The position numbers and the translations under genes are program-made. The notes beneath the pieces are model-generated. The model worked only from the letters and a program-made list of their open reading frames with translations, did no database searches and was not told where the DNA came from. From assembly GCF_001536285.1 (NCBI RefSeq), contig NZ_FAOZ01000026.1:1-64000 (forward strand): a stretch of DNA of 64,000 bases. The letters run 5' to 3'. Of this stretch, positions 1 through 64,000 are shown piece after piece. Position 1 is the first letter of the stretch, and each line of letters opens with the position of its first letter. Source of the DNA: Parafrankia irregularis (GTDB lineage: Bacteria > Actinomycetota > Actinomycetes > Frankiales > Frankiaceae).

Positions 1-7
1 TCCGCCC

Positions 8-229
8 TGCCTTTGCCTCATCCGGTCCGGCCTTTCGGCCCCGGCTGCGGCGACTCGGTTAAAGTACCGGGTGTTTCGGGCTTGTGTCAAATCGCCGTGT
101 TTTGCGATTCTGCCACTTTGCCTTTGCCTCATCCGGTTCGGCCTTTCGGCCCCGGCTGCGGCGACTCGGTGAAGTTACCGATGCTTTCGGGTTTGTGTCA
201 AATCGCTCCGGACTCGCCGGCGACTGCCA
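8..229. repeat. 111-bp tandem duplication
   Basis: Unit 1 spans 8-118 and unit 2 spans 119-229. The first ~90 bases of each unit are nearly identical, differing at only a few positions, and the ends are more diverged. Each unit contains GGCC-TTTC-GGCC, a small potential hairpin. A third, badly decayed start of a unit may follow near 225. An open frame reads through both copies, but the encoded peptide resembles nothing known, so I treat this as a non-coding repeat. Confidence 0.85.
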
Positions 230-763
230 CTCTTTCCAACCTTACCGCACTGTTTTCGGGCTCTGTCCTCGGGGGGTCTGCGCCCCCTCGGAGGATCCTG
301 GGCCCGTCTACATCTCAGGCCCGATTGGTCCCGATCACGCGGTGAGACAGGACTATACACGAGGACGCCGGGGGTGGTCGGAGCCCCCTCCGGTCTCGCT
401 CGGTGGGCGCGTCGTGGCCTTGCTCGCAGGTGCTCTGAAGAGGCCACAGGCAGGACTCATCCGACACTGCCCTCGTCCTGGCGCGTGCCGCCGACGGCAC
501 ATGGGATGAAGGGTTACTGGCACAGCCGGTCCCGTCGACCAGGCCGCGTCGACGCTGCCCGTGCCCCGGATCGGCCGCAGCCAGGGTCCACGACCTGTCT
601 CCGATCTCGGGCCACGCGCCGCTGACGGAGGACTGAGGAGAGCCGGGGACGGCAGTCGGGCTTGCGGGTCGGGCTCCGGTCGCAGGCACTGCGGACGATC
701 GGAGGGGGGCGCCCGCGTACGTCGGCTCAGGCGTCACCTTCGTCGGCGACCTCGCGCGGAGAT

Positions 764-816
764 TCAGCGTCATGTCGCGATGTCAGCGTCATGTCGCGAT
801 GAGCGTCACGTCCGGG
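764..816. repeat. 19-bp tandem repeat
   Basis: Two perfect copies of a 19-bp unit (TCAGCGTCATGTCGCGATG) occupy 764-782 and 783-801. A third, degenerate copy begins at 802 (AGCGTCACGTCCGGG). The function is unknown. It could be a regulator-binding array or simple slippage. Confidence 0.85.
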
Positions 817-1283
817 TCTACGCGGGCCACCACCGGTAGCAGGCGCCACCGGTGGGATGCCGAGCTTCTCCGTACTCGACCTTTCGATCTCGTTACTCAC
901 TCCCGACGACCGGGCCCGCAGCCGCGCAGCCGATCGACCCAGCGCGGTGCGTCCAACGTGTGACCGCCCGCACCGTGGTTGGAGAGGGAATGCCGATGCA
1001 GGTGAGTGCTGGGCATCCGGCGTCGGTCGCGGACTCCGCTGTCGAGCGTCGAGCCTCCGGAGGAGACCGCCATGAGAGATCCGTGAGGCCTCCGACCAGG
1101 ACCATCGCACGAAACGAGGCCAACCCGCGACCACGCGGGGTCTCGTCATCCACGATCTTTGTCGGTAAGGCGACATGACCGGCCCGATAGGGTGCCATTC
1201 GGGTCGGATGCGCTGTCGCTAGCCTCTTCTCCACAGGTGCCGTGAACGGATGGGGCCCGGGCCCGGCACGGGGGTGTGGGGGA

Positions 1284-3287
1284 ATGCGCAGTCTTCGGCG
1301 GGGGCGCTCGCTTCGTGCCCTGTCAGCCGCGGTGGTCGCGTCGGTAGCGGCAGTGACGTTGCTCGGCTTTCTTGGAGCGAGTCCGGGCACGGCGGTCGTC
1401 CAGCTCACCGACGGTGGCTCCTGGCTGTGGAGCACGGCGAAGGGCTGGGTAACCCACGTCAACGGTCCCTCCGGCGCACCTGATTTCAATGTGGAGCTGG
1501 CGGCTTCCCGGGGCCATCGGGTCGAGCTCACGCAGGACGGCGTTTCCGTGCTGGTCACCGACCTGGAGACGGGCGTGGTGAGCCGCATCGACCCGGCGAC
1601 GATGGAGCTGGTGTCGAGATCGTTCGGGCAGTCCGGGCCGGTGCGGGTGGTGGCGCTGGGCGAGCTCGCCTATGTCATCGAGACCACTACCGGCACAGTG
1701 ACCCGGATCGATCCGCGGACACTCGACATCATCGGTGAGCAGGTCCTGCTCGGCACGCCGGTCACCGGGTCCGGTCTCGACGCCGACGGAGTTCTGTGGG
1801 TTTCCCTTGCCAGCCGCGGAGACCTCGTCGCGATCCGGGACGGGCGGGTGGCGACGACCGTTTCGGTGGCCGCACCGGGCGCCGGGCTGACGATGACGGT
1901 GGCTGCCGGGCGTCCGGTCGCCGTGGATGCCGACAGGCCCGCCCTGGTACCGGTCGCGTCGCAGGGCCTGGGCAGGACCTCGGGCCAGGCAGACGAGGAC
2001 CAGGCGGCGGAGCGACCCGTGGCTCTCCCGCCGCCAGCCGGACCGGGTCGCCTGCTTGTCGTCGCACCGGCGGTCGAAGGCCGGGTCGTGCCCGTACTGG
2101 TCGCCGGGACCTCGACGGTGCTGCTCATCGACCTGGCAGCGGACGACGGCCGCGGCTCGGTGCGGCAGATCGAGCTGGCCGGTCAGCGGCCGTCCACCGA
2201 GCTGGGCGCGCCACTGATCGCGGCGGGACGGGTGTACGTGCCTGACAACGGGTCTGGCCAGGTACTCGTCTATGACCAGGTGGCCGGGCGGTTCGACGAG
2301 CCGATCCACCTCTCCGGCGGCCCCGGGATGCTGACGCTGTCCGTTCGCAACGGCACGGTATGGGTGAACGACGTGGACGGAACGAACGCCGTCGCGGTGG
2401 ATCCCGACGGCCAGCGCCGCCGCGTTGACAAGTACGCGCCGGACGCGGTGGTGCCCGTGGTCGACACCAGCGCCAAGGCCCCGCCGCCTCCGGTCACCGT
2501 GCCGTCCGCGTCACAGCGTCAGCTTCCCCCGCCCGAGCGGAGGAGCCAGCCGCCCGGCCCGGACACGCCGACTGTCCCCGACCAGCGGACCGCTCCCATA
2601 CCGGTGCCGAACCCAACGGCCACACAGTCGCGGCGGCCGCAGCAGACGGTGACCCGATCGCCCGTGGCCCCGCCACCCACCACCACGACACCGCCTCCGG
2701 CACCGCCGGGCGCGCCGTCGGTGAGTCTCGTCTCCGGTTCCGGCGCGGTGGTCGTCACCGTGACGGCCGGAGCCGGTGGCCCCGCCACGCAGTTCGCGCT
2801 GACGACGGACGCCGGCGGCACCGCCGTTCTGCCCGGTCCGGGCCCGGTCAGCACGACGGTCGAGGCGGCCGGCTGCCAGCAGGTGCTGGCGACCGCCACG
2901 GCGACCGGCCCGGGTGGTACGTCCGTGGCCTCCGCACCCGCACAGGCGATCAGCTGTGTTCCACCGGGCCAGATCCAGGACGTCCTGATCACCGGTCACG
3001 GACCGGGCGGCGGCGGCTGGTACACGGACATCACCTGGGAGCCACCCGCGAACGCCGGGGGCGGCACGGTCGAATACGTGGTTACCGAGTCGGAATACAG
3101 TTCGGGCAGCATGCCGCCTCGCACGTATACGACAACCACTCGGACCGTGAGCAACTTCCTGGGGAATCCAGGTTATAGGAGCGTTGTAATCACCCCCAGG
3201 AACGAGGCCGGCTCGGGGCCGAGCACGACGATCAACTCGGAGAACTACACCTCGTATCGATACTACGATTCGTATGTTCCGCCGTGA
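1284..3287 (+). CDS. Secreted beta-propeller / fibronectin type III protein
   Basis: An exported surface or secreted protein of about 667 residues; enzymatic activity is not evident. It opens with arginines followed by a hydrophobic stretch, a signal peptide or N-terminal anchor. Roughly residues 45-390 carry repeats of the type VSRIDPATMELV and VTRIDPRTLDII, which recall YncE/NHL-like beta-propeller blades. A Pro/Thr-rich linker (about 395-480) leads to two fibronectin-III-like domains. The second ends in a Tyr/Ser-rich tail. ATG 1284 is preferred because it places the signal peptide at the N-terminus; GTG 1242 in the same frame is an alternative. It heads the MoxR-DUF58-transglutaminase-kinase cluster and probably is its extracellular partner. 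Confidence 0.8.
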   Translation: MRSLRRGRSLRALSAAVVASVAAVTLLGFLGASPGTAVVQLTDGGSWLWSTAKGWVTHVNGPSGAPDFNVELAASRGHRVELTQDGVSVLVTDLETGVVSRIDPATMELVSRSFGQSGPVRVVALGELAYVIETTTGTVTRIDPRTLDIIGEQVLLGTPVTGSGLDADGVLWVSLASRGDLVAIRDGRVATTVSVAAPGAGLTMTVAAGRPVAVDADRPALVPVASQGLGRTSGQADEDQAAERPVALPPPAGPGRLLVVAPAVEGRVVPVLVAGTSTVLLIDLAADDGRGSVRQIELAGQRPSTELGAPLIAAGRVYVPDNGSGQVLVYDQVAGRFDEPIHLSGGPGMLTLSVRNGTVWVNDVDGTNAVAVDPDGQRRRVDKYAPDAVVPVVDTSAKAPPPPVTVPSASQRQLPPPERRSQPPGPDTPTVPDQRTAPIPVPNPTATQSRRPQQTVTRSPVAPPPTTTTPPPAPPGAPSVSLVSGSGAVVVTVTAGAGGPATQFALTTDAGGTAVLPGPGPVSTTVEAAGCQQVLATATATGPGGTSVASAPAQAISCVPPGQIQDVLITGHGPGGGGWYTDITWEPPANAGGGTVEYVVTESEYSSGSMPPRTYTTTTRTVSNFLGNPGYRSVVITPRNEAGSGPSTTINSENYTSYRYYDSYVPP

Positions 3288-3333
3288 TTGGTCCGTACAT
3301 CGGGATCAAGCAGGAACAGTGAATGGGAGGAAC

Positions 3334-4311
3334 GTGTCGGACAGCCGGGATGAAGGTGCGGGGCGGGAGTTCGCCGCGGCCTTCCAGCGTGTGGTCGACA
3401 ATGTCGAGCTGGTGGTCCGGGGCAAGACCGAGGTGGTGCGGCAGGCGCTGACCTGCCTGCTTGCCGGCGGCCACCTGCTGGTCGAGGACGTCCCCGGCCT
3501 CGGCAAGACGTCCCTGGCGCGGTGTCTGGCGGCCTCGGTGGAGGCGACGTGCCACCGCATCCAGTTCACCCCGGACCTGCTGCCCTCGGACGTGACCGGT
3601 GTGACCGTCTACCACCAGGGCAGCGGAGAGTTCCGGTTCCACCAGGGGCCGGTGTTCGCCCATGTCGTGGTCGCCGACGAGGTCAACCGGGCGTCGCCGA
3701 AGACGCAGTCGGCACTGCTGGAGGTGATGGAGGAGGGACGGGTCACCGTCGACGGCGTGACACATCCGGTGCCGCGGCCGTTTCTCGTCGTCGCGACGCA
3801 GAACCCGGTCGATATGGACGGCACCTACCCGCTGCCGGAGGCGCAGCTCGACCGGTTCCTGATGCGGCTGCGGGTCGGTTACCCGAGCCGTGCCGCCGAG
3901 ATGGCGATTCTGCGTGACCGCCGCGGTGGCCTGCGCGTCGAGGACCTCCAGCCGGTGCTCGGCACCGACGACATTCTCGCGATGACCGCCCAGACGGCCA
4001 GCGTCCATGTCGCGGAAACCATCCACGAATATGTCGTCGATCTGGTCGCGGCGACCCGGGAGCTGCCGGGGCTGCGGCTCGGGGCGAGCCCGCGGGGCAG
4101 CATCGCGCTGCTGCGGGCGGCCCAGGTGCGGGCGGCGGCCACCGGCCGGCGGTTCGTCACCCCGGAGGACGTCAAGGCGCTCGCCGAGCCGACCCTCGCG
4201 CACCGTCTGCTGCTGGCACCGGACGCCGAACTCCGTGGCTACACGGCTGAGCGTGCCGTCGCCGAGGTCCTGGAAAGCGTCCCGGTGCCCCGAACACTTG
4301 CCGGGGTCTGA
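3334..4311 (+). CDS. MoxR-family AAA ATPase
   Basis: A cytoplasmic AAA+ ATPase of the MoxR group, which typically acts as a chaperone for DUF58/VWA partners. Visible motifs are a Walker A (VEDVPGLGKTSLA), a Walker B (VVVADEVNRASPKTQ), the sensor region VATQNPVDMDGTYPLPEAQ and a C-terminal lid. GTG 3334 is chosen for the GGGAGG just upstream (3325-3330); GTG 3319 and ATG 3274 are in-frame alternatives, the last overlapping the upstream stop. The length (about 325 residues) is normal for the family. The DUF58 gene follows within 5 bp, the usual MoxR-DUF58 pairing, so a shared transcript is very likely. Confidence 0.93.
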   Translation: MSDSRDEGAGREFAAAFQRVVDNVELVVRGKTEVVRQALTCLLAGGHLLVEDVPGLGKTSLARCLAASVEATCHRIQFTPDLLPSDVTGVTVYHQGSGEFRFHQGPVFAHVVVADEVNRASPKTQSALLEVMEEGRVTVDGVTHPVPRPFLVVATQNPVDMDGTYPLPEAQLDRFLMRLRVGYPSRAAEMAILRDRRGGLRVEDLQPVLGTDDILAMTAQTASVHVAETIHEYVVDLVAATRELPGLRLGASPRGSIALLRAAQVRAAATGRRFVTPEDVKALAEPTLAHRLLLAPDAELRGYTAERAVAEVLESVPVPRTLAGV

Positions 4312-4315
4312 CGCG

Positions 4316-5860
4316 GTGCCGGGGCCGGGCACCATGCCGAGGGCTGGCACTGCAGCAGGATCGGGGTCGGAGGCGCGGCCGGGTCCGCGGGCCGGCGGCG
4401 GGCCGTTGTCGCGGGCGCTCGGCCAGGTCACCCGGACGGGGTGGGGTGCTCTCACCGGCGCGCTCGGGTTCGGCGTGGCCGCGGTCGCGCTGCGGGCCCC
4501 GGAGATCGGGATGCTGGCGGTCGGCTGCCTGACCGCGTTCGGCGTCGGCGCGGCCTTCATGGCACGCCCGGCACGCATCGAGGTCGGTATCGAGGTCGCC
4601 CCCTCCCGGGTCGCCCGCGGCGAGCCGGCGGTCGCCAGCGTGACGGTCCGCAACGCGGGACGGCGGGCCAGCTCGTCAGCCCGGTTGGTGGTCCCCTACA
4701 GCGACCGGGCTGACGGCGGCCGGGCTGACGGCGGCCCTCCCCCCGGCCGCTCGGCTCACGGCGGTCGGGGCAACAGCGGTCAGGGTTCGCGGGTCGTGCT
4801 GCGTCCGCTGCCGGCGGGCAGCCGCCGAACCGTCGCGGTCCCGCTGCCGACGGACCGCCGCGGCGTGCTGCGGATCGGGCCGGTGGGCCTGGTGACCACC
4901 GACCCGCTCGGCCTGTTCTCCCGGTACGAGTCGCTCGGTGGGCAGGCGCAGCTCCCCGTCCATCCGGCGGCAGTGCCGCTGGCGCCGCTGCCCTCCGCCC
5001 GCTCCAGCAGCCCGGACGGCCTGCCGGTGGACAGCCGCGTCGAGGGCGGGGTGACGTTCCACGCGCTGCGCGAGTACACGCCCGGTGACGACCTGCGGCA
5101 TGTTCACTGGCGCAGCAGCGCCCGGGCCGGAACGCTGCTCGTCCGCCGGCACGTCGACCCGAGTGAACCCGTCACGACCGTCGTGCTCGACATCCGGCGG
5201 CAGGCCTACCCGGACGCCGTTGTGGACCCCGACGCGGGCGGTGGCGGCACCACGCAGGAACAGGGGCAGGGACAGGCGGCACGGGCGTTCGACACCGCGG
5301 TCGACACGGCGGCCTCCGTCGTCCTCGCGTCGACCCGGAGCAGGTTCCCGGTGCGGTTGCACACCACCGGCGGCCTGCGGCTGGACTGCCGGGACCGCCG
5401 TGCCGACGGCACCGCGGCGCTCGACGCACTGGCCGGAGCCGCCTGGACGGACGCCACGGACGCCGATGTGCCGCGCGATCCCCTGGCCGAGGCCGCGCGG
5501 AGCCGGGGCCGCCGCGGAGTGGGCTCGCTGGTGATCGTCACCGGCCGCCGCGAGATCGGCCAGCTGGCCGTGGCCGGCGCTCTGGCCGGCCAGTTCGAGC
5601 AGGTCGTGGTGCTGCGAGTCGGCGGCGTGAGCGTGGACAGCGGTGTGAGCTTGGACAGCGGTGTGAGCTTGGACGTGAGCGTGCCGGGCGCACCAGCCGG
5701 ACCCGGGCCGGACCAGACATCACCCGGTGCGTCCCAGCGGTTCGAGTCGGTCGCCGACGGCCGGCTTCGCGTCCTGGACATCACCGACACGGCGCAGCTG
5801 ACCTCGGTGTGGCCGAGCGTGGCGGGGGCACAGACCGCCGGCACGAGGCGGTCCTCATGA
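4316..5860 (+). CDS. DUF58 domain protein
   Basis: Membrane-associated DUF58 protein of about 514 residues, the usual partner of MoxR. Two hydrophobic segments lie near residues 40-85 (around GALGFGVAAVALRAPEIGML). The DUF58 signature follows near residues 255-275 (REYTPGDDLRHVHWRSSAR), then a VWA-like fold region. Near residues 440-455 there is a short in-frame repeat (GVSLDSGVSLD) in a linker. The start is GTG 4316; ATG 4334 is an alternative, and neither has a strong Shine-Dalgarno. The stop overlaps the next gene's ATG (ATGA at 5857), so the two are translationally coupled. The biochemical role of DUF58 proteins is not established. Confidence 0.9.
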   Translation: MPGPGTMPRAGTAAGSGSEARPGPRAGGGPLSRALGQVTRTGWGALTGALGFGVAAVALRAPEIGMLAVGCLTAFGVGAAFMARPARIEVGIEVAPSRVARGEPAVASVTVRNAGRRASSSARLVVPYSDRADGGRADGGPPPGRSAHGGRGNSGQGSRVVLRPLPAGSRRTVAVPLPTDRRGVLRIGPVGLVTTDPLGLFSRYESLGGQAQLPVHPAAVPLAPLPSARSSSPDGLPVDSRVEGGVTFHALREYTPGDDLRHVHWRSSARAGTLLVRRHVDPSEPVTTVVLDIRRQAYPDAVVDPDAGGGGTTQEQGQGQAARAFDTAVDTAASVVLASTRSRFPVRLHTTGGLRLDCRDRRADGTAALDALAGAAWTDATDADVPRDPLAEAARSRGRRGVGSLVIVTGRREIGQLAVAGALAGQFEQVVVLRVGGVSVDSGVSLDSGVSLDVSVPGAPAGPGPDQTSPGASQRFESVADGRLRVLDITDTAQLTSVWPSVAGAQTAGTRRSS

Positions 5861-8436
5861 GCTCCCAGCGCGCAGGCGGCCCACGCCGCGGAGTACCGCT
5901 CGCCAGCCTCGTCGCGGTGGCGCTCGCGGCGGGCCTCGCCGGTGCCGCGTTCCACCGTGGCTTCCCGGCCTCCGATCTGTTTCCCCCGCTCGTCGTGGCG
6001 GCCGTCGTGCCGGTCGTCGTCACCGCGTTGGTCGTCTTCCTCCCCCCGCTGCGCCCGCTCCGCCGCGGGGCCGGCTCCTCGCCACGGCCGCCGCGGCCGG
6101 TGTCGGTGTCTGTGGGGGTGTCGGCGCTGATCTGGCTCGCTGTCGTCCGGTTCACCCTGTTCCGGAATGGTTCTCCGCGGGTGGAGGGCGCGCTGCCGGC
6201 GGTGTGGGACGGAGTGCTCAACGGGGGCGCCCGCCTGCTCGAGACGACGCTGCCCGTCCAGGGATCGCCCGACCTGCTGGTCGTCCCGCAGGCCCTCACC
6301 TGGCTCGCCGCCCTCGCCGGCGCGGAGCTGGTGGCCAGGACCCGGGCGCCGCTCGTCCCGGCGCTGCCGGCGATCGCGGTGTTCATCGCAGGCGTGCTGC
6401 TCACCGTGCCGGGTGCCGGGTCGAATCTCGGCGTCGCGGCCGGTCTGGTGGCCGCCGTGCTGGTACTGGTGATGTGCCGCCGCGCGGAGCTCACCGGCAC
6501 CGCGGAGCTCACCGGCACCGCGGCCGCCGGTGCCAGCACCGGTGCTGGCACCGGCTCCGATGCTGGCGGTTTCGGTGCCGGTCGAGGCCGGCGGACGGGC
6601 CGGATGCGAGTGACGGCGGCGGTGCCCGCTGTCGCCGTGCTGGTGGTGACCGCGGGAATCGCGCCCCTGGCCGGACCGCTGCTCGCCGCCGCCGGTCCGG
6701 GTGACGGCGAGCGGTACGACGTCCGGGATCTGCGGCAGGTGACGCTCGATCAGCGGACGGCGCAGAGCCCCCTCGACCACGTCTCGGCCTGGCTCGGGCA
6801 TCCCGACGACGTGCTGTTCCGGGTCAGCCCGCCGGTCGCGGGCAACATCCGGCTGGCGGTGCTGGATCGCTTCGACGGCCAGCGGTGGACGTCGTCGGCG
6901 CGCTACCTGCCGGCGGGTGGCCGGGTACCGCCGGGAACCGCTGCGGACGGTGCACGAAAGCCCGCAGGCGACGCGCCTTCGGTGACGTCGCGGCTGCAGA
7001 TCGTCGCCCTGGACGGGCCGTTCCTGCCGCATCTCGACCGGCCGACCGCGCTCTCCGGATCCGGCCTGGCCGTTGACGTCCGGGACGGGACGCTGACCGC
7101 GGCGGAAGACCACACGGGAGGTGACACGGAAGGCGAGACGGACCCGGCTGACCGCCGCTACACCGTCGTCTCCGTCGCCCCCCGTGAACCGACCCCGGCG
7201 GAACTGGCGTCCGCACAGCTGCCTACCGGCGCGGATGTCAGCGAGACGCTGGCCCTCCCGCCGGGCCTGCCGAAGGTCGTGCGCGATGCGGCCCGAGCCG
7301 CCACCGGCGGGGCGATCACCCCGTTCCAACAGGCCCGCCAGCTCGAGCAGTATCTGCGGACCCTCGTCTACGATCCGTCCGCTCCGGCCGGGCACACCTA
7401 CGGACACCTCGCGTACTTCCTCGGCACCAGCCGCGCCGGAACCTCCGAGCAGTTCGCCGCCGCCTACGCCGTGTTCGCCCGGGTCGTCGGGCTACCCAGC
7501 CGGGTGGTCGTCGGGTTCAGCCCGAAGCCGGACCGGGCCGGCGGCGACACCGCCACCGGCGATGTCAGGGCGGGTGATGTCGGGTCGGGTGATGTCAGGG
7601 CGGGTGATGTCCTGGTCTGGCCGGAGATCAGGTTCGAAGGGCTCGGCTGGGTGCCGTTCTACCCGACTCCGGCCGCGGCGGCGGACAACGGCGGCCAGGT
7701 CGCCACCACGGCCCAGGGCGAGCCGTCGGAGCGCGCGCAGCGGGTCGCGGAGGCCGCCGCGGTGCCGGCGCCACCGACGGCGCCGAACGAGGTGCCCCCG
7801 GCCAGGACGGACTCGAACCGGTCCGTGCTCCTCCTCGCCGGCCTGGGCGCCGCCGCGCTGCTCGTCATCGCCGCGGTGGGCTACCTCACCGCCGCGGCGG
7901 CGGCACCGAGGCTGCGACGGCGGCGCCGTGCGCGGGCGGCGCGCGCCCGGGAGCGAGTTGTCGGTGCCTGGCAGGACACTCTGGACGCACTCGACCTCGC
8001 GGGAGTCCCCGTGCCGGCCTCGGCGACGTCGACCGAGATCGTCACGATGGCCGGGGCCGGGGCCGGAGTCCGAGTCGCGGCCGGCATCGAGACCGGTTCC
8101 GCGGTCAGGACCGGCCTGACGGCCCCGGCCGGTTCCGCGGCCGCGATGGGCTCCGAGGCTCAGGCCGGTTCCGCGGCGATCGCCGACCTCGCGGCGCTCG
8201 TCACGGCGGCGCTGTTCGCCGGCGGCGAGGTGCATGAGGCCGACGCCGACGCCGCCTGGCGCCACGCCGACCGGGTGCGTGCCGAGCTGCGGGCGTCGAC
8301 CTCGCGGACCGGGCGCGTCCGCCGGGCGCTGGCACCCGGCCGGCTGGCTCACCGCCGGTCGACGCTGTCCCGCCCGCCGGGTTCATCCCACCGGTCGAAT
8401 GCCGCGCAATCGGGTGAAAGAGGGAACGGCCGGTGA
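5857..8436 (+). CDS. TgpA-type membrane transglutaminase-like protein, triad lost
   Basis: A membrane protein of 859 residues with about six N-terminal helices, a large extracytoplasmic transglutaminase-like domain (about 470-610), another helix near residue 655 and a cytoplasmic tail. TgpA-type enzymes use a Cys-His-Asp triad. Here the Cys site reads AGTSEQFAAAYAVFARVVG (Ser530 for Cys), the HAW motif reads LVW (Leu586 for His), and the FDPTP motif reads FYPTP (Tyr602 for Asp). The fold motifs around these sites are intact, so this looks like a non-catalytic homologue. A GDV-rich micro-repeat (7558-7610) sits between the Cys and His sites. It is coupled to DUF58 (ATGA) and to the kinase (GTGA). 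Confidence 0.9.
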   Translation: MSSQRAGGPRRGVPLASLVAVALAAGLAGAAFHRGFPASDLFPPLVVAAVVPVVVTALVVFLPPLRPLRRGAGSSPRPPRPVSVSVGVSALIWLAVVRFTLFRNGSPRVEGALPAVWDGVLNGGARLLETTLPVQGSPDLLVVPQALTWLAALAGAELVARTRAPLVPALPAIAVFIAGVLLTVPGAGSNLGVAAGLVAAVLVLVMCRRAELTGTAELTGTAAAGASTGAGTGSDAGGFGAGRGRRTGRMRVTAAVPAVAVLVVTAGIAPLAGPLLAAAGPGDGERYDVRDLRQVTLDQRTAQSPLDHVSAWLGHPDDVLFRVSPPVAGNIRLAVLDRFDGQRWTSSARYLPAGGRVPPGTAADGARKPAGDAPSVTSRLQIVALDGPFLPHLDRPTALSGSGLAVDVRDGTLTAAEDHTGGDTEGETDPADRRYTVVSVAPREPTPAELASAQLPTGADVSETLALPPGLPKVVRDAARAATGGAITPFQQARQLEQYLRTLVYDPSAPAGHTYGHLAYFLGTSRAGTSEQFAAAYAVFARVVGLPSRVVVGFSPKPDRAGGDTATGDVRAGDVGSGDVRAGDVLVWPEIRFEGLGWVPFYPTPAAAADNGGQVATTAQGEPSERAQRVAEAAAVPAPPTAPNEVPPARTDSNRSVLLLAGLGAAALLVIAAVGYLTAAAAAPRLRRRRRARAARARERVVGAWQDTLDALDLAGVPVPASATSTEIVTMAGAGAGVRVAAGIETGSAVRTGLTAPAGSAAAMGSEAQAGSAAIADLAALVTAALFAGGEVHEADADAAWRHADRVRAELRASTSRTGRVRRALAPGRLAHRRSTLSRPPGSSHRSNAAQSGERGNGR

Positions 8437-10277
8437 CTGGAAGCAGCGGGGAGGGGGCGACCGACCCCTCCCCGGAGCATGACCCAACGGGGCAGGGGGC
8501 GATCGACGGAGGCCTGTCAGCCACCGGCGGACATGATCCGCTCATCAACGGCTACCGGTCCTTCACACCGATCGGGCAGGGCGGTTTCAGCATCGTCTAC
8601 ACCGCCTACCAGGACAGGTTCGACCGCACCGTGGCCGTCAAGGTCATCAGCTCGGACCTGCGGGACTCCGCGGCGGCACGCCGGTTCACCCGCGAGTGCC
8701 GGGTCGTCGGCAAGCTCACCGGGCACCCGAACATCATCACGGTCTTCGAGGCCGGTTCCACGGCCGACCGCCGCCCGTTCATCGCGATGCAGTACCTGCC
8801 CGGCGGTTCCGTCGCCGACCTGCTGCGGCGGAACGGGCCGCTCGGCGTCGCCGACACCCTGCGCATCGGGGCCGCCATCGCGGACGCCCTGCAGGCGGCG
8901 CACAAGGCGAAGATCCTCCACCGTGATGTGAAACCCGGCAACATCCTGCTGTCCGAACGCGGCGACCCGGTACTGAGCGACTTCGGGATCGCCAGCCGCG
9001 GGTTCGGCGCCGACATGTCGGCCAGCCAGGACGCGTTCACCCCGTCGTTCGCGGCACCGGAGGTCCTGCGCGGTGACGAGCCCAGCGTCGCCTCCGATCT
9101 GTACGGGCTGGGCGCGACGATGTACGCGATGCTGGCCGGAACCCCGCCGTTCGGGGTCCGCCCCGGCGACAGCCTGGCCACGATGATGCTGCGGGCGCTC
9201 ACCGAGGAGCTCGCCCCGATCCGTCGTGGGGACGTCCACTCCGATGTCGACGGCCTGCTGCGCGCGCTGCTCGCCCGCGATCCGTCGGCGCGGCCGCGTG
9301 ACGCCGCCACGGCCGCGGACGAGCTGCGCCGGCTGCACTCGCTCGAGGGGCTGACCCGGCGCCCCGCCCCGCGCCCTCCCGCCGACCCGCCACCTGCTCC
9401 AGCCGATCCATCACCCGGGGCCGCACGCCCGGCCCCCGCTCCAGAAGAGATCGTTCCGCCGAGCACCCTCGGCCCGGGCAACCCCGGCGCCCCCGACCGC
9501 TCCCGCACTTCGGACGACGCTCCCCCGGCAGCGCGCTCCGTCGCGCCCGACCGCGCCGCCGCGGCGTCCGCCCCGCTGTCGGAGCACACGACCGCACCAG
9601 GCCCCGCCCCCGCGGCGGCGCCCGCGCATATTCCGGAGGATCCGGAGGAAGACGCGGGAGCACCGGCCCACCAACCCGGTCACCAGCTTCATCACGGTCT
9701 GGAGGATCTGAGTGCCGCGGGGCTCGCCGGAGCGCGCCCGCCGGGACCGCCCGCCGACGAGGTGTCCGGGCAGCGGGATCCGGACCTGGACGACGACCGC
9801 CCGATGTCCGCCTGGCGCCGGTGGATCCGGATCACCGTGCCGGTGGCCGTGGGGCTGGCCGTGGCGATGCTGCTGGTGATCGGGCTGCTCGTGCCGGACG
9901 GCGACAGTCCGCCAGGACCGGGGTCGGCGTCCTCGACGTTGACTGCCTCCGGGGCCCCGGACCCAACGGATCCCAGCTCCGCCCGGCCCTCCGGGCTGCG
10001 GGCCGTCGACAACGGCACCGTCATCAGGCTGACCTGGACGAACGGATCCGCTCCTGGGGACCTGGTGCTACGAGTGTTCGACCCGGCCACCGCGATCGCC
10101 GCCATCGTCCTGCCCGCCGGCGCGACCGTGCACGAGCTGAAGGACGTGGATCCCGAGGCGCGGTACTGCTTCACCGTCGGCGCCATTCTCGGAGTGACCA
10201 GGGAGAGCGGCGTCGAAGGGGCGTGGTCGGACTTCGCCTGCATCCGAGACGCCACCCCTCCCCCGACCCAGAAGTGA
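8433..10277 (+). CDS. Transmembrane Ser/Thr protein kinase
   Basis: PknB-type receptor kinase of 614 residues. The kinase domain (about 37-300) shows a glycine loop (IGQGGFSIVYTA), Lys70 in AVKVI, the catalytic loop HRDVKPGN (Asp165), DFG (Asp183) and APEVL, so it should be active. A long Pro/Ala-rich juxtamembrane linker follows, then one membrane helix (near ITVPVAVGLAVAMLLVIGLL, about 467-487). The extracellular C-terminal domain of about 120 residues resembles a fibronectin-III fold (IRLTWTNGSAPGDLVLRVF). The GTG start overlaps the upstream stop. The extracellular domain resembles part of the secreted protein at 1284, so the kinase may sense or organise that surface assembly. Confidence 0.95.
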   Translation: MTGSSGEGATDPSPEHDPTGQGAIDGGLSATGGHDPLINGYRSFTPIGQGGFSIVYTAYQDRFDRTVAVKVISSDLRDSAAARRFTRECRVVGKLTGHPNIITVFEAGSTADRRPFIAMQYLPGGSVADLLRRNGPLGVADTLRIGAAIADALQAAHKAKILHRDVKPGNILLSERGDPVLSDFGIASRGFGADMSASQDAFTPSFAAPEVLRGDEPSVASDLYGLGATMYAMLAGTPPFGVRPGDSLATMMLRALTEELAPIRRGDVHSDVDGLLRALLARDPSARPRDAATAADELRRLHSLEGLTRRPAPRPPADPPPAPADPSPGAARPAPAPEEIVPPSTLGPGNPGAPDRSRTSDDAPPAARSVAPDRAAAASAPLSEHTTAPGPAPAAAPAHIPEDPEEDAGAPAHQPGHQLHHGLEDLSAAGLAGARPPGPPADEVSGQRDPDLDDDRPMSAWRRWIRITVPVAVGLAVAMLLVIGLLVPDGDSPPGPGSASSTLTASGAPDPTDPSSARPSGLRAVDNGTVIRLTWTNGSAPGDLVLRVFDPATAIAAIVLPAGATVHELKDVDPEARYCFTVGAILGVTRESGVEGAWSDFACIRDATPPPTQK

Positions 10278-10309
10278 GCCGGTGTGCCAGTCGTCGACAG
10301 GCCGGCTCA
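10275..10309. terminator. Bidirectional hairpin between convergent genes
   Basis: Perfect 8-bp inverted repeat: TGAGCCGG at 10275-10282 and CCGGCTCA at 10302-10309, with a 19-nt loop. The left arm includes the kinase stop codon and the right arm includes the stop codon of the convergent SARP gene. A very similar element lies at 29542-29575. Confidence 0.6.
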
Positions 10310-13300
10310 GGTGCCGGGCGACAGGCGGCGGGCGGCGGCGCGGGCGGCGAAGAGCGGCATGCCGAGACGTTCGTTGACCGCCTGGGCGGCGTCGAGTGCG
10401 CGGCGGGCCCGCTCGTGGTCGCCGACGATGGCGGCGAGCGTGCCGACGTACAGCTGCCCGGAGCCCATGCAGACGCCGCCCGGGGCGAACACGATCACGG
10501 CGTCGGCCCAGGGTTCCACCCGTTCCAGCAACGGCCGGGCCCAGTCTCGGGCGTCGGATCGGGTGCGGGCATGCCAGCACCACTCGGTCAGCAGGATCAG
10601 CGAAGCGGTCGCCGGCGGGCCGGAGCCGATCGCGGGCAGCCCCGGGCGCAGCAGCGGCGCCAGGACGGCGAGGGAGGCATCCGCGTCACCGGCCTGTGCC
10701 AGGCCGAGGGCCCGCACGATCAGCCAGCCGGGATGGTCCGTCGGTGCCGGAGCCGCCGCTTCGGGCAGCGCCGCCGCCAGCGCCCCAAGCTCCCAGGCGA
10801 CCATGCCACCGATCGCCTCGACGGACGCCCGGGCCACCGCGGCGGCCTGGGCGGAGGCGGTGAGCAGCGGGGAGAAGACCGACTCCGCCTGCCGGCGGGC
10901 GTCGTCGAGACGTCCCGACATCAGGTCACGCATCGCCTTCCACCAGCAGGCGACGAGGGTGAAATCGTCGTAGCGCAGCCGGCGGGCGGTGGCGGCGAGC
11001 AACTGGGCCTGCCCGTCCGCCTCGGCGAGCTCACCCAGTTCGAGCAGGGTCAGGGCGCGCAGCTGCGCCACGGTGAGGCGGGCACCGACGTCACCGGCGG
11101 CCAGTGCGCCGAGGCGGTCGAGCACGGCCAGGCGCCGGGCTGCCAGGTCGGGGCGCCACCAGGTCACGAAGCGGGCCAGCAGCACCATCCGCTCCAGGTC
11201 GGCCGAGGCATCCTCGGTCGCCTCGAACACCGCCTGCGCCGCGGTCAGGTGTTGCTCGGCGCGCCGGAGATCGCCGGCGAGCGCGAAGCGTGCCGCGCAG
11301 GCCGCCTCGACGGCTCCCGCCGTGGCCGGGGTCAGTCCGGGCAGGCGGCGTGCTTCGAGGAGGCGGGCGAGAACGTCCGGTGCGGTCTCGCCGGCCATCG
11401 ACCAGTAGCCGGTGACGGGACCGCCCGCGGCTTCGAGCGCGGCCTGGGCCGCGAGATCGGACTCGCCGGCGAGCGTCGCCTCGTCGTAGGTGGTCGCCAG
11501 CAGCTCGGCGGACTCGGACAGGCGCCCGGCGCGGTACAGGGCCCGACCGGCAGCCAGGCCCAGCCGCGCCCGCTGCCGTGTCGGTGACAGCTGTTTGGGT
11601 GACAGCTGTGGGGGTGACAGCTGTGTCGGTGGTGGCGTCTGCGGCCGCGAGAAATGCGGCGGTTGTGGACCTGCCGTGGTGGGAGTCCGGTCCAGGCCGC
11701 GGCGGGCCCAGCTGACCGCGCCGTCGAAGTCCGCGACGACGAGGGCTGCCTCGGCCGCGGCGAGAGCGGCGCCCGCGGCCCGCGGATCATCGCCGCGCAG
11801 CAGATGGTCCGCGACCGCCTGCACCCCGGCGCCGCCCGCCAGCAGCACGTCGGCGCAGCGTCGATGCCAGTCGGCCTGCAGCCGCCGGGTCGTGCGGGCG
11901 ACCAGGCTCTCCCGGACCAGCGCATGCGCGAACCGCACGACGCCCGGCTCATCGGCGATCAGTCCCGCGCGCACGGCGTTGTCGAACGCCTCGTCGAGGG
12001 CGGCGGACGTCGTTACCTGATCACGACCGCCGCGAGACGAACCGCTCGACGATCCGTCGTCGGCGACCTGGGCGATGACATCCCAGGCGACATCGTCGCC
12101 GAGCACGGCGGCCACGCGCAGCAGTCCGCGCGCGGGCTCGCCGAGCGCGGCGACCCGCGAGCTGATCACGTCGATGACCCGGTCGGGCAGGTCACGCGCG
12201 GGACGTCCGGCGGCGACCAGCCGGGTGAGCTCGGTCATGAAGAACGCGTTGCCGGCGCTGCGCTCGGCCACCACCGCGGCGACCGCGGCGACGTCCGCCG
12301 CCGCGGCCTCCGAAGCCGTGATGTCCGAAGCCGTGATGTCCGTAGCCGTGGTATTCCCTGGCGCGACGGGTGACCCGGGCCCTCGGGCGGGAATCGCGCC
12401 CACCCGCGGCATGATCGCGGCGACGTATTCGGCGACCGCGGTGGAGGCAAGCGGCCGAAGCCGAAGGTGGTCGCCCGGCAGCCGACCGAGCTCGGCCAGG
12501 AACGCCTCCAGGGCATCCGAGGCCCCCGCGGAGTCCGCGGGGCCGGCCGGATCACCGCGATCACCGCGATCAGCGCCGCTGCCACCACCGGCATCGGCGG
12601 CGCCACCCAGATACTCGTCGCGGACCGTGACGCTGATCAGCAGGGGCCGGTCGGCGTCGGTGCGGCCCCGGACGAGAGCGGCCAGCACCCGAAGTGACGC
12701 CGCGTCAGCCCACTGCAGGTCGTCGACCACGATCTTGGACAGCCCGGCGCCGGCCGCCGGGTCCGGGCCCTGGCCGGGGGCCTGCCCGAGGACCTGACCG
12801 GCTGCCGGGACAGGCCCCGGCTCGGCACCGAGCGCCGCCGCGAGCAGGAGCGCCCACGAACGAACGGATGCCTCCGCCGGCGGTGCCAGCGCCGGAAACA
12901 GTGCCCGGCACAGGTCGTACGGGGCGGCGTCGTCGCCTGGAAGGCAGCGTGCCCGGCCATGCACTGCGCTCGGCGCTGCGCCCCGAACCGTCCCGTCGGC
13001 AGCGGGAAGCGTCGCCAGGACCTCCGTGACCAGGCGTGTCTTGCCGACTCCGGCGGGGCCGGACACCACCAGCGCCCGCGCGCCGCCTGCCGGTAGATCG
13101 ACGACGGCCCGCGCCCGTTCCAGCTCGGCGGCACGGCCGACGAACGGCGACGACGCCCGTGCCAGGGCAGTCGGTGGCGCTGCGAGGGCTGGCTGTCGCG
13201 CCGACGCCAGCGGCGGCGGCGGCGAAAGTACCAGCGACGAAGGTGCAGGCGGTGCAGGCTGCGACCGGGGCGGGACATCGGTCCGGGCCGAGGGCGCGGA

Positions 13301-14104
13301 CACCGTGGAGCGGCGTCCAGGCCACCAGCCGGGACGTGCCGCGGCCGGGTCCGCCTGGTGCACGGCGGCCTCGACCGCGCGCAGCGTCGGGCCCGGGTCC
13401 AGGCCCAGCTCGTCGCGCAGCAGGGCGCGAGCCCGGGCGAGCTCGGACAGTGCCTCGACCTGGCGGTCGGCGCGGTAGAGGGCAAGCGCCCGCATCGCCA
13501 CCAGGCTCTCGCGGGTCGGCTGGGCGGCGACGACGGCCGCGAGCTCCCCCAGCAGTCCCCGATGGTCACCCAGGTCGAGGCGGGCCAGCGTGTGGCGCTC
13601 GACGGCGAGCAGCCGCTCCTCCCGCAGCCGGCTGGGCTGTTCGGGAAGGGCGTCGTCGAGCAGGCCTCCGTAGGGCTCGTCGCCGCGCCAGCGGCCCAGG
13701 GCGGCCCGCCCGGCCGCGGCGGCCAGCTCCGGGTGGCCGTCACGGAGATGCGCCTCGAGCCGCGCCGCGTCGTGGCGGAAGGCGGCGGAGTCCAGCTGAC
13801 GGACCGGGTCGGTGAGGATCAGCTGGTAGCCGGTGGCCCTGGTGACCAGCAGACGTGCCTGCGCCGCCGGAACGTCAGGCTCGAGGCGACGCCGCAGCCG
13901 GGAGATCCACCCCTGCAGGGTGGTGGCGGCTGTGGCCGGTGGCTGCCCCGACCACAGCTGGTCGGCCAGCCGGGCCGGTGACAGCGGTGCCTGGCACTGG
14001 GCCACCAGCAGCGCGAGCAGGGTGGCGGCCCGCCCGACACCGAGGTCGAGATCGCGCCCCTGGACGTCCCACGCCGTCACCGCGCCCAACACCCCGAGAC
14101 GCAT
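10307..14104 (-). CDS. SARP/AfsR-like regulator with BTAD and ATPase domains
   Basis: A large (1265-residue) transcriptional regulator of the SARP/AfsR type. Residues 1-95 form an OmpR-like winged helix, and about 100-245 a bacterial transcriptional activator domain (RALALYRADRQVEALSEL). A linker leads to an AAA/NTPase module with FVGRAAELERAR and P-loop GPAGVGKTRLV near residues 325-365. The C-terminal half is TPR-like helical repeats. The linker near 11580-11640 encodes a small QLSP repeat. The start is ATG 14104; a TATTGT box ends 6 nt upstream, so the transcript is probably leaderless. Such regulators usually control secondary metabolism, but no biosynthetic cluster is adjacent, so its targets are unknown. 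Confidence 0.92.
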   Translation of the reverse strand: MRLGVLGAVTAWDVQGRDLDLGVGRAATLLALLVAQCQAPLSPARLADQLWSGQPPATAATTLQGWISRLRRRLEPDVPAAQARLLVTRATGYQLILTDPVRQLDSAAFRHDAARLEAHLRDGHPELAAAAGRAALGRWRGDEPYGGLLDDALPEQPSRLREERLLAVERHTLARLDLGDHRGLLGELAAVVAAQPTRESLVAMRALALYRADRQVEALSELARARALLRDELGLDPGPTLRAVEAAVHQADPAAARPGWWPGRRSTVSAPSARTDVPPRSQPAPPAPSSLVLSPPPPLASARQPALAAPPTALARASSPFVGRAAELERARAVVDLPAGGARALVVSGPAGVGKTRLVTEVLATLPAADGTVRGAAPSAVHGRARCLPGDDAAPYDLCRALFPALAPPAEASVRSWALLLAAALGAEPGPVPAAGQVLGQAPGQGPDPAAGAGLSKIVVDDLQWADAASLRVLAALVRGRTDADRPLLISVTVRDEYLGGAADAGGGSGADRGDRGDPAGPADSAGASDALEAFLAELGRLPGDHLRLRPLASTAVAEYVAAIMPRVGAIPARGPGSPVAPGNTTATDITASDITASEAAAADVAAVAAVVAERSAGNAFFMTELTRLVAAGRPARDLPDRVIDVISSRVAALGEPARGLLRVAAVLGDDVAWDVIAQVADDGSSSGSSRGGRDQVTTSAALDEAFDNAVRAGLIADEPGVVRFAHALVRESLVARTTRRLQADWHRRCADVLLAGGAGVQAVADHLLRGDDPRAAGAALAAAEAALVVADFDGAVSWARRGLDRTPTTAGPQPPHFSRPQTPPPTQLSPPQLSPKQLSPTRQRARLGLAAGRALYRAGRLSESAELLATTYDEATLAGESDLAAQAALEAAGGPVTGYWSMAGETAPDVLARLLEARRLPGLTPATAGAVEAACAARFALAGDLRRAEQHLTAAQAVFEATEDASADLERMVLLARFVTWWRPDLAARRLAVLDRLGALAAGDVGARLTVAQLRALTLLELGELAEADGQAQLLAATARRLRYDDFTLVACWWKAMRDLMSGRLDDARRQAESVFSPLLTASAQAAAVARASVEAIGGMVAWELGALAAALPEAAAPAPTDHPGWLIVRALGLAQAGDADASLAVLAPLLRPGLPAIGSGPPATASLILLTEWCWHARTRSDARDWARPLLERVEPWADAVIVFAPGGVCMGSGQLYVGTLAAIVGDHERARRALDAAQAVNERLGMPLFAARAAARRLSPGT

Positions 14105-14110
14105 CGGGCC

Positions 14111-14116
14111 ACAATA
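14111..14116 (-). promoter_or_regulatory. -10 box of the SARP gene (leaderless)
   Basis: On the minus strand TATTGT ends 6 nt before the ATG at 14104, with no Shine-Dalgarno between. This spacing fits a transcript starting at the initiation codon. Confidence 0.5.
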
Positions 14117-14295
14117 GGGCTGCCGTCGGGCCAGGCGCACCTGCCTGCCGTGGTCGGCTTCCCGACCGGTACGTGGCCGACCGGTACGTGGCCGACCGGC
14201 GCCTTCGCGGCCTGTGCCCTCAGGGATCTCCGTACCAGCGGCTCGTACCAGGCGTCCACCAGGGCCGTACCAGCCGCCCTGGTGAAGGTCGTCCC

Positions 14296-16176
14296 ATGAC
14301 CTCCACGGAAATCCCCGCCCACGGCGGATCACGCTCGAACCGACCTGGACCCGCGGCCACCGGCGCGCCCTGCGGTCCCTCTCCCTCTTCCTCCGCTGTT
14401 TCCGCACTCGGTTCTGCCGCCGCCAGCCGGACCGCTGACGGGCGACGACCGCGTCGCGAGCTTGTGGTGTTCCTCGCCGTGACCTTCGGGCTGACGGCTC
14501 TGAGCACGGCGGTGGCGCTGGGCCAGTCCGTCGATGTCCGCCATATCGGCGACGCCTCCGGCCTCGGGCAGACCGCCATGTACGCGCAGGCGCTCTGGCC
14601 GCTGCTCGGCGCGGTGGCAGCCCGGCTGGCGGTGCGGCGCCCCCACCGTCCCGGTACTGGCGCCGACCAGGCTGGTCCTGCCGCCACCAGAGCAGCTGCT
14701 GCCCCCGGCGGTGCCGACGGCGCTGCCGCCCGGGACGGATGGGGGTGGCGGCGGCCGTCCGCGCGCGTTCTGGGCCTGGCCTGGCTCTACGGGGTGAGCT
14801 ACCCGCTGCTGGGCGGACTCGTGTTGTGGATGACCGGGCTCGGCGGCTTCGACGGTGCCGGACTCGCCGACACCTTCGCGCTCGGCGGCCTACCCACTGC
14901 CGTCGGCACGGCGCTGGCCGTGGTGCTGGGTCTGACCGTGGGCTGCGCGCCCTACGTCCTGCTGGCGATCGGGGAGGAGGTCGGCTGGCGCGGCGTGCTC
15001 GTCCCACATCTGGCGGAAGGGAACTCGCCGGCCAGGGTCGTGCTGCTCGGCGGCCTGATCTGGTCGGCGTTCCACCTTCCGATCATCGTCGCCCTGGGCG
15101 GGACTCCGGACGGCGTGCCGACGCCGGTCGCCGCCGTCTGCTTCACGGTCGCGCTGACCGCGCTGGGCGCGACGCTGGCCTGGCAGCGGCTGCGCCACGG
15201 CCTGTGGCCGGCGGTGGTCACCCATGCCGCGGTGAACGCGACGCTCTACACGGTCGTCGAGCCGGCCACGACTGACCGGGCCCACACCGGCTGGTTCGGA
15301 ACGGAGACCGGCCTGCTGCTCGCGGTGGCCTCGGTCGTCGCGGCGGTCTGCTGGTCGCGGCGCGCGCCGCTGCGCCCCTCCGCAGCCGGCGCGGTCGTCG
15401 CGGACATCGCGGACATCGCGAACGCCGTGGACGCCGTGGACATCACGGCAACCCCGTCGGCCGCCTCGACGCAGGCCACGCCGAAGCAGGCAGCCCCGGC
15501 ACAGGTCGGCGGCCCGGCACGGGCCAGCGAGCCCATCGACACCTCGGACATGCAGGTCGTGCATGCCATGTTCCGCCGGCAGTTCGGCCTCCTGCCCGAT
15601 CTCGTCCGTGCCAGCCGGCCGGGGGACAGCGGCCAGGCGACAGCGGTCGCGGACCATCTGGACCTGCTGCTGGCCCTGCTGCGCGAGCACCACAGCGGCG
15701 AGGACAGGGTGCTGTGGCCCCTGCTGGTCGAACGGGCGCCGACGCTCACGGCGGCGGCGACGCTCGTCCTGGTCGGGCGCCAGCATGACGGTGTCGACCA
15801 GCTGGCCGACGCCGTCCGCCAGGCTGCGCAGGCCTGGCGCCGCGGGGCCGCCCTGGCGGACCGGGACCGGCTGGCCGGCCTGCTGGAGGATCTCGGCGTG
15901 GCCCTGGAGGACCACCTCGACGCCGAGGAACGCGAGATCGTCCCGCTGGCAGCCACCCTGCTCACCGCGACCGAGTGGGCGGCGCTCGGCCGGGACGGCT
16001 CGTTGAAGCTGTCCCCACGCCAGCTGCTGCTCTCGCTCGGGATGATCGAGGACGGTGCCGGGCCGCAGGGACTGGCACGGATGACCTCCGAGCTGCCATC
16101 GGTCGCCCGGCCGCTCGTCGCGGGCCTCGCCCGCCGGGTGCACCGCCGGACCATGCGAACACTGACCCGAGCCTGA
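14296..16176 (+). CDS. CPBP (CAAX-type) membrane protease fused to hemerythrin
   Basis: A 626-residue two-part protein. The N-terminal part (about 55-360) is a polytopic CPBP/Abi-family intramembrane protease. It has EEVGWRGVL (Glu227, Glu228, Arg232), the second motif FHLP (Phe259-His260) and a later HAAVNA. After an Ala/Asp-rich linker (DIADIANAVDAVDI), residues about 418-560 form a hemerythrin (HHE) domain. Candidate di-iron ligands are His423, His465/466, Glu469, His497, His540 and Glu544/545. The start is ATG 14296 with GGTGAAGG upstream. It is divergent from the SARP gene. The hemerythrin domain suggests oxygen, iron or NO sensing that gates proteolysis; that is inference. Both halves look intact. 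Confidence 0.9.
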   Translation: MTSTEIPAHGGSRSNRPGPAATGAPCGPSPSSSAVSALGSAAASRTADGRRPRRELVVFLAVTFGLTALSTAVALGQSVDVRHIGDASGLGQTAMYAQALWPLLGAVAARLAVRRPHRPGTGADQAGPAATRAAAAPGGADGAAARDGWGWRRPSARVLGLAWLYGVSYPLLGGLVLWMTGLGGFDGAGLADTFALGGLPTAVGTALAVVLGLTVGCAPYVLLAIGEEVGWRGVLVPHLAEGNSPARVVLLGGLIWSAFHLPIIVALGGTPDGVPTPVAAVCFTVALTALGATLAWQRLRHGLWPAVVTHAAVNATLYTVVEPATTDRAHTGWFGTETGLLLAVASVVAAVCWSRRAPLRPSAAGAVVADIADIANAVDAVDITATPSAASTQATPKQAAPAQVGGPARASEPIDTSDMQVVHAMFRRQFGLLPDLVRASRPGDSGQATAVADHLDLLLALLREHHSGEDRVLWPLLVERAPTLTAAATLVLVGRQHDGVDQLADAVRQAAQAWRRGAALADRDRLAGLLEDLGVALEDHLDAEEREIVPLAATLLTATEWAALGRDGSLKLSPRQLLLSLGMIEDGAGPQGLARMTSELPSVARPLVAGLARRVHRRTMRTLTRA

Positions 16177-16184
16177 CCTTGTTC

Positions 16185-17234
16185 TCACACCCGCAGCGGA
16201 GCCCGGGCGAAGTCCGTCAGGCCGTCGGTGAAACCGACCGTCGGCTGGTAGCCGAGAACATCGCGGGCGAGGCCCGAGGAGGCGGTCACGTGGCGGACGT
16301 CGGCCGCCCGGTAGCGGCCGGTGACGACGGGATCAGGGCCGCCGTACGCGCGGGACAGTGCCCAGGCCATCTCACCGACGGTGCGCGGCTCGCCGCTGCC
16401 GATGTTGAGCGCCCGCAGCCGCCCGGGCTCACCGGCCCGCGGGGACAGCGCCAGGGCGGTGGCCCGGGCGACGTCCCGTACGTGTACGAAGTCCCTGAGC
16501 TGGGCTCCGTCCTCGTGCACCTGCGGGGCCTCTCCCCGCTCCAGGGCGCTGCGGAAGATCGAGGCGACCCCCGCGTAGGGGGTGTCCCTCGGCATCCGCG
16601 GGCCGTAGACGTTGTGGTAGCGCAGCGCGACCACCGATCCGCCGCTGGCGGCCGCCCAGACCGCGGCGAGATGTTCCTGCGCGACCTTGGTGGCGGCGTA
16701 GACGCTGCGCGGGTCCAGCGGCGCGTCCTCGTGCACAAGCGTCGGCTCCAGCGGCAGCCCGCAGCCGGGGCAGGCCGGCTCGTAGCGCCCGGCCCGCAGG
16801 TCGGCGTCGTCGCGGGGGTCCGGTCTGACCCGGCCATGGGTCTCACATCGGTACGCGCCCTCGCCGTAGACGACCATCGAGCTCGCCAGCACCAGCCGGC
16901 GCACACCGCGGCGGGCCATCGCGGCGAGCAGCACGGCTGTGCCGAGATCGTTGTGGCCGGCGTAGGCGGGCAGGTCGTCGAGGTCGACGCCGTGCCCGAC
17001 CTTCGCGGCCAGATGGCACACCGCGTCCACTCCGTCGAGAGCGGACTCGACGGTGGCCGCGCTGCGGACGTCCCCGACGACGAGGTCGGCCGGCAGGTCC
17101 TCTCGGCTGGGCCGGGCCCGGTGGACGGCGGGATCCAGCGCGTCCAGCACCCGGACCCGCTCCCCTGCCGCCACCAGCGCCTCGACGAGATGGGACCCGA
17201 TGAAACCGGCACCGCCGGTGACGAGGATTCGCAC
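16185..17234 (-). CDS. NAD-dependent epimerase/dehydratase (extended SDR)
   Basis: Nucleotide-sugar-type extended SDR of 349 residues. It opens with the NAD-binding motif VTGGAGFIGSHL, and the catalytic Tyr-Lys pair is in SVYAATKVAQE. A PACPGCGLP segment adds an unusual CxxC in the middle. The GTG at 17234 is chosen because the Rossmann fold starts immediately there. A TAGCGT box lies 7 nt upstream, so it may have its own leaderless transcript besides being last in the GT2-DUF2064-methyltransferase operon. The product is probably a 4-epimerised or dehydrated NDP-sugar; the substrate cannot be named. Confidence 0.9.
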   Translation of the reverse strand: MRILVTGGAGFIGSHLVEALVAAGERVRVLDALDPAVHRARPSREDLPADLVVGDVRSAATVESALDGVDAVCHLAAKVGHGVDLDDLPAYAGHNDLGTAVLLAAMARRGVRRLVLASSMVVYGEGAYRCETHGRVRPDPRDDADLRAGRYEPACPGCGLPLEPTLVHEDAPLDPRSVYAATKVAQEHLAAVWAAASGGSVVALRYHNVYGPRMPRDTPYAGVASIFRSALERGEAPQVHEDGAQLRDFVHVRDVARATALALSPRAGEPGRLRALNIGSGEPRTVGEMAWALSRAYGGPDPVVTGRYRAADVRHVTASSGLARDVLGYQPTVGFTDGLTDFARAPLRV

Positions 17235-17241
17235 GATGGCG

Positions 17242-17247
17242 ACGCTA
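17242..17247 (-). promoter_or_regulatory. Possible -10 box of the epimerase gene
   Basis: TAGCGT on the minus strand ends 7 nt before the GTG at 17234 with no Shine-Dalgarno between. It is one of several boxes in this window at the same distance from a start codon. Confidence 0.3.
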
Positions 17248-17272
17248 GGCGCCCGTGAGGTGCCGCGGCACC

Positions 17273-18001
17273 TCACGGCTCCTTACAGGACGAGGAAGGA
17301 CGAGTCGAGGAGAGGAGACGGGCGAAGTGCCGGCCAGCACTCTGCCAGGTCTCCGCCACCTCGAACCCGCTGACGGCGGCGAGGCCGGCGATCCCGTCGA
17401 CTCCGACGCCGGCCCAGCGCAGCGGGGCGCTCACCAGGCCCTCCACCGCCAGGCGCGTCCAGTAGGAGCCGGTCGGCGCTCCGGGCGGGTCGAGTTCGAC
17501 CAGCACGGTTCCGTCCGGGGCGAGCAGCAGGGCGATCCGGCGCAGCAGCCGGCCGGGATCGCCGCCGATCCCGATGTTGCCGTCGACGAGCAGCGTCTCG
17601 CGCCACCGCCCGGCACCCGGCAGCGGGCCGAAGACGTCACGGCACAGGGCCGAGGCACCCGACTGCCGCGCCAGCACGACGGCGAAGGGGGCGATGTCGA
17701 TGCCGAGGACGGTTATCCCGCGGGCGGCGAGGGCGGCCGCGAGACGTCCGGGACCGCAGCCCACGTCGAGGGCCGGGCCGCGGCAGCGGGAGAGGAGGGA
17801 CTCGTCGGCGTCCGAGGCCGGGCCCAGCCACCGGTCGACGCGAAGAGCCCGCCACTGCCCGTTCCGCCTTGCCAGCAGCGGGCTGCCCGGAGCGCGCAGC
17901 GCGGCGTCGTAGACGGCGCGCGGCGACGGGACACCCACCGCGGCCCGTGCGGCCCCGGTACCTGGGCTGTCGGTGCCCGGGCTGTCGGTGTCAGGTCTCA
18001 T
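17273..18001 (-). CDS. Class I SAM-dependent methyltransferase
   Basis: A 242-residue Rossmann-type methyltransferase. Motif I is LDVGCGPGRLAAALAARG, followed by the acidic GIDIAP and a motif IV-like region (LLVDGNIGIGGD). The N-terminus has a short TDSPG repeat. The start ATG 18001 overlaps the stop of the DUF2064 gene (ATGA), so the two are coupled. Together with GT2, DUF2064 and the epimerase it forms a four-gene operon that probably glycosylates and modifies a lipid or small molecule. The methyl acceptor is unknown. Confidence 0.88.
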   Translation of the reverse strand: MRPDTDSPGTDSPGTGAARAAVGVPSPRAVYDAALRAPGSPLLARRNGQWRALRVDRWLGPASDADESLLSRCRGPALDVGCGPGRLAAALAARGITVLGIDIAPFAVVLARQSGASALCRDVFGPLPGAGRWRETLLVDGNIGIGGDPGRLLRRIALLLAPDGTVLVELDPPGAPTGSYWTRLAVEGLVSAPLRWAGVGVDGIAGLAAVSGFEVAETWQSAGRHFARLLSSTRPSSSCKEP

Positions 18002-18663
18002 CCCGGCTGCGTCAGACGTGTCTCGCCCATGCCCCGGAAGGAGCGGGCCAGGGCGGCAAACCTTCCGCCCGGTGCCTGGGCCGCGACCGGCTCGACGTCG
18101 GCGGCCGTGTCGACGTCCCGCAGCATGGGCAGGTCCGCCACTCTCAGATCGGCCGCCTCGAGCCGGGCGTGCTGCACGGCGCCGGTGTCGGGGCGTGAGG
18201 TCGCGACCCCGCGAACCATGGCACCGTCGGCCGAGCGCAGGCCGAGCGCCCACCAGCCGCCGTCGAGCGCCGCGCCGAGGACCGCGTCCGTCCGTCGCAG
18301 CGCCCGACAGGCCTCGACCAGGGTTCGGACGCCTACCTGGGGGGTGTCCATCCCGATCAGCAGGGCCGGTTCTCCGCGGACGGCGTCGAAGGCGGCGGCG
18401 AGCCGCTCGTCGAACGGCCCGCTCGCCTGGGCGACGACCGGCACACCTGCCGGCAGCCAGTCACCGGGTGCTCCGTCGAGTACCACCAGGGGGCGCACGG
18501 GCCAGGCGAGGTGGCGGCTCGCGCAGGCGGACACGACGGTGTCCAGGGTGTCGGCGAGTGCGGCCGCTGCCAATGCCGATGCCTGTTCGGGCAGGTAGGG
18601 CGGCGTCAGCCGGGTCTTCACCCGGCCCGGCCGCGGCTGCTTGGCGATGACGATCAGTCTCAC
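17998..18663 (-). CDS. DUF2064 glycosyltransferase-like protein
   Basis: A 221-residue protein of the DUF2064 (TIGR04282-like) group, a GT-A nucleotidyl/glycosyltransferase fold. It begins with IAKQPRPGRVKTRLTP, typical of the family. Near residue 110 it has LLIGMDTPQV, the usual position of the metal-binding Asp, then LGAALDGGWWALGL. The start is GTG 18663, overlapping the stop of the GT2 gene (GTGA), and its stop overlaps the methyltransferase start. The donor and acceptor are unknown. Confidence 0.88.
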   Translation of the reverse strand: MRLIVIAKQPRPGRVKTRLTPPYLPEQASALAAAALADTLDTVVSACASRHLAWPVRPLVVLDGAPGDWLPAGVPVVAQASGPFDERLAAAFDAVRGEPALLIGMDTPQVGVRTLVEACRALRRTDAVLGAALDGGWWALGLRSADGAMVRGVATSRPDTGAVQHARLEAADLRVADLPMLRDVDTAADVEPVAAQAPGGRFAALARSFRGMGETRLTQPG

Positions 18664-19358
18664 GGCATGCTCCGCAGCACGGCCGACATGTCCCGCACCG
18701 CGCGGGCGGTGCCCAGCGCGGTCCCGGTGACCTTCGACCGGCCCCGGCGGGGCAGATAGGCGACGTCGACCTCGGCGATGCGCCAGTCGGCCGCCGCGGC
18801 TCGGGCGAGCAGTTCCAGTGGATAGCCGAAGCGGCGGTCGACCACGCCCAGCGCCAGCAGTGCCTCCCGGCGGGCGGCGCGCATCGGGCCGATGTCGCGG
18901 ACCGGTACTCCGCCGCGCCGGCGGAGCTGGTGGGCGACGATCGCGTTGCCGGTGCGCGCGTGCAGCGGCCACACCTCGCGCCGCACCGCCCGGCGCCGGC
19001 CGACGACGAGATCCGCCTCGCCGGCGGCGACCGGCGCGACCAGCCGCGGCAGTTCCGTCGGGTCGAGCGAGGCGTCCGCGTCGCAGACGCAGACGACGGG
19101 GGCGCGGGCGGCGAGCAGGCCGGCGTGCACGGCCGCCCCGTAGCCCCGCATCGGCACGTCCACGACCTGCGCGCCCAACGCCCGCGCCAGCTCGGCGGAG
19201 CCGTCGGTGGAGCCGTTGTCCGCGATGATCGCCCGGTAGCCGACCGGGATCCGCTCCAGCACCCAGGGCAGGGCGGCGGCCTCGTCCAGGCATGGCAGCA
19301 CGACGTCCACCGTGTGGACGGCGCCGGAAATCGTCGGCGACTGACGTTCAGTGACCAT
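18660..19358 (-). CDS. Family 2 glycosyltransferase
   Basis: A 232-residue GT2 enzyme resembling dolichyl/polyprenyl-phosphate glycosyltransferases but without C-terminal membrane helices. Motifs are VVLPCLDEAAAL, ADNGSTDGSAE and the DxD-type VCVCDADASLDP (acidic metal site), then DIGPMRA. ATG 19358 is preceded by a TAGCCT box ending 7 nt upstream, so it is probably leaderless. It heads the GT2-DUF2064-methyltransferase-epimerase operon, divergent from the two-component system. Confidence 0.9.
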   Translation of the reverse strand: MVTERQSPTISGAVHTVDVVLPCLDEAAALPWVLERIPVGYRAIIADNGSTDGSAELARALGAQVVDVPMRGYGAAVHAGLLAARAPVVCVCDADASLDPTELPRLVAPVAAGEADLVVGRRRAVRREVWPLHARTGNAIVAHQLRRRGGVPVRDIGPMRAARREALLALGVVDRRFGYPLELLARAAAADWRIAEVDVAYLPRRGRSKVTGTALGTARAVRDMSAVLRSMP

Positions 19359-19365
19359 GCTCGGC

Positions 19366-19371
19366 AGGCTA
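19366..19371 (-). promoter_or_regulatory. -10 box of the GT2 operon (leaderless)
   Basis: TAGCCT on the minus strand, 7 nt before ATG 19358. In the same 141-bp divergent region, TTACAGAACGCAGAAGG (near 19395) and TTACGAAGCGCGGAAG (near 19435) are similar direct repeats about 40 bp apart. They could bind the adjacent response regulator. Confidence 0.45.
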
Positions 19372-19487
19372 GTAACGGAACGCGACGCTGATTCTTACAG
19401 AACGCAGAAGGCGCCGACGGCGACGCCTGGTTGTTACGAAGCGCGGAAGACGCTCCGTCGGCACGCGGCAGAAGCCACCCGGCCGTC

Positions 19488-19493
19488 TACTGT
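19488..19493 (+). promoter_or_regulatory. -10 box of the response regulator gene (leaderless)
   Basis: TACTGT ends 6 nt before ATG 19500 and no Shine-Dalgarno is present, consistent with a leaderless transcript. Confidence 0.5.
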
Positions 19494-19499
19494 TGGCCG

Positions 19500-20270
19500 A
19501 TGGCCCGGGTGCTGCTCGTCGATGATGACCCGACCGTGGCGGACGTCGTCGACCGCTACCTCTCCCACGCCGGTTTCCAGGTGGACAGGGCCGGTGACGG
19601 CAACGCGGCGTTGGCGCTCGCCGCCGAGCGCCGTCCCGATCTCGTCGTCCTGGACCTGATGCTGCCTGGCGTGGGTGGGCTGCAGGTGTGTCGCCAGTTG
19701 CGGGAACGAAGCTCCGTGCCGATCGTGATGCTGACGGCCCTCGGTGAGGAGTCCGACCGGGTCACCGGGCTGGAGACGGGTGCTGACGACTACATCACCA
19801 AGCCCTTCTCCCCTCGTGAGCTGGTTTTGCGGGTCCAGTCGGTGCTGCGCCGGACGTTGGCGCCGCCGCCGGCCGGCCGCGGCGTGCTGAGGGCCGGCTC
19901 CCTGGTCGTCGACGTCGCCGCCCGGGTGGCGACCCGCGACGGCGGGTCCCTCGCGCTGACCGTGCGCGAGTTCGACCTGCTCGCGTTCCTGATGGCGCAT
20001 CCGGGTGAGGCGTTCTCCCGCGTGACGCTGCTGGAGCGGGTGTGGGGCTGGACCTACGGCGACGCCTCGACCGTGACCGTCCACATCCGCCGGCTGCGCG
20101 AGAAGGTCGAGGCCGACCCGACGAGCCCGGCGCTGCTGCTGACGGTCTGGGGCATCGGGTACCGGTTCGACGCCGGCGTCGAGACCGGGGCCGGTCTCGG
20201 GGCCGAGACCGGGGCTGGAGCCCGGGCCGGTCTCGGTCTCGGTCTCGGCACGGGCGTGGCCCCGTCATGA
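19500..20270 (+). CDS. OmpR-family response regulator
   Basis: A 256-residue two-component regulator. The receiver domain has the acidic pocket VDDDP, phosphoacceptor Asp52 (VVLDLMLPG), Thr79 and Lys101 (ITKPF). The C-terminal winged helix includes LTVREFDLLAFLMAHPGE and VTVHIRRLREKVE. A Gly/Ala-rich tail of about 30 residues (GAETGAGARAGLGLGLG) follows the DNA-binding domain and looks like a repeat expansion. ATG 19500 is chosen over the longer frame because the receiver fold starts there. The stop overlaps the kinase start (ATGA). Confidence 0.94.
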   Translation: MARVLLVDDDPTVADVVDRYLSHAGFQVDRAGDGNAALALAAERRPDLVVLDLMLPGVGGLQVCRQLRERSSVPIVMLTALGEESDRVTGLETGADDYITKPFSPRELVLRVQSVLRRTLAPPPAGRGVLRAGSLVVDVAARVATRDGGSLALTVREFDLLAFLMAHPGEAFSRVTLLERVWGWTYGDASTVTVHIRRLREKVEADPTSPALLLTVWGIGYRFDAGVETGAGLGAETGAGARAGLGLGLGTGVAPS

Positions 20271-21436
20271 CGGACCTGCTGCACATCGTCGGGATCGCGC
20301 TGGCCTGCTCGCTGATCGCCCCGCTGCTCGTCGCTCCGTTGCTGCGCTGGCTGCGGCGCGCCTCGATCCGCGTCTGGGGCGCGGTGCTCGTCCTCGCCGG
20401 GGTCGTCGCCATGGCGGCCGGCGTCGCCGGAACGGCCCAGGCGATGTTCCTCTCCGACCACGACCTCGATGTGGTTCTCGTCGTGCTGGCGGTGTCCGCC
20501 GTGGCCGCGACCGTGACGACGCTCTGGCTCGGCCGCCCGCTCGCCCGGGCGTCCATCATGGTCACCCAGGCGGCCGGGCACCTGGGCGAACCCACCTACG
20601 ATCCGGTCCGCCGGCCGCCGCCGACAGCCGAGCTGGCGGCGATCACCCGGGCGCTCGACGAGTCGCACCGGCGGCTGGTGGCCGCACGAGAACGGGAACG
20701 GGCGCTGGAAGCGAGCCGCCGGGAACTGGTCTCCTGGGTCAGCCACGACCTGCGGACGCCGATCGCCGGCATCCGTGCGACCGCCGAGGCTCTCGACGAC
20801 GGGGTGGTCACCGACGCCGCCACCGTCGCCCGCTACCACCGGGCCATGGTGCGCAGCTCGGAACGGCTGTCCAGCCTCGTCGACGACCTGTTCGAGCTGT
20901 CGAGGCTGCATGCGGGCTCGTTGGAGCTCACGTTGGAGACGGTGGCGCTGCGCGACGTCGTGTCGGACGCGGTGGCCGCGGCGGACCCGCTCGCCCGGGC
21001 GAAGGGCGTGCTCCTTCACGGCGAGGCCGACGACACCGCGAAGGTCGACGTCGACGTCGCCGAGGTCGGCCGGGTGCTGGGCAACCTGCTGGCCAACGCG
21101 ATCCGGCACACCCCCAGCGACGGAACGGTCGCGGTGACGGCGAACGTGTCGGCGGCACATGCCGTGGTGTCCGTCGCGGACACCTGCGGCGGGATTCCCG
21201 AGGCGGACATCGACCGGATCTTCGAGACCGGTTTCCGCGGCGAGCCCGCGCGCACGCCCAGCACAGGTGGCGCGGGCGACGACGGCCCGCCCGCGGCCAC
21301 CGCCCCCGAGGGAAGCCAGTCGGGACTCGGCCTGGCGATCGTGCGCGGCATCGTCGAGGCCCACGGTGGCGGTGTGACCGTCCACAACGTCGACGGTGGC
21401 TGCCGGTTCGTCGTCGAGCTCCCGCTCGCCGCCTGA
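20267..21436 (+). CDS. Sensor histidine kinase
   Basis: A 389-residue membrane kinase, partner of the regulator it overlaps. There are two N-terminal membrane helices (about 5-25 and 35-60) with a third hydrophobic stretch near 65-85, a HAMP-like linker, a DHp domain with His160 in SWVSHDLRTP, an N box (NLLANAIRHTP), and G boxes (VADTCGGIPE and GLGLAIVRGI). There is almost no extracytoplasmic domain, so the signal is probably sensed in or near the membrane. The neighbouring membrane molybdoenzyme is a plausible target. Confidence 0.93.
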   Translation: MTDLLHIVGIALACSLIAPLLVAPLLRWLRRASIRVWGAVLVLAGVVAMAAGVAGTAQAMFLSDHDLDVVLVVLAVSAVAATVTTLWLGRPLARASIMVTQAAGHLGEPTYDPVRRPPPTAELAAITRALDESHRRLVAARERERALEASRRELVSWVSHDLRTPIAGIRATAEALDDGVVTDAATVARYHRAMVRSSERLSSLVDDLFELSRLHAGSLELTLETVALRDVVSDAVAAADPLARAKGVLLHGEADDTAKVDVDVAEVGRVLGNLLANAIRHTPSDGTVAVTANVSAAHAVVSVADTCGGIPEADIDRIFETGFRGEPARTPSTGGAGDDGPPAATAPEGSQSGLGLAIVRGIVEAHGGGVTVHNVDGGCRFVVELPLAA

Positions 21437-21457
21437 GATCCGCACCGCCCGCCGAAC

Positions 21458-21474
21458 GGCGGCTGCCAGCCGCC
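21458..21474. terminator. Hairpin between convergent genes
   Basis: GGCGGCT at 21458-21464 pairs with AGCCGCC at 21468-21474 (7 bp, 3-nt loop). It lies between the kinase stop and the convergent small membrane protein. Confidence 0.45.
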
Positions 21475-21503
21475 TCCCACCGATCACCCGTCACACCTCT
21501 CGG

Positions 21504-21539
21504 TACCCGTCAACCGCCCGCTACCCGTCAACCGCCCGC
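21504..21539. repeat. 18-bp tandem repeat across a stop codon
   Basis: Two perfect 18-bp copies (21504-21521 and 21522-21539). The right copy encodes the last residues of the convergent small membrane protein; the left copy lies just beyond its stop. This is a tandem duplication of the gene's end. Confidence 0.8.
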
Positions 21540-21982
21540 TGCCTGCGCGCGGTACGACGTCTCGCTGCCCGGACGGCCATGATGGCGACGGCGCCGGCCC
21601 ACACCGCCCCGAGCACGAGGGCGAGGTTGCGCCGGTAGGGCAGCGGATTCGTGGTCGGGTTCCCGGGCGTGCCCCCGTAGCCGAGCCACAGCGGCAGGCA
21701 CATCAGCGCCACCGAGGCCGAGATGATCAGGGCACCCTGCACCACGGCCCGGTATGGCGCCGGGACGAACCGGCTGAGGGCGAACCCGACAAGCGCGGTC
21801 GCCGGCACCAGCACGAGGTCGTGCACGATGACCCCACCCGCCAGCCACGACAGCGAGTTCGGCGGGTTGGCCGGTCGCGGATGGGTGAACAGGCCGGCGA
21901 GCCCGTAGCCGAGCGCCGCGAGGCCGGCGGCGACGAGCACGGCCCGCACGACCCGCACGACCCACGGATGGTTGCCGGTCAC
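21521..21982 (-). CDS. Small four-helix membrane protein
   Basis: A 153-residue hydrophobic protein with four predicted membrane helices, around AVLVAAGLAALGYGLAGL, VIVHDLVLVPATALVGFAL, VQGALIISASVALMCLPL and LALVLGAVWAGAVAIMAV. No family is recognised. The GTG start at 21982 overlaps the stop of the molybdopterin oxidoreductase (GTGA), so the two are translationally coupled. It may be an accessory membrane subunit of that oxidoreductase. Confidence 0.8.
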   Translation of the reverse strand: MTGNHPWVVRVVRAVLVAAGLAALGYGLAGLFTHPRPANPPNSLSWLAGGVIVHDLVLVPATALVGFALSRFVPAPYRAVVQGALIISASVALMCLPLWLGYGGTPGNPTTNPLPYRRNLALVLGAVWAGAVAIMAVRAARRRTARRQRAVDG

Positions 21983-23178
21983 ACCATCACCACCCGGTGC
22001 ACCCACTTTGTCTGCAGGACACCTGGCCGGTTCGGCGCGATCAGCCGGGCCGGGTAGCCGTGCTCGATGTCGAGGAGGGCCCCGTCCAGCCGGGTCGCGA
22101 GCAGCGTCAGCGGATCGCGGGCGTGCGGCGGGGCGACCTCGCTTGTGCGGTAACCGCCGCGGGCCTCCAGCGACTCCGCCCGGACGGTCGCCTCGGCCGG
22201 GATGCCGGCCCGGTCCAGCAGATCGCGCAGCCGCACCCCGCCCCAGGTGGCGTCGGCCGACCAGCCCTCGACACAGGTGATCGGCAGCCGGGACGTCGCG
22301 CGGCCCAGGTCGTGCAGCTCGGTCAGGGTCAGGGTGAACGGGCGCGGGCCGACGACCTCGAGCCGGTAGCCGGCGTCCCGGGCCACCCGCAGGACGCCGG
22401 CCGCGGCGGCGGTGCGGTTCACCGGCAGCCCCTGCGGCCCGAGGTTCGGCTGACGCGGCGTGAGCAGCGCGGTCTCGGCGAGTCCGGGCACGAACTGGCC
22501 CGCCGTCGACACCATGATCACACCGGCGGCGGTGCCGACCGCGATGCCGAAGCCGCGCCGGGACAGTCCGCCGCCCGGCGGCTCGGGCACGCTGACCCGG
22601 TCGGTCAGCTGCGACCGGTCGGCCCTGCGACGTCCCACGTTCGCCCGGACGACGGCCAGCTTGGCGGCCACGTGCACCACCAGCGCGCCGATGGTGACCC
22701 AGGCGACCCAGTAGTGGGTGACCGTGAAGAAGAACCGGAACCGGTACCACTGGGCGATGTTGGCGATCCCGGTCGCGAGCTGGAACAGCGCCCCGGCGAT
22801 CAGCGGGAGGATCGAGATCCGCTCCAGTGCGTGCCCGACCGTCCGCACCGGCGGCCACTCCCACAGCCGGGGGTAGACCGTCCACAGCTTCGCCAGCAGC
22901 AGCGGCACGCAGGCGAGCCCCGTCGCCACGTGAACGCCCTGGGTGAGCCGGTAGAACCACACCGGCCTGGACGGCCAGGTCCACCAGCCCGGCGGATGCT
23001 GCATGAAATGCGACACGAGTCCGGTCAGGAACGCCGTGGCGAAGGCGGCTCCCAGCCAGAGCCCCAGCAGCGACGCGACCCGTGGGTCGTGCAGGCGGCT
23101 GGAGAAGGCGTCAGCACGCAGCGGACCGCGCCGCAGCCGACCGGGCGGCGGCGCGACGATGCGGTCGAGCAGTTTCAT
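21979..23178 (-). CDS. Cytochrome-b-like membrane domain fused to sulfite-oxidase-type Moco domain
   Basis: A 399-residue fusion. The N-terminal half has about four membrane helices with histidines placed as in b-type cytochromes (GVHVATGLACVPLLLAKLW; THYWVAWVTIGALVVHV). A twin-arginine-like SRRGF precedes a fifth hydrophobic segment near 215-235. The C-terminal half (about 250-399) is an oxidoreductase molybdopterin-binding domain with the Mo-ligand Cys302 in PITCVEGWSADATW. The membrane part probably links it to quinones, while the Moco part faces outward. The substrate is unknown. The start ATG 23178 gives MKLLDRI. Confidence 0.88.
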   Translation of the reverse strand: MKLLDRIVAPPPGRLRRGPLRADAFSSRLHDPRVASLLGLWLGAAFATAFLTGLVSHFMQHPPGWWTWPSRPVWFYRLTQGVHVATGLACVPLLLAKLWTVYPRLWEWPPVRTVGHALERISILPLIAGALFQLATGIANIAQWYRFRFFFTVTHYWVAWVTIGALVVHVAAKLAVVRANVGRRRADRSQLTDRVSVPEPPGGGLSRRGFGIAVGTAAGVIMVSTAGQFVPGLAETALLTPRQPNLGPQGLPVNRTAAAAGVLRVARDAGYRLEVVGPRPFTLTLTELHDLGRATSRLPITCVEGWSADATWGGVRLRDLLDRAGIPAEATVRAESLEARGGYRTSEVAPPHARDPLTLLATRLDGALLDIEHGYPARLIAPNRPGVLQTKWVHRVVMV

Positions 23179-23293
23179 GCACGCAACGTAGGCAGCGTCT
23201 GGCCCGTGATGGCCGGCCCGGCGCATTACGGTCCGCGGAAGCGTCCGCCTGGCAGGGTGCCATTCCCGGCGGGCGCCGTCAGGCTGTCGCGTC

Positions 23294-24964
23294 ATGGTGA
23301 TCCGTCCGCCGTCCGAGGCGCCCACGCCGACGAGCCCCGCCCGACCGGCCACCGATCCGCGGACCGCGTCGGGAGCCAGCCGTCGTCGACGGGCTCTCGT
23401 CGCCGCCGCCGGGGCCCTCGCCGGGGCTCTCGGTCTGGAGTTCGCGGTCATCGCGCAGCCGGGCCCGCTGCCCGGCCCGCCGGCGGTGCTCTACCTGGTG
23501 CTCGGCTGGTGGGCGGTGGCCGCGCTCGGGACGTGGCTGTTGATCCGCGCGGGCTCGCGGCGGGCCACGGTCTGGCTGCTGCTGACGGGAGCCGTCGCGG
23601 TGCATGTGCTCGCGATCGCCGCGGGCCCCCGGATGAGCGACGACCTTTACCGCTACATCTGGGATGGTCGCGTCCAGGCGGCCGGCATCGACCCGTACCG
23701 CTACCCGACCAGCTCCCCCGAGCTGGCACAGCTGCGCGACGGCTGGCTCTGGCCGGACGACGCCGGCTGCGCCGCGCGTGACCGCGGCCCGGGCTGCACG
23801 AGGATCAACTATCCGCAGGCGCACACGATCTACCCGCCCGTCGCGCAGGCGTACTTCACCGCCGTGCACTTCCTGCCGGGGCCGCCGCGGGAGAACAAGG
23901 TCCAGCTCTACGCGGCGCTGACCTCGTTGGCGCTGACCGGCCTGCTGGCCTCGGTCCTCGCCGCGCGCGGGCAGCCGATCGGGTACGCCGCCGCCTACGC
24001 CTGGGCGCCCGCCGCCGGCCTCGACGCGGGCATGGACGCCCATGTCGACGTGCTGGCGGCGCTGTTCGCCGTCGGGGCCTGCGCGTTGCTGACCCGACGT
24101 GAGCCCGTGCCGGGCCGACCCGACGAACCCGGACCCGACCGGGGCGGCCGGTGGGGCTGGTCGGGCCGGTGGGGCTGGTCGGGCCGGGCCGGCCGGCCAG
24201 CTGGGCAGGGCGGGCCGCGGTCGCGCCCGTCCACCAGGGTCGCGGTCGCGGCCGGTGCCCTGATCGGGGCCGCCGTCGCGGTGAAGCTCTATCCGGCGTT
24301 GCTGCTGGTCGCCGCCGCCCGCCGCCGGGTCCTGGCGGTCGCAGGCACCGCCGCGGCCGTCGTCGCGCTGTCGTACCTGCCGCACGTGGCCGCCGTCGGC
24401 CCGGACGTGGTCGGCTTCCTGCCGAAGTATCTCTCCGTCGAGGGCTACCAGGACGGCCACCGGTTCCTGCTGCTCGGGCTGCTGGGCTTTTCCGGGACGT
24501 CCGCCAAGCTCGCCGCGGGCGTCGTCCTGGCCGGGGTCGCCGTGGCGGTCTGGCGCGCCGATCCGGCCAGGATCGGCACGGAGCTCGGCGCGCTCCGGCT
24601 GCTGGGGGCGGCATTCCTGCTCGCCACTCCGGCCCAGCCCTGGTACGGGATACCGCTGGTGGCGCTCGCCGTGCTCGCTCGGCGCCCCGAGTGGCTGGCC
24701 GTCGCCGCGGCGCCCTACGTCCTGTACATGTCGCTGTTCACCGGGCATCTCGCGCTCGATGATCGGATCACCCGCCCCGGCGGTTACGCCGTCGGGGCCG
24801 TCGTCGTCCTCGTCGCCGCCGTCGTCCGGGTCGCGGTTCGTTCCGGGAACGCGGCCAGGAGCAGCTCCGCCTGGGCCACGGAAGACCAGAACGGGCAGGG
24901 GCTCGGATCAGGGAAGGTCGAAGGGGAGCGTCATGCCGTCCAGGGCGGCCGGGCAGGGGCATGA
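23294..24964 (+). CDS. GT87/DUF2029-type polyprenyl glycosyltransferase
   Basis: A polytopic membrane protein of 556 residues related to the GT87/DUF2029 alpha-mannosyltransferases of actinobacteria, which use polyprenyl-phosphate sugars outside the membrane. Around ten helices are visible. Family-like motifs are MSDDLYRYIWDGRVQAAGID, NPYRYP-like DPYRYP, the luminal TIYPPVAQ and AVKLYPALLLVAA. A GRWGWSGRWGWSGR tandem lies in a cytoplasmic loop (about 24150-24190). The last ~57 bp overlap the convergent MTA phosphorylase gene. It may act with the GT2/DUF2064 operon nearby. Confidence 0.87.
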   Translation: MVIRPPSEAPTPTSPARPATDPRTASGASRRRRALVAAAGALAGALGLEFAVIAQPGPLPGPPAVLYLVLGWWAVAALGTWLLIRAGSRRATVWLLLTGAVAVHVLAIAAGPRMSDDLYRYIWDGRVQAAGIDPYRYPTSSPELAQLRDGWLWPDDAGCAARDRGPGCTRINYPQAHTIYPPVAQAYFTAVHFLPGPPRENKVQLYAALTSLALTGLLASVLAARGQPIGYAAAYAWAPAAGLDAGMDAHVDVLAALFAVGACALLTRREPVPGRPDEPGPDRGGRWGWSGRWGWSGRAGRPAGQGGPRSRPSTRVAVAAGALIGAAVAVKLYPALLLVAAARRRVLAVAGTAAAVVALSYLPHVAAVGPDVVGFLPKYLSVEGYQDGHRFLLLGLLGFSGTSAKLAAGVVLAGVAVAVWRADPARIGTELGALRLLGAAFLLATPAQPWYGIPLVALAVLARRPEWLAVAAAPYVLYMSLFTGHLALDDRITRPGGYAVGAVVVLVAAVVRVAVRSGNAARSSSAWATEDQNGQGLGSGKVEGERHAVQGGRAGA

Positions 24965-25720
24965 CCGCGCGGACGGCACCGGCAGGGTCGGAACGACCCG
25001 GCACACCAGGTCACGCAACGATTCGATGTTGCGCGCGAACACCTCGAAGACCTCGGCCTGGCTGACGGCCGAGGCCGCGTCCACGCCCGCGTCATAGTCC
25101 GTCACCAGCGCGAGCGCCGTGTAGCAGACCGCGAGCTCCCGGGCCAGGACAGCCTCCGGATGACCGGTCATGTTGACCAGCGACCAGCCCTGCCCGGCGA
25201 ACCAGCGGGATTCGGCCCGGGTGGAGAAGCGCGGTCCCTGCACCACGACCATCGTCGCGCCGTCGACCGGAGCCTGGCCGGCCTCGGCCCCGGCCTTCAG
25301 CACCGCCGCACGCCCGGCCGGGCAGTACGGGTCGGCGAACTGAACATGCGCCGCACCGGAGTCGTAGTAGGTCTGCGCACGCCCCGACGTCCGGTCCACC
25401 AGCTGGTCCGGCACGACGACCGCGCCGGGCCCGAGCTCGGGGCGCAGGCTCCCCACCGCGACCGGGGCGATCACCTGCCGGACTCCGAGGCTGCGCAGCG
25501 CCCACATGTTCGCCCGGTAGTTGACCTCGTGCGCCGGCAGGCGATGACCCCGGCCGTGCCGGGGCAGGAACGCCACGGCCCGGCCACCGATCTCACCGAC
25601 CGCGACCGCGTCGCTGGGATCTCCGTACGGTGTGGTCACGGCGACGTCCGTCATCCCGTCGAGCAGCGAGTAGAAGCCGCTCCCGCCGATCACACCGATC
25701 TCCGCGCCGGTCACACTCAT
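24908..25720 (-). CDS. mtnP: S-methyl-5'-thioadenosine phosphorylase
   Basis: Cytosolic phosphorylase of 270 residues cleaving methylthioadenosine to adenine and methylthioribose-1-phosphate (methionine salvage). It shows the class II PNP/MTAP features: IGVIGGSGFYSLL, the phosphate-site PRHGRGH, HEVNYRANMWAL and the substrate-site NMTGHPEAVLARE, then TDYDAG. ATG 25720 is preceded by GGGAG. It overlaps the convergent GT87 gene by about 57 bp. Confidence 0.93.
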   Translation of the reverse strand: MSVTGAEIGVIGGSGFYSLLDGMTDVAVTTPYGDPSDAVAVGEIGGRAVAFLPRHGRGHRLPAHEVNYRANMWALRSLGVRQVIAPVAVGSLRPELGPGAVVVPDQLVDRTSGRAQTYYDSGAAHVQFADPYCPAGRAAVLKAGAEAGQAPVDGATMVVVQGPRFSTRAESRWFAGQGWSLVNMTGHPEAVLARELAVCYTALALVTDYDAGVDAASAVSQAEVFEVFARNIESLRDLVCRVVPTLPVPSARSCPCPAALDGMTLPFDLP

Positions 25721-25730
25721 CTCCCGTCGT

Positions 25731-25900
25731 CCGCGATCCGCGATCCGCGATCCGCAATCCGCGATCGGAACACCCGCTCCGGGCGGAAGCTACCGACGGA
25801 ACGCGGCGGTCTCCCACGCGACGGGCCATCCGTCTCCGGTTCGTAATCGACGCCCGAACGCGGAGCCGGTATCCGGAGCCGGCATCCGGAGCCGGCATCA
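25731..25900. repeat. Two short tandem repeat clusters upstream of mtnP
   Basis: CCGCGAT repeats five times (one variant) at 25731-25765. A 13-bp unit (GGAGCCGGCATCC and variants) repeats three times at 25862-25900. Both lie between mtnP and the TrkA gene, and I see no other element in this intergenic stretch. Confidence 0.85.
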
Positions 25901-25926
25901 GCGGCCGGATAGCGTCGCGTTCGGAT

Positions 25927-26610
25927 TCACGGAGGGTTCGCCGTGCCGACCGCGGTCGCGAACTCCTCGACCCGGTCGGTGCCGCCGGCGATCATGATCA
26001 GGTCGCCCGGCCCGAGGACCGTGCCGGCCTCGGCGTGGGTGAACTGGCCGCCGGGATGCTTCACACCGACGATGGTGATCCCGAACCGGCTGCGCAGGGC
26101 GGTCTTCTCCAGCGCGCGGCCGCAGATCTCGCGGGGGGCGCGCAGCTTCGCGATCGCGTAGTTGTCGTCGAACTCCAGGAAGTCGATGAGCCGGCCGGTC
26201 ATCAGGTGGGCGACCCGCTCACCGGCGTCGCGTTCGGGGTAGACGACATGGTTGGCGCCGATGCGCTCCAGGATGCGGCCATGCTCGCGGGTGATCGCCT
26301 TCGACCACACCTCGGGGACGGCCAGGTCGAGCAGCACGCCGGTGGCGAGCACGCTGGCCTCGATCTCGGTGCCGATCGCGACGACGGCCCGCCGGAACTC
26401 GTGCGCGCCGAGCTGGCGCATCACCACCTCGCTGGTGGCGTCCGCCTCGATCACATGGGTGATCTGGCCGGACCACTGCTGGACCAGGTCATGGTTGCGG
26501 TCGACGGCGACCACCCGGTGGCCGAGCTCCTGGAGGGTCTGGGCCAGCGTCCCGCCGAACCGGCCGAGACCGATGACGAGGACGGCGTCCTCGCGGTTCC
26601 TGCTAGCCAA
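25927..26610 (-). CDS. TrkA/KtrA potassium-channel regulatory protein
   Basis: A 227-residue cytosolic RCK protein that gates a TrkH/KtrB potassium transporter. The N-terminal RCK_N domain has a NAD-binding VIGLGRFGGTLAQTL and acidic VAVDRN. The C-terminal RCK_C (TrkA_C) domain covers about residues 135-220. Its start overlaps the stop of the TrkH gene by 8 bp, so the pair is co-transcribed and probably forms one transporter. Confidence 0.93.
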   Translation of the reverse strand: MASRNREDAVLVIGLGRFGGTLAQTLQELGHRVVAVDRNHDLVQQWSGQITHVIEADATSEVVMRQLGAHEFRRAVVAIGTEIEASVLATGVLLDLAVPEVWSKAITREHGRILERIGANHVVYPERDAGERVAHLMTGRLIDFLEFDDNYAIAKLRAPREICGRALEKTALRSRFGITIVGVKHPGGQFTHAEAGTVLGPGDLIMIAGGTDRVEEFATAVGTANPP

Positions 26611-28033
26611 CGATCGGCCTCTCCTCCGGTAGGCGGTACAGCTTGCGCCGTTCGCGCAGCGCCAGGGCGGAGGCCACGGCGATCGGCCCGGTCCGTCCGA
26701 CGAACATCAGCACGATGAGTACACACTGCCCGAACGCGGGGAGCTCACCGGTGATCCCCGTCGACAGGCCGACCGCGCCGAAGGCGGACATGACCTCGAA
26801 CAGGACCATGTCGAGGGTGTGCTCGGTCGCCAGGAGCAGGCACAGCGTGGCGGCGACGACCAGCGCGACGCCGAGCAGTGCGACCGCGAGTGCCTGGCGC
26901 AGCGCGGCCGAGGGGATCTGGCGGCCGAACGCGTCCGCTGTCTCGTCGCCGCGGGCCTCGGCCAGGATCGCGAACAGGAGAATCATGAAGGTTGTGATCT
27001 TGATGCCGCCGGCGGTGCTCGCGCTGCCACCGCCGATGAACATCAGCACGTCGGTGATGAGCAGCGTGGCCGGGTCCGCCTGGGCGTAGTCGATCGAGTT
27101 GAAGCCGGCGGTGCGGGCGGTGACGCTGGCGAAGAACGCCGTGAGCAGTCGGCCGCCGACACCGTGCTCGCCGAGCGTCGCGCTGTTACGCCATTCCACC
27201 GCCGCGATGGCGGCCAGTCCGGCGACGGTCAGCATCGCGTAGCCGAGCAGCGTCACCCGGGTGTGCAGCGACCAGGCCCGCGGCCTGCGCAGCTCGTGCC
27301 GCAGCTCGAACAGCACCGGAAAGCCCAGCCCGCCCAGAATCGCCCCGCCGGCGATCGCCAGGATGATGACGGGGTCGCTCGCGAAGCCCATCAGGTTGTC
27401 GGGGTACAGCGAGAAACCGGCGTTGTTGAAGGCCGTGACCGCATGAAACACGCTCTCGTAGGCGGCCCGGGCCGGGGACCGGTCGTAGCTCAGCCACAGC
27501 CGCGGGAACAGGACCGCGGCGACCACGGCCTCGACCGTGAACGTCACCAGTGCCACCGCGCGCACCAGCCGGCGCACGTCACCGAGACCGAACGACTGGG
27601 TCTCGACCGCCGCCAGCAGCCGGATGCGCACGCCCAGCCGGCGCGACACGAGCAGCCCCAGCAGCGACGCCGAGGTCATGAACCCAAGCCCACCCATCTG
27701 GACGGATCCCATCACCACCAGCTCGCCGAACGTCGACCAGTGGGTGCCGGTGTCGACGACCGAGAGCGCCCCGCTCGCGGCCCCGGTCGCCGTGAACAGC
27801 GCCGTCAGCACGGACGTCGTCCGGCCGGGTTCGGTCGCGGCCGGGACGAGCAGGAGCATCGTGGTCACCGCCACCGTGACGGAGAACCCCAGCACCACGA
27901 GACGGACCGGATGGGCCGCCAGCGCCGCCCAGGGGCCGCGCCTGCTCATCCGCCGGGCAAAGCGACCACTTTCCGGGCGCAGGATGCTCGAGAACCCGTC
28001 GTCACCAGCCGGCACGGCTCGCCGCAGCGCCAC
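26603..28033 (-). CDS. TrkH/KtrB-type potassium transporter
   Basis: A polytopic membrane protein of about 476 residues with four pseudo-repeats of the membrane-pore-membrane type. Selectivity-filter segments seen are TGAASGALS, AFNNAGFSLYPDN, TARTAGFNSID and FGAVGLSTGIT, plus GGGSASTAGGIKITT. GTG 28033 is chosen because AGGGAGG sits just upstream on the minus strand; ATG 27949 is an internal alternative. It is coupled to the RCK regulator downstream. Confidence 0.93.
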   Translation of the reverse strand: MALRRAVPAGDDGFSSILRPESGRFARRMSRRGPWAALAAHPVRLVVLGFSVTVAVTTMLLLVPAATEPGRTTSVLTALFTATGAASGALSVVDTGTHWSTFGELVVMGSVQMGGLGFMTSASLLGLLVSRRLGVRIRLLAAVETQSFGLGDVRRLVRAVALVTFTVEAVVAAVLFPRLWLSYDRSPARAAYESVFHAVTAFNNAGFSLYPDNLMGFASDPVIILAIAGGAILGGLGFPVLFELRHELRRPRAWSLHTRVTLLGYAMLTVAGLAAIAAVEWRNSATLGEHGVGGRLLTAFFASVTARTAGFNSIDYAQADPATLLITDVLMFIGGGSASTAGGIKITTFMILLFAILAEARGDETADAFGRQIPSAALRQALAVALLGVALVVAATLCLLLATEHTLDMVLFEVMSAFGAVGLSTGITGELPAFGQCVLIVLMFVGRTGPIAVASALALRERRKLYRLPEERPIVG

Positions 28034-28044
28034 CACACCTCCCT

Positions 28045-28080
28045 GTGCCCGGATCTCTCGACGTGCCCGGATCTCTCGAC
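28045..28080. repeat. 18-bp perfect tandem repeat upstream of the TrkH gene
   Basis: Two perfect copies of GTGCCCGGATCTCTCGAC (28045-28062 and 28063-28080), just outside the start of the potassium transporter. It could be a regulator-binding array or a slippage product. Confidence 0.85.
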
Positions 28081-28301
28081 GGCCATCATCCCGGCCGGGC
28101 CACCGCGGCCGGAGCTGGGCACGTGCCATGATTCTCGATCGGGCGATTCGACTTCGCCGTGTCAGGGCCGGTGCCTGCATGGTTTGCGTGCGCGGCCGGG
28201 CCGGGCGGGCTTTCCTGGATCGTGCCCCGGCGCCGGCCGGTCGCCGTGGGCGCTGCGGTTCTGCTGTGACGTCTGTGATGTCGTCCGGGAGGAGAAGGTC
28301 T

Positions 28302-29546
28302 GTGACCACGGTGGGCGTCGCGGGGGCATCCGAGGAGGGCACCGCGGCGATCATGGCAGCGGTGACGGCCACGCGGCTTCCCGACCCGTATCCGCGGTAC
28401 CGGGAGATCCGCGAGCGCGGGGCCTTCATCACCGGTGAGATCGGTGGTCGCAGTGCCACGCTGGTGACCCGGCTCGCGGAGGCGTCCGCGGTGCTCGGCC
28501 ATTCCGCCGCCGGCCACGGCTTCAGTGACGGCATCAACTACCGGGCCGGGATGCGCGACGGTCTGGGGTCGCTGCTGCGGGCCGACCCGCCCGACCACAC
28601 CCGGCTGCGCCGGCTGGTGGGCCGGGCGTTCACCCCCGCGGTCATCGAGTCGCTGGCCGCGGAGGTCACCTCGCTGGCGAACGAGCTGCTCGACGAGGCA
28701 CTCGAGCGGGCCGAGATCGACGCGGTCGCGGCGTTCGCCCGTCCGCTGCCGTTGCGGACGATCTGCCGGCTGCTCGGGGTGCCAGCGGCGGACGAGGAGG
28801 AGTTCGGCGGGTGGGCCGACGCGCTGACCCGTGGGCTGGACCCCTACTACCTGCTGACCGAGGAGGAACAGGCCGCCTGCCATCGGGCGGGGAAGGCGTT
28901 CGACGCCTACTTCGTCGATCTGATCGCCCGCCGCCGCGCGGCGCCCCAGGATGATCTGCTCAGCCGTCTCGTCGCCCTGCACGACGACGGCGACGTGCTC
29001 TCCGAGCGGGAGCTGCTGGAGCTGTGCGCCCTGCTGCTGGTGGCGGGCTATGAGACGACCGCGAACCTCATCGCCAGCGGAGTTCTCGCCCTCGTACGCA
29101 ATCCCGACCAGCTCGCGGCTCTGCGTGCCGATCCCGGCCTGGTCGGTTCCGCGGTGGAGGAGATGATCCGGTACGAGGCGCCGGTGCAGTTCGTCGCGCG
29201 GACGTTCCTCACCGACGCCGAGATCGCCGGGCGGTCGTTCGCCCGTGGTGACGGCGCGATTCTGATGCTCGGCGCCGCCAACCGGGACCCGGAGGCCTTC
29301 GAAGATCCCGACCGGTTCCTCGCGGCGCGCTACACGGGTTCGGTCCGGACCCGGCGCCATCTCGGGCTCGGCGTGGGCATCCACTACTGTCTCGGCGCGC
29401 CGCTCGCCCGGATGGAGGCGGAGATCGCCTTCCGGGTGCTGCTGAGCCGCACCCGGTCGTTCGCGCTGGCCGCGGAGACTCTCGCCTACCGGCCCCAGAT
29501 CGTCGTCCGCGGGCTGAGCGAGCTTCCGCTGCGCCTTTCGGCCTGA
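28302..29546 (+). CDS. Cytochrome P450
   Basis: A soluble bacterial P450 of 414 residues. It has the I-helix LLLVAGYETTANLI, the EMIR (ExxR) motif, and the heme loop LGVGIHYCLGAPLAR with heme-ligand Cys363. The conserved Phe seven residues before the Cys (FGxGxHxC) is Leu356 here. GTG 28302 is chosen for GGGAGGAGAAGG upstream. No ferredoxin gene is adjacent, so redox partners must come from elsewhere. It is divergent from the potassium transporter and convergent with a binding-protein gene. The substrate is unknown. Confidence 0.94.
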   Translation: MTTVGVAGASEEGTAAIMAAVTATRLPDPYPRYREIRERGAFITGEIGGRSATLVTRLAEASAVLGHSAAGHGFSDGINYRAGMRDGLGSLLRADPPDHTRLRRLVGRAFTPAVIESLAAEVTSLANELLDEALERAEIDAVAAFARPLPLRTICRLLGVPAADEEEFGGWADALTRGLDPYYLLTEEEQAACHRAGKAFDAYFVDLIARRRAAPQDDLLSRLVALHDDGDVLSERELLELCALLLVAGYETTANLIASGVLALVRNPDQLAALRADPGLVGSAVEEMIRYEAPVQFVARTFLTDAEIAGRSFARGDGAILMLGAANRDPEAFEDPDRFLAARYTGSVRTRRHLGLGVGIHYCLGAPLARMEAEIAFRVLLSRTRSFALAAETLAYRPQIVVRGLSELPLRLSA

Positions 29547-29575
29547 GCCGGCCACGGCCACCGGACCGGCTCAGG
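29542..29575. terminator. Bidirectional hairpin between convergent genes
   Basis: Perfect 10-bp inverted repeat CCTGAGCCGG (29542-29551) and CCGGCTCAGG (29566-29575), loop 14 nt. Both convergent stop codons are inside the arms. The right arm plus the next six bases are identical to those at 10302-10317. Confidence 0.65.
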
Positions 29576-30794
29576 TGCCGGAGCCGTCCGCGCAGAGGCT
29601 TTCCCGGACCACCTCGAACGCGGTGCCGGCCGGGTTGATCTGGACGAAGGCATTGCAGGTGGTGGGTTTTCCGATGTTGTCGCGGAAACTGACAGGAGCG
29701 ATGAGCCCACCCGCGTCGTAGCGGGTGACGGCACGTAGTGCGTCGATGAAGCCTTCGCGGGTGGGGCAGGGACCGGCGAGTTCCAGGCCGCGCAGGAACA
29801 TGTCCGTGTAGAGGTAGGCGAACATCGCGAACTGCTGTTCCGGTTGACCCGCCGCGGGAGCGAAGGTGTTCATGGCCCGGCGATAGCGGTCCATGGCCGG
29901 GCCGCCGGCTTCGAAGGGGCGGAAGTACACGGGGAACGACACCCCGGCGAGGCGCGGTCCCATGGCGGTCAGCAGACGCTGGTCGTATCCGCTCAACGCG
30001 ACGCTCGCGGTGATGTTCAGGTGGGCGGCCTGCACGGCCTGCATGATGGCGGCGAGGTCGTCCGGCGTCGAAAGCGCGAGAATCGCGTCGGCGTCCATGC
30101 CCGCGATCTGCTGCGCCGCCCAGGCAGCGCTCTCGGTGGCCGCGTTGAAGGGAATGGACCCGGCGACTGTGAGCCCGATCGATCGCATGGCGTTCACGTA
30201 CTGGTCGGCGTTGTCCAGGGTGGCCTGTCCCGTGCCCGTAGTGAAGATCGCGACTCTGGTGCCGCCCGTGGCCTGGATGTAACGGCTGACGGTCTGGGGG
30301 GAGGCTCCGTAGCTGTCGGAGAACATGTTCGGGTGTTCGGCCCAACCGGACTCGACTGCCAGCCCGATCACGGGTACCTGTTGCTCGTCCAGCTGGTCCA
30401 TCGCGTCGTTGAGGGCGACCGTGACCGTGATGAGACCGAAGACGGACTTACTCTGAACGAGAGCCTGGGTGACACTGACGCCCTGCGAGAGGGAGCCCCC
30501 GTCGTCGGCTAACTCGTAGGTGACCCGCCGGCCGTGGACGCCGCCCTCGTCGTTGGCCAGGCCGATCCGCGCGTCCACACCGAAGCGGGCGGAGGCCAGC
30601 GCGTCGGCGCCGATACCCGAGTCGGACACGACGAAGCCGAGATTCACCTGGTTCGCGGTGACCCCGGGGCTGTGACAGTCGACCGACGCCTCGGACCTGG
30701 AATCCGCTGCCGAGCAGCCAGCCACACCAGCCACACCGGCCACCGCAACCGCGGTGATGGCGGCCAACCGCCTCACCGAAACACCTGCACGCAT
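29571..30794 (-). CDS. Periplasmic-binding-protein-like lipoprotein
   Basis: A 407-residue type I periplasmic binding protein of the branched-chain amino acid/amide kind. The N-terminus has arginines, a hydrophobic stretch and a lipobox (VAGVAGCSAAD), so it is lipid-anchored outside the membrane. Fold motifs include VNLGFVVSDSGIG, GRRVTYELADDGGS and VIGLAVESGW. No permease or ATPase gene is adjacent, so it is either an orphan receptor or serves a distant transporter. ATG 30794 starts the signal peptide. Confidence 0.88.
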   Translation of the reverse strand: MRAGVSVRRLAAITAVAVAGVAGVAGCSAADSRSEASVDCHSPGVTANQVNLGFVVSDSGIGADALASARFGVDARIGLANDEGGVHGRRVTYELADDGGSLSQGVSVTQALVQSKSVFGLITVTVALNDAMDQLDEQQVPVIGLAVESGWAEHPNMFSDSYGASPQTVSRYIQATGGTRVAIFTTGTGQATLDNADQYVNAMRSIGLTVAGSIPFNAATESAAWAAQQIAGMDADAILALSTPDDLAAIMQAVQAAHLNITASVALSGYDQRLLTAMGPRLAGVSFPVYFRPFEAGGPAMDRYRRAMNTFAPAAGQPEQQFAMFAYLYTDMFLRGLELAGPCPTREGFIDALRAVTRYDAGGLIAPVSFRDNIGKPTTCNAFVQINPAGTAFEVVRESLCADGSGT

Positions 30795-31008
30795 GGCGCC
30801 CCCACGAACCGGCAGGCTGAGCGAACGGCCACCAGCGGGCAAAGCAGGCCGCTTCAACTCCCAGCAAAATGGATAAAATATCTCACTTGGACCCGATGGG
30901 GAATATAACGTGCTCGGCGGTGGCACGGATAGCCCTTCCGACCATCGGTCGGCACGGTCGGCGGCTCTCGCGGGTCGTCAGGTCGACCAGTCGGAACAGT
31001 CGCGGCGT

Positions 31009-31578
31009 TTACCGGGGCCAGACCCGGGCGAAGGTGAGGAGCTGGTCGACCATCAGGTCCAGCCGCTCCCCCAGCGACGGCTCGCCGGGCGGGCCTGGGG
31101 CATCGAGCTCCACCGGCACGGCCGAGTTGACCGTGAGTCCCAGCGGGGTCGGCCAGCCCCGCAGCGCGTGGACGATCGAGCGCAGCGAGGTCAGGGTCGT
31201 CCCGCCGGCCTGTGCGCCGTGGGCGCACACGATGAGGCCGACGGCCCGGCCGTCCAGGTAGGAGCGGGTGTCGCCGCGCAGGTCCTCCAGGTAGTCCAGG
31301 GCGTTCTTGACCAGGCCGGACACCCCGCCGTGGTAGCCGGGCGAGGCCACCACGACGGCGTCGCACGCGGCGACCGCGGCGATCAGCCGCTGGGCCGCGG
31401 GTGCCCGCTCCGGCCGCTCCGGCGCGTAGATCGGCAGGTCGAGGTCGGCGGAGGCGAAAAGGGTCGTCTCCGCCCCGGCCGCGGCAGCCCGGTCGAGCGC
31501 GGCGGCGACCAGGCGTTCGGTCGTGGAGCCCGCCCGGCCGGTGCCACCGATGCCGACCACGCGCAACGGCCGGCTCAC
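31009..31578 (-). CDS. NAD(P)H-dependent FMN reductase
   Basis: A 189-residue flavodoxin-fold reductase. It opens RVVGIGGTGRAGSTTERL (FMN phosphate site) and has VVASPGYHGGVSGLVKNALD, characteristic of the NADPH-dependent FMN reductase family. Its start overlaps the stop of the LLM monooxygenase upstream (ATGA), so it probably supplies reduced FMN to that enzyme as a two-component monooxygenase. Confidence 0.92.
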   Translation of the reverse strand: MSRPLRVVGIGGTGRAGSTTERLVAAALDRAAAAGAETTLFASADLDLPIYAPERPERAPAAQRLIAAVAACDAVVVASPGYHGGVSGLVKNALDYLEDLRGDTRSYLDGRAVGLIVCAHGAQAGGTTLTSLRSIVHALRGWPTPLGLTVNSAVPVELDAPGPPGEPSLGERLDLMVDQLLTFARVWPR

Positions 31579-32798
31579 GGGCGCGGTTCCTGGGAGGTCT
31601 GGGAGATCTGGGAGGCGGCGTGGTCCTCGATGGCCTTGCCGATCGCGGTCGCGGTCTGGTCCTTCCAGGTCTGGGAGAGGCTGACCTGCCAGTCCTGGGA
31701 GCCGAGCGGCCCGGCGGACGCACCGGTGAAGTGCGGGACGACCTCACGGGCGAACAGCTCGTAGCTGCGCCTGGTCGCCTCCTGGTCGGCGAGGTCGGCG
31801 GCCAGGATCAGGTAGGTGCCGAACCCGCCGGACTGCTGCCACAGCCGCTCGATCTGTTCGATCGCCATCTCCGGGGTGCCGCAGATGAACGAGCCGGTCT
31901 CGTTGCCCCGCCTGATCCGGTCGGCCAGCGGGGTGCTCGGGTCACCGGGGATCGGCAGCACCTTCGACTGGTAGGTTTGTACGTCGACGAGGCCGTACTC
32001 GACGTCCTTCGCGGCCTGTTCCACGGTCTCGGCGAGGTGCATCTGGCCCATCAGCCGCCAGGATCGCCGGTCGACGGTCTGCCCGTGCTTCTCGGCGACC
32101 TCGTTCGCCACCGACCAGTGCGAGCCGAGCACGTCGAAGCCGCCGGCCTGGCTGGCGGCGATCGACAGCATGCCGGCGCCGAACCGCCCGGCGGTGCGCG
32201 GGCCGGCCGGGGAGAAGGTGGCCGCCACGGCGATCTCGGGCCGGGGCCGGGTGTAGGGCGCGAGCTGCAGCACCGCGTCCTGCAGGGTGAACCAGTCCGT
32301 CTTGCGGGTGACCGGTTCCCGGCCGTCGAACAGCGCGGTGATCGCCTCGAGCGACTCCTCCATCATGGCCCGCTGGCGGTTGGTGTCGATACCGAGCATG
32401 TGCGCGTCGGAGGCGAGCTGCCCGGGGCCGACGCCGAACATGATCCGCCCGCGGGTCAGGTGGTCGAGCAGCACGATCCGGTCGGCCACGTTCAGCGGGT
32501 GGTGGTACGGAAGCGAGACCACGCCGGTGCCGAGCCGCAGGTGGCGGGTGCGTGCGGCGGCGTGGGCGATGAACACCTCCGGCGAGGCGATGATCTCCCA
32601 GCCGCCGGAGTGGTGCTCGCCGATCCAGGCCTCGTCGAAGCCCAGCCGGTCCAGGTGCTCGAGCAGGGAGACGTCCTGCTCGAGCAGGAGGGTGGGGTTG
32701 CGGCCGGCGCGGTGGAACGGCGCCATGAAGACACCGAACTTCAGCGGCCACCGCTCGCCCGCGGCCACCTTGGAGGAGATCTCCCGGGCTAACGACAT
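31575..32798 (-). CDS. LLM-class flavin-dependent monooxygenase
   Basis: A 407-residue luciferase-like monooxygenase, similar in style to limonene 1,2-monooxygenases. It shows FGVFMAPFHRAGRNP, WIGEHHSGGWEI, RLGTGVVSLPYHHPLNVAD and RGRIMFGVGPGQLASDAHML. AGGAGG precedes ATG 32798. The C-terminus has a short Gln/Ser repeat. The FMN reductase is coupled downstream. An inverted-repeat operator sits 56-83 bp upstream, shared with the divergent iclR/SDR side, so expression is probably set by the IclR protein. Confidence 0.92.
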   Translation of the reverse strand: MSLAREISSKVAAGERWPLKFGVFMAPFHRAGRNPTLLLEQDVSLLEHLDRLGFDEAWIGEHHSGGWEIIASPEVFIAHAAARTRHLRLGTGVVSLPYHHPLNVADRIVLLDHLTRGRIMFGVGPGQLASDAHMLGIDTNRQRAMMEESLEAITALFDGREPVTRKTDWFTLQDAVLQLAPYTRPRPEIAVAATFSPAGPRTAGRFGAGMLSIAASQAGGFDVLGSHWSVANEVAEKHGQTVDRRSWRLMGQMHLAETVEQAAKDVEYGLVDVQTYQSKVLPIPGDPSTPLADRIRRGNETGSFICGTPEMAIEQIERLWQQSGGFGTYLILAADLADQEATRRSYELFAREVVPHFTGASAGPLGSQDWQVSLSQTWKDQTATAIGKAIEDHAASQISQTSQEPRP

Positions 32799-32853
32799 GT
32801 GGTCCTCCTGTGCTCGCTTCGACTGGCCGGCAGACTCTCAGTTCGCAGGAAGT

Positions 32854-32881
32854 GAATCAAGAGTCGCATTATGCGAACGCT
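32854..32881. promoter_or_regulatory. IclR-type operator, copy 1
   Basis: A 28-bp sequence containing the palindrome TCGCATTATGCGA (32864-32876). The identical 28 bp recur in inverted orientation at 34044-34071. Relative to the gene each copy faces (LLM monooxygenase here, SDR there), they read in the same direction, so both probably lie over the same kind of promoter. Confidence 0.75.
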
Positions 32882-32905
32882 GGGCGGAGGTGTCGCCGGG
32901 ACGCC

Positions 32906-34000
32906 TCACCCGTCCCGGCGGCGGCCGTGCGTGGCAGCGGTGACGGCGTCCGCCGCGGCTCTTACCTGTTCACCGAGCTCGATGACCCTGGCGCCGGACA
33001 GACGTCCGGTCGTCCCGTTCCCCCGCCCATCCCTGCCGTCCCGACCTTCCCGGCCGGACCGCCCGATGATCAGGCACAGCACGACGGCGACCGACCCGCC
33101 CGCGTCGAAGACCGGGGCGTTGATGGACGTCGGCCGGTACTGCGCGTCCGGGTCGACGGTCGCGGGCAGCGTGTCGGCCAGGTTGAAGGCGCGCCCGACA
33201 TCCGCCATCAGCCGCCGCAGCGCGGCGGTATGGCTGGGCGTGTGCGTGGTAGCCGGCGCGGTCGCAGTCGCCGACGTGGTCGCAGCCGGCGATGCCGCGG
33301 CCGCCCCGGTGCGCGCGGCGGCACCCGCCCGCTCCTCCCCGTCCAGGTCGGCGACCAGGGAACTGAGCCGTTCGTAGAGGTGGTCCTCGATCTCGACCGC
33401 CCAGCCGCGGGAGCGGATGCCGGCGAGCCCCGGTGCCAGCCGGGCCAGCGCGTCGGCGGGCCGGTCGGGCCCCAACCGGGCGAGCCACGCCTCGGCGGCC
33501 GCGTCGTCCGCCCATGCCACGCACACCGCGCCGAGCGGTGGACGCGGCTGGATCCGGTCACCGAGACGCAGCCAGTAGGCGCCGTGCCGGACTCCGCCGG
33601 GCGCGGTGTCACCGGCGGGGGCATAGGGCAGGCCGATCTCGCCGACGAGCAGGTCGTCGTCCTCGCCGGGGATGCCGCCGGCCACCAGGGCGACGCAGGG
33701 TATGCCGGTCGCGGCGGCGAGGTCGCGGGCGAAGGGGCGGGCGGCGTCGATCGCGGTGCCGCCCTGCGCGGCGGCCCGCCCGGCGGCGATCAGCGCCGGG
33801 CCGAGGCGGTAGGTGCGCAGCTCCGGGTGCCGCAACAGCCAGCCGCGCCGAGCCAAAGCGACGATCATGGGGTGGACGGTGGCCTTGCTGACGCCGGCCG
33901 CCCTGGCGATCTCGGCGAGGGTGAAACCGTCGGTGGGCCGGCTGGCCAGCAGGTCGAACAGGTCGAGAAGCCGCTCGGTCTGCGGCGATGGTCGGCTCAT
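32906..34000 (-). CDS. IclR-family transcriptional regulator
   Basis: A 364-residue regulator. The N-terminal winged HTH (about 5-60) has DGFTLAEIARAAGVSKATVH. The IclR effector domain follows (DLAAATGIPCVALVAGG). It is longer than the usual ~260 residues because of an Ala/Thr-rich insertion (around AAAASPAATTSATATAPA) and a Gly/Arg-rich stretch near the C-terminus. ATG 34000 is preceded on the minus strand by a TAGATT box about 9 nt upstream. It sits between two identical inverted operators and probably controls the oxidation modules on both sides. Confidence 0.9.
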   Translation of the reverse strand: MSRPSPQTERLLDLFDLLASRPTDGFTLAEIARAAGVSKATVHPMIVALARRGWLLRHPELRTYRLGPALIAAGRAAAQGGTAIDAARPFARDLAAATGIPCVALVAGGIPGEDDDLLVGEIGLPYAPAGDTAPGGVRHGAYWLRLGDRIQPRPPLGAVCVAWADDAAAEAWLARLGPDRPADALARLAPGLAGIRSRGWAVEIEDHLYERLSSLVADLDGEERAGAAARTGAAAASPAATTSATATAPATTHTPSHTAALRRLMADVGRAFNLADTLPATVDPDAQYRPTSINAPVFDAGGSVAVVLCLIIGRSGREGRDGRDGRGNGTTGRLSGARVIELGEQVRAAADAVTAATHGRRRDG

Positions 34001-34043
34001 GGTGCCGCGAATCTAACTCGTCCGGCGTCCGGGGCCGACCGGA

Positions 34044-34071
34044 AGCGTTCGCATAATGCGACTCTTGATTC
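34044..34071. promoter_or_regulatory. IclR-type operator, copy 2
   Basis: Inverted identical copy of the 28-bp element at 32854-32881, with the palindrome TCGCATAATGCGA at 34049-34061. It lies in the iclR/SDR divergent promoter region, 44 bp from the iclR start and about 30 bp before the SDR start. Confidence 0.75.
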
Positions 34072-34100
34072 GGCGTCTGCGTACCGTCAGGCTGTCCGAC

Positions 34101-34928
34101 GTGGTGAACCGGATTGCGGGAAAAGTTGCCATCGTCACAGGAGCGGCGAGCGGGATCGGGCGCGCGGTGACCCGGCGGTTCGTCGCCGAGGGTGCCCGGG
34201 TGGTCGGCGGAGATGTCAACGAGGAAGGGCTGGCGGCGCTGGCCGCCGAGCTGGGCGACTCCTTCGCCGGCGCCCGCTGCGACGTCACCGTCGAGGCCGA
34301 CGTCGCGGCGCTGGTGGAGCTGGCCACCAGCCGCTTCGGCGGGCTGGACATCGCCGTCGCCAACGCCGGCGGCGGAACCAACGCGGAGATCGTCGACCAC
34401 GACTTCGCGGAATGGCGCCGGGTCGTCGACCTGTGCCTGCACGGGGTCTTCCTCACCGTGAAGCACGCGGGGGCGGCGATGCGCGCGGCCGGAGCCGGCG
34501 GCAGCGGCGACAGCGGCCCCGGCGGCGGCTCGATCGTGACGATCGCCAGCCTCAACGCCGTGCAGCCCGGCCGCGGCATGGGGGCGTACTGCGCGGCCAA
34601 GGCCGGAGTCGTGGCGCTGACCGAGGTGGCGGCGATGGAGCTCGGCCCGGCCGGGATACGCGTCAACTCCGTCGCACCGGGCCTGGTGCGTACCTCGGCA
34701 ACCGGCCCGATGTGGAGCCTGCCCGGGCTCGTCGACGAGTACATCGACAACACCCCGCTCGGCCGGTTCGCCGAACCCGACGAGGTGGCGAGCGTCGTGC
34801 TGTTCCTCGCCTCCGACGAGGCGGGCTTCGTCTCCGCGAGCCTCTACGGCGTGGACGGCGGCGCCCGGACCAGGCGCTACCCGGACGTGATCGGCACCGC
34901 CACCCGCCTGCTCGGCTCGGGGGCCTGA
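34101..34928 (+). CDS. SDR-family oxidoreductase
   Basis: A classical short-chain dehydrogenase of 275 residues. It has VTGAASGIGRAV (NAD site), VANAGGG, the catalytic Ser-Tyr-Lys context IASLNA / GAYCAAKAGVV and the C-terminal VDGGA. The frame extends upstream to ATG 34056, but that codon is inside the operator palindrome, so GTG 34101 (or 34104) is preferred. It is followed by a zinc alcohol dehydrogenase in the same direction. The pair probably oxidises an alcohol or ketone produced by the divergent monooxygenase. Confidence 0.9.
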   Translation: MVNRIAGKVAIVTGAASGIGRAVTRRFVAEGARVVGGDVNEEGLAALAAELGDSFAGARCDVTVEADVAALVELATSRFGGLDIAVANAGGGTNAEIVDHDFAEWRRVVDLCLHGVFLTVKHAGAAMRAAGAGGSGDSGPGGGSIVTIASLNAVQPGRGMGAYCAAKAGVVALTEVAAMELGPAGIRVNSVAPGLVRTSATGPMWSLPGLVDEYIDNTPLGRFAEPDEVASVVLFLASDEAGFVSASLYGVDGGARTRRYPDVIGTATRLLGSGA

Positions 34929-34964
34929 CCAACACCGAAAAGCCGGACCAACCCCTGGAAGGAC

Positions 34965-36032
34965 GTGCCACCCGCGATGCGAGCTGCCCGCCTGCACGGC
35001 CCCCGCGACCTGCGGGTCGACGACGTCCCAGCCCCGTCCGCCGGCCCCGGTGAGGTGCTGCTGCGGCCCCTGTTCACCGGGCTGTGCGGCTCCGACCTGC
35101 ATATGTGGCACGGCGGCACCGGGATGTCCGCGGGCCCGCTGACACTCGGCCACGAGTTCTCCGCCGAGGTCGTCGAGGTCGGCCCGGACGTCGACGACCC
35201 CCGGGTCGCCGCCGGGCAGCTGCGCCCCGGGGCACTGGTGTCCGTCGAACCGATGTGGACGTGCGGCCACTGCGGCCCGTGCCGCGCCGGTTCGTACAAC
35301 CTGTGCCGCAACATGGTCTGGCACGGGCTGTCCGACCGGGCCGGCGCGCTCGCCGAGCTGACCGTCGTCCGGCCCGGCATGGTGCACGTGCTGCCCGAGG
35401 GCCTGGACGCCGTCCAGGGCGCGCTCATCGAGCCGCTCGCGGTGGCACACCACGCGGTGGGCCGGTGCGGCGACATCGCCGGCGGCAGCGCCCTCGTGCT
35501 CGGCGCCGGCCCGGTGGGCCTGGCCGCCGCGCTCGACCTGGTCGCCCGGGGCGTCGAGCGGCTGGTCGTGACCGAGCCGTCGAAGGTCCGCCGCGACGCG
35601 GTCAGCACCGTGCTGGCCGCCGTCGGCGCGGGCACCGCCAGCGTGGTCGACCCGACCGAGACCGACCCGGCGGAGCTGGCCAGGGAGCTGACCAAGGGCG
35701 AGGGCGTGGACTGTGTCGTCGACGCGGCCGGCGTCGAGCCCGCGTTCCAGTCCGGCCTGTCCGCCCTGCGCCCCGGCGGAACCATCGTCACCGTGGCGAC
35801 CTACCTGAAGCCGGTGAGCCTGCATCCCCTGCTGACGATGCTCAGCGAGATCGACGTGCGGGCCTCCCTCGGCTACCGCGGCGACTTCCCACCGGTCGTC
35901 GACCTGATGGCGGCCGGCGCCTTCCCCATCGACGGCTGGGTGCGCCAGGTACCGCTCGCCGACGTCGCCGAAGCGTTCGAGCTACTGGACGCCGGCGCCG
36001 ACATCAAGCTCCTCGTCGACGCAGGCGCATAA
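34965..36032 (+). CDS. Zinc-dependent alcohol dehydrogenase (MDR)
   Basis: A medium-chain dehydrogenase of 355 residues, similar to butanediol/threonine/sorbitol dehydrogenases. The catalytic zinc region is GLCGSDLHMWHG and GHEF. The structural zinc lobe is CGHCGPCRAGSYNLC. The Rossmann motif is LGAGPVGLAAAL. The GTG 34965 follows GGAAGGA closely; ATG 34977 fits family alignments equally well. It lies 36 bp after the SDR, probably in the same IclR-controlled operon. The substrate is not determined. Confidence 0.9.
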   Translation: MPPAMRAARLHGPRDLRVDDVPAPSAGPGEVLLRPLFTGLCGSDLHMWHGGTGMSAGPLTLGHEFSAEVVEVGPDVDDPRVAAGQLRPGALVSVEPMWTCGHCGPCRAGSYNLCRNMVWHGLSDRAGALAELTVVRPGMVHVLPEGLDAVQGALIEPLAVAHHAVGRCGDIAGGSALVLGAGPVGLAAALDLVARGVERLVVTEPSKVRRDAVSTVLAAVGAGTASVVDPTETDPAELARELTKGEGVDCVVDAAGVEPAFQSGLSALRPGGTIVTVATYLKPVSLHPLLTMLSEIDVRASLGYRGDFPPVVDLMAAGAFPIDGWVRQVPLADVAEAFELLDAGADIKLLVDAGA

Positions 36033-36171
36033 GCGCGCCGCTCTCACACCGGCCGGACAGCATTGCGACAGTTGCGGCTACTGCCACGTCCGGTGCGGCT
36101 ACGTGGTGGGAGCAGGCCTGACCGGCGGCAGTCTGTGACGGTTCGTGGTCGTGCTGGCAGGCTGTGGGGCC

Positions 36172-38757
36172 ATGGGTACGGGGGTCCCGGCAGCGGATGG
36201 CGCGGACACGTCGTCGGGGCTGGATTTCTTCGTCTCCTACACGCCCGCCGACCGGGTGTGGGCGGAGTGGATCGCCTGGCAGCTCGAGGCGGCCGGCTAC
36301 CGGACGACGATCGGGGCCTGGGACTTCACCGCCGGCTCGCATGTCGCGCACACAACGCACCGGGCCATCAGTACGGGGCGGACGGTGGCGGTGCTGTCCC
36401 AGGCCTACCTGTGCTCGGTCGAAGGGAACGCGGAATGGCAGGCCGCCTGGACGGCGGACCCTTCGGGGCGGGACCGCCGGCTGCTGGTCGTCCGAGTGCA
36501 GGACTGCGCGCCTCCCGGGCTGCTGGGCCCGCTGGCCGGGGTGGACCTGTTCGACCTGGACGAGGACGACGCCCGCACCCGGCTGCTGGCCGCCGTCACC
36601 GGCCAACGGGCCAAACCACCGTGGCCACCGGCATTCCCCGGCCCCCCGCAGATGGCGGGCCAGGCGGGAGAACGGCCCCGGTTCCCGGGCCTGCCGCCGG
36701 TGTGGAACGTCCCGGCCCGGCTGGCGACCTTCACCGGACGCAGGCATCTGCTGGACGCGGTCCACACCGGGCTGTCCACCCCCGGGGGACGGGTAGCGGT
36801 CACCGCTCTGCGCGGACTGGGCGGGGTCGGGAAAACCCAGCTGGCCATCGAGTACGCCTGGCGGCACGCCGGTGACTACCAGCTGGTGTGGTGGATCAAC
36901 GCCGAGCAGCACGCCCTGATCGCCGACCAGCTCGCCGCCCTCGCCGCATCCCTGGAACTGCCGGCCACCGGTAACACACCCGCTGACGCGGCGGCCGTAC
37001 TCACCGCGCTGACCCGCCGCGACCACTGGCTGCTGATCTTCGACAACGCCGGATCCGCCGAAGCGCTACGCCGTTGGCTGCCCGCAGCCCCGACCGGCCA
37101 CGTGCTGCTCACCTCTCGCGCCCCGCAGTGGGGAGCGCTCGCCACCCCGGTCGATGTCGACGTGTTCGACACCGACGACGCTCTCGCCTTCCTCACCCGC
37201 AGGGTCCCCGACCTGACCGAGGCCACCACACCCGGACCAGCCCGCCGACTCGGTACCAGTCTGATCGAGGAACTCGGCGGCCTGCCGCTGGCGTTGGAAC
37301 AGGCCGCCGCATACCTGGAAGCCACCGGCACCACCCCCGACCGCTACCTGCACGCGTTCCGCAGTCGGCGCACCACCATGCTCGCCCAGGGCAAGGACCT
37401 CGCCTACGACGGCACGATCGACACCTGCTGGTCCCTCGCCCTTGAGCGACTCAACACCCACAACCCCGATGCCGCCTGGCTGCTGACGCTCACCGCGCAC
37501 CTCGGCCCGGACCCGATCCCGCTGGCCTGGCTCACCCCCGAATTCCTCACCAGACCCACCACCAGCACCGACAGCACCCTAGGCCCTGATCTCGACACGC
37601 TGGTTGGTGATCTCCGCCGGTACAGCCTGATCCGCCGAGACAAGCACCACATCCAGATTCACCGGCTCGTCGCCGCTGTCGTCCGGGCCCGCACCACCTT
37701 CCCCGCCGCCGCCCACACCCGCCGGTTGCTCACCAACGCCCGACCCACCACGGACCACCGCGACCCGACGGGCTGGCCCGACTGGGCCGAGCTGGCCGCC
37801 CACACCCTGACGGCGCCCGGTCTGGACCCCACCCACGACCCCGCGGCCGACCACGACCCACCCACCCGCGCTCTGCTGCTCTCCATCACCGACTACCTGC
37901 GCATCCGCGCGGATTACCACACCGCCCTGGCCTTGGCCCGCGACCTGCACCACCGCTGGGCCGAAGTCCTCGGCCCCGACGATCCCGACACCCTGCGCTC
38001 CGCCAGCGGCCTCGCCATGGTTCTGGCCCTGGCAGGGGAGCGCCAGACGGCACGACAGATCTACGAGGACACCCTGACCCGCCAGCAGCAGATCCTCGGC
38101 CCCGACCACCCCGACACCCTGCACACGGCCAGCGGCGTAGCCGGCGTTCTGTTCGTGATCGGCGAGCACCAGGCGGCACGACAGCTCCACGAGGACACCC
38201 TGACCCGCCAGCGACAGATCCCCGGCCCCGACCACCCCGACACCCTGCACACGGCCAGCGGCCTCGCCGCCGTTCTGGCCGCAATGGGCGAACTCCAGGC
38301 GGCACGACAGCTCCACGAGGACACCCTGACCCGCCAGCGACAGACCCTCGGCCCCGACGACTTCGACACCATGTCCACGGCCAGCGGCCTCGCCACCGTT
38401 CTGGCCACGCTGGGCGAACGCCAGGCTGCACGACAGCTCTTCGAGGACACCCTGACCCGCCGACGGCGAACCCTCGGCCCCGCCCACCCCGACACCCTCT
38501 TCACCGCCATCGGCCTCGCCATGGTTCTGGCCGCAGTGGGCGAACTCCAAGCGGCACGACAGCTTCTCGAGGACACCGTGACCCGCCGACGGCGAATCCT
38601 CGGCCCCGACGACCCCGTTGCTCTGCAGGCCGAGGAGGCCCTGCGCTGGCTGAAGCTGCCGGCAGTGCGGTTATTGTCTCGGTGGCGGAAACTCATCGGG
38701 GCGGCGAGGCCACTACCGACAGATCGCAACCCCTCAATCGGGCCGAATACCGGCTGA
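36172..38757 (+). CDS. TIR-NB-ARC-TPR STAND protein
   Basis: An 861-residue signalling or defence-type protein. An N-terminal TIR/SEFIR domain (about 17-140) begins LDFFVSYTPADRVWAEWIA. The likely NAD-hydrolase Glu is Glu88 in GNAEWQAAW. An NB-ARC P-loop NTPase follows with GGVGKTQLA (Lys221), Walker B WLLIFDNA, LLTSR and GGLPLALEQAAA. A winged-helix-like region leads to a C-terminal array of five 42-residue TPRs plus a partial one (about 600-820). ATG 36172 is preferred; GTG 36145 is possible. It stands alone, convergent with a hydrolase gene. Bacterial TIR-STAND proteins often act in anti-phage or regulatory pathways; the trigger here is unknown. Confidence 0.92.
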   Translation: MGTGVPAADGADTSSGLDFFVSYTPADRVWAEWIAWQLEAAGYRTTIGAWDFTAGSHVAHTTHRAISTGRTVAVLSQAYLCSVEGNAEWQAAWTADPSGRDRRLLVVRVQDCAPPGLLGPLAGVDLFDLDEDDARTRLLAAVTGQRAKPPWPPAFPGPPQMAGQAGERPRFPGLPPVWNVPARLATFTGRRHLLDAVHTGLSTPGGRVAVTALRGLGGVGKTQLAIEYAWRHAGDYQLVWWINAEQHALIADQLAALAASLELPATGNTPADAAAVLTALTRRDHWLLIFDNAGSAEALRRWLPAAPTGHVLLTSRAPQWGALATPVDVDVFDTDDALAFLTRRVPDLTEATTPGPARRLGTSLIEELGGLPLALEQAAAYLEATGTTPDRYLHAFRSRRTTMLAQGKDLAYDGTIDTCWSLALERLNTHNPDAAWLLTLTAHLGPDPIPLAWLTPEFLTRPTTSTDSTLGPDLDTLVGDLRRYSLIRRDKHHIQIHRLVAAVVRARTTFPAAAHTRRLLTNARPTTDHRDPTGWPDWAELAAHTLTAPGLDPTHDPAADHDPPTRALLLSITDYLRIRADYHTALALARDLHHRWAEVLGPDDPDTLRSASGLAMVLALAGERQTARQIYEDTLTRQQQILGPDHPDTLHTASGVAGVLFVIGEHQAARQLHEDTLTRQRQIPGPDHPDTLHTASGLAAVLAAMGELQAARQLHEDTLTRQRQTLGPDDFDTMSTASGLATVLATLGERQAARQLFEDTLTRRRRTLGPAHPDTLFTAIGLAMVLAAVGELQAARQLLEDTVTRRRRILGPDDPVALQAEEALRWLKLPAVRLLSRWRKLIGAARPLPTDRNPSIGPNTG
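37971..38640 (+). repeat. 126-nt tandem repeats encoding TPRs
   Basis: The phrase CGGCCCCGAC or a close variant recurs at 37971, 38097, 38223, 38349, 38475 and 38601, exactly 126 nt apart. Units 2 and 3 are especially alike. Each encodes LGPDxPDTLxTASGL...EDTLTR. The regular DNA-level identity points to recent repeat gain or gene conversion within the gene. Confidence 0.9.
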
Positions 38758-38765
38758 CAGGATTG

Positions 38766-38788
38766 AAGGGGCCAGTCCTCGGCCCCTT
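38766..38788. terminator. Hairpin after the TIR-NB-ARC gene
   Basis: AAGGGGCC (38766-38773) pairs perfectly with GGCCCCTT (38781-38788), loop 7 nt. It lies between the convergent TIR-NB-ARC and alpha/beta hydrolase genes and could terminate both. Confidence 0.65.
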
Positions 38789-38864
38789 GACCAGTCCCGA
38801 AACTGCTGGCCGCGCTGGCGGTCGTGAGCCGCCAGGTCTGCCCCGGGTCCGGGCAATCGAGCGA

Positions 38865-40727
38865 TCAGACAGCGGCGGTCCGGTCGTAGGTCGCGAGGGC
38901 CTCGCGGACAGTGGATTCGATGTCCTCGGCCAGCAGGAACCGCGCTGCGACCAGCGTTCTCGCCGCAGCCCGCACGGCTGTCTCGTAGGTGTCTCGGCCT
39001 GCGAAGGCGGGCGGGCCGGTGAGCAGGGGCAGTCTGCTGCCGAGGAACTCGTACAGCGGGGTCGGGAGGCCGGGCACCGGCCGGCGCGGATTCCACCCGG
39101 TGTAGGCCGCGACCGGTACCGCGACAGCCGGCAACGCCACCCCGGCGATCTCGTTGCCGCCGGCGTCGATCGCCGGGACGGTCGCGGGTCGCGCGGCGCC
39201 GAGCCGCAGCGGCCACCGCCCGACACCGGCCACGGCCCGCGGGCCCAGGTCGACGTCCCGGGTGACGTTGAGGGCGTCCAGGTCGGGCACCGGCACGCCG
39301 GCGGCGGCGAAACGTTCCAGTACCGCGGCGCGGGTGGTGGCCGTTCCGTCGGCGTGGCGGGGCACCTCGCTCGGCGGGGGCTCGACGCCGACGCAGGCCC
39401 ACTGCACGAGCGCGACGAACAACGCGCGCAGGATCGGGTCGACGTCGTTCGCGTGGACCGGGTTCGCCGCCGGCATCAGCTCCTTCAACGCGGTCGGCAT
39501 CGCGCCGAAGTGGTCGGTACCGGCCAGCAGGTAGACCCGCGCGTCGGGGTCGTCGGGCAGGTCGTCGCCGGTGTCGGGGTCGACGTGCACCAGCGCGCCG
39601 TCACCCCGCCAGTACTCCCACGAGCTGTTGGTCAGGAACAGTTTCGGGACGGCGCCCAGTGCCCGCTGCGGTTCGAGCAGGCCGGTGGTGTCGTAGGGCG
39701 GCAGGTTCGCGAAACCGAGCGGATGGGTCAGCGACGGCTGGGCGTACCGGTGGTTGAACTCGCCTCGCCGGGCACCCGCGATGTGTGCGAGGACGCCGTC
39801 GAAGACCGCCGCGCCGCCCTCGTCGACGTTGCGGCCCTCGTGCAGGAACTGGCGCAGGAACCGGCCCGACTGCGAGACGCCGTATCCGAACGCGTGGGTG
39901 AACGAGCCGTCGCGGCGCAGCCACGACACGGCGTCGCGCACCGCGAGCAGCCCGGTGCCGACGACCGGGCACAGCGACGTCCGGTAGGTCAGCGTGTACC
40001 AGTGGAAGGCCTGGAAGCCGCCGTCGAGAGCCACCGTCCGCTTGTCGACGAACCGCCAGCGTTCGCGTTCGATGGGGCGCGGTGCCGCGTCCGGGGCCAG
40101 CTGTTCGGTGAGGAGCGCCTGCGGATCGTCGATGTCGGCGGTCGGGTATTCGGTGAAGGTGAAGAACAGCGACGAGTCGGACAGGGCGTGGGCGTCCTGG
40201 TCCGTGTCAGGCCGGAACTCCACCCGGATCCGCCCCGGCTCGACGCCGGCCGCCGTCGGGGCGCGCAGGCCGATGCCGGCGGGACCGGCAACACCTGTGC
40301 TGCCCATGGTCCCGCCGTCGCCGCGGGTGACGTCCCATTGCCAGCCGCACCAGGCGATCGTCCAGCCCTGGGCGAGCAGGAAGCCGTCACCCGGATCAAG
40401 CTCGTCCAGGGCGGCGATCTGCATCAGCGGCGTCCCCGCGGAGAAGGGCACCCCGCCGAGCAGGCCGCGGTTGGCGACGACGAACAGCAGCCGGCCGTTG
40501 CCACCCCGCCCGCGCGGGCGGAGCAGGCACAGGTCCGCGTCGAAGCGCACCCGGCCGTCGGGGCCGGCCGCCCGTTCGAGGTCGACGATCCCGTGGTTGG
40601 CCGCCGCGCGCGGGTCGACGGCGAAGTCGGCGACGGCGGACACCGCCTCGTAGGCGCCGTGCGGGCCCCAGACCCGTCCGCCCGCGAAGGTGCGGACGTT
40701 CTCATCTCGAAGGCCGACCAACGCCAC
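38865..40727 (-). CDS. Alpha/beta hydrolase-domain protein
   Basis: A 620-residue protein of the large alpha/beta hydrolase-domain group (Abhydrolase_10-like). No signal peptide is seen. The candidate nucleophile Ser is in FGYGVSQSGRFLRQFL, a GxSxxG context. Other recognisable stretches are VGLRDENVRTFAGG at the N-terminus and YLLAGTDHFGAM near 400. It follows the conserved hypothetical and sulfotransferase genes in the same direction, but a hairpin at 40806 separates it from them. The ester or lactone substrate is unknown. Confidence 0.8.
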   Translation of the reverse strand: MALVGLRDENVRTFAGGRVWGPHGAYEAVSAVADFAVDPRAAANHGIVDLERAAGPDGRVRFDADLCLLRPRGRGGNGRLLFVVANRGLLGGVPFSAGTPLMQIAALDELDPGDGFLLAQGWTIAWCGWQWDVTRGDGGTMGSTGVAGPAGIGLRAPTAAGVEPGRIRVEFRPDTDQDAHALSDSSLFFTFTEYPTADIDDPQALLTEQLAPDAAPRPIERERWRFVDKRTVALDGGFQAFHWYTLTYRTSLCPVVGTGLLAVRDAVSWLRRDGSFTHAFGYGVSQSGRFLRQFLHEGRNVDEGGAAVFDGVLAHIAGARRGEFNHRYAQPSLTHPLGFANLPPYDTTGLLEPQRALGAVPKLFLTNSSWEYWRGDGALVHVDPDTGDDLPDDPDARVYLLAGTDHFGAMPTALKELMPAANPVHANDVDPILRALFVALVQWACVGVEPPPSEVPRHADGTATTRAAVLERFAAAGVPVPDLDALNVTRDVDLGPRAVAGVGRWPLRLGAARPATVPAIDAGGNEIAGVALPAVAVPVAAYTGWNPRRPVPGLPTPLYEFLGSRLPLLTGPPAFAGRDTYETAVRAAARTLVAARFLLAEDIESTVREALATYDRTAAV

Positions 40728-40805
40728 ACCCAGGATCGTTACACAGCGGGCGGCTGCCGGGAGGGCGTTGGCGGCGTTGGCGGGACATGGGCCGGCAGGA
40801 CATGA

Positions 40806-40830
40806 GCAGGCGGGACCATGCCCCGCCTGC
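40806..40830. terminator. Hairpin downstream of the gene at 40870
   Basis: GCAGGCGGG (40806-40814) pairs perfectly with CCCGCCTGC (40822-40830), 7-nt loop. It is downstream of the minus-strand gene ending at 40870 and upstream of the hydrolase. Confidence 0.6.
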
Positions 40831-40869
40831 GCTTCGGCACGGGTGTCAACACGCCAGGGTGCCAGTACG

Positions 40870-41907
40870 TCAGGAGATCTGGTCCGGGAGGCTGGATCGT
40901 TCGATCATGCCGACGGCCGACTCGCCGTCCCAGGTGTAGCGGGCGAGGGCCTGCTGCAGCTGCATGCCGCCACCGACCTCCAGCGGCATCACCATGAACG
41001 TGGACGTCAGCGTCTCCCCGCCGATCTCGACGGTGCCGTCGGCGGTCTCCAGCACGAGGGACACGTCGTCGCCCTGCGGCACGAGGCTGTGCAGGAAGGG
41101 CGCGCGCACGACCCGGGCGGGAACGATCCGCCCGTCCTGGACCAGGTACGCCTCGTTGTAGGTGGCCTTGCCGTCCTTGCGCGGCGGGTAGATCTGACAG
41201 CCGAACCCCCGGCCGCCGGGGAACAGCGCCGACTGCCACACATGGCCCCAGAACTTCGCCAGCCGGCGGATTCCCTGCCGGCGGATGCGGTCGGCGCCGC
41301 CGTTGAGCCGGTGCGCCTCGTCGCCGATGGTGAGCGTCCCGCTGGCCCGGCACAGCTGCTCGAACCGCCACGGGTAACCGATCAGGTCACCTTCCTCCTG
41401 CGTTGACAGGATGCGTTTCGCCTCCGCGCTCGTCGAGCCGTTCTCCCACGGCGGCGCGGCCGGGCGGATGTCGATCTCCGCCTGGACGCGCACCTGCTCG
41501 CTCGGGCCCGCGCCCGGCATCCAGCCGTCCAGCTGGGCCTGGGTCGTGGTCGCGAACGCCATGCCGTCGAGCCGCAGGCGCAGGTGCCGGTACGGCTGCA
41601 CGAGCTCGAACGACAGTGGCCCGGCGCCCAGGATGCGTGCCCGGCCGTCGGCCCCGGCCGGGTCATGCACCGGGTGCGAGCCGACCATCGAGTACACACG
41701 CCCGTCGGCGAACGCGATGTTCACCTGGATGTCGTGGGTCTCCCACTGGTCGGCGACGGCTTCGACGCCGATGCGCGGAATGCCGAACGTCCCACTGTCG
41801 TCCCAGATCCAGGCGTTGACCGACTCACGCGCCTCGGGGTTGTCGGGCTGTTCGGCGAAGACGAACTCCCATTCCTCGTCGAGCCCGCCGGTCAGGTCGA
41901 TGGCCAT
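40870..41907 (-). CDS. Conserved hypothetical, possibly AttH/CrtC-like
   Basis: A 345-residue cytosolic protein I cannot assign with confidence. Many short beta-type segments (RVYSMVGSHPVHDP, LSFELVQPYRHLRLRLDG, GTLTIGDEAHRLNG) recall lipocalin-like AttH/CrtC or steroid-catabolism-associated hypothetical proteins. ATG 41907 has GAGAGGA upstream. It lies 73 bp after the sulfotransferase gene in the same orientation, so they are probably one operon divergent from the TetR regulator. Confidence 0.72.
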   Translation of the reverse strand: MAIDLTGGLDEEWEFVFAEQPDNPEARESVNAWIWDDSGTFGIPRIGVEAVADQWETHDIQVNIAFADGRVYSMVGSHPVHDPAGADGRARILGAGPLSFELVQPYRHLRLRLDGMAFATTTQAQLDGWMPGAGPSEQVRVQAEIDIRPAAPPWENGSTSAEAKRILSTQEEGDLIGYPWRFEQLCRASGTLTIGDEAHRLNGGADRIRRQGIRRLAKFWGHVWQSALFPGGRGFGCQIYPPRKDGKATYNEAYLVQDGRIVPARVVRAPFLHSLVPQGDDVSLVLETADGTVEIGGETLTSTFMVMPLEVGGGMQLQQALARYTWDGESAVGMIERSSLPDQIS

Positions 41908-41980
41908 GGTTTTCCTCTCGCCTCTCGTCCACTCGTCCACGTTCTCCGGATGCCCGGCCGGGCCTCGGCCGATCGGCTGC

Positions 41981-43144
41981 TCACGGCTTCCCGGCGGGGT
42001 CACGCGCGATCCACCGCGCCGCACGCTCGCTGTAGTCGGCGAACAGGGGACGCACCTGCTCCGGGTCGATGCCGAACGTGGCCGGATCCGGGTGCACGTT
42101 CGGCTCGCGGGATTCGGCGTTCTCCCGCCACCAGCGCGCCATCCCGGCCTCGAACTCGGGCGTGACCGGCTCACCCAGCCAGGCGTAGAGGCTGCGCACC
42201 GCCGCGATGGGATCACGTTGGATGGCGCGGAAGTCCAGGTCGAAGAACCGATGCTCGTTGCCGGCGGCGCGGAAGGCGAGCGCGCGCCGCATCCCGACCG
42301 CCCACTGTTCGATGTTGAGGGCGCCGAGATAGCGCGGGTCGACGTCGTCGCTGAACATCCCGCCCAGTACTGAGTACAGGTCGGCGACGGAGACGATCAC
42401 CTCGGCCGGGTCCCGGTGCGTCATCACGAAACGCGCGTCGGGGAACGCCCGGTCCAGGTGGTCGAGGAACAGCAGGTGTGTCGGCGACTTCAGCCGCCAC
42501 GGCCTTCTTTCCTCGCCCCACTGGAGCAGCTTCAGCGCCCGGCGCTCGTAGCGGTAGGTCGGCGTCAGGTCCGCGCCGACCAGCCAGGTCGAGTACGACG
42601 GGATGTGTGCGAAGGCCTGGAAGAAATGCGACTTGAAGTCGAGCCCCATCAGATCGTGGCACTCGTAGGGCCCGGTCGCCGAGCTCGGCACCAGCGCGGC
42701 CATTCTCGGCGCGACCTCATGCTGCAGTCGCACGGTCTCCTCGGCCGCGGCGATCCGCTGGTCCGGGCCGATCACCGTGGCGGGCGGCGGGCACGGCTCG
42801 ACCGCCTCCCAGAGACGCAGCGAGCGGGCGCGCGGGTCCTCCCCCAGCAGGGCCGCGAGCGCGGTCGAACCGGTGCGGGGAAGCCCCAGCCCGACAAGCG
42901 GGCGCTCGATGGGCTCCTCGTCGGTCTGCGGATGACGGCGGTACCAGTCCTCGATCCGGAGCCGGTTCTTCAGCAGGCGGACAATCACGGCCCGCACGGA
43001 GTACTCGCCGACGGAATTCAGTCTCGCCTCGGTCCGCAGCGCGCGCACCAGGCGCTCGAGGCCTTCCCGGAAGGTGTCTTCGCCGAAGTCGTCCAGGCCG
43101 GTTTCGGTGCGCGCGGCCGCTACTAAGTCACCGACGTCTTCCAT
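41981..43144 (-). CDS. Sulfotransferase family protein
   Basis: A 387-residue PAPS-type sulfotransferase of the actinobacterial PF13469-like group. The PAPS-binding loop is VGLGLPRTGSTALAALLG near residues 82-100, and the 3'-phosphate region RFVMTHRDPAEVIVSVAD contains the conserved Arg and Ser. The N-terminal helix bundle (EDTFREGLERLVRAL) is typical of the group. ATG 43144 follows GAGGAGAG. It is first in the minus-strand set and divergent from the TetR gene, which has an operator in the shared region. The acceptor is unknown. Confidence 0.9.
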   Translation of the reverse strand: MEDVGDLVAAARTETGLDDFGEDTFREGLERLVRALRTEARLNSVGEYSVRAVIVRLLKNRLRIEDWYRRHPQTDEEPIERPLVGLGLPRTGSTALAALLGEDPRARSLRLWEAVEPCPPPATVIGPDQRIAAAEETVRLQHEVAPRMAALVPSSATGPYECHDLMGLDFKSHFFQAFAHIPSYSTWLVGADLTPTYRYERRALKLLQWGEERRPWRLKSPTHLLFLDHLDRAFPDARFVMTHRDPAEVIVSVADLYSVLGGMFSDDVDPRYLGALNIEQWAVGMRRALAFRAAGNEHRFFDLDFRAIQRDPIAAVRSLYAWLGEPVTPEFEAGMARWWRENAESREPNVHPDPATFGIDPEQVRPLFADYSERAARWIARDPAGKP

Positions 43145-43306
43145 GGTGCTCTCCTCATGGGTGAATCGACGCCTGTCAGCGCCAGGGTGACCTGAGCGAG
43201 GGCGGAGCAGGCCACCGGCCGGCTCGTCTCCGGCGAACAGGCTTACGGAAAAGGAAACGGAGCACGAAGCCCTGGGCGGGGCCCGGGTTTGGCGACCCGG
43301 CCGAAT

Positions 43307-43326
43307 GGTGGGAGTAGACTCCCGCC
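43307..43326. promoter_or_regulatory. TetR operator overlapping its own promoter
   Basis: A 20-bp palindrome with one mismatched pair (GGTGGGAGT-AG-ACTCCCGCC). It contains a TAGACT box and ends 3 nt before the TetR start codon at 43330. This placement fits autorepression, and it could also affect the divergent sulfotransferase. Confidence 0.6.
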
Positions 43327-43329
43327 AAT

Positions 43330-44148
43330 ATGGGATCCACGTCAAGCCCTGCCGCCACGGCACCTTCCGGAGCACCTGAGCCCTCCGGAGACCCCGCGAC
43401 CCGCCAAGGCCCCGCTGCCACGTCGGCTACCCCGGTCACGTCGGCTACCCCGGTCACGTCGACGGCCCCGGTCACGTCGACGGCCGTGGACAACGCGGCG
43501 AGTTCGGCGGCACGGCGCCGCTACGAAAGCCCGGTGCGGCGCCAACGTGCCACCGAGACCCGGGAGCGCATCCTCGCCGCGGGAGCCGTGCTCGCCCACA
43601 GAGTGGAGACCTGGGACTGGCACGAGCTGACGTTCCGCGCGGTCGCCGCGGAGGCGGGCGTCAGCGAAAGCACGGTCTACCGCCACTTCGCGAACGAACG
43701 CGACCTGCACGACGCCGTCATGCAACGCCTGCAGGAGCAGGCCGGCGTCACCTATGAAGGCATAGGTCTGCACGAGGTGGGCGACGTCGCCGGGCGAGTC
43801 TTCGCAACGCTGTCGTCGTACGCCGCGTCCGGCCCGGCGGAGGCGGACGACCCGACGTTCGTGAACATTGAGCAGACCCGCCGTCGAGCGCTGCGCGCCG
43901 CCGTCGCGACCGAGGCCGGGCACCTCTCTCCCGACCGACGTGACGCCGTCGCCGGAGTCCTGGACGTGCTGTGGAACCCCGTCTCGTATCGACGCCTGGT
44001 CACCCACTGGGGCCTGGACCACGAGCAGGCGACCGAGGCGATCCGGCGAGTCATCGATCTCGTCGTCGCGGCCGTCGCCGACGTCGGGCAGGTCGACGGC
44101 GGGCAGGCGAACCAGCTGGTGCCGCCGCGGGACCACCCCCCGGGATGA
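43330..44148 (+). CDS. TetR-family transcriptional regulator
   Basis: A 272-residue regulator. The first ~75 residues are a low-complexity Ala/Pro/Thr/Ser extension with an ATPVTS repeat (18-nt units near 43430-43490). The TetR HTH follows (TFRAVAAEAGVSESTVYRHF), then a TetR-type ligand domain. A palindromic operator ends 3 nt upstream of ATG 43330, and no Shine-Dalgarno is seen, so translation may be leaderless. It probably regulates itself and the divergent sulfotransferase operon. Confidence 0.88.
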   Translation: MGSTSSPAATAPSGAPEPSGDPATRQGPAATSATPVTSATPVTSTAPVTSTAVDNAASSAARRRYESPVRRQRATETRERILAAGAVLAHRVETWDWHELTFRAVAAEAGVSESTVYRHFANERDLHDAVMQRLQEQAGVTYEGIGLHEVGDVAGRVFATLSSYAASGPAEADDPTFVNIEQTRRRALRAAVATEAGHLSPDRRDAVAGVLDVLWNPVSYRRLVTHWGLDHEQATEAIRRVIDLVVAAVADVGQVDGGQANQLVPPRDHPPG

Positions 44149-44280
44149 CAGTCCAGGTCGGGGACGGATCCCGGCGACGCCCGCCGCCACCTCGGCACAG
44201 GTCGGCACGGCATCGCGCCGAGAGCCGTACACCAGCGTGGGCAAGAGTCCGAATCCGGCTGCGCGGCCCGCCCACCTCGC

Positions 44281-44286
44281 TACGCT
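44281..44286 (+). promoter_or_regulatory. -10 box of the heme oxygenase gene (leaderless)
   Basis: TACGCT ends 6 nt before GTG 44293 with no Shine-Dalgarno between, fitting a leaderless transcript. Confidence 0.45.
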
Positions 44287-44292
44287 GACCAG

Positions 44293-44946
44293 GTGGACAC
44301 TCAGGCGGTGCACGTGGACGCTTCGGCGGCGAACTCCGACTCCGTGATCGCGGGCGATCCCACCACCTCACTCGGTGACGGCGACATCATGCTGCGCCTT
44401 CGCCGTGCCACAGCGATGGCGCACGCAAGGGTCGAGGCCTGCGTCGGGCTGGACAATCCCGACATCTCGCAGGCGCGTTACCGCGACGTGATGATCGCCT
44501 TCTACCGCCTCCACCTCGTGCTCGAACCGCGGCTTGACGCGTTGTTCGGCGAGTTCGAAGATCCGCTGCTGGACTGGCCGGGGCGCCACAAGCTCGGAAG
44601 CCTGATCCAGGACCTGCACGCCCTCGGCGTGACACCAGACACGCTGACGGCGCTTCCGGCGGCGGCGGTCCCCGCCATGGACGACGTGGCCGCCGGGTTC
44701 GGCGCCCTCTACGTCACCGAAGGCGCGACCCTCGGCGGCCAGCTGATCGCGCGCTACCTGGGCGCCCGGGCCGACCTGGCCGGCGCCTACTCGTACTTCA
44801 CCCCGTACGGGGACCAGGTCGGCCGGCGCTGGCGCGACCTGCGCATGGTCCTGCGCCGGTGGGTGGGCACGGACGAGGCACGGGCGGAAGCCGTCGTCAC
44901 GGCCGCGCTCGCCACGTTCCTCGCCTTCGAGGCCGCGCTCCACTGA
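44293..44946 (+). CDS. Biliverdin-producing heme oxygenase
   Basis: A 217-residue all-helical heme oxygenase that opens heme to biliverdin, iron and CO. The proximal heme His is probably His44 in ATAMAHARVEA. The distal helix has the typical LYVTEGATLGGQLIARYLG. Length is normal for bacterial HO. No phytochrome or iron-uptake gene is adjacent, so its role (iron release or bilin supply) is not set by context. Confidence 0.88.
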   Translation: MDTQAVHVDASAANSDSVIAGDPTTSLGDGDIMLRLRRATAMAHARVEACVGLDNPDISQARYRDVMIAFYRLHLVLEPRLDALFGEFEDPLLDWPGRHKLGSLIQDLHALGVTPDTLTALPAAAVPAMDDVAAGFGALYVTEGATLGGQLIARYLGARADLAGAYSYFTPYGDQVGRRWRDLRMVLRRWVGTDEARAEAVVTAALATFLAFEAALH

Positions 44947-44958
44947 CGACGCGCGACC

Positions 44959-44984
44959 CCCGACCCGTCTGGCCAGCGGTCGGG
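44959..44984. terminator. Hairpin after the heme oxygenase gene
   Basis: CCCGACC (44959-44965) pairs perfectly with GGTCGGG (44978-44984), 12-nt loop, between the heme oxygenase and the convergent PPOX gene. Confidence 0.5.
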
Positions 44985-45037
44985 CTGGTCACCGGTCGAA
45001 CGCCTGACACCGCGGCAGGACGTTGATCACGTCGATG

Positions 45038-45427
45038 TCAGACCGCGAAGGCGATGACCTTGCGCGGGACAACCCGCACAACCAGCCGTACTGTGCCTTC
45101 CGGGTCCGGCGGCGGGTCCTCCACCAGATACCTGTCATTGATGATCTGCTGGAGCTGACGGTCGGTGTCCTCGCTCAGCTCCGCGGTGCCCCGGATCTCG
45201 AAGTAGCGGAGCGGGTTCGCGGGATCGACCACGCAGATACTCACCCGCGGGTCACGGGCCAGGTTTCGGGCCTTGACCCGCCCGGCTGTGGTGGAGAACA
45301 ACACGTCGTCGCCGTCGCGATGAACACAGACCACCGAGGAGTGTGGACCGCCGTCGGCATTCAGCGTCGACACGGTCACGAAAACTCGGCTGTCCAGCAG
45401 GGCACGCAGCCCGTCCACAAGACGCAT
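45038..45427 (-). CDS. PPOX-class F420/FMN-dependent enzyme
   Basis: A 129-residue split-barrel protein of the PPOX class, usually binding F420 or FMN. It shows RVFVTVSTLNADGGPHSSVV, VLFSTTAGRVKARNLARDPR and YFEIRGTAEL. ATG 45427 is preceded by AGGAAAAGG, which can act as a Shine-Dalgarno; a TAGGAA box at the same place also allows a leaderless start. It stands alone. Confidence 0.88.
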   Translation of the reverse strand: MRLVDGLRALLDSRVFVTVSTLNADGGPHSSVVCVHRDGDDVLFSTTAGRVKARNLARDPRVSICVVDPANPLRYFEIRGTAELSEDTDRQLQQIINDRYLVEDPPPDPEGTVRLVVRVVPRKVIAFAV

Positions 45428-45564
45428 GCCCTTTTCCTAGTCAACGCGGCGCGAGGCCGGCAAGAAGGAACATTCCTGGTACAGCGGCACATCGGTGTTA
45501 CCGTCGCGCCCGGTCACCGACCTCCGTATGTGCGCACGGCTCGGTCTTCGCCGGTGGCATTGGC

Positions 45565-46293
45565 TCAGCTTTTCGGATCGGTCCGCGTGGCGTGGCCGCC
45601 GAAGTAGGCCGCCTCGAGCTGTTCCGGTGCGGCGGCCAGCTCCCGGGCCGGGCTTCGCAGGACGATGCTTCCCCGGTTGAGGATGACGGCCTGGTCGGCG
45701 ACCTCCAGTGCGATCCTCACATGCTGCTCGACCAGCACCACGGCACAGCCGTGGTCGGACGCGATACGGCCGACCGTCTCGAACAGCGACTCGACCACCA
45801 GTGGTGCGAGCCCCATGCTGAGCTCGTCGACCAGCAGCACGCGCGGGCGTTGGATCAGCGCCCGGGCCATCACCAGCATCTGCTGCTCGCCACCGGACAG
45901 AGCGCCCGCGGGCACGTCCCAGCGCTTATCCAGCTCGGGGAACACCTCCAGCATCGTCCGCGGCTTCGGGCCGGTGCGCCGAGCCGCGGTCCGGAGGTTC
46001 TCCTCTACGGTCAGCGTGGTGAACAGGCACCGGTTGTCGGGGACGAGCACGACCCCGGTCCGGTTGGCCAGCGCGGGCCGGCCACCGCGTAGCGTCGCGC
46101 CGTCGACCGCCACGGTTCCGGCCTTCGCCGGCAGAAGCCCGGCAAGGGTCAGCAGCAGGGTGGTCTTCCCCGCGCCGTTCGGCCCGAGCAGGGCCAGGAC
46201 CGTGCCTTCCTCGACGGTGAGGTCGACGTCCCGGAAGGCCGTCGCAGAGCCGTGCCCGCCGGTCAGGCCCGCGCATTCCAGCCGGGTCGTCAC
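45565..46293 (-). CDS. livF: Branched-chain-type ABC transporter ATPase (LivF)
   Basis: A 242-residue ABC ATPase of the LivF kind. It has Walker A (LLGPNGAGKTTLLLTL), signature ALSGGEQQMLVMARAL, Walker B (VLLVDELSMGLAPLV) and the switch His (VVLVEQHV). It completes the importer encoded upstream by the LivH-LivM-LivG fusion, whose stop it overlaps (ATGA), so expression is coupled. Confidence 0.93.
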   Translation of the reverse strand: MTTRLECAGLTGGHGSATAFRDVDLTVEEGTVLALLGPNGAGKTTLLLTLAGLLPAKAGTVAVDGATLRGGRPALANRTGVVLVPDNRCLFTTLTVEENLRTAARRTGPKPRTMLEVFPELDKRWDVPAGALSGGEQQMLVMARALIQRPRVLLVDELSMGLAPLVVESLFETVGRIASDHGCAVVLVEQHVRIALEVADQAVILNRGSIVLRSPARELAAAPEQLEAAYFGGHATRTDPKS

Positions 46294-49214
46294 GCGGTCA
46301 CCGCCGTGTCGTCCGAGCCCTCAGCCGTCTCTGACGTCTCTGACGTCTCTGACGTCTCTGACGTCTCTGACGTCTCTGACGTCTCCTGTGCGACGACCAC
46401 TGCTGTCTCCTCCACAACGGAACCGAGGTACGCGTCCGCGACCGCCCGGTTGCCGCGGATCGCCGCGGGATCACCCTCGGCGATGACCTCGCCGAAGTCG
46501 AGGACGTAGATGTAGTCGCAGACACCGAGGACAAGCTCGACGTCATGGTCGACGAGCAGCACGCCGACCCCGGTCTGGCTGATGGCCCGGATACGTTCGC
46601 CGAGCCAGGCGGACTCGGTGGTGTCCAGCCCGGCCGCAGGCTCGTCGAGCAGAAGCACCCGCGGGTCGGTCGCGCACGCTCGGGCGATGGAGACGAGCTG
46701 GCGTTCGCCCTGGCTCAGCTCGCCCGCCTGCCGGTCGGCACGGTCGGTGATCCCGACGAGGTCGAGGCTCCGAGCCAGCGCGTGTCGATGGCTCTCGCCG
46801 CGAAGGTTGGTCAGCGCCGCGCTGACGTTCTCCTCCACGGTCATGTCGTCGTAGAGCTCGAGCGCCTGGAACGTCCGGGTCAGGCCGCCGCGGACCCGTC
46901 GGTGCACGGGCAGGCCGTCGAGTGGCCTGCCGCCGAGCAGCACCGAGCCCTCAGCGCGCACGAAGCCGGTGACGGCCTCGATCACACTCGTCTTGCCGGC
47001 GCCGTTCGGGCCGATCAGGCCCACGATCTTCCCGGGCTGGACCCGGAGCGAGACCCCGGAGACCGCCGTCACCCCGCCATAGCGGACCGTGAGATCGCGG
47101 ACCTCCAGCTCGGTGCGGGCGTCCGTCCGCGGCACCGGATCGGCGGCGCGCCCGGTGGCTGGATCAGCGACGTGCGCATCGGACGGATCAGCCCCCGGCG
47201 CGGTGGGCGATTCGGCGGCCGGCGCGGTGGTCTCGGTGTTCGACACCACGGCCTGCTCGCCGGGGAGCCGCGGCCGCGCTCGGGCGGCGCGAAGGCGAGC
47301 GAACCGGTCGGCCAGCTCGTGCCCGGTGCTCGCCAGGCCCTCGGGGTGGGCGAGGATGACCCCCACCAGGGCGAGGCCGGAGATGACGGGGAACCAGTCC
47401 CCGAGGTGAACCCATCGGTCCATCGCGACGAACACGATGCCGCTGCTGGCCATGACCCCGGCGAGGATGCCTCCGTACACCGACGTGATGCCGGCCAGGT
47501 AGGCGGTCAGCATGACGGTCAGGCCGCCGATGGCGGTGAAGGAGTCGTAGGTGACGACGCCACGGCGGTAGGCCAGCAGGCTGCCCCCGAGGCCCGCGAG
47601 GAAGGATCCGATCGCGAAGCTCACGACCTTGACCCGTACGACGTCGATGCCGATGCCTGCGGCCGAGCGTTCGTTGGCGCGCAGGGCCAGCATGGCCGAG
47701 CCGAGGGTGCTGGTCCGCAGCCGGGCGACCGCCCAGGCCGAGCCGACGAGCAGCACCAGGCAGACCAGACCGAAGGTGATCCGGGGGAACTCCTTGCCGG
47801 TGCCGATGCTCAGATCCAGGCCGAACAGCGACGGCTGGCCCACCCGCGCACCCTCGGTGGGGACGATCTGGGTGTTGCGGAACCACACGGCCTCGATGGC
47901 ATACGCGAGGGCGAGGGTGACGATGCCGAGGGTGATGCCCTTCAGCCGAAGGGCGGGGAGCCCGATGACCACTCCGAGCACCGTCGCGGCGACGGCCGCC
48001 AGCAGTGGAGCGACCGGGAACGGGATACCCCAGCTCTGGGTGAGGCCGCTGAGGACGAACGCCGCCGCGCCGGCGAGGGCGAGCTGCGCCAGCGACACCT
48101 GGCCCGCGTACCCGGTGACGACTACCAGTGAGAGCGCGATGATCGACGCGATGAACGTGCCGATCACCGCGCTGCGCCAGGTGCCGTCAGTGGCCAGCAG
48201 CGCGATCAGGCCGATCGCCGTGCCGGCGACGGTGGGCAGGGTCAGCGCCCGCGGCCTGGGCGCCCGGCCCAGCGGCTGGCGCACGGCCCCGCCGCGGATC
48301 GGCACCGCGCGGCCGGTCGCCAGCATCGCAACCATGATCACGATCAGTGGCACCAGCTCGGCGGATCCGGACTGTGGCATCCAGGAATGCGCGGCGGACA
48401 GGTCGAGCGCCTCTGCCTGGAGCATGCCGATGACCAGCCCGGCGACAACCGTGAGGACCAGATGCTGGAAGCCACCCACCACCACGGCGGCCAGCGCCGG
48501 CACCACGAACAGCGTGTACGAGCTTGGCGAGAGCGGGCTGAGCGGGGCGATGAGAATTCCGGCCAGGCCTGCCATCGCACTACTGATCATCCAGTTGTAC
48601 AGGGCGACCCGGTCCGGGGACACACCGCTCACATAGGCGCCGACCTGCGACTGCGCGGCAGCCCGGGTCAGCAGCCCGAACCTGGTGAACCGGAAGGCCG
48701 CGGCCAGCAGCACGGTCAGCACGACCACCGAGAGGGCCAGGTAGAACCGGTCGGACAGCACGGTCAGCGAGCCGAGCGTCCAGGTGTCGGCAGGGAAGAT
48801 CTCCGCGACACTCACCGGGGAAGTGCCGATCTTGATGGCCATCAGCGACTGGAGCACGACCATCACGGCCAGCGACGCCATTGCCCGCGCCAGCGGCGGT
48901 GCCTCCCGCAGCTGGCGGAACAGCGCCAGGTAGAGCACCGCTCCCAGCAGGGCACCGGCCAGCAGAGACACCACCGCCGCGGGCAGGAAGCTCCATTCGC
49001 CGCCGATCTCCACCGTGGCCGGCAGGCCCGGCAGCAGCAGGAGCAGTTCCCCTTCTCTCAGTGAGGCGTAGAAGTAGGCCACGTAGAGTGCCATCGCTCC
49101 GGTCGCGAAGTTGATGACTCCGGAGCTTCGGTAGGTGAGGACGAGCGCCAGTGCCAGCGCCGCGAAGACTCCTCCGTTTCCCAGGCCGAGAAGTAACGAC
49201 GCTACGTGCTCCAT
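46290..49214 (-). CDS. Fused LivH-LivM-LivG ABC importer subunit
   Basis: A 974-residue single polypeptide combining both permeases and one ATPase of a branched-chain-amino-acid-type importer. LivH-like helices cover about 1-300 (LVLTYRSSGVINFATGAMAL), LivM-like about 325-640 (VTGYAGQVSLAQLALAGAAA, LRLKGITLGIVTLALAYAIE), and LivG-like about 690-930 with Walker A GLIGPNGAGKTS, signature ELSQGERQLVS and Walker B VLLLDEPAAG. The C-terminal tail is an ETS repeat from a 9-nt tandem. The frame is open throughout. The binding-protein gene lies upstream and LivF downstream, so this is one transport operon. Confidence 0.9.
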   Translation of the reverse strand: MEHVASLLLGLGNGGVFAALALALVLTYRSSGVINFATGAMALYVAYFYASLREGELLLLLPGLPATVEIGGEWSFLPAAVVSLLAGALLGAVLYLALFRQLREAPPLARAMASLAVMVVLQSLMAIKIGTSPVSVAEIFPADTWTLGSLTVLSDRFYLALSVVVLTVLLAAAFRFTRFGLLTRAAAQSQVGAYVSGVSPDRVALYNWMISSAMAGLAGILIAPLSPLSPSSYTLFVVPALAAVVVGGFQHLVLTVVAGLVIGMLQAEALDLSAAHSWMPQSGSAELVPLIVIMVAMLATGRAVPIRGGAVRQPLGRAPRPRALTLPTVAGTAIGLIALLATDGTWRSAVIGTFIASIIALSLVVVTGYAGQVSLAQLALAGAAAFVLSGLTQSWGIPFPVAPLLAAVAATVLGVVIGLPALRLKGITLGIVTLALAYAIEAVWFRNTQIVPTEGARVGQPSLFGLDLSIGTGKEFPRITFGLVCLVLLVGSAWAVARLRTSTLGSAMLALRANERSAAGIGIDVVRVKVVSFAIGSFLAGLGGSLLAYRRGVVTYDSFTAIGGLTVMLTAYLAGITSVYGGILAGVMASSGIVFVAMDRWVHLGDWFPVISGLALVGVILAHPEGLASTGHELADRFARLRAARARPRLPGEQAVVSNTETTAPAAESPTAPGADPSDAHVADPATGRAADPVPRTDARTELEVRDLTVRYGGVTAVSGVSLRVQPGKIVGLIGPNGAGKTSVIEAVTGFVRAEGSVLLGGRPLDGLPVHRRVRGGLTRTFQALELYDDMTVEENVSAALTNLRGESHRHALARSLDLVGITDRADRQAGELSQGERQLVSIARACATDPRVLLLDEPAAGLDTTESAWLGERIRAISQTGVGVLLVDHDVELVLGVCDYIYVLDFGEVIAEGDPAAIRGNRAVADAYLGSVVEETAVVVAQETSETSETSETSETSETSETAEGSDDTAVTA
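46327..46380. repeat. 9-nt tandem repeat in the Liv fusion tail
   Basis: GTCTCTGAC repeats six times perfectly, with a partial seventh, encoding Glu-Thr-Ser units near the C-terminus. The unit is a multiple of three, so slippage changes tail length without a frameshift. Confidence 0.95.
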
Positions 49215-49370
49215 GGCGGTCTCCCGAATTCCTCTCCGAACGGTCGACCTTCAGGCGGGTGTCCGGTCCGACCCGCGGTCGCGGCGGCAGGTTTGTCTCG
49301 GCGGCTGCGCGGGCCGGCTCTGGGGCGTGACAACGCCGCCGGACCGGCCCGCCAGGACGGCCGATCGAGG

Positions 49371-50693
49371 TCAGTCCTTGATCGGGGTGTTCCCGAGCGT
49401 CTTGTACTCGGCCGGCTGACCCTTGCCGTCCAGCGTGGTGACCAGGCCGCCGCGGACGCAGACCGCGGGGGTGTTCGTGAAGGCCTTGCCGTTGCACCGG
49501 AACTTCATTCCGCCGGTTCCCGGCAGTTCCTTCTCCGGCATGGCCTTGATCGCGGCGGTCACGGTCGCGGGGGTGATGTCACCGCTGATGTCCGCGGTGG
49601 CCGCCTGCAGGCCGGACAGCGTGATGAACATGGTCATCCCGGTGACGGTGCTGGTGTCGATGTCACCGGAGCCGTATGCGTCGACAACCGCGTTGTACAG
49701 CCGGCTCGACGGGTTGTCCGTCCCGAGCGGGGCTGACGCGGAGACCGTCATCCCCTCCAGGAAATCGCCGGGCACGGCCTCACGGGTCGCATCGGTGACG
49801 CACTGCGCGATCGAGGTGATGTCCCCCTTGAAACCGACCGCGCGCAGGCCGTTGAAGGCGGCGATGCAGAACGGGTCGTTCCCGAGGACGTAGATGATTC
49901 CCGGGTCGCCCTTGGTGGCCTGGCGCATCTGCGGTGTCATGTCCGGCGTACCCGGAGGAATGCGGACGAGATTGTTCTCGATACCGAGCCTCTTGTACTC
50001 GGGAGTCGCGGAGGTCTCGAGGAGGCTGATCGCCGCCGGCACGTCGATGACGACGGACGTGACCTTCTTGGCGCCTTTCTCCTCCGCCAGCTGGATGGGC
50101 AGGGTGACCGACGCGAAGACCGCGTCGGTCAACATGAAGGTCGACTGCGCGTCCTCGAGCTGTCGCTTGCCACCGCCGCCATACAGCATCACCGGGATCT
50201 TCGCGTCGTGCAGCGGGGTCCAGGCGTCGTCCAGGGCCGTCGTCTCGCCGATCGCGACCGCGATCACGCCCTCCTTGACCATCTGGTTGCCACAGTCGCC
50301 GCCCTTGGCCGGATCGCCCCCGGTCTCGCAGGTCACGATCTCGATCGGCCGTCCGCCGATACCGGAGAGATGATCGTTGAGGTACTTGGCGGTGGCATCG
50401 GCGACGTCGAACTGGACGGACAGGTCCCCGTGGGCGGCGCGCCCGTCCGAGATGACCCCGATCTTCACCGGCTCGCCCGTGGCCTTCGCCAGTGGGCCGA
50501 GCACGTCCGCAGCTGCGGCGGTGGAGGTCTCGCCCGACGAGGGCTCGTCCTCGCCACCGCCGCACGCGGCGACCAGCACGAGGCTCGCGGCCGCGGCCGT
50601 CACCGCGGACATCCGTAAGACTGTCGACCGGTGGAAGATCCGCACCCGCCTCGAACCGGTCGCCGCTGCGGACGACGTGTCGGCGCTCTTCAT
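49371..50693 (-). CDS. Branched-chain-type ABC substrate-binding lipoprotein
   Basis: A 440-residue type I binding protein. The signal peptide ends in the lipobox LVAACGGG. The Ser/Ala-rich start is followed by the binding fold (VKIGVISDGRAAHG, RPIEIVTCETGGDP, IPVMLYGGGGKRQL). ATG 50693 is preceded by GAGGTG. It is the first gene of the importer operon; the fused permease starts 156 bp downstream. An AT-rich partial palindrome lies 117-132 bp upstream. The ligand is not evident, but the catabolic island starting at 51386 suggests a carboxylic acid. Confidence 0.92.
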   Translation of the reverse strand: MKSADTSSAAATGSRRVRIFHRSTVLRMSAVTAAAASLVLVAACGGGEDEPSSGETSTAAAADVLGPLAKATGEPVKIGVISDGRAAHGDLSVQFDVADATAKYLNDHLSGIGGRPIEIVTCETGGDPAKGGDCGNQMVKEGVIAVAIGETTALDDAWTPLHDAKIPVMLYGGGGKRQLEDAQSTFMLTDAVFASVTLPIQLAEEKGAKKVTSVVIDVPAAISLLETSATPEYKRLGIENNLVRIPPGTPDMTPQMRQATKGDPGIIYVLGNDPFCIAAFNGLRAVGFKGDITSIAQCVTDATREAVPGDFLEGMTVSASAPLGTDNPSSRLYNAVVDAYGSGDIDTSTVTGMTMFITLSGLQAATADISGDITPATVTAAIKAMPEKELPGTGGMKFRCNGKAFTNTPAVCVRGGLVTTLDGKGQPAEYKTLGNTPIKD

Positions 50694-50809
50694 GAACACA
50701 CCTCTGTCTCGATGTTCTGGGTGTCCGGCCGGGCATCGGCACGCGACCGCGGAGGCCGCCGCCCCCGCCACGCGCGAGCGGAACCTGCGACCAGTCCAAC
50801 CAGGCCTGA

Positions 50810-50825
50810 AATATCTATATGTATT
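50810..50825. promoter_or_regulatory. AT-rich partial palindrome, island operator site 1
   Basis: AATATCTATATGTATT, 12 of 16 positions symmetric, 117 bp upstream of the importer binding-protein gene. It shares the AATATCTA half with the perfect palindromes at 56171 and 57368. Confidence 0.4.
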
Positions 50826-50940
50826 GAAGATTTCTCGGCACGCCGAAGCCCGGACGACGGGATCGGCCACCGGATGCCGGCCACACCCATGCGACACCCG
50901 GCGACACCGGCCAACCCGGGGAGGTCTGGGTGCCATGTTT

Positions 50941-50955
50941 ACGACACCGTGTCGT
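50941..50955. promoter_or_regulatory. 15-bp palindrome, candidate TetR-type operator A
   Basis: ACGACAC-C-GTGTCGT, perfect 7-bp arms around one base. Closely related to the palindrome at 51172. Confidence 0.55.
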
Positions 50956-51171
50956 TTAGCATTGACCCGGACGGTGTCCACGTCAAGGCCCGGATTCACA
51001 CGAGGGGGCACCCCGGCCGACCGGCCGGGTCCGTCGACCGACTGCGCCTGCCGACGAGGTCCGAGCGGAGCGGATGTCACCCGCCCGCCAGCACACACCC
51101 GGCGGGGACACCCCCCACCATGCGGTCAGCGGTCCAATCTTGACCGAGACGCCCCACGCACACCGAAGTAA

Positions 51172-51186
51172 ACGAAACGGTTTCGT
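51172..51186. promoter_or_regulatory. 15-bp palindrome, candidate TetR-type operator B
   Basis: ACGAAAC-G-GTTTCGT, perfect 7-bp arms around one base. It differs from the site at 50941 in only three bases and lies about 200 bp before the CoA ligase start. Confidence 0.55.
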
Positions 51187-51385
51187 ACGAATCCGTACCG
51201 GTCCCTAGCCCCGGCCGTCGACGCCAGGCATCGTCCGGGACCTCCCATCCCGCGAACCGGCGCCCGAGCGTGGTCCAGGACGCGCCGCCGGAGCCGGATC
51301 GCAGAGCGAACCGGACCACAGTGCAACCAGGGAGATCCCAGATGCCCCTGCTCCCCTACTCGCACCCGCCCCGCCGGAGGCGATC

Positions 51386-52912
51386 ATGAGCGTCGCGACG
51401 CTGCTCGCCATGGCCGCGGCCGGTCACGGCGAACGCACTGCCATCGGCACCCGCGCCGACGGCCTGACCTTCGCCGAACTCGAGGACCAGGCCACCGGCG
51501 GCGCCTTCGTCCTGCGCGGCACCGGCGCCCGCTCGGTCGCGTATCTCGGGCTCAACGGCCCCGGCTTCACGGTGGCGCTGCTGGCCGCCGCCGTGGCCGA
51601 CCTCCCGTTCACCCCGCTGAACTACCGCCTGCCCACCGAGGAACTGCGCGACCTGCTCGCCCGGCTGGACGCGCCGTTCCTCATCGCGGACGGCGATCTG
51701 CGGGCCAGGCTGGCACCGCACGCCCACGCCGCGATCACCACGCAGTCGTGGCTGGCGGAGGCGGCCACGCCTCGGGTGGCGCCCGACCCGCTCCCGCCGG
51801 CCGCCGACTCACCGGCCGTGGTGCTGTTCACCAGCGGGACGACGTCCGCGCCCAAGGCGGTGATCCTGCGCAACTCGCACCTGTTCTCCTACGTCACCGG
51901 CACGGTGGAGTTCTCCGGCGCGGGCGAGGACGACGCGGCGCTGGTCAGCGTCCCGCCCTACCACGTAGCCGGGGTCGGCTCGGTACTGAGCAACCTCTAC
52001 GCCGGGCGGCGCACGCTGCACCTGGCGGGCTTCGACCCCGCCCTGTGGCTCGAACTCGTCCAGCAGGAACGGGTTTCCAGCGCGATGCTGGTCCCGACGA
52101 TGCTGGCGCGCATCGTCGAGCACCTGGCTGGCAGGCCCGCGGACGTGCCGACGCTGACCTCACTCGCCTACGGTGGCGCGCGCATGCCCGCCCCGGTTCT
52201 GCGCCGCGCCCTCGCGGCCTTCCCGACCACCGGGTTCGTCAACGCCTACGGCCTGACCGAGACGTCGTCGACGATCGCGCTGCTGGGACCCGAGGATCAC
52301 CGCAGCGCCGTCAGCTCCGCCGATCCGGCCGTACAGGCCCGCCTGGGCAGCGCCGGCCAGGCGGTGCCGGGAGTCACGCTGCAGATCCGCGCCGAGGACG
52401 GCACGCCGCTCGCCCCCGGTGAGCTCGGGGAGCTGTGGGTGCGGGGTGGGCAGGTGTCCGGCGAGTACGCGGGCCTGGGCTCCGTCCTGGACGCGGACGG
52501 CTGGTTCCCGACCCGGGACCAGGCCCACCTTGACCCGGACGGCTACCTTTTCATCACCGGCCGCGGTGATGACACGATCATCCGTGGCGGCGAGAACGTG
52601 GCCCCCGCCGAGATCGAGGATGTACTGGTCGCGCACCCCGAGGTCCGCGACGCGGCCGTGGTCGGCGTACCGGACGACGAGTGGGGCGAACGCATCGCGG
52701 CGGCCGTCGTCGTCAAGCCGGGCTCACCGCTCACGGCGGACGGCCTGCGGGACTGGGCGCGCGGCCGGCTGCGCTCGTCGCGCACTCCCGACCAGGTGGC
52801 CCTGCTGACCGAGCTCCCCTACACGCCCACCGGCAAGCTGCTGCGCCGGCAGGTCCGCGCCGATCTCATGACGCTGGCCGGGGTGCCCGCGGGAACACCG
52901 GTGGCCCGGTGA
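51386..52912 (+). CDS. Acyl-CoA synthetase (AMP-forming), first copy
   Basis: A 508-residue ANL-family ligase that adenylates a carboxylic acid and transfers it to CoA. Motifs are VVLFTSGTTSAPKAVI (A3), NAYGLTETSS (A5), TRDQAHLDPDGYLFITGRGDD (A7/A8, shortened: DGYLFITGRGDDTIIRGG) and PTGKLLRR with catalytic Lys near residue 488. GGAGG precedes ATG 51386. The LLM oxidoreductase gene overlaps its stop (GTGA). It probably starts breakdown of the island's substrate. Confidence 0.93.
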   Translation: MSVATLLAMAAAGHGERTAIGTRADGLTFAELEDQATGGAFVLRGTGARSVAYLGLNGPGFTVALLAAAVADLPFTPLNYRLPTEELRDLLARLDAPFLIADGDLRARLAPHAHAAITTQSWLAEAATPRVAPDPLPPAADSPAVVLFTSGTTSAPKAVILRNSHLFSYVTGTVEFSGAGEDDAALVSVPPYHVAGVGSVLSNLYAGRRTLHLAGFDPALWLELVQQERVSSAMLVPTMLARIVEHLAGRPADVPTLTSLAYGGARMPAPVLRRALAAFPTTGFVNAYGLTETSSTIALLGPEDHRSAVSSADPAVQARLGSAGQAVPGVTLQIRAEDGTPLAPGELGELWVRGGQVSGEYAGLGSVLDADGWFPTRDQAHLDPDGYLFITGRGDDTIIRGGENVAPAEIEDVLVAHPEVRDAAVVGVPDDEWGERIAAAVVVKPGSPLTADGLRDWARGRLRSSRTPDQVALLTELPYTPTGKLLRRQVRADLMTLAGVPAGTPVAR

Positions 52913-53982
52913 CGCGTCCCAGCAGCGAGCAGCCCATGGAGTCCGCGCGGCCCGCAGCGCCCGGGAGGTCCGGGAGGTCGGCGGGCCCCCCGAAGCCCCG
53001 CGCGTTGTTCTCGCTGCGCTTCGACTTCCGCAATCCGGCGTTCGCCGGCACCACCACCGCCGACCGGTACCAGGCGGCGCTCGACATGGCGACGTGGGCC
53101 GACCGGCTCGGCTGCGCCAGGATCGTGCTCTCCGAGCATCACTGCTCCCCCGACGGCTACCTGCCGTCACCGCTGACGATGGTGGCGGCCATGGCGGCGC
53201 GTACCCGGGACGTCCAGTTCAGCATCGCCGCGCTGCTCGCCCCCTTCTACGACCCGCTGCGCCTGGCCGAGGACATGGTCGTCCTCGACCACCTCAGCCG
53301 GGGCCGCGTCGAGCTTGTCGTGGGTGCCGGGTACGTCCGCGAGGAGTTCGCGATGTTCGACGTCCCCCTGAACCAGCGCGGCCGTCGCGTGGTGGAGGTC
53401 GTCGAGACGTTGAAGGCCGCCTTCACCGGCCAGCCGTTCGAGTTCCGCGGCCGCACCGTGCAGATCACTCCGGGCCCCTACCGGCCCGGCGGCCCGCGGC
53501 TCGTTCTCGGCGGCGCCAGTGAGGCGGCGGCCCGCCGGGCGGCGCGGATCGCCGACGGCTTCACGCCGGCGCTCCCCGAGGTCTGGGAGTACTACCGCGA
53601 CGAGGTCCAACGACTCGGCCGGCGCGACCCCGGGCCCGCGTCCCCGCTCATCGCCAGGAACAACCTCACCACCGCGCTGGCCACCGACCCCGACGAGGGC
53701 TGGGCGAGGATGGGTCCCTACTTCCTGCACGAGAACAACGCCTACGGCAGATGGCAGGAACAGAACGACGCGCCGTCGCCGTACGAGACCGTCCGGGATG
53801 TCGACGTGCTGCGGGAGGCCGGTCGCTATCGCGTCCTGACTCCGCAGGAGTACATCGCCGAGCTCGGCGCGGCGCCTTTTCCGTTCGCCTCGCTGCACCC
53901 GTTGTGCGGGGGAATGCCGATCGACCTGGCCTGGTCCAGCCTGCGGCTGTTCGAGCGCGAGGTGTTACCAGCGTTCGAGTGA
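52909..53982 (+). CDS. LLM-class flavin-dependent oxidoreductase
   Basis: A 357-residue luciferase-like protein, FMN- or F420-dependent. It has FSLRFDFRNPAFAGTTTADR, ARIVLSEHHCSPDGYLPSPL, VVLDHLSRGRVELVVGAGY and a C-terminal region ending in LRLFEREVLPAFE. The GTG start overlaps the ligase stop; ATG 52936 is an alternative. Its last 18 bp overlap the convergent enoyl-CoA hydratase-like gene. It may hydroxylate or oxidise the CoA ester or a related intermediate. Confidence 0.88.
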   Translation: MTRPSSEQPMESARPAAPGRSGRSAGPPKPRALFSLRFDFRNPAFAGTTTADRYQAALDMATWADRLGCARIVLSEHHCSPDGYLPSPLTMVAAMAARTRDVQFSIAALLAPFYDPLRLAEDMVVLDHLSRGRVELVVGAGYVREEFAMFDVPLNQRGRRVVEVVETLKAAFTGQPFEFRGRTVQITPGPYRPGGPRLVLGGASEAAARRAARIADGFTPALPEVWEYYRDEVQRLGRRDPGPASPLIARNNLTTALATDPDEGWARMGPYFLHENNAYGRWQEQNDAPSPYETVRDVDVLREAGRYRVLTPQEYIAELGAAPFPFASLHPLCGGMPIDLAWSSLRLFEREVLPAFE

Positions 53983-54735
53983 GGCGCGGGCCGGCTCGTG
54001 GCCGCCATGACCGGTGGCCGTGGCCCGCGGCCCGCACAGCGCTTCAAGGGCGTCGGCGAAGAGGTGCCGCTTGAGTGCCTCGATCACACCGGCGTTCTTG
54101 TGGGCCATCGGCCGGGCGAACTCGGTCGCGGCCGTCAGCACGGGTTCGTCACGGACAGCCAGGTCGACGAGACCGCGCTCCGCCGCGGCGTCCGCGTCGT
54201 ACGTCCGGCTGGTCGTGGTCATCTCCAGCGCCGTGAACGGGGGAAGTTTCGCCCGCAGCAAGCTGATCTCACCCCAGGTGTAGAAAAAGCCGGCATCGGC
54301 GTAGGGGAGGCCCATGCGACCGCGACCACACTGCATGAGGCGGTAGTCGTGCGCCAGCGCGAGCATGACCCCGTTGGCGAAGGCGTGCCCCTGAAGGGCC
54401 GCGACCGAGATCATGGGGAGAGCGACGAATCTGGCGTACAGCCGGAGGACGTCGGCCGCGAAGGACTCGAGCCCGCTTTCCCCGACCCCGAAGATCCATC
54501 CGAGGTCGGCGCCGTTGCACCAGTGCTTCCCGGAGGCGGTGGTGATGAGGGCGCGCGGAGTCGGGGCCTGCTCCACTTCGTCCAGAAGACTGTTGATCCA
54601 GGCGACGCGGTTCCCGTCGAAGAGGTTCTGATCAGGACCGAGATCGAGTATCAGCAGCTCGCCGTCCTGGCGCAGCTCTGGTCCGGGTGATCCACGTTCG
54701 CCCAACGCTCGCTCCTCCCCCAGGTGCGGCAGCAC
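53965..54735 (-). CDS. Enoyl-CoA hydratase/isomerase family protein
   Basis: A crotonase-fold protein of about 256 residues, closer to enoyl-CoA isomerases than to classic hydratases. The oxyanion-hole segments are ASGKHWCNGADLGW and LQGHAFANGVMLALAHDYRL. The N-terminal region is LILDLGPDQNLFDGNRV. Starts: GTG 54735 follows GGAGG by 3 nt; TTG 54705 follows another GGAGG by 8 nt. Either is possible and changes only ten residues. It is downstream of the acyl-CoA dehydrogenase gene but separated by a strong palindrome. Confidence 0.85.
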   Translation of the reverse strand: MLPHLGEERALGERGSPGPELRQDGELLILDLGPDQNLFDGNRVAWINSLLDEVEQAPTPRALITTASGKHWCNGADLGWIFGVGESGLESFAADVLRLYARFVALPMISVAALQGHAFANGVMLALAHDYRLMQCGRGRMGLPYADAGFFYTWGEISLLRAKLPPFTALEMTTTSRTYDADAAAERGLVDLAVRDEPVLTAATEFARPMAHKNAGVIEALKRHLFADALEALCGPRATATGHGGHEPARASLERW

Positions 54736-54820
54736 AGTCCTCCACTGTCTGTGATCGTGACGCCACTCCCGCAGGTGTGCAAATCGACGGCCACCCGGCG
54801 GACGTCGGCACACCCACCGG

Positions 54821-54848
54821 CCGGGCGCCGGGCCGGCCCGGCGCCCGG
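54821..54848. terminator. Perfect 28-bp palindrome, terminator-like
   Basis: CCGGGCGCCGGGCC pairs with GGCCCGGCGCCCGG, 14 of 14 per arm. As RNA this is a 12-bp stem with a CCGG loop. It lies just downstream of the minus-strand acyl-CoA dehydrogenase gene. Confidence 0.75.
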
Positions 54849-54863
54849 GGCACCGGCGAGCCG

Positions 54864-56021
54864 TCAGCCCGCGCCGGCCAGCAGCTGCCGGGCGATGACG
54901 ATCTGCTGGATCTGGCTGGTGCCCTCGTAGATCCGGAACAGCCGGGCGTCGCGGTAGAAACGCTCGACCGGCACGCCCCGCATGTAGCCGCTGCCGCCGT
55001 GGATCTGGACGGCCCGGTCAGCGATACGCCCCACCGCCTCCGATGCGAAGTACTTCGCGCAGGACGGTCCCGTCCGGGTGTCGGTACCGTCGTCGAACGC
55101 GGCCGCGACGTCCTTCACCAGCGCCCGGGACGCGTACAGGTCGGTCGCCGAGTCGGCGAGCAGGCCCTGGATGAGCTGGTGGGCACCGATGACCTGGCCA
55201 CCCTGCTCCCGGGTCGCGGCGTAACCGACGGACTCGTCGAGCAGCCGCTGCGACAGGCCCACGCAGAGCGCGGCGATGTGGATGCGGCCGTGGGCCAGGC
55301 AGCGCATGGCGGTCGCGTAGCCGCGGCCGACACCGTCGGGGCCGCCGATCAGCGTGTGCCCGCCGACCCTCACCTCATCCAGGTAGACGTCCGCGGTCCA
55401 GGCGCCGGCCTGGCCCATCTTGGCGTCCTTCGGGCCGACCCGCACGCCCGGTGTGCCCCGCTCGACCATGAAGGTGCTGATGCCGCGGCCGCCGGTCGCG
55501 TCGGGGTCGGTCCGAGCGAACACCATGAGGACATCGGCGTGCGGAGCGTTGGTGATGAAGCGCTTGGCGCCGTTGATCACCCAGTCGTCACCGTCGCGCC
55601 GGGCCGAGGTGACCAGGCCGGCCGGGTCCGATCCGGCGTTCTCCTCCGTCAGCGCGAACGAGGCCACCCATTCACCGGAGGCGATGCGGGGCAGGTAGGT
55701 CTTCTTCTGCTCCTCCGTCGCGCCCTCCAACAGGACGTGGCCGGCGATGCCGTTGTTCGTACCGAACATCGAGCGGAACGCGGGCGTGGTGTAGCCGAGC
55801 TCGAAGACAAGCCGGACCTCCTCGCTCATCGACAGGCCCAGGCCTCCGTACAGCTCCGGGATCGCGAAGCCGAACAGCCCCATGTCCGCCGCCTCGGTGC
55901 GGATGCCCGCCGGGATGGCGTCCGTCCGCTCGATCTCGGCTTCCGCCGGCACGACACGCTCGCGCACGAACCGGCGGACCGAGGCCAGCACCTCACTGAA
56001 ATCGCTTTCCTGCACCGTCAC
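54864..56021 (-). CDS. Acyl-CoA dehydrogenase (canonical Glu present)
   Basis: A 385-residue FAD-dependent dehydrogenase that makes the alpha-beta double bond. It has the usual FALTEENAGSDPAG, WVINGAKRFITN, the QIHGGSGYMRG region and the catalytic Glu in LFRIYEGTSQIQQ. This is the only one of the three dehydrogenases here with the Glu in the standard place. An AT-rich element sits 34-47 bp upstream of ATG 56021. Confidence 0.93.
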   Translation of the reverse strand: MTVQESDFSEVLASVRRFVRERVVPAEAEIERTDAIPAGIRTEAADMGLFGFAIPELYGGLGLSMSEEVRLVFELGYTTPAFRSMFGTNNGIAGHVLLEGATEEQKKTYLPRIASGEWVASFALTEENAGSDPAGLVTSARRDGDDWVINGAKRFITNAPHADVLMVFARTDPDATGGRGISTFMVERGTPGVRVGPKDAKMGQAGAWTADVYLDEVRVGGHTLIGGPDGVGRGYATAMRCLAHGRIHIAALCVGLSQRLLDESVGYAATREQGGQVIGAHQLIQGLLADSATDLYASRALVKDVAAAFDDGTDTRTGPSCAKYFASEAVGRIADRAVQIHGGSGYMRGVPVERFYRDARLFRIYEGTSQIQQIVIARQLLAGAG

Positions 56022-56054
56022 CCACCCACAGCAAGGTCGCCAACCGTCCGAATC

Positions 56055-56068
56055 ATCTATATATTAAT
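56055..56068. promoter_or_regulatory. AT-rich partial palindrome, island operator site 2
   Basis: ATCTATATATTAAT, imperfect symmetry, upstream of the acyl-CoA dehydrogenase at 56021. It shares ATCTATAT with the site at 50810. Confidence 0.35.
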
Positions 56069-56170
56069 CTCACGTCAGGTGGCAGGCGATCCACCGAAGG
56101 TCACACGCAGCCGAACACGCGCGGCCGCACCGGCAGGGGTTGCGCTGCACCGCCACCCGATCGTACGGTG

Positions 56171-56184
56171 AATATCTAGATATT
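56171..56184. promoter_or_regulatory. Perfect AT-rich palindrome, island operator site 3
   Basis: AATATCTAGATATT, a perfect 14-bp palindrome in the 308-bp divergent region between the dehydrogenase at 56021 and the LLM gene at 56330. Such A/T runs are rare in this DNA. Confidence 0.6.
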
Positions 56185-56329
56185 TCGCGAACTCGGACGG
56201 TCGACCGGTGGCGTGCCGCAACCTGACCGCCCCGGCCGGCGCGCTTCCACCCTCGCACGGCCCCAGGTGTCCGTGTGGACCGGTCCCGCCGCCAGTCAAC
56301 CGTTCCGTCAGGCAAGGAGAACTCCCGAA

Positions 56330-57283
56330 ATGGCTTCCGCCCTGTCGTCGCCGGCCGAGCAGAGCGTCCAACCACCCGTGCGCTTCTCCTTCGAGCTACC
56401 CACCCATCGTGCGCACCGACCGGAGGAGTTCGTCACCGGCGAGGCGATCGCCGAGCTCACCCGGGCCGCGGCCGCCGCCGGCTTCGACGCGGTGAACGTC
56501 ACCGATCATCCGGCTCCCGACGCCCGCTGGCTCGACAACGGCGGGCACCACGCACTGGACCCCTTCGTCGCCCTGTCGTTCGCCGCCGCGGCCGACCCCG
56601 GCATGAGGCTGCTGACCAACATCTACGTCCCCGCGTACCGCAACCCGTTTCTTGGCGCGAAGCTCGTCCACAGCCTCGACCTGCTCGCCGGGGGGCGGCT
56701 GATCCTGGGCGTGGCCGCCGGCTATCTGCGGCCGGAGTTCCGAGCTCTGGGCATCGACTTCGACCGGCGCGGCGAGCTCCTCGACGAGGCCCTGGCCGTC
56801 CTCGACGCGGTGTTCACCGGTGACGATCTCGCCTGGCAGGGGTCGGATTTCTCCGCTCGCGGCGTCCGGTTCCGGCCGGTGCCGCCGGCCGGCCGCCGGC
56901 CGCCGGTGTGGGTGGGTGGCAACAGCAGGCCGGCCATCCGCCGGGCCGCCCGCTTCGACGGCTGGGCGCCGTTCCACACCGGAGGCTTCGCCGCGGCGTC
57001 CCGCACCGCCACGATCGAGACCGTCGACGATCTCGCGGCTGCCATCCGGTACGTCCATTCCCAGCGCGCCGACACCACCGGGCCCTTCGACATCTGCTGG
57101 TCCGAGCCGACGCTCGCCAACCGGGCGACGTCCGTCGACGAGCGGCTCGACCGCGTCACCTCCCTGACCACCGCCGGCGTCAGCTGGCTCACCGTCAGCG
57201 TGCCCGGCGACACCCGCGCCGAGGTCCTCGACGGGGCCGCCGCGTTCGGTACCGAGATCATCGGCCGGACCGTGGCCGCCTGA
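56330..57283 (+). CDS. LLM-class oxidoreductase, probably F420-dependent
   Basis: A 317-residue luciferase-like oxidoreductase. It has FDAVNVTDHPAPDARWLDNG, LVHSLDLLAGGRLILGVAAG, YLRPEFRALGIDFDRRGELL and PPVWVGGNSRPAIRRAARF, typical of F420-dependent LLM enzymes. ATG 56330 is preceded by AAGGAGA. A perfect AT-rich palindrome lies about 146 bp upstream. It probably belongs to the island's catabolic pathway. Confidence 0.9.
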   Translation: MASALSSPAEQSVQPPVRFSFELPTHRAHRPEEFVTGEAIAELTRAAAAAGFDAVNVTDHPAPDARWLDNGGHHALDPFVALSFAAAADPGMRLLTNIYVPAYRNPFLGAKLVHSLDLLAGGRLILGVAAGYLRPEFRALGIDFDRRGELLDEALAVLDAVFTGDDLAWQGSDFSARGVRFRPVPPAGRRPPVWVGGNSRPAIRRAARFDGWAPFHTGGFAAASRTATIETVDDLAAAIRYVHSQRADTTGPFDICWSEPTLANRATSVDERLDRVTSLTTAGVSWLTVSVPGDTRAEVLDGAAAFGTEIIGRTVAA

Positions 57284-57367
57284 CGGCGCCTCCCGGGCGA
57301 TCGCCGCGCGTCCGGCCCGAAAAGCGGGGACAGTGTCGTGCGGGACACAGGGGTACGTACCGGCTTA

Positions 57368-57379
57368 ATATCTAGATAT
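57368..57379. promoter_or_regulatory. Perfect AT-rich palindrome, island operator site 4
   Basis: ATATCTAGATAT, perfect 12-bp palindrome, 32-43 bp before ATG 57411. It is the same core as the site at 56171. Confidence 0.6.
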
Positions 57380-57410
57380 ATGCCCGACTAACGATAGGTG
57401 ACGACGTCCC

Positions 57411-58424
57411 ATGCAGTTCCGCCTCGACGACGACCAGCTGGCGATGCGCGACGCCGTCCGGGCGTTCTGCGCTGACCACTTCTCCCTCGACGACCTCGCG
57501 GCCCGCGAGGGCAAGCCCACGGACGCCACTCTGTGGTCGGCACTGGCCGAGCTCGGCATCCTCGGGCTCCTCCTCGACGACGCCGCGCCCGGTTCCGAGG
57601 CCGGTTCGGGGCTGGGCCTCGTCGAGGCCGCAATCGCGTTCGAGCAGCTCGGCGCGCACCTCGCCGGCGGACCGGTGCTCTGGTCCACCCTCGCCGCGCC
57701 GTTCGTCGACGGGGCGGCCGAGGGAACCGTCCGGGTCGCCGGTGTCACGATCGACGGCTCGGCGGCCGGCTCGACGACCGGCCCGCTGGTCGTCGAGCAC
57801 GGTGACGAGTGCGACGTGCTGCTCGTGGCGTACGACGACCGGCTGGACGTCTGCCCGCGCGCGGAGGTGGCGGCGTCCGTCACCGGGGCGCCGCTGGACC
57901 CGCTGACACCCGTCGCCGTCCTCCCGGACGTCCCCGCGGGCCGGGTGGTCGGTGGTGCGCCCGAGGCGGGCCGGCTGCGGCTGCGCGGCGAGATCCTCAG
58001 CGCCGCGGCGCTGGTCGGTGTCGCGCAGGGCGCGCTCGACGTGGCCCGCGACTACGCGCTCGAACGCGAGCAGTTCGGCGTCGCGATCGGCTCCTTCCAG
58101 GCGATCAAGCACATGCTGGCCGACATGTACGTCCGGGTGGAGCTGGCGCGTGCCTCCGCCTACGCCGCCGCCGCGGTCGCGACCGACCCCCGCGCCGGTG
58201 ACCCGCGGCGCGCCGCGAGCGCGGCGAAGCTGCTCGCCGGCGAGGCGGGGATCGCGAACGGGCGCGCCGCCGTGCAGGTGCTCGGCGGCATGGGCTTCAC
58301 CTGGGACATGCTCCCGCATTACTTCCTGAAGCGGGCCTGGGTCCTGGAGAACCAGTTCGGCACGGTGTCCTCCCACGCCGCGCGGCTCGGCACCGCAGTC
58401 GGGAGCGAGGTCGCGGCGTCATGA
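57411..58424 (+). CDS. Short acyl-CoA dehydrogenase-like subunit
   Basis: A 337-residue protein with the acyl-CoA dehydrogenase fold but a shortened middle region. It keeps YALEREQFGVAIGSFQAIKH and AVQVLGGMGFTWDM. At the usual catalytic Glu position the sequence reads ENQFGTVSS, so the standard YEGT Glu is not there. Together with the 396-residue protein at 60044 it looks like one half of a heterotetrameric dehydrogenase, as known for steroid side-chain enzymes. It starts the 57411-62102 operon behind an AT-rich palindrome. Confidence 0.9.
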   Translation: MQFRLDDDQLAMRDAVRAFCADHFSLDDLAAREGKPTDATLWSALAELGILGLLLDDAAPGSEAGSGLGLVEAAIAFEQLGAHLAGGPVLWSTLAAPFVDGAAEGTVRVAGVTIDGSAAGSTTGPLVVEHGDECDVLLVAYDDRLDVCPRAEVAASVTGAPLDPLTPVAVLPDVPAGRVVGGAPEAGRLRLRGEILSAAALVGVAQGALDVARDYALEREQFGVAIGSFQAIKHMLADMYVRVELARASAYAAAAVATDPRAGDPRRAASAAKLLAGEAGIANGRAAVQVLGGMGFTWDMLPHYFLKRAWVLENQFGTVSSHAARLGTAVGSEVAAS

Positions 58425-58515
58425 CCAGGTCGCATCCGACGGCGCCGCCCGCAGGTGACCGGGTGACCGTCAGCGCGCACTGGCAGGTCAGGCCTCGACC
58501 GGAACGGCGGTACCG

Positions 58516-60000
58516 ATGACAGCCCAGGACACGGCCAAGCTCCCGACGCTCAGCGAGCGGCTCGGGAAGGTCCTCGCGCTCGACCCGGCCGCCCCCGCGG
58601 TCGAGTTCGAGCAGCGCTGGCACACCTGGGGCGAGCTGGCGGCGACCGCCGACGCGCTCGCACCGCAGGTGCGGCCGGGTGAGCGGGTCGCGGTGCTGCT
58701 GCGCAACCGCCCCCCGCAGCTCGGCCTGCTGCTGGGACTGCTGCGTCACGGCGCCTGCGTGGTCGCGGTGAATCCGGGGCGCGGGGTGGAACGGGTACGC
58801 GCCGACCTGGAGTCCCTCGCGGTCGGGACCGTCGCCGGTTCCGCCGCGGACCTCGCCGCCTTCGCGCCCCACGCACCGGTACGCCGGTTCGTCAGCGACG
58901 ACCTCGGGGTCGTGCGCGTCACCGGCGAAGGGCCGCCGGTGGGTGACGGCGACCTGCGCCCGCAGACCGCGGTCGAGATGCTCACCAGTGGCACGACCGG
59001 CCCACCGAAGCGGGTGCCGCTGACCTACGAGACCTTCTCCCTGGTGCTCTCCGGGGCGAAGCACTACGAGCGCAACCCGGACGCCGGCCTGCGGCTGCGT
59101 CGCGGCGTCGTCGTCGTCAACGCGCCGCTGGTCCACCTCGGCGGGCTGTTCCGCGTCCTGCAGTGCGTCAACGACGGCCGCGCGTTCTGCCTGCTGGAGA
59201 AGTTCCGGGTCGACCAGTGGGCGGAGGCGGTACGCCGCCACCGGCCCTCGACCGTCAGCCTGGTCCCCGCGGCGCTGCGGATGGTGCTGGACGCCGATCT
59301 CGACCGCGACGACCTGTCGAGCGTGCGGTCGGTGATCTCGGGCACCGCGCCGCTGTCCCCCGAGGACGCCGACGCCTTCCAGCTCAGGTACGGCGTGCCG
59401 GTGCTGACGTCCTACGCCGCGACCGAGTTCGGCGGCGGGGTGGCGGGCTGGAACCTCGCCGACCACGAGCGGTACTGGACGGCCAAGCGCGGCAGCGTCG
59501 GGCGCGCCCACGCGGGCTGCGAGCTGCGGGTCGTCGACCCCGAGACCGGGGCCCCGCTCGCTCCCGGCGAACGAGGGCTGCTGGAGGTGCGGGCCCGCCA
59601 GCTCGGCGAGCAGGCCGGGTGGACCCGCACCACCGACCTGGCGCGGCTCGACGCCGACGGCTTCCTGTGGATCCTCGGCCGTGCGGACCAGGCCATCATC
59701 CGCGGCGGGTTCAAGATCCTTCCCGACGATGTGCGGGCCGCCCTCGAACGTGACCCGCGGGTGCGGGGCGCCTCCGTCGTCGGGCTCGACGACCCCCGCC
59801 TCGGCGCCGTCCCGGTGGCCGCCGTCGAGCCCCGACCCGGGATCACCGTCACCGCCGAGGAGCTCCTCGCCGACGCGGCCGGCGTGCTGGCCCGCTACGA
59901 GCTGCCGGCGCGGCTGCTCGTCGTCGAGTCCCTGCCGCGCACGCCGTCGGGCAAGGTCGACCTCACCGCGGTACGCGCGCTGTTCACCCAGGCTCCCTGA
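58516..60000 (+). CDS. Acyl-CoA synthetase (AMP-forming), second copy
   Basis: A 494-residue ANL-family ligase. It has EMLTSGTTGPPKRVPLTY (A3), LTSYAATEFGG (A5), DADGFLWILGRADQAIIRGG (A8) and PSGKVDLTAV with the catalytic Lys near 484. It lies 91 bp after the short dehydrogenase and 43 bp before the next one. The two ligases of the island differ enough to suggest different chain lengths or successive CoA activation steps. Confidence 0.92.
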   Translation: MTAQDTAKLPTLSERLGKVLALDPAAPAVEFEQRWHTWGELAATADALAPQVRPGERVAVLLRNRPPQLGLLLGLLRHGACVVAVNPGRGVERVRADLESLAVGTVAGSAADLAAFAPHAPVRRFVSDDLGVVRVTGEGPPVGDGDLRPQTAVEMLTSGTTGPPKRVPLTYETFSLVLSGAKHYERNPDAGLRLRRGVVVVNAPLVHLGGLFRVLQCVNDGRAFCLLEKFRVDQWAEAVRRHRPSTVSLVPAALRMVLDADLDRDDLSSVRSVISGTAPLSPEDADAFQLRYGVPVLTSYAATEFGGGVAGWNLADHERYWTAKRGSVGRAHAGCELRVVDPETGAPLAPGERGLLEVRARQLGEQAGWTRTTDLARLDADGFLWILGRADQAIIRGGFKILPDDVRAALERDPRVRGASVVGLDDPRLGAVPVAAVEPRPGITVTAEELLADAAGVLARYELPARLLVVESLPRTPSGKVDLTAVRALFTQAP

Positions 60001-60043
60001 TCATCATGCTTCCTGATCGCCCAGGTACCCCTAGGAGCACCAC

Positions 60044-61234
60044 ATGGACCTGACCTACAACGAGGAGGACGAGGCGTTCCGCGCCGAGCTCCGTACCTGG
60101 CTGGAAGCCGAGGTTCCCGCACACGGACCGCCGCCGCCTCCCGGCGACTGGCCGGCGCGCCGCGCCTACGACACGGCCTGGCAGCGCAAGCTCCACGACG
60201 CCGGCTACGCCGGCCTGCACTGGCCGGCCGCGTTCGGCGGCCGCGGGGCGCCGGTCACCCAGCAGCTCGTCTACCTGGAGGAGTACGCCCGCGCCGGCGC
60301 GCCGTACATCAGCGTGAACTTCGTCGGCATGATGCACGCCGGCCCCACCCTGATCGCCGAGGGCACCGACGCCCAGCGCGCCTACCACCTCCCCCGCATC
60401 CTGAGCGGTGAGGACATCTGGTGCCAGGGCTTCTCCGAGCCCTCCGCCGGCTCCGACCTCGCCTCCCTGCGCACCAGCGCGGTCCGGGTCGGCGACGAGT
60501 ACGTCATCAACGGGCAGAAGATCTGGAGCACCCGCGCGCACGTCGCCGACTACTGCGAGCTGCTGGTCCGCACCGACCCGGACGCCCGCAAACACCGCGG
60601 CATCAGCTGGCTCATCCTCGACATGCGCTCCCCTGGCGTCGAGGTCCGGCCGATGCGCACGATCGACGGTGAGAGCCACTTCTGCGAGGTGTTCCTCACC
60701 GACGTCCGGGTGCCCGTGGCGAACCTCGTCGGCGCGGAGAACGACGGCTGGCGGGTCACCAACGTGACGCTGCGCTTCGAGCGCGGCACCGCCTTCGCCC
60801 AGCACATCATCACCCTGCGCACCCAGCTGCGCGACCTCGTCCGGGCGGCCCGGGGTGTCCCCGCCGCCGGCGGCGGCACCGCCTGGGACGACCCGGCACT
60901 GCGGGCGCAGGTCGGCCGGCTGGAGGCGAGCGCCGACGGCCTGTGGCGGATGACCCAGAAGGGCATCGCCGAGGCGGAGGCCACCGGGCTGCCCGCGCCC
61001 ACCGGCTCCGCCGTCAAGCTGCGCTTCAGCGAGCTCAGCCAGGAGCTCAGCGAGCTCGCGGTACGGGTGCTCGGCCGCGCCGCGGTCGGCGGTGTGCAGG
61101 GTGCCGGCCTCGACGGCGTGGAGACCGCCCGCGCCTACCTCTGGTCGCTGCAGTACAGCATCGCCGCCGGCACCTCGCAGATCCAGCGCAACCTGATCGC
61201 CGAACGGATCCTGGGGATGCCGCGCGCGGCCTGA
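60044..61234 (+). CDS. Acyl-CoA dehydrogenase lacking the canonical Glu
   Basis: A 396-residue dehydrogenase with the full fold: GFSEPSAGSDLASLRT, VINGQKIWSTRAH and the C-terminal IAAGTSQIQRNLIAERILG. The standard YEGT Glu is replaced by Ala (near residue 375). In heterotetrameric steroid enzymes the base sits elsewhere in one subunit, which would fit pairing with the protein at 57411. GGAG (60032-60035) sits 8 nt before ATG 60044. Confidence 0.92.
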   Translation: MDLTYNEEDEAFRAELRTWLEAEVPAHGPPPPPGDWPARRAYDTAWQRKLHDAGYAGLHWPAAFGGRGAPVTQQLVYLEEYARAGAPYISVNFVGMMHAGPTLIAEGTDAQRAYHLPRILSGEDIWCQGFSEPSAGSDLASLRTSAVRVGDEYVINGQKIWSTRAHVADYCELLVRTDPDARKHRGISWLILDMRSPGVEVRPMRTIDGESHFCEVFLTDVRVPVANLVGAENDGWRVTNVTLRFERGTAFAQHIITLRTQLRDLVRAARGVPAAGGGTAWDDPALRAQVGRLEASADGLWRMTQKGIAEAEATGLPAPTGSAVKLRFSELSQELSELAVRVLGRAAVGGVQGAGLDGVETARAYLWSLQYSIAAGTSQIQRNLIAERILGMPRAA

Positions 61235-61310
61235 ACCGAACCGGATCATCGCCCGGCCGCGTCGGCCGGCCGCCGCCCACCTGCCGCCCCTCACAGAATC
61301 GGAGCCGAGG

Positions 61311-62102
61311 ATGGATCTCGGAGTACGCGACCGTGCGTACGTTGTCGTCGGCGGAACGGCCGGCATGGGGCTGGCCACCGCACAGCTGCTGGTGGCCGAG
61401 GGCGCCCGGGTGGCGGTCGTCGGCCGCAGCCGCGAGCGGGCCGAGGCCGCGGTACGCCAGCTCGGTGCGGGCGCGACGGCGGTGGTCGGCGACGTCAACA
61501 CCGGGGGTGAGGCTGACCGGATCCTCGCGGAGGCGGTCGACGCCCTCGGCGAGCTGGCCGGCATCGCCGTGACGACCGGCACCGGCCAGGGCTCCCACCG
61601 GGGGCTCGCGGCCGCCTCCGACGAGGTGTGGGCCGAGGCGTTCGACGACATCCTCATGGGCACGGTGCGTGCGGTACGCGCGGCGGTCCCCCACCTCGTC
61701 GCGGCCGGCGGCGGCACCGTGGTCACCACCGCCGCGTACGGAATGCGCGCCTACCACCCCGACCGGCTGCCCTACATCACGCTGAAAAGCGGCATCGCCA
61801 CCTTCACCAAGACCGTCGCCCGGGCGTACGGCGCCGCCGGCGTGCGAGCCAACTGCGTCTGCCCCGGCGCGATCGAGACGGACTCGCTCGCAGGCCTGCG
61901 CCAGCACCTGGCGCAGGAGCGCGGGGTGCCACCGGAGGGCCTGCTGGAGCAGGTCATGGTCGACGAGTGGCACATGGACGTCGCCCTGCGCCGCCCCGGC
62001 ACGCCGACCGAGGTCGGCGAGCTCTACGCCTTCCTGCTGTCCCCGCGCGCCGGGTACCTGACCGGAGCGGTCATCAACATCGACGGCGGCACCCAGTTCT
62101 GA
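61311..62102 (+). CDS. SDR-family oxidoreductase
   Basis: A 263-residue short-chain dehydrogenase, last gene of the island's main operon. NAD site VVGGTAGMGLATAQLL. The catalytic Tyr-Lys is in DRLPYITLKSGIATFTKTV. The C-terminus has INIDGGTQF. GAGCCGAGG lies before ATG 61311. It is likely the 3-hydroxyacyl or ring-alcohol oxidation step. Confidence 0.9.
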   Translation: MDLGVRDRAYVVVGGTAGMGLATAQLLVAEGARVAVVGRSRERAEAAVRQLGAGATAVVGDVNTGGEADRILAEAVDALGELAGIAVTTGTGQGSHRGLAAASDEVWAEAFDDILMGTVRAVRAAVPHLVAAGGGTVVTTAAYGMRAYHPDRLPYITLKSGIATFTKTVARAYGAAGVRANCVCPGAIETDSLAGLRQHLAQERGVPPEGLLEQVMVDEWHMDVALRRPGTPTEVGELYAFLLSPRAGYLTGAVINIDGGTQF

Positions 62103-62108
62103 CGGGCC

Positions 62109-62149
62109 CGGCCCGGTGCCGACGAGCCAGGCCTGTCGGCACCGGGCCG
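62109..62149. terminator. Strong bidirectional terminator-like hairpin
   Basis: A perfect 15-bp stem: CGGCCCGGTGCCGAC (62109-62123) against GTCGGCACCGGGCCG (62135-62149), 11-nt loop. It separates the SDR gene from the convergent GntR gene. Confidence 0.8.
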
Positions 62150-62168
62150 CTCCCCGCAGGCGGTTCGA

Positions 62169-62948
62169 TCAGTAGCAGTTGATCACGTCGACGACCCGGT
62201 CCGCCTGGTCCCCGAGCATCAGCTTGCTCGCGGCCAGCATGCGTGACCGCCAGAAGTCCTCGGCGCCCGCACCGTCGCCGGCCCGGACGAGCTCGACCAG
62301 CCGTCGCTGCGACCGCAGCGCCTGGCGGCGGATCGCGGGCGTGGAACCGCCGGCCTCGCCGCCTACCGCGACCGCGTTGGCCATCACCTCCCGCAGCGTC
62401 TCCGCGACGACGGCCATCGTCTGGTTCCCGGCCAGCGCCATGAGCCGCTGGTGGAACTCCGAGTTCGCGCGGAAGAACGTCTTCGGGCTGGCGATGACCT
62501 CCTCCTGATCCGCGATGAGCGCACCGAGCTCGTCGGCGGCCGCGTCCCGCCGCGGCGACTCCGCCACCTGTCTCGCGGCGATCGGCTCAAGGTGGCTGCG
62601 GGCCGTGTAGACATCCGCCAGCAGCACGTTGCGTGCCAGCAGGAGCAGCGCGGCCGTGCGCGCCGTCACCCGCTCGTCCGGCTTCTGCGCGAAGATCCCG
62701 CCGAGGACGCCCCGCCGCACCGAAACCAGACCCTGGGCCTCGAGGATGCGAAGCGCCTCCCGCAGGGAGGGCCGGGAGACCCCGAAACGTTCCACCAGAT
62801 CCCGCTCCCGGCCCAGCAGGTCGCCGTCGGCGACCTGCCCTCCGACAATGAGCAGGCGCAGCTCGTCGGCGATCAGCTGCGGCTTCTCCCGCGCCGGGCT
62901 GACGCCCGTCCGCACGACCGCGGGCGATCCCCCGCCATCCTGCGCCAT
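62169..62948 (-). CDS. GntR/FadR-family transcriptional regulator
   Basis: A regulator of about 259 residues. The N-terminal winged HTH has GDLLGRERDLVERFGVSRPS and LREALRILEAQGLV. The C-terminal FCD effector domain follows (FFRANSEFHQRLMALAGNQT). The ligand is often an acyl-CoA or carboxylate in this family. ATG 62948 is used; a GTG a few codons upstream is also possible. It is downstream of the amidohydrolase gene and convergent with the catabolic operon, so it is the best local candidate to control the island. Confidence 0.9.
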   Translation of the reverse strand: MAQDGGGSPAVVRTGVSPAREKPQLIADELRLLIVGGQVADGDLLGRERDLVERFGVSRPSLREALRILEAQGLVSVRRGVLGGIFAQKPDERVTARTAALLLLARNVLLADVYTARSHLEPIAARQVAESPRRDAAADELGALIADQEEVIASPKTFFRANSEFHQRLMALAGNQTMAVVAETLREVMANAVAVGGEAGGSTPAIRRQALRSQRRLVELVRAGDGAGAEDFWRSRMLAASKLMLGDQADRVVDVINCY

Positions 62949-62982
62949 GTCCGGCTGCTCACCCGCTCTCTTCACCGCTGTC

Positions 62983-64000
62983 TCAGGCGGTCGCCTTTGT
63001 TCCGACCTCGGAGGCGCGTACACCGATCTGACGCTCGAAACGGCCCTGGTCGAAACTGCGGATCGACACGTCATGCCCGGCCGCTGCCGCGCGCAGCGCA
63101 CCCACCGTGCTCTGCTCCCGCGGCAGATGCGCGAACGGATCGAACGAGTACCAGCGGCACGCGTTCTCGAAGGTCATCTTGTTGATCTCGTCGTCCGGAA
63201 CGCCCATCGTGACCCGCTCCAGCTCCTCCGCCGCCGCCGGCCACGAGGAGTCCGAATGCGGGTAGTCACACTCCCACGAGATGTTGTCGATACCGATGTC
63301 GTGTCGCAGCCTGACCCCGACAGGGTCGGCGATGAAACAGGTCAGGAAGCGCTCCCGGAACACCTCGCTCGGCAACTTCCCGCCGAAGTCCTGACCCGTC
63401 CACAGATGATGCATCTCGTAGGTGCGGTCGATCCGGTCGAGGAAGTATGGGATCCAGCCGGTGCCACCCTCGGACAGTGCGATCCGAAGGTCCGGGAACT
63501 CCTTGATGACCCGCGACCACAGCAGGTCCGCCGCCGCCTGGCAGATGTTCATCGGCTGCAACGTGATCATGACGTCGACCGGAGCGTCCGGCGCCGTCAC
63601 CGACAGCTTCCCGGACGAGCCCAGGTGGATCGACAGCACCGTGCCCGTCTCCGACACCGCCCGCCACAGCGGGTCCCAAGAGCTGTCGTGGAAGCTCGGG
63701 TAGCCCAACGTCGCCGGATTCTCCGTGAACGTCAACGAGTGGCAGCCCTTCGCCGCCACCCGCCGCACCTCCGCCGCGCACAGCTCCGCATCCCACAGCA
63801 CCGGCAACGCCATCGGGATGAACCGCCCCGGGTACGCCCCACACCAGTCGTCGATATGCCAGTCGTTGTACGCCCGCAGCACCGCCAACGCGAGATCCTT
63901 GTCCGCCGCCGCGGCGAACAGGCGCCCACTGAACCCCGGGAACGACGGGAAGCACATCGAGCCGAGAACGCCACCGGCGTTCATGTCCTTGACCCGCTCG
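62983..64000 (-). CDS. Amidohydrolase family protein (5' end outside window)
   Basis: The visible 333+ residues belong to the amidohydrolase-2 (TIM-barrel) family. Motifs include HIDDWCGAYPGRFIPMALP, LSIHLGSSGKLSV with metal-type His, LSEGGTGWIPYFLDRIDRTY and DNISWECDYPHSDSSWP with the catalytic Asp. The reading frame continues past 63984 to the window edge, and the N-terminal HxH metal motif is not included, so the gene is truncated by the window. It may hydrolyse or decarboxylate a ring intermediate of the island pathway. Confidence 0.9.
   Translation of the reverse strand, partial: ERVKDMNAGGVLGSMCFPSFPGFSGRLFAAAADKDLALAVLRAYNDWHIDDWCGAYPGRFIPMALPVLWDAELCAAEVRRVAAKGCHSLTFTENPATLGYPSFHDSSWDPLWRAVSETGTVLSIHLGSSGKLSVTAPDAPVDVMITLQPMNICQAAADLLWSRVIKEFPDLRIALSEGGTGWIPYFLDRIDRTYEMHHLWTGQDFGGKLPSEVFRERFLTCFIADPVGVRLRHDIGIDNISWECDYPHSDSSWPAAAEELERVTMGVPDDEINKMTFENACRWYSFDPFAHLPREQSTVGALRAAAAGHDVSIRSFDQGRFERQIGVRASEVGTKATA

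Follow-up and report, generated by a model that had tools for sequence, protein, structure and literature searches.

A TgpA-like membrane protein of Parafrankia irregularis with a triad-less transglutaminase core, probably a binding or sensing subunit of a kinase-linked MoxR-DUF58 operon

The window considered here is the whole stretch of 64,000 nucleotides of Parafrankia irregularis DNA that was analysed, and it encodes a transglutaminase-like membrane protein that has apparently given up its chemistry and kept its fold. Judged from sequence comparison and a structural model, the protein has lost all three residues of the catalytic triad, has an ectodomain free of cysteine, retains the TgpA fold, has a core under purifying selection, and belongs to a group with one old, Cys-less origin. 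The genes around this group point in the same way to a kinase and/or an FN3-like protein as its regular company, joined by PP2C and FHA-like proteins in one fully read operon. We regard the protein as a pseudo-transglutaminase whose probable role is that of an extracellular subunit, for binding or sensing, in a PFNA-type MoxR-DUF58 operon linked to a kinase.

The gene lies in a frame from 5809 to 8436 on the + strand. The frame opens at a GTG (5809) and encodes 875 amino acids from there; the residue numbers of the protein (P0001) are counted from this GTG. The likelier start, an ATG at 5857 that shares bases with the upstream stop codon ending at 5860, gives a gene at 5857..8436. Two Pfam domains exceed their family cut-offs: TgpA_N (PF11992; 5893..7122, +, residues 29-438; E 9.7e-12, 45 bits, cut-off 30) and Transglut_core (PF01841; 7288..7665, +, residues 494-619; E 2e-16, 60.6 bits, cut-off 23). 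Up to an E of 0.01 the protein matches these two families and no other, and the domains of RloB-type proteins, for which Pfam has families of their own, are not among its matches. The domain pair, the fold, and the MoxR-DUF58 neighbours, which are the usual company of the family in the loci read here, place the protein in the TgpA family. Its model over residues 296-651 (mean pLDDT 84.8) matches the periplasmic domain of Pseudomonas aeruginosa TgpA (PA2873; PDB 6G49; PMC3507681) with a Z of 23.9, an rmsd of 3.3 and 265 aligned residues. The two proteins are alike in their membrane location, their TgpA_N and Transglut_core domains and their ectodomain fold; TgpA, however, retains Cys, His and Asp, whereas the window protein lacks all three and any other cysteine in the ectodomain. 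In the available passages of the TgpA paper, transglutaminase assays were run on its purified domain (PMC3507681).

Alignment with canonical homologues and a profile alignment both place Ser546 (7444..7446, +) at the site of the catalytic Cys, Leu602 (7612..7614, +) at that of the His, and Tyr618 (7660..7662, +) at that of the Asp, columns in which Pseudomonas TgpA has C, H and D. These are residues 530, 586 and 602 in the numbering from ATG 5857, under which an earlier, sequence-only reading had reported the loss of the triad, and both alignments confirm it. The same reading had described the context of the three sites as conserved, and the anchors G544, E547-Q548, A550, W604, E606, W614 and P619 are indeed intact. 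The Cys-His-Asp(Glu) triad of transglutaminase or papain-like cysteine enzymes is thus missing from its usual columns, and the claim also holds against a cysteine displaced to another part of the domain: a search of the ectodomain (residues 296-651) found none, and since the sole Cys of the protein, residue 223, lies outside it, an alternative cysteine triad is absent there. Among the other 42 sequences compared, two ectodomain cysteines each were seen in L022, L023 and L025 and one each in the five Cys-bearing sequences and in L249, with zero in the remainder. A serine-based triad was rejected because the His site of the window protein is a Leu and because only 27 of 81 Cys-less rows have a Ser where the Cys would be.

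The triad-less state is conserved when the protein is aligned with its nearest relatives. In a whole-protein search, all 25 best-scoring non-self loci (L010-L034, one per genome) carry Ser-Leu-Phe/Tyr; the four weakest loci returned (L035-L038) carry other combinations. A tree was then made of loci picked from ranked match lists, not at random, of which 139 were supplied; L075, L076 and L218 yielded no row and L078 yielded two, giving 137 rows. On this tree a branch with a support of 100 has 81 of the 82 Cys-less proteins on one of its sides, in a clade with sampled members from at least ten families; all 55 Cys-bearing rows retain His and Asp/Glu. The window protein has a non-Cys residue at the catalytic site, has the His of a GH motif that marks the clade, and falls on its Cys-less side. 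A second core tree, with Pseudomonas TgpA as the outgroup, used 137 columns and has a long outgroup branch. We take the Cys-less group to be old, well-preserved and apparently dead enzymes of actinobacteria, the bifidobacterial Tgm among them.

The genes on either side are what give this group its likely setting. Upstream in the window is P0005 (1242..3287, +), a secreted-type protein with an FN3-like C-terminal part and, by eye only, propeller-like repeats at the N-terminus; it matches zero Pfam families, and its match to the FN3 chain 2crm reaches no better than an E of 0.042. For the relatives of P0005 in L082 and L120, the fn3 matches have E values of 8.1e-4 and 7.9e-5 and stay under the family cut-off. 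A MoxR-type AAA+ ATPase follows (frame 3274..4311, +, with a start that may be slightly downstream; AAA_3 E 2.7e-62, AAA_lid_2 E 3.8e-21), then a DUF58 protein (frame as listed 4007..5860, +; DUF58 E 5.4e-6) whose true start is probably near the MoxR stop, at about 4.3 kb. Downstream of the TgpA-like gene is a Ser/Thr protein kinase (8433..10277, +; Pkinase E 1.7e-46) in which VAVK, HRDVKPGN and DFG motifs can be seen by eye, as can a membrane segment and a tail resembling FN3.

A Ser/Thr kinase and/or FN3-like gene lies nearby in 59 of the 65 Cys-less rows whose windows are full, compared with 0 of 41 Cys-bearing ones; this contrast (Fisher p 2.6e-23) is essentially one deep evolutionary event, and the p value is therefore not a count of independent trials. 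The count dropped 31 of the 137 rows, whose windows were too short. A first survey had relied on profiles grown from the window proteins only and missed many Ig/FN3 proteins, and an FN3 profile was added, made of nine domains that Pfam had located, every one of them in a Cys-less locus. Six full-window Cys-less rows (L079, L080, L092, L212, L213 and L217) have neither partner by these profiles. In L148 the operon reads, in order, FN3/Big_9, MoxR, DUF58, pseudo-transglutaminase, RDD-FHA, PP2C, weak FHA and kinase. The Cys-bearing copies are mostly found in plain MoxR-DUF58 loci, with one near mraZ in 11 of 12 genomes. MraZ was sought directly after Pfam returned zero families for three ORFs by the Cys-bearing L095 and for two by L069, the Cys-bearing copy in the genome of the window.

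The closest known arrangement is the PFNA operon of Bifidobacterium, which according to the passages available consists of pkb2, fn3, aaa-atp, duf58 and tgm, with prpC, a hypothetical gene and fha added in some species (PMC6803598, PMC8430577, PMC10688814). The same passages have Pkb2 phosphorylating the MoxR of the operon, call Tgm "presumably a cysteine protease", and propose host-signal roles for the bifidobacterial operon only; among the open-access passages at hand, none states that a PFNA-type Tgm lacks catalytic residues. Both loci bring together a surface protein, MoxR, DUF58, a TgpA-like protein and a Ser/Thr kinase, and in both the TgpA-like protein is without Cys and His. They differ in that pkb2 is listed first in the published passages, whereas the window's kinase comes last, and in that the PFNA surface protein has FN3 domains, whereas P0005 has no confident FN3 match. 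Bifidobacterial Tgm groups with the Cys-less proteins on the tree and lacks Cys and His in all 49 genomes with a Tgm-type match, among 52 matching genomes overall, as found with a profile built from Cys-less rows only, on which a strongly diverged Cys-bearing Tgm could rank low. The three other genomes gave only a weaker match of another type, in frames of about 1,500 residues; one such frame, L232, from a different genome, has C-H-D. A separate scan with two patterns gave 80 of 80 Cys-less among the best 80 of 123 confirmed stretches, a figure that is biased because one of the patterns contained the changed Ser; nine of the 80 have Gly or Asp at the Cys site and do not fit that pattern, and the count of 49 of 49 was obtained without it.

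Several other explanations of the missing triad have to be weighed against a binding or sensing role. With three of three catalytic residues gone, the domain might be a pseudogene-like remnant on its way out. The earlier reading had already argued that this was not random decay, and the comparison with the close relative G001 agrees with it: omega is 0.089 in the core (0.072 without the repeat loop), the lowest of the protein, vs. 0.42 in the N-terminal part, 0.41 in the beta part, 1.06 in the linker and 0.59 in the tail. Against G005 the core value is 0.40 (0.33 without the loop), which is not below the 0.31 of the beta part. As the core is the most constrained part in the close pair, as the frames of the top matches are open with zero stops, and as all 25 top non-self loci and a clade of many families have the same triad-less state, decay is hardly credible, and the protein is better described as a conserved non-catalytic one. 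Taken strictly, the reading would also make the three losses one coordinated change special to this protein, and here it does not stand. Ser-Leu-Phe/Tyr is fixed in the nearest relatives, as such a change would have it; the same clade, however, holds the intermediates A-H-E, S-H-E, A-H-D, D-H-D and S-D-D, and the tree calls for a single Cys change in the clade, with at least 10 His and at least 13 Asp/Glu label changes overall. The loss of Cys looks old and single, and the losses of His and Asp later and repeated, which makes a coordinated loss peculiar to the window protein highly improbable.

The domain might instead have turned to another chemistry, as a non-cysteine enzyme working through conserved residues such as His529 and Glu547. 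His529, in the GH motif (7393..7395, +), comes close to being a marker of the Cys-less clade (80 of 82 rows, vs. 13 of 55 Cys-bearing rows, one of which has a gap), and Glu547 is invariant across 81 Cys-less rows. But Glu547 and Gln548 are kept in 52 and 54 of the 55 Cys-bearing rows and so need not be catalytic, and no consistent set replaces the triad: in Cys-less proteins the Cys site is S, D, G, A, E, P, T or V, and the His site is L, H, T, E, Q, S, A and others. We find a new enzyme very unlikely. A better case can be made for a dead core kept purely as a scaffold, needed as a folded ectodomain for pairing with DUF58/MoxR or a partner, with a cleft that binds nothing. The residues that Cys-less and Cys-bearing proteins have in common (G, R, W, E, P) may be fold anchors, and the substitutions at the three sites vary by subclade, as if the chemistry of the cleft were immaterial. 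On the other hand, in 81 Cys-less rows the columns lying up to 5 positions from the triad are better conserved than the remaining core (1.39 vs. 2.31 bits; 0 of 10,000 permutations gave a difference as large) while the triad columns themselves vary (2.2, 3.03 and 2.73 bits), and the near-invariant His529 of the clade suggests some function on that face. The Cys-bearing rows are likewise conserved near the site (0.81 vs. 1.63 bits), so the pattern is evidence of retention, not of a new function. A scaffold alone seems to us unlikely. The earlier claim of a binding or scaffold role within the MoxR-DUF58-kinase cluster fares better and, in its binding form, is the best reading of what such a protein would do.

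For a binding or sensing subunit, the following scheme can be drawn. The papain/transglutaminase-fold ectodomain of a multi-pass protein would keep its fold and the surroundings of the old site with the chemistry gone, and the old cleft would bind a peptide or protein ligand without turnover; the operon's own FN3-type surface protein and cell-wall peptide are the candidates. The signal could then pass through the membrane helices and the cytosolic tail to DUF58/MoxR, the state of MoxR being set by kinase and phosphatase, and the enzymatic job would stay with the Cys-bearing paralogue near mraZ. One may extend the scheme to the class as a whole: actinobacterial "transglutaminases" of this kind would be a non-enzyme receptor subunit whose cleft captures an FN3/Ig-surface or cell-wall peptide, MoxR-DUF58 would act on the cytosolic side to remodel this receptor, and the outcome would be read by kinase, phosphatase and FHA proteins, with PFNA as one branch of an older system and not a bifidobacterial invention. 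This wider proposal is possible but rather doubtful, and we offer it tentatively.

There are precedents for a transglutaminase fold in non-catalytic service. RloB of Pseudomonas, in the passages available, is an inactive transglutaminase fused to seven transmembrane helices and is itself a genetic partner in its operon (PMC12239564); it resembles the window protein as an operon-encoded, multi-pass membrane protein with an outward-facing dead domain, and differs in its operon, which has a retropepsin and an ATP-grasp protein. Erythrocyte protein 4.2 (EPB42) is described in the excerpts at hand as a transglutaminase fold with a non-catalytic role and its catalysis lost (PMC10318531), a loss that it and other inactive papain-fold proteins have in common with the window protein. 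Its structures are among the lower fold matches of the model (Z about 7.5), which alone means little, and it is eukaryotic and shows no relation to the window protein in operon or membrane architecture.

Should the kinase-linked branch indeed be catalytically dead, work that looks for its enzymatic substrates is aimed at the wrong target, and what the protein binds becomes the question worth asking. One Cys-bearing and six dead forms stand side by side in the window's genome, and a comparison between them is directly testable.

A last point concerns the micro-repeat between the Cys and His sites, which the earlier reading had taken as adding to the divergence. The repeat is real, a 15-bp coding unit in about 3.4 copies with 88% matches (7561..7611, +) that ends directly before the Leu602 codon; it adds little, being a length-variable loop. 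A functional repeat was rejected, since its length differs among near relatives (G001 lacks ten residues at this point), it is absent from the aligned Ser-Leu-Phe relatives, and it forms a low-confidence loop of the model, with a mean pLDDT of 52 over model residues 281-290 and of 69 over 291-300.

The TgpA-like gene occupies an open frame on the forward strand at 5809-8436, and residues are numbered here from the GTG at 5809 (875 residues), although the ATG at 5857, from which the sequence-only reading had counted, is the best start. The protein matches both TgpA_N (E 9.7e-12) and Transglut_core (E 2e-16) over the Pfam cut-offs. In an alignment with canonical relatives, Ser546, Leu602 and Tyr618 occupy the catalytic Cys, His and Asp sites, which confirms the earlier claim that all three triad residues are replaced (Ser530, Leu586 and Tyr602 counted from the ATG). 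Among solved structures, the family profile picked out Pseudomonas TgpA (E 1.6e-20), which has C, H and D at these three positions. There is no alternative Cys anywhere in the ectodomain (residues 296-651), and the micro-repeat described between the Cys and His sites is real, with 3.4 copies of a 15 bp unit at 7561-7611.

An AlphaFold2 model of residues 296-651, based on an alignment of 43 sequences, reached a mean pLDDT of 84.8 and a pTM of 0.87. Its top solved matches were both entries of the TgpA periplasmic domain (for 6G49, Foldseek E 8.8e-15; Z 23.9 over 265 residues, rmsd 3.3), and the predicted ectodomain keeps the fold despite the triad loss; the sequence-only reading had held that the fold motifs are kept. 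Human protein 4.2 (EPB42), described as catalytically inactive (PMC10318531), appeared among the lower structural matches with a Z of ~7.5, which by itself may reflect no more than a shared arrangement.

The triad-less state is shared by close relatives, the point on which that reading had asked for a check. Searching 58 genomes with the whole protein gave 30 loci, each from a different genome. Besides the window, 25 of them (L010-L034) all carry Ser-Leu-Phe or Ser-Leu-Tyr across the Cys, His and Asp sites, and the four weaker matches (L035-L038) have other states. Among 106 distinct cores, 58 carry the Cys (56 CHE and 2 CHD, the letters giving the Cys, His and Asp sites in order) and 48 do not: SLF 24, SLY 9, AHE 4, SHE 3, and AHD, DHD, PMD, SDD, SHQ, SVY, TLH and VFD once each. 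With a D-H-D relative as the query, 40 further loci were fetched with their flanks; all 40 lack the Cys, having Asp, Glu, Gly or Ala instead, and the His is sometimes present and sometimes replaced. Three ectodomains (L022, L023 and L025) are Cys-free except for two Cys each, perhaps a disulfide of one subgroup.

The window's own genome has nine Transglut_core matches. One is a Cys-bearing TgpA (CHE, L069), and six are Cys-less and linked to MoxR and DUF58: L070 (AHE), L071 (AHD), L072 (SLF), L073 (AHE), L074 (VFD) and the window protein (SLY). No MoxR or DUF58 was detected near the remaining two, L075 (CHD) and L076 (state unclassified). The six Cys-less loci beside one Cys-bearing copy, with their differing substitutions, form a paralogue expansion, for which different ligands might be the reason.

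The order of the losses was read from a quick tree of the core, minus the triad columns, plus MoxR, in which 139 loci gave 137 rows (55 Cys-bearing, 82 Cys-less). The Cys label changes twice on this tree, against a shuffled mean of 43.1, and a deep branch (SH-aLRT 100) sets the 55 Cys-bearing rows, along with the Cys-less L092, apart from the other 81. When Pseudomonas TgpA was used as the outgroup with the core alone, the 81 grouped as a clade with support 91 inside the Cys-bearing rows; the small number of columns and the length of the outgroup branch limit this tree. The His site requires 10 changes and the Asp/Glu site 13. Both residues are kept in 55/55 Cys-bearing rows; among the 82 Cys-less rows, 31 lack both, 19 lack only His, 7 lack only Asp/Glu, 18 have both and 7 are gapped at the Asp site. 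Since every Cys-bearing row keeps the other two residues, and since Cys changes are few and His and Asp changes many, the Cys was lost first, most simply once for the whole clade, with His and Asp/Glu following repeatedly; the window protein represents a late stage of this loss. L092 (G137:C1:4194500-4207500), an S-H-Q core nested among Cys-bearing rows with no MoxR or kinase detected nearby, reads as an independent Cys loss.

The surroundings of the old active site have been retained. In the 81 Cys-less rows, columns within 5 of the triad score 1.39 bits versus 2.31 elsewhere (lower being more conserved; 0 of 10,000 permutations as large), and the triad columns themselves vary (2.2, 3.03 and 2.73 bits). 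Cys-bearing rows are also more conserved near the site (0.81 versus 1.63 bits), and the pattern therefore indicates retention, not gain. The His of the GH motif (529 in the window protein), present in 80/82 Cys-less rows (all but L080 and L092) and 13/55 Cys-bearing ones, is a candidate for a new role. In the comparison with the relative in G001, the core has an omega of 0.089, or 0.072 when the repeat loop is excluded; the values elsewhere are 0.42 (N-terminal membrane part), 0.41 (beta part), 1.06 (linker) and 0.59 (tail). The contrast weakens with the more distant G005, where the beta part (0.31) falls below the core (0.40; 0.33 without the loop) and the others lie at 0.54 to 0.79. The G001 comparison, in which the core is the lowest of all parts, agrees with the earlier view that this is not random decay: the triad-less core is being retained, not lost.

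In the window, the genes for the surface protein P0005, MoxR, DUF58, the TgpA-like protein and a Ser/Thr kinase follow one another on one strand with overlapping frames. Among rows with enough flank, an FN3-like protein and/or a kinase lies near 59/65 Cys-less cores (18 both, 38 FN3-like only, 3 kinase only) versus 0/41 Cys-bearing ones; neither was detected near L079, L080, L092, L212, L213 and L217, all Cys-less with sufficient flank. Since the Cys-bearing and Cys-less groups parted in what is essentially a single old event, these counts make one strong contrast rather than many independent ones. The D-H-D locus L148 reads FN3/Big_9, MoxR, DUF58, pseudo-transglutaminase, RDD-FHA, PP2C, weak FHA and kinase, the two FHA matches being at and just under the curated cut-off. 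In 11 of the 12 genomes searched, by contrast, a C-H-E TgpA is encoded no more than 5 kb from mraZ; in the exception, G036, no core of the family was found within ~9 kb of mraZ. Some Cys-bearing copies, several of them on short contigs, have no detected MoxR. At L203:7716-12314, directly 3' of a Cys-less TgpA gene, is a frame with FHA and FtsK/SpoIIIE domains that resembles the type VII secretion ATPase EssC, so operons of this kind may be connected with secretion. Adjoining the window operon, on the reverse strand at 10307-15007, is a long frame whose inner part, by eye, resembles an AfsR/SARP-type regulator that has an ATPase domain.

A similar gene set has been described as the PFNA operon of Bifidobacterium, with pkb2, fn3, aaa-atp, duf58 and tgm, joined in some species by prpC, a hypothetical gene and fha (PMC6803598, PMC8430577, PMC10688814); it is reported in 77 of 99 species (PMC10688814). 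In 14 genomes of the bifidobacterial family, located by a 16S primer pattern, Tgm was found in 11, with Ser at the Cys site in 11/11, His in 0/11, and Tyr or His at the Asp site. The best 80 of 123 stretches in a named scan (70 Bifidobacterium, one other Bifidobacteriaceae, nine Cellulomonas/Actinotalea) had Cys in 0/80, His in 0/80 and Asp in 5, one lacking the Asp-site segment, in a set biased because one scan pattern contained Ser. A profile search matched 52 of 61 Bifidobacterium genomes, 49 with a Tgm-type match; all 49 were read, giving Cys 0/49, His 0/49, Asp kept in 2, one without the segment, and the GH-motif His in 49/49. The protein upstream in L235 has Ig-like and FN3 domains, in line with the published fn3, and pkb2 did not turn up in the fetched flanks of the tgm loci.

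Dead transglutaminases are already described, among them protein 4.2 (PMC10318531) and RloB of Pseudomonas (PMC12239564), as are TgpA and the PFNA operon. What is new, as far as the literature searched shows, is that the kinase-linked TgpA branch sampled in the class Actinomycetes, bifidobacterial Tgm included, has no catalytic Cys throughout, often with the whole triad gone, and descends most simply from one early loss. Lost catalytic residues, a kept fold, constraint, shared ancestry and kinase/FN3 company are shown by the sequence analysis for this pseudo-transglutaminase. As to its role, the dead cleft would bind an extracellular ligand, the signal would pass through the membrane to DUF58 and MoxR, and the state of MoxR would be set by the kinase and phosphatase. 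Pkb2 is reported to phosphorylate the MoxR of the PFNA operon.

Some bifidobacterial loci depart from the common form. The tgm frame of L281 (Bifidobacterium canis), like that of L354, stops before the Asp-site segment, with a Cys at the His site, through a frameshift, a stop or a real truncation. Seven divergent tgm (L300, L302, L332, L333, L340, L353 and L356) carry Gly or Asp in place of the catalytic Cys, yet in the 137-row tree L300 and L302 cluster with the remaining bifidobacterial rows. Some bifidobacteria also gave a second match in the profile search, to a separate protein in a long frame (~1,500 residues) that includes a stretch resembling Transglut_core; the only one read, L232, is C-H-D, and an active transglutaminase may therefore coexist with the dead Tgm.
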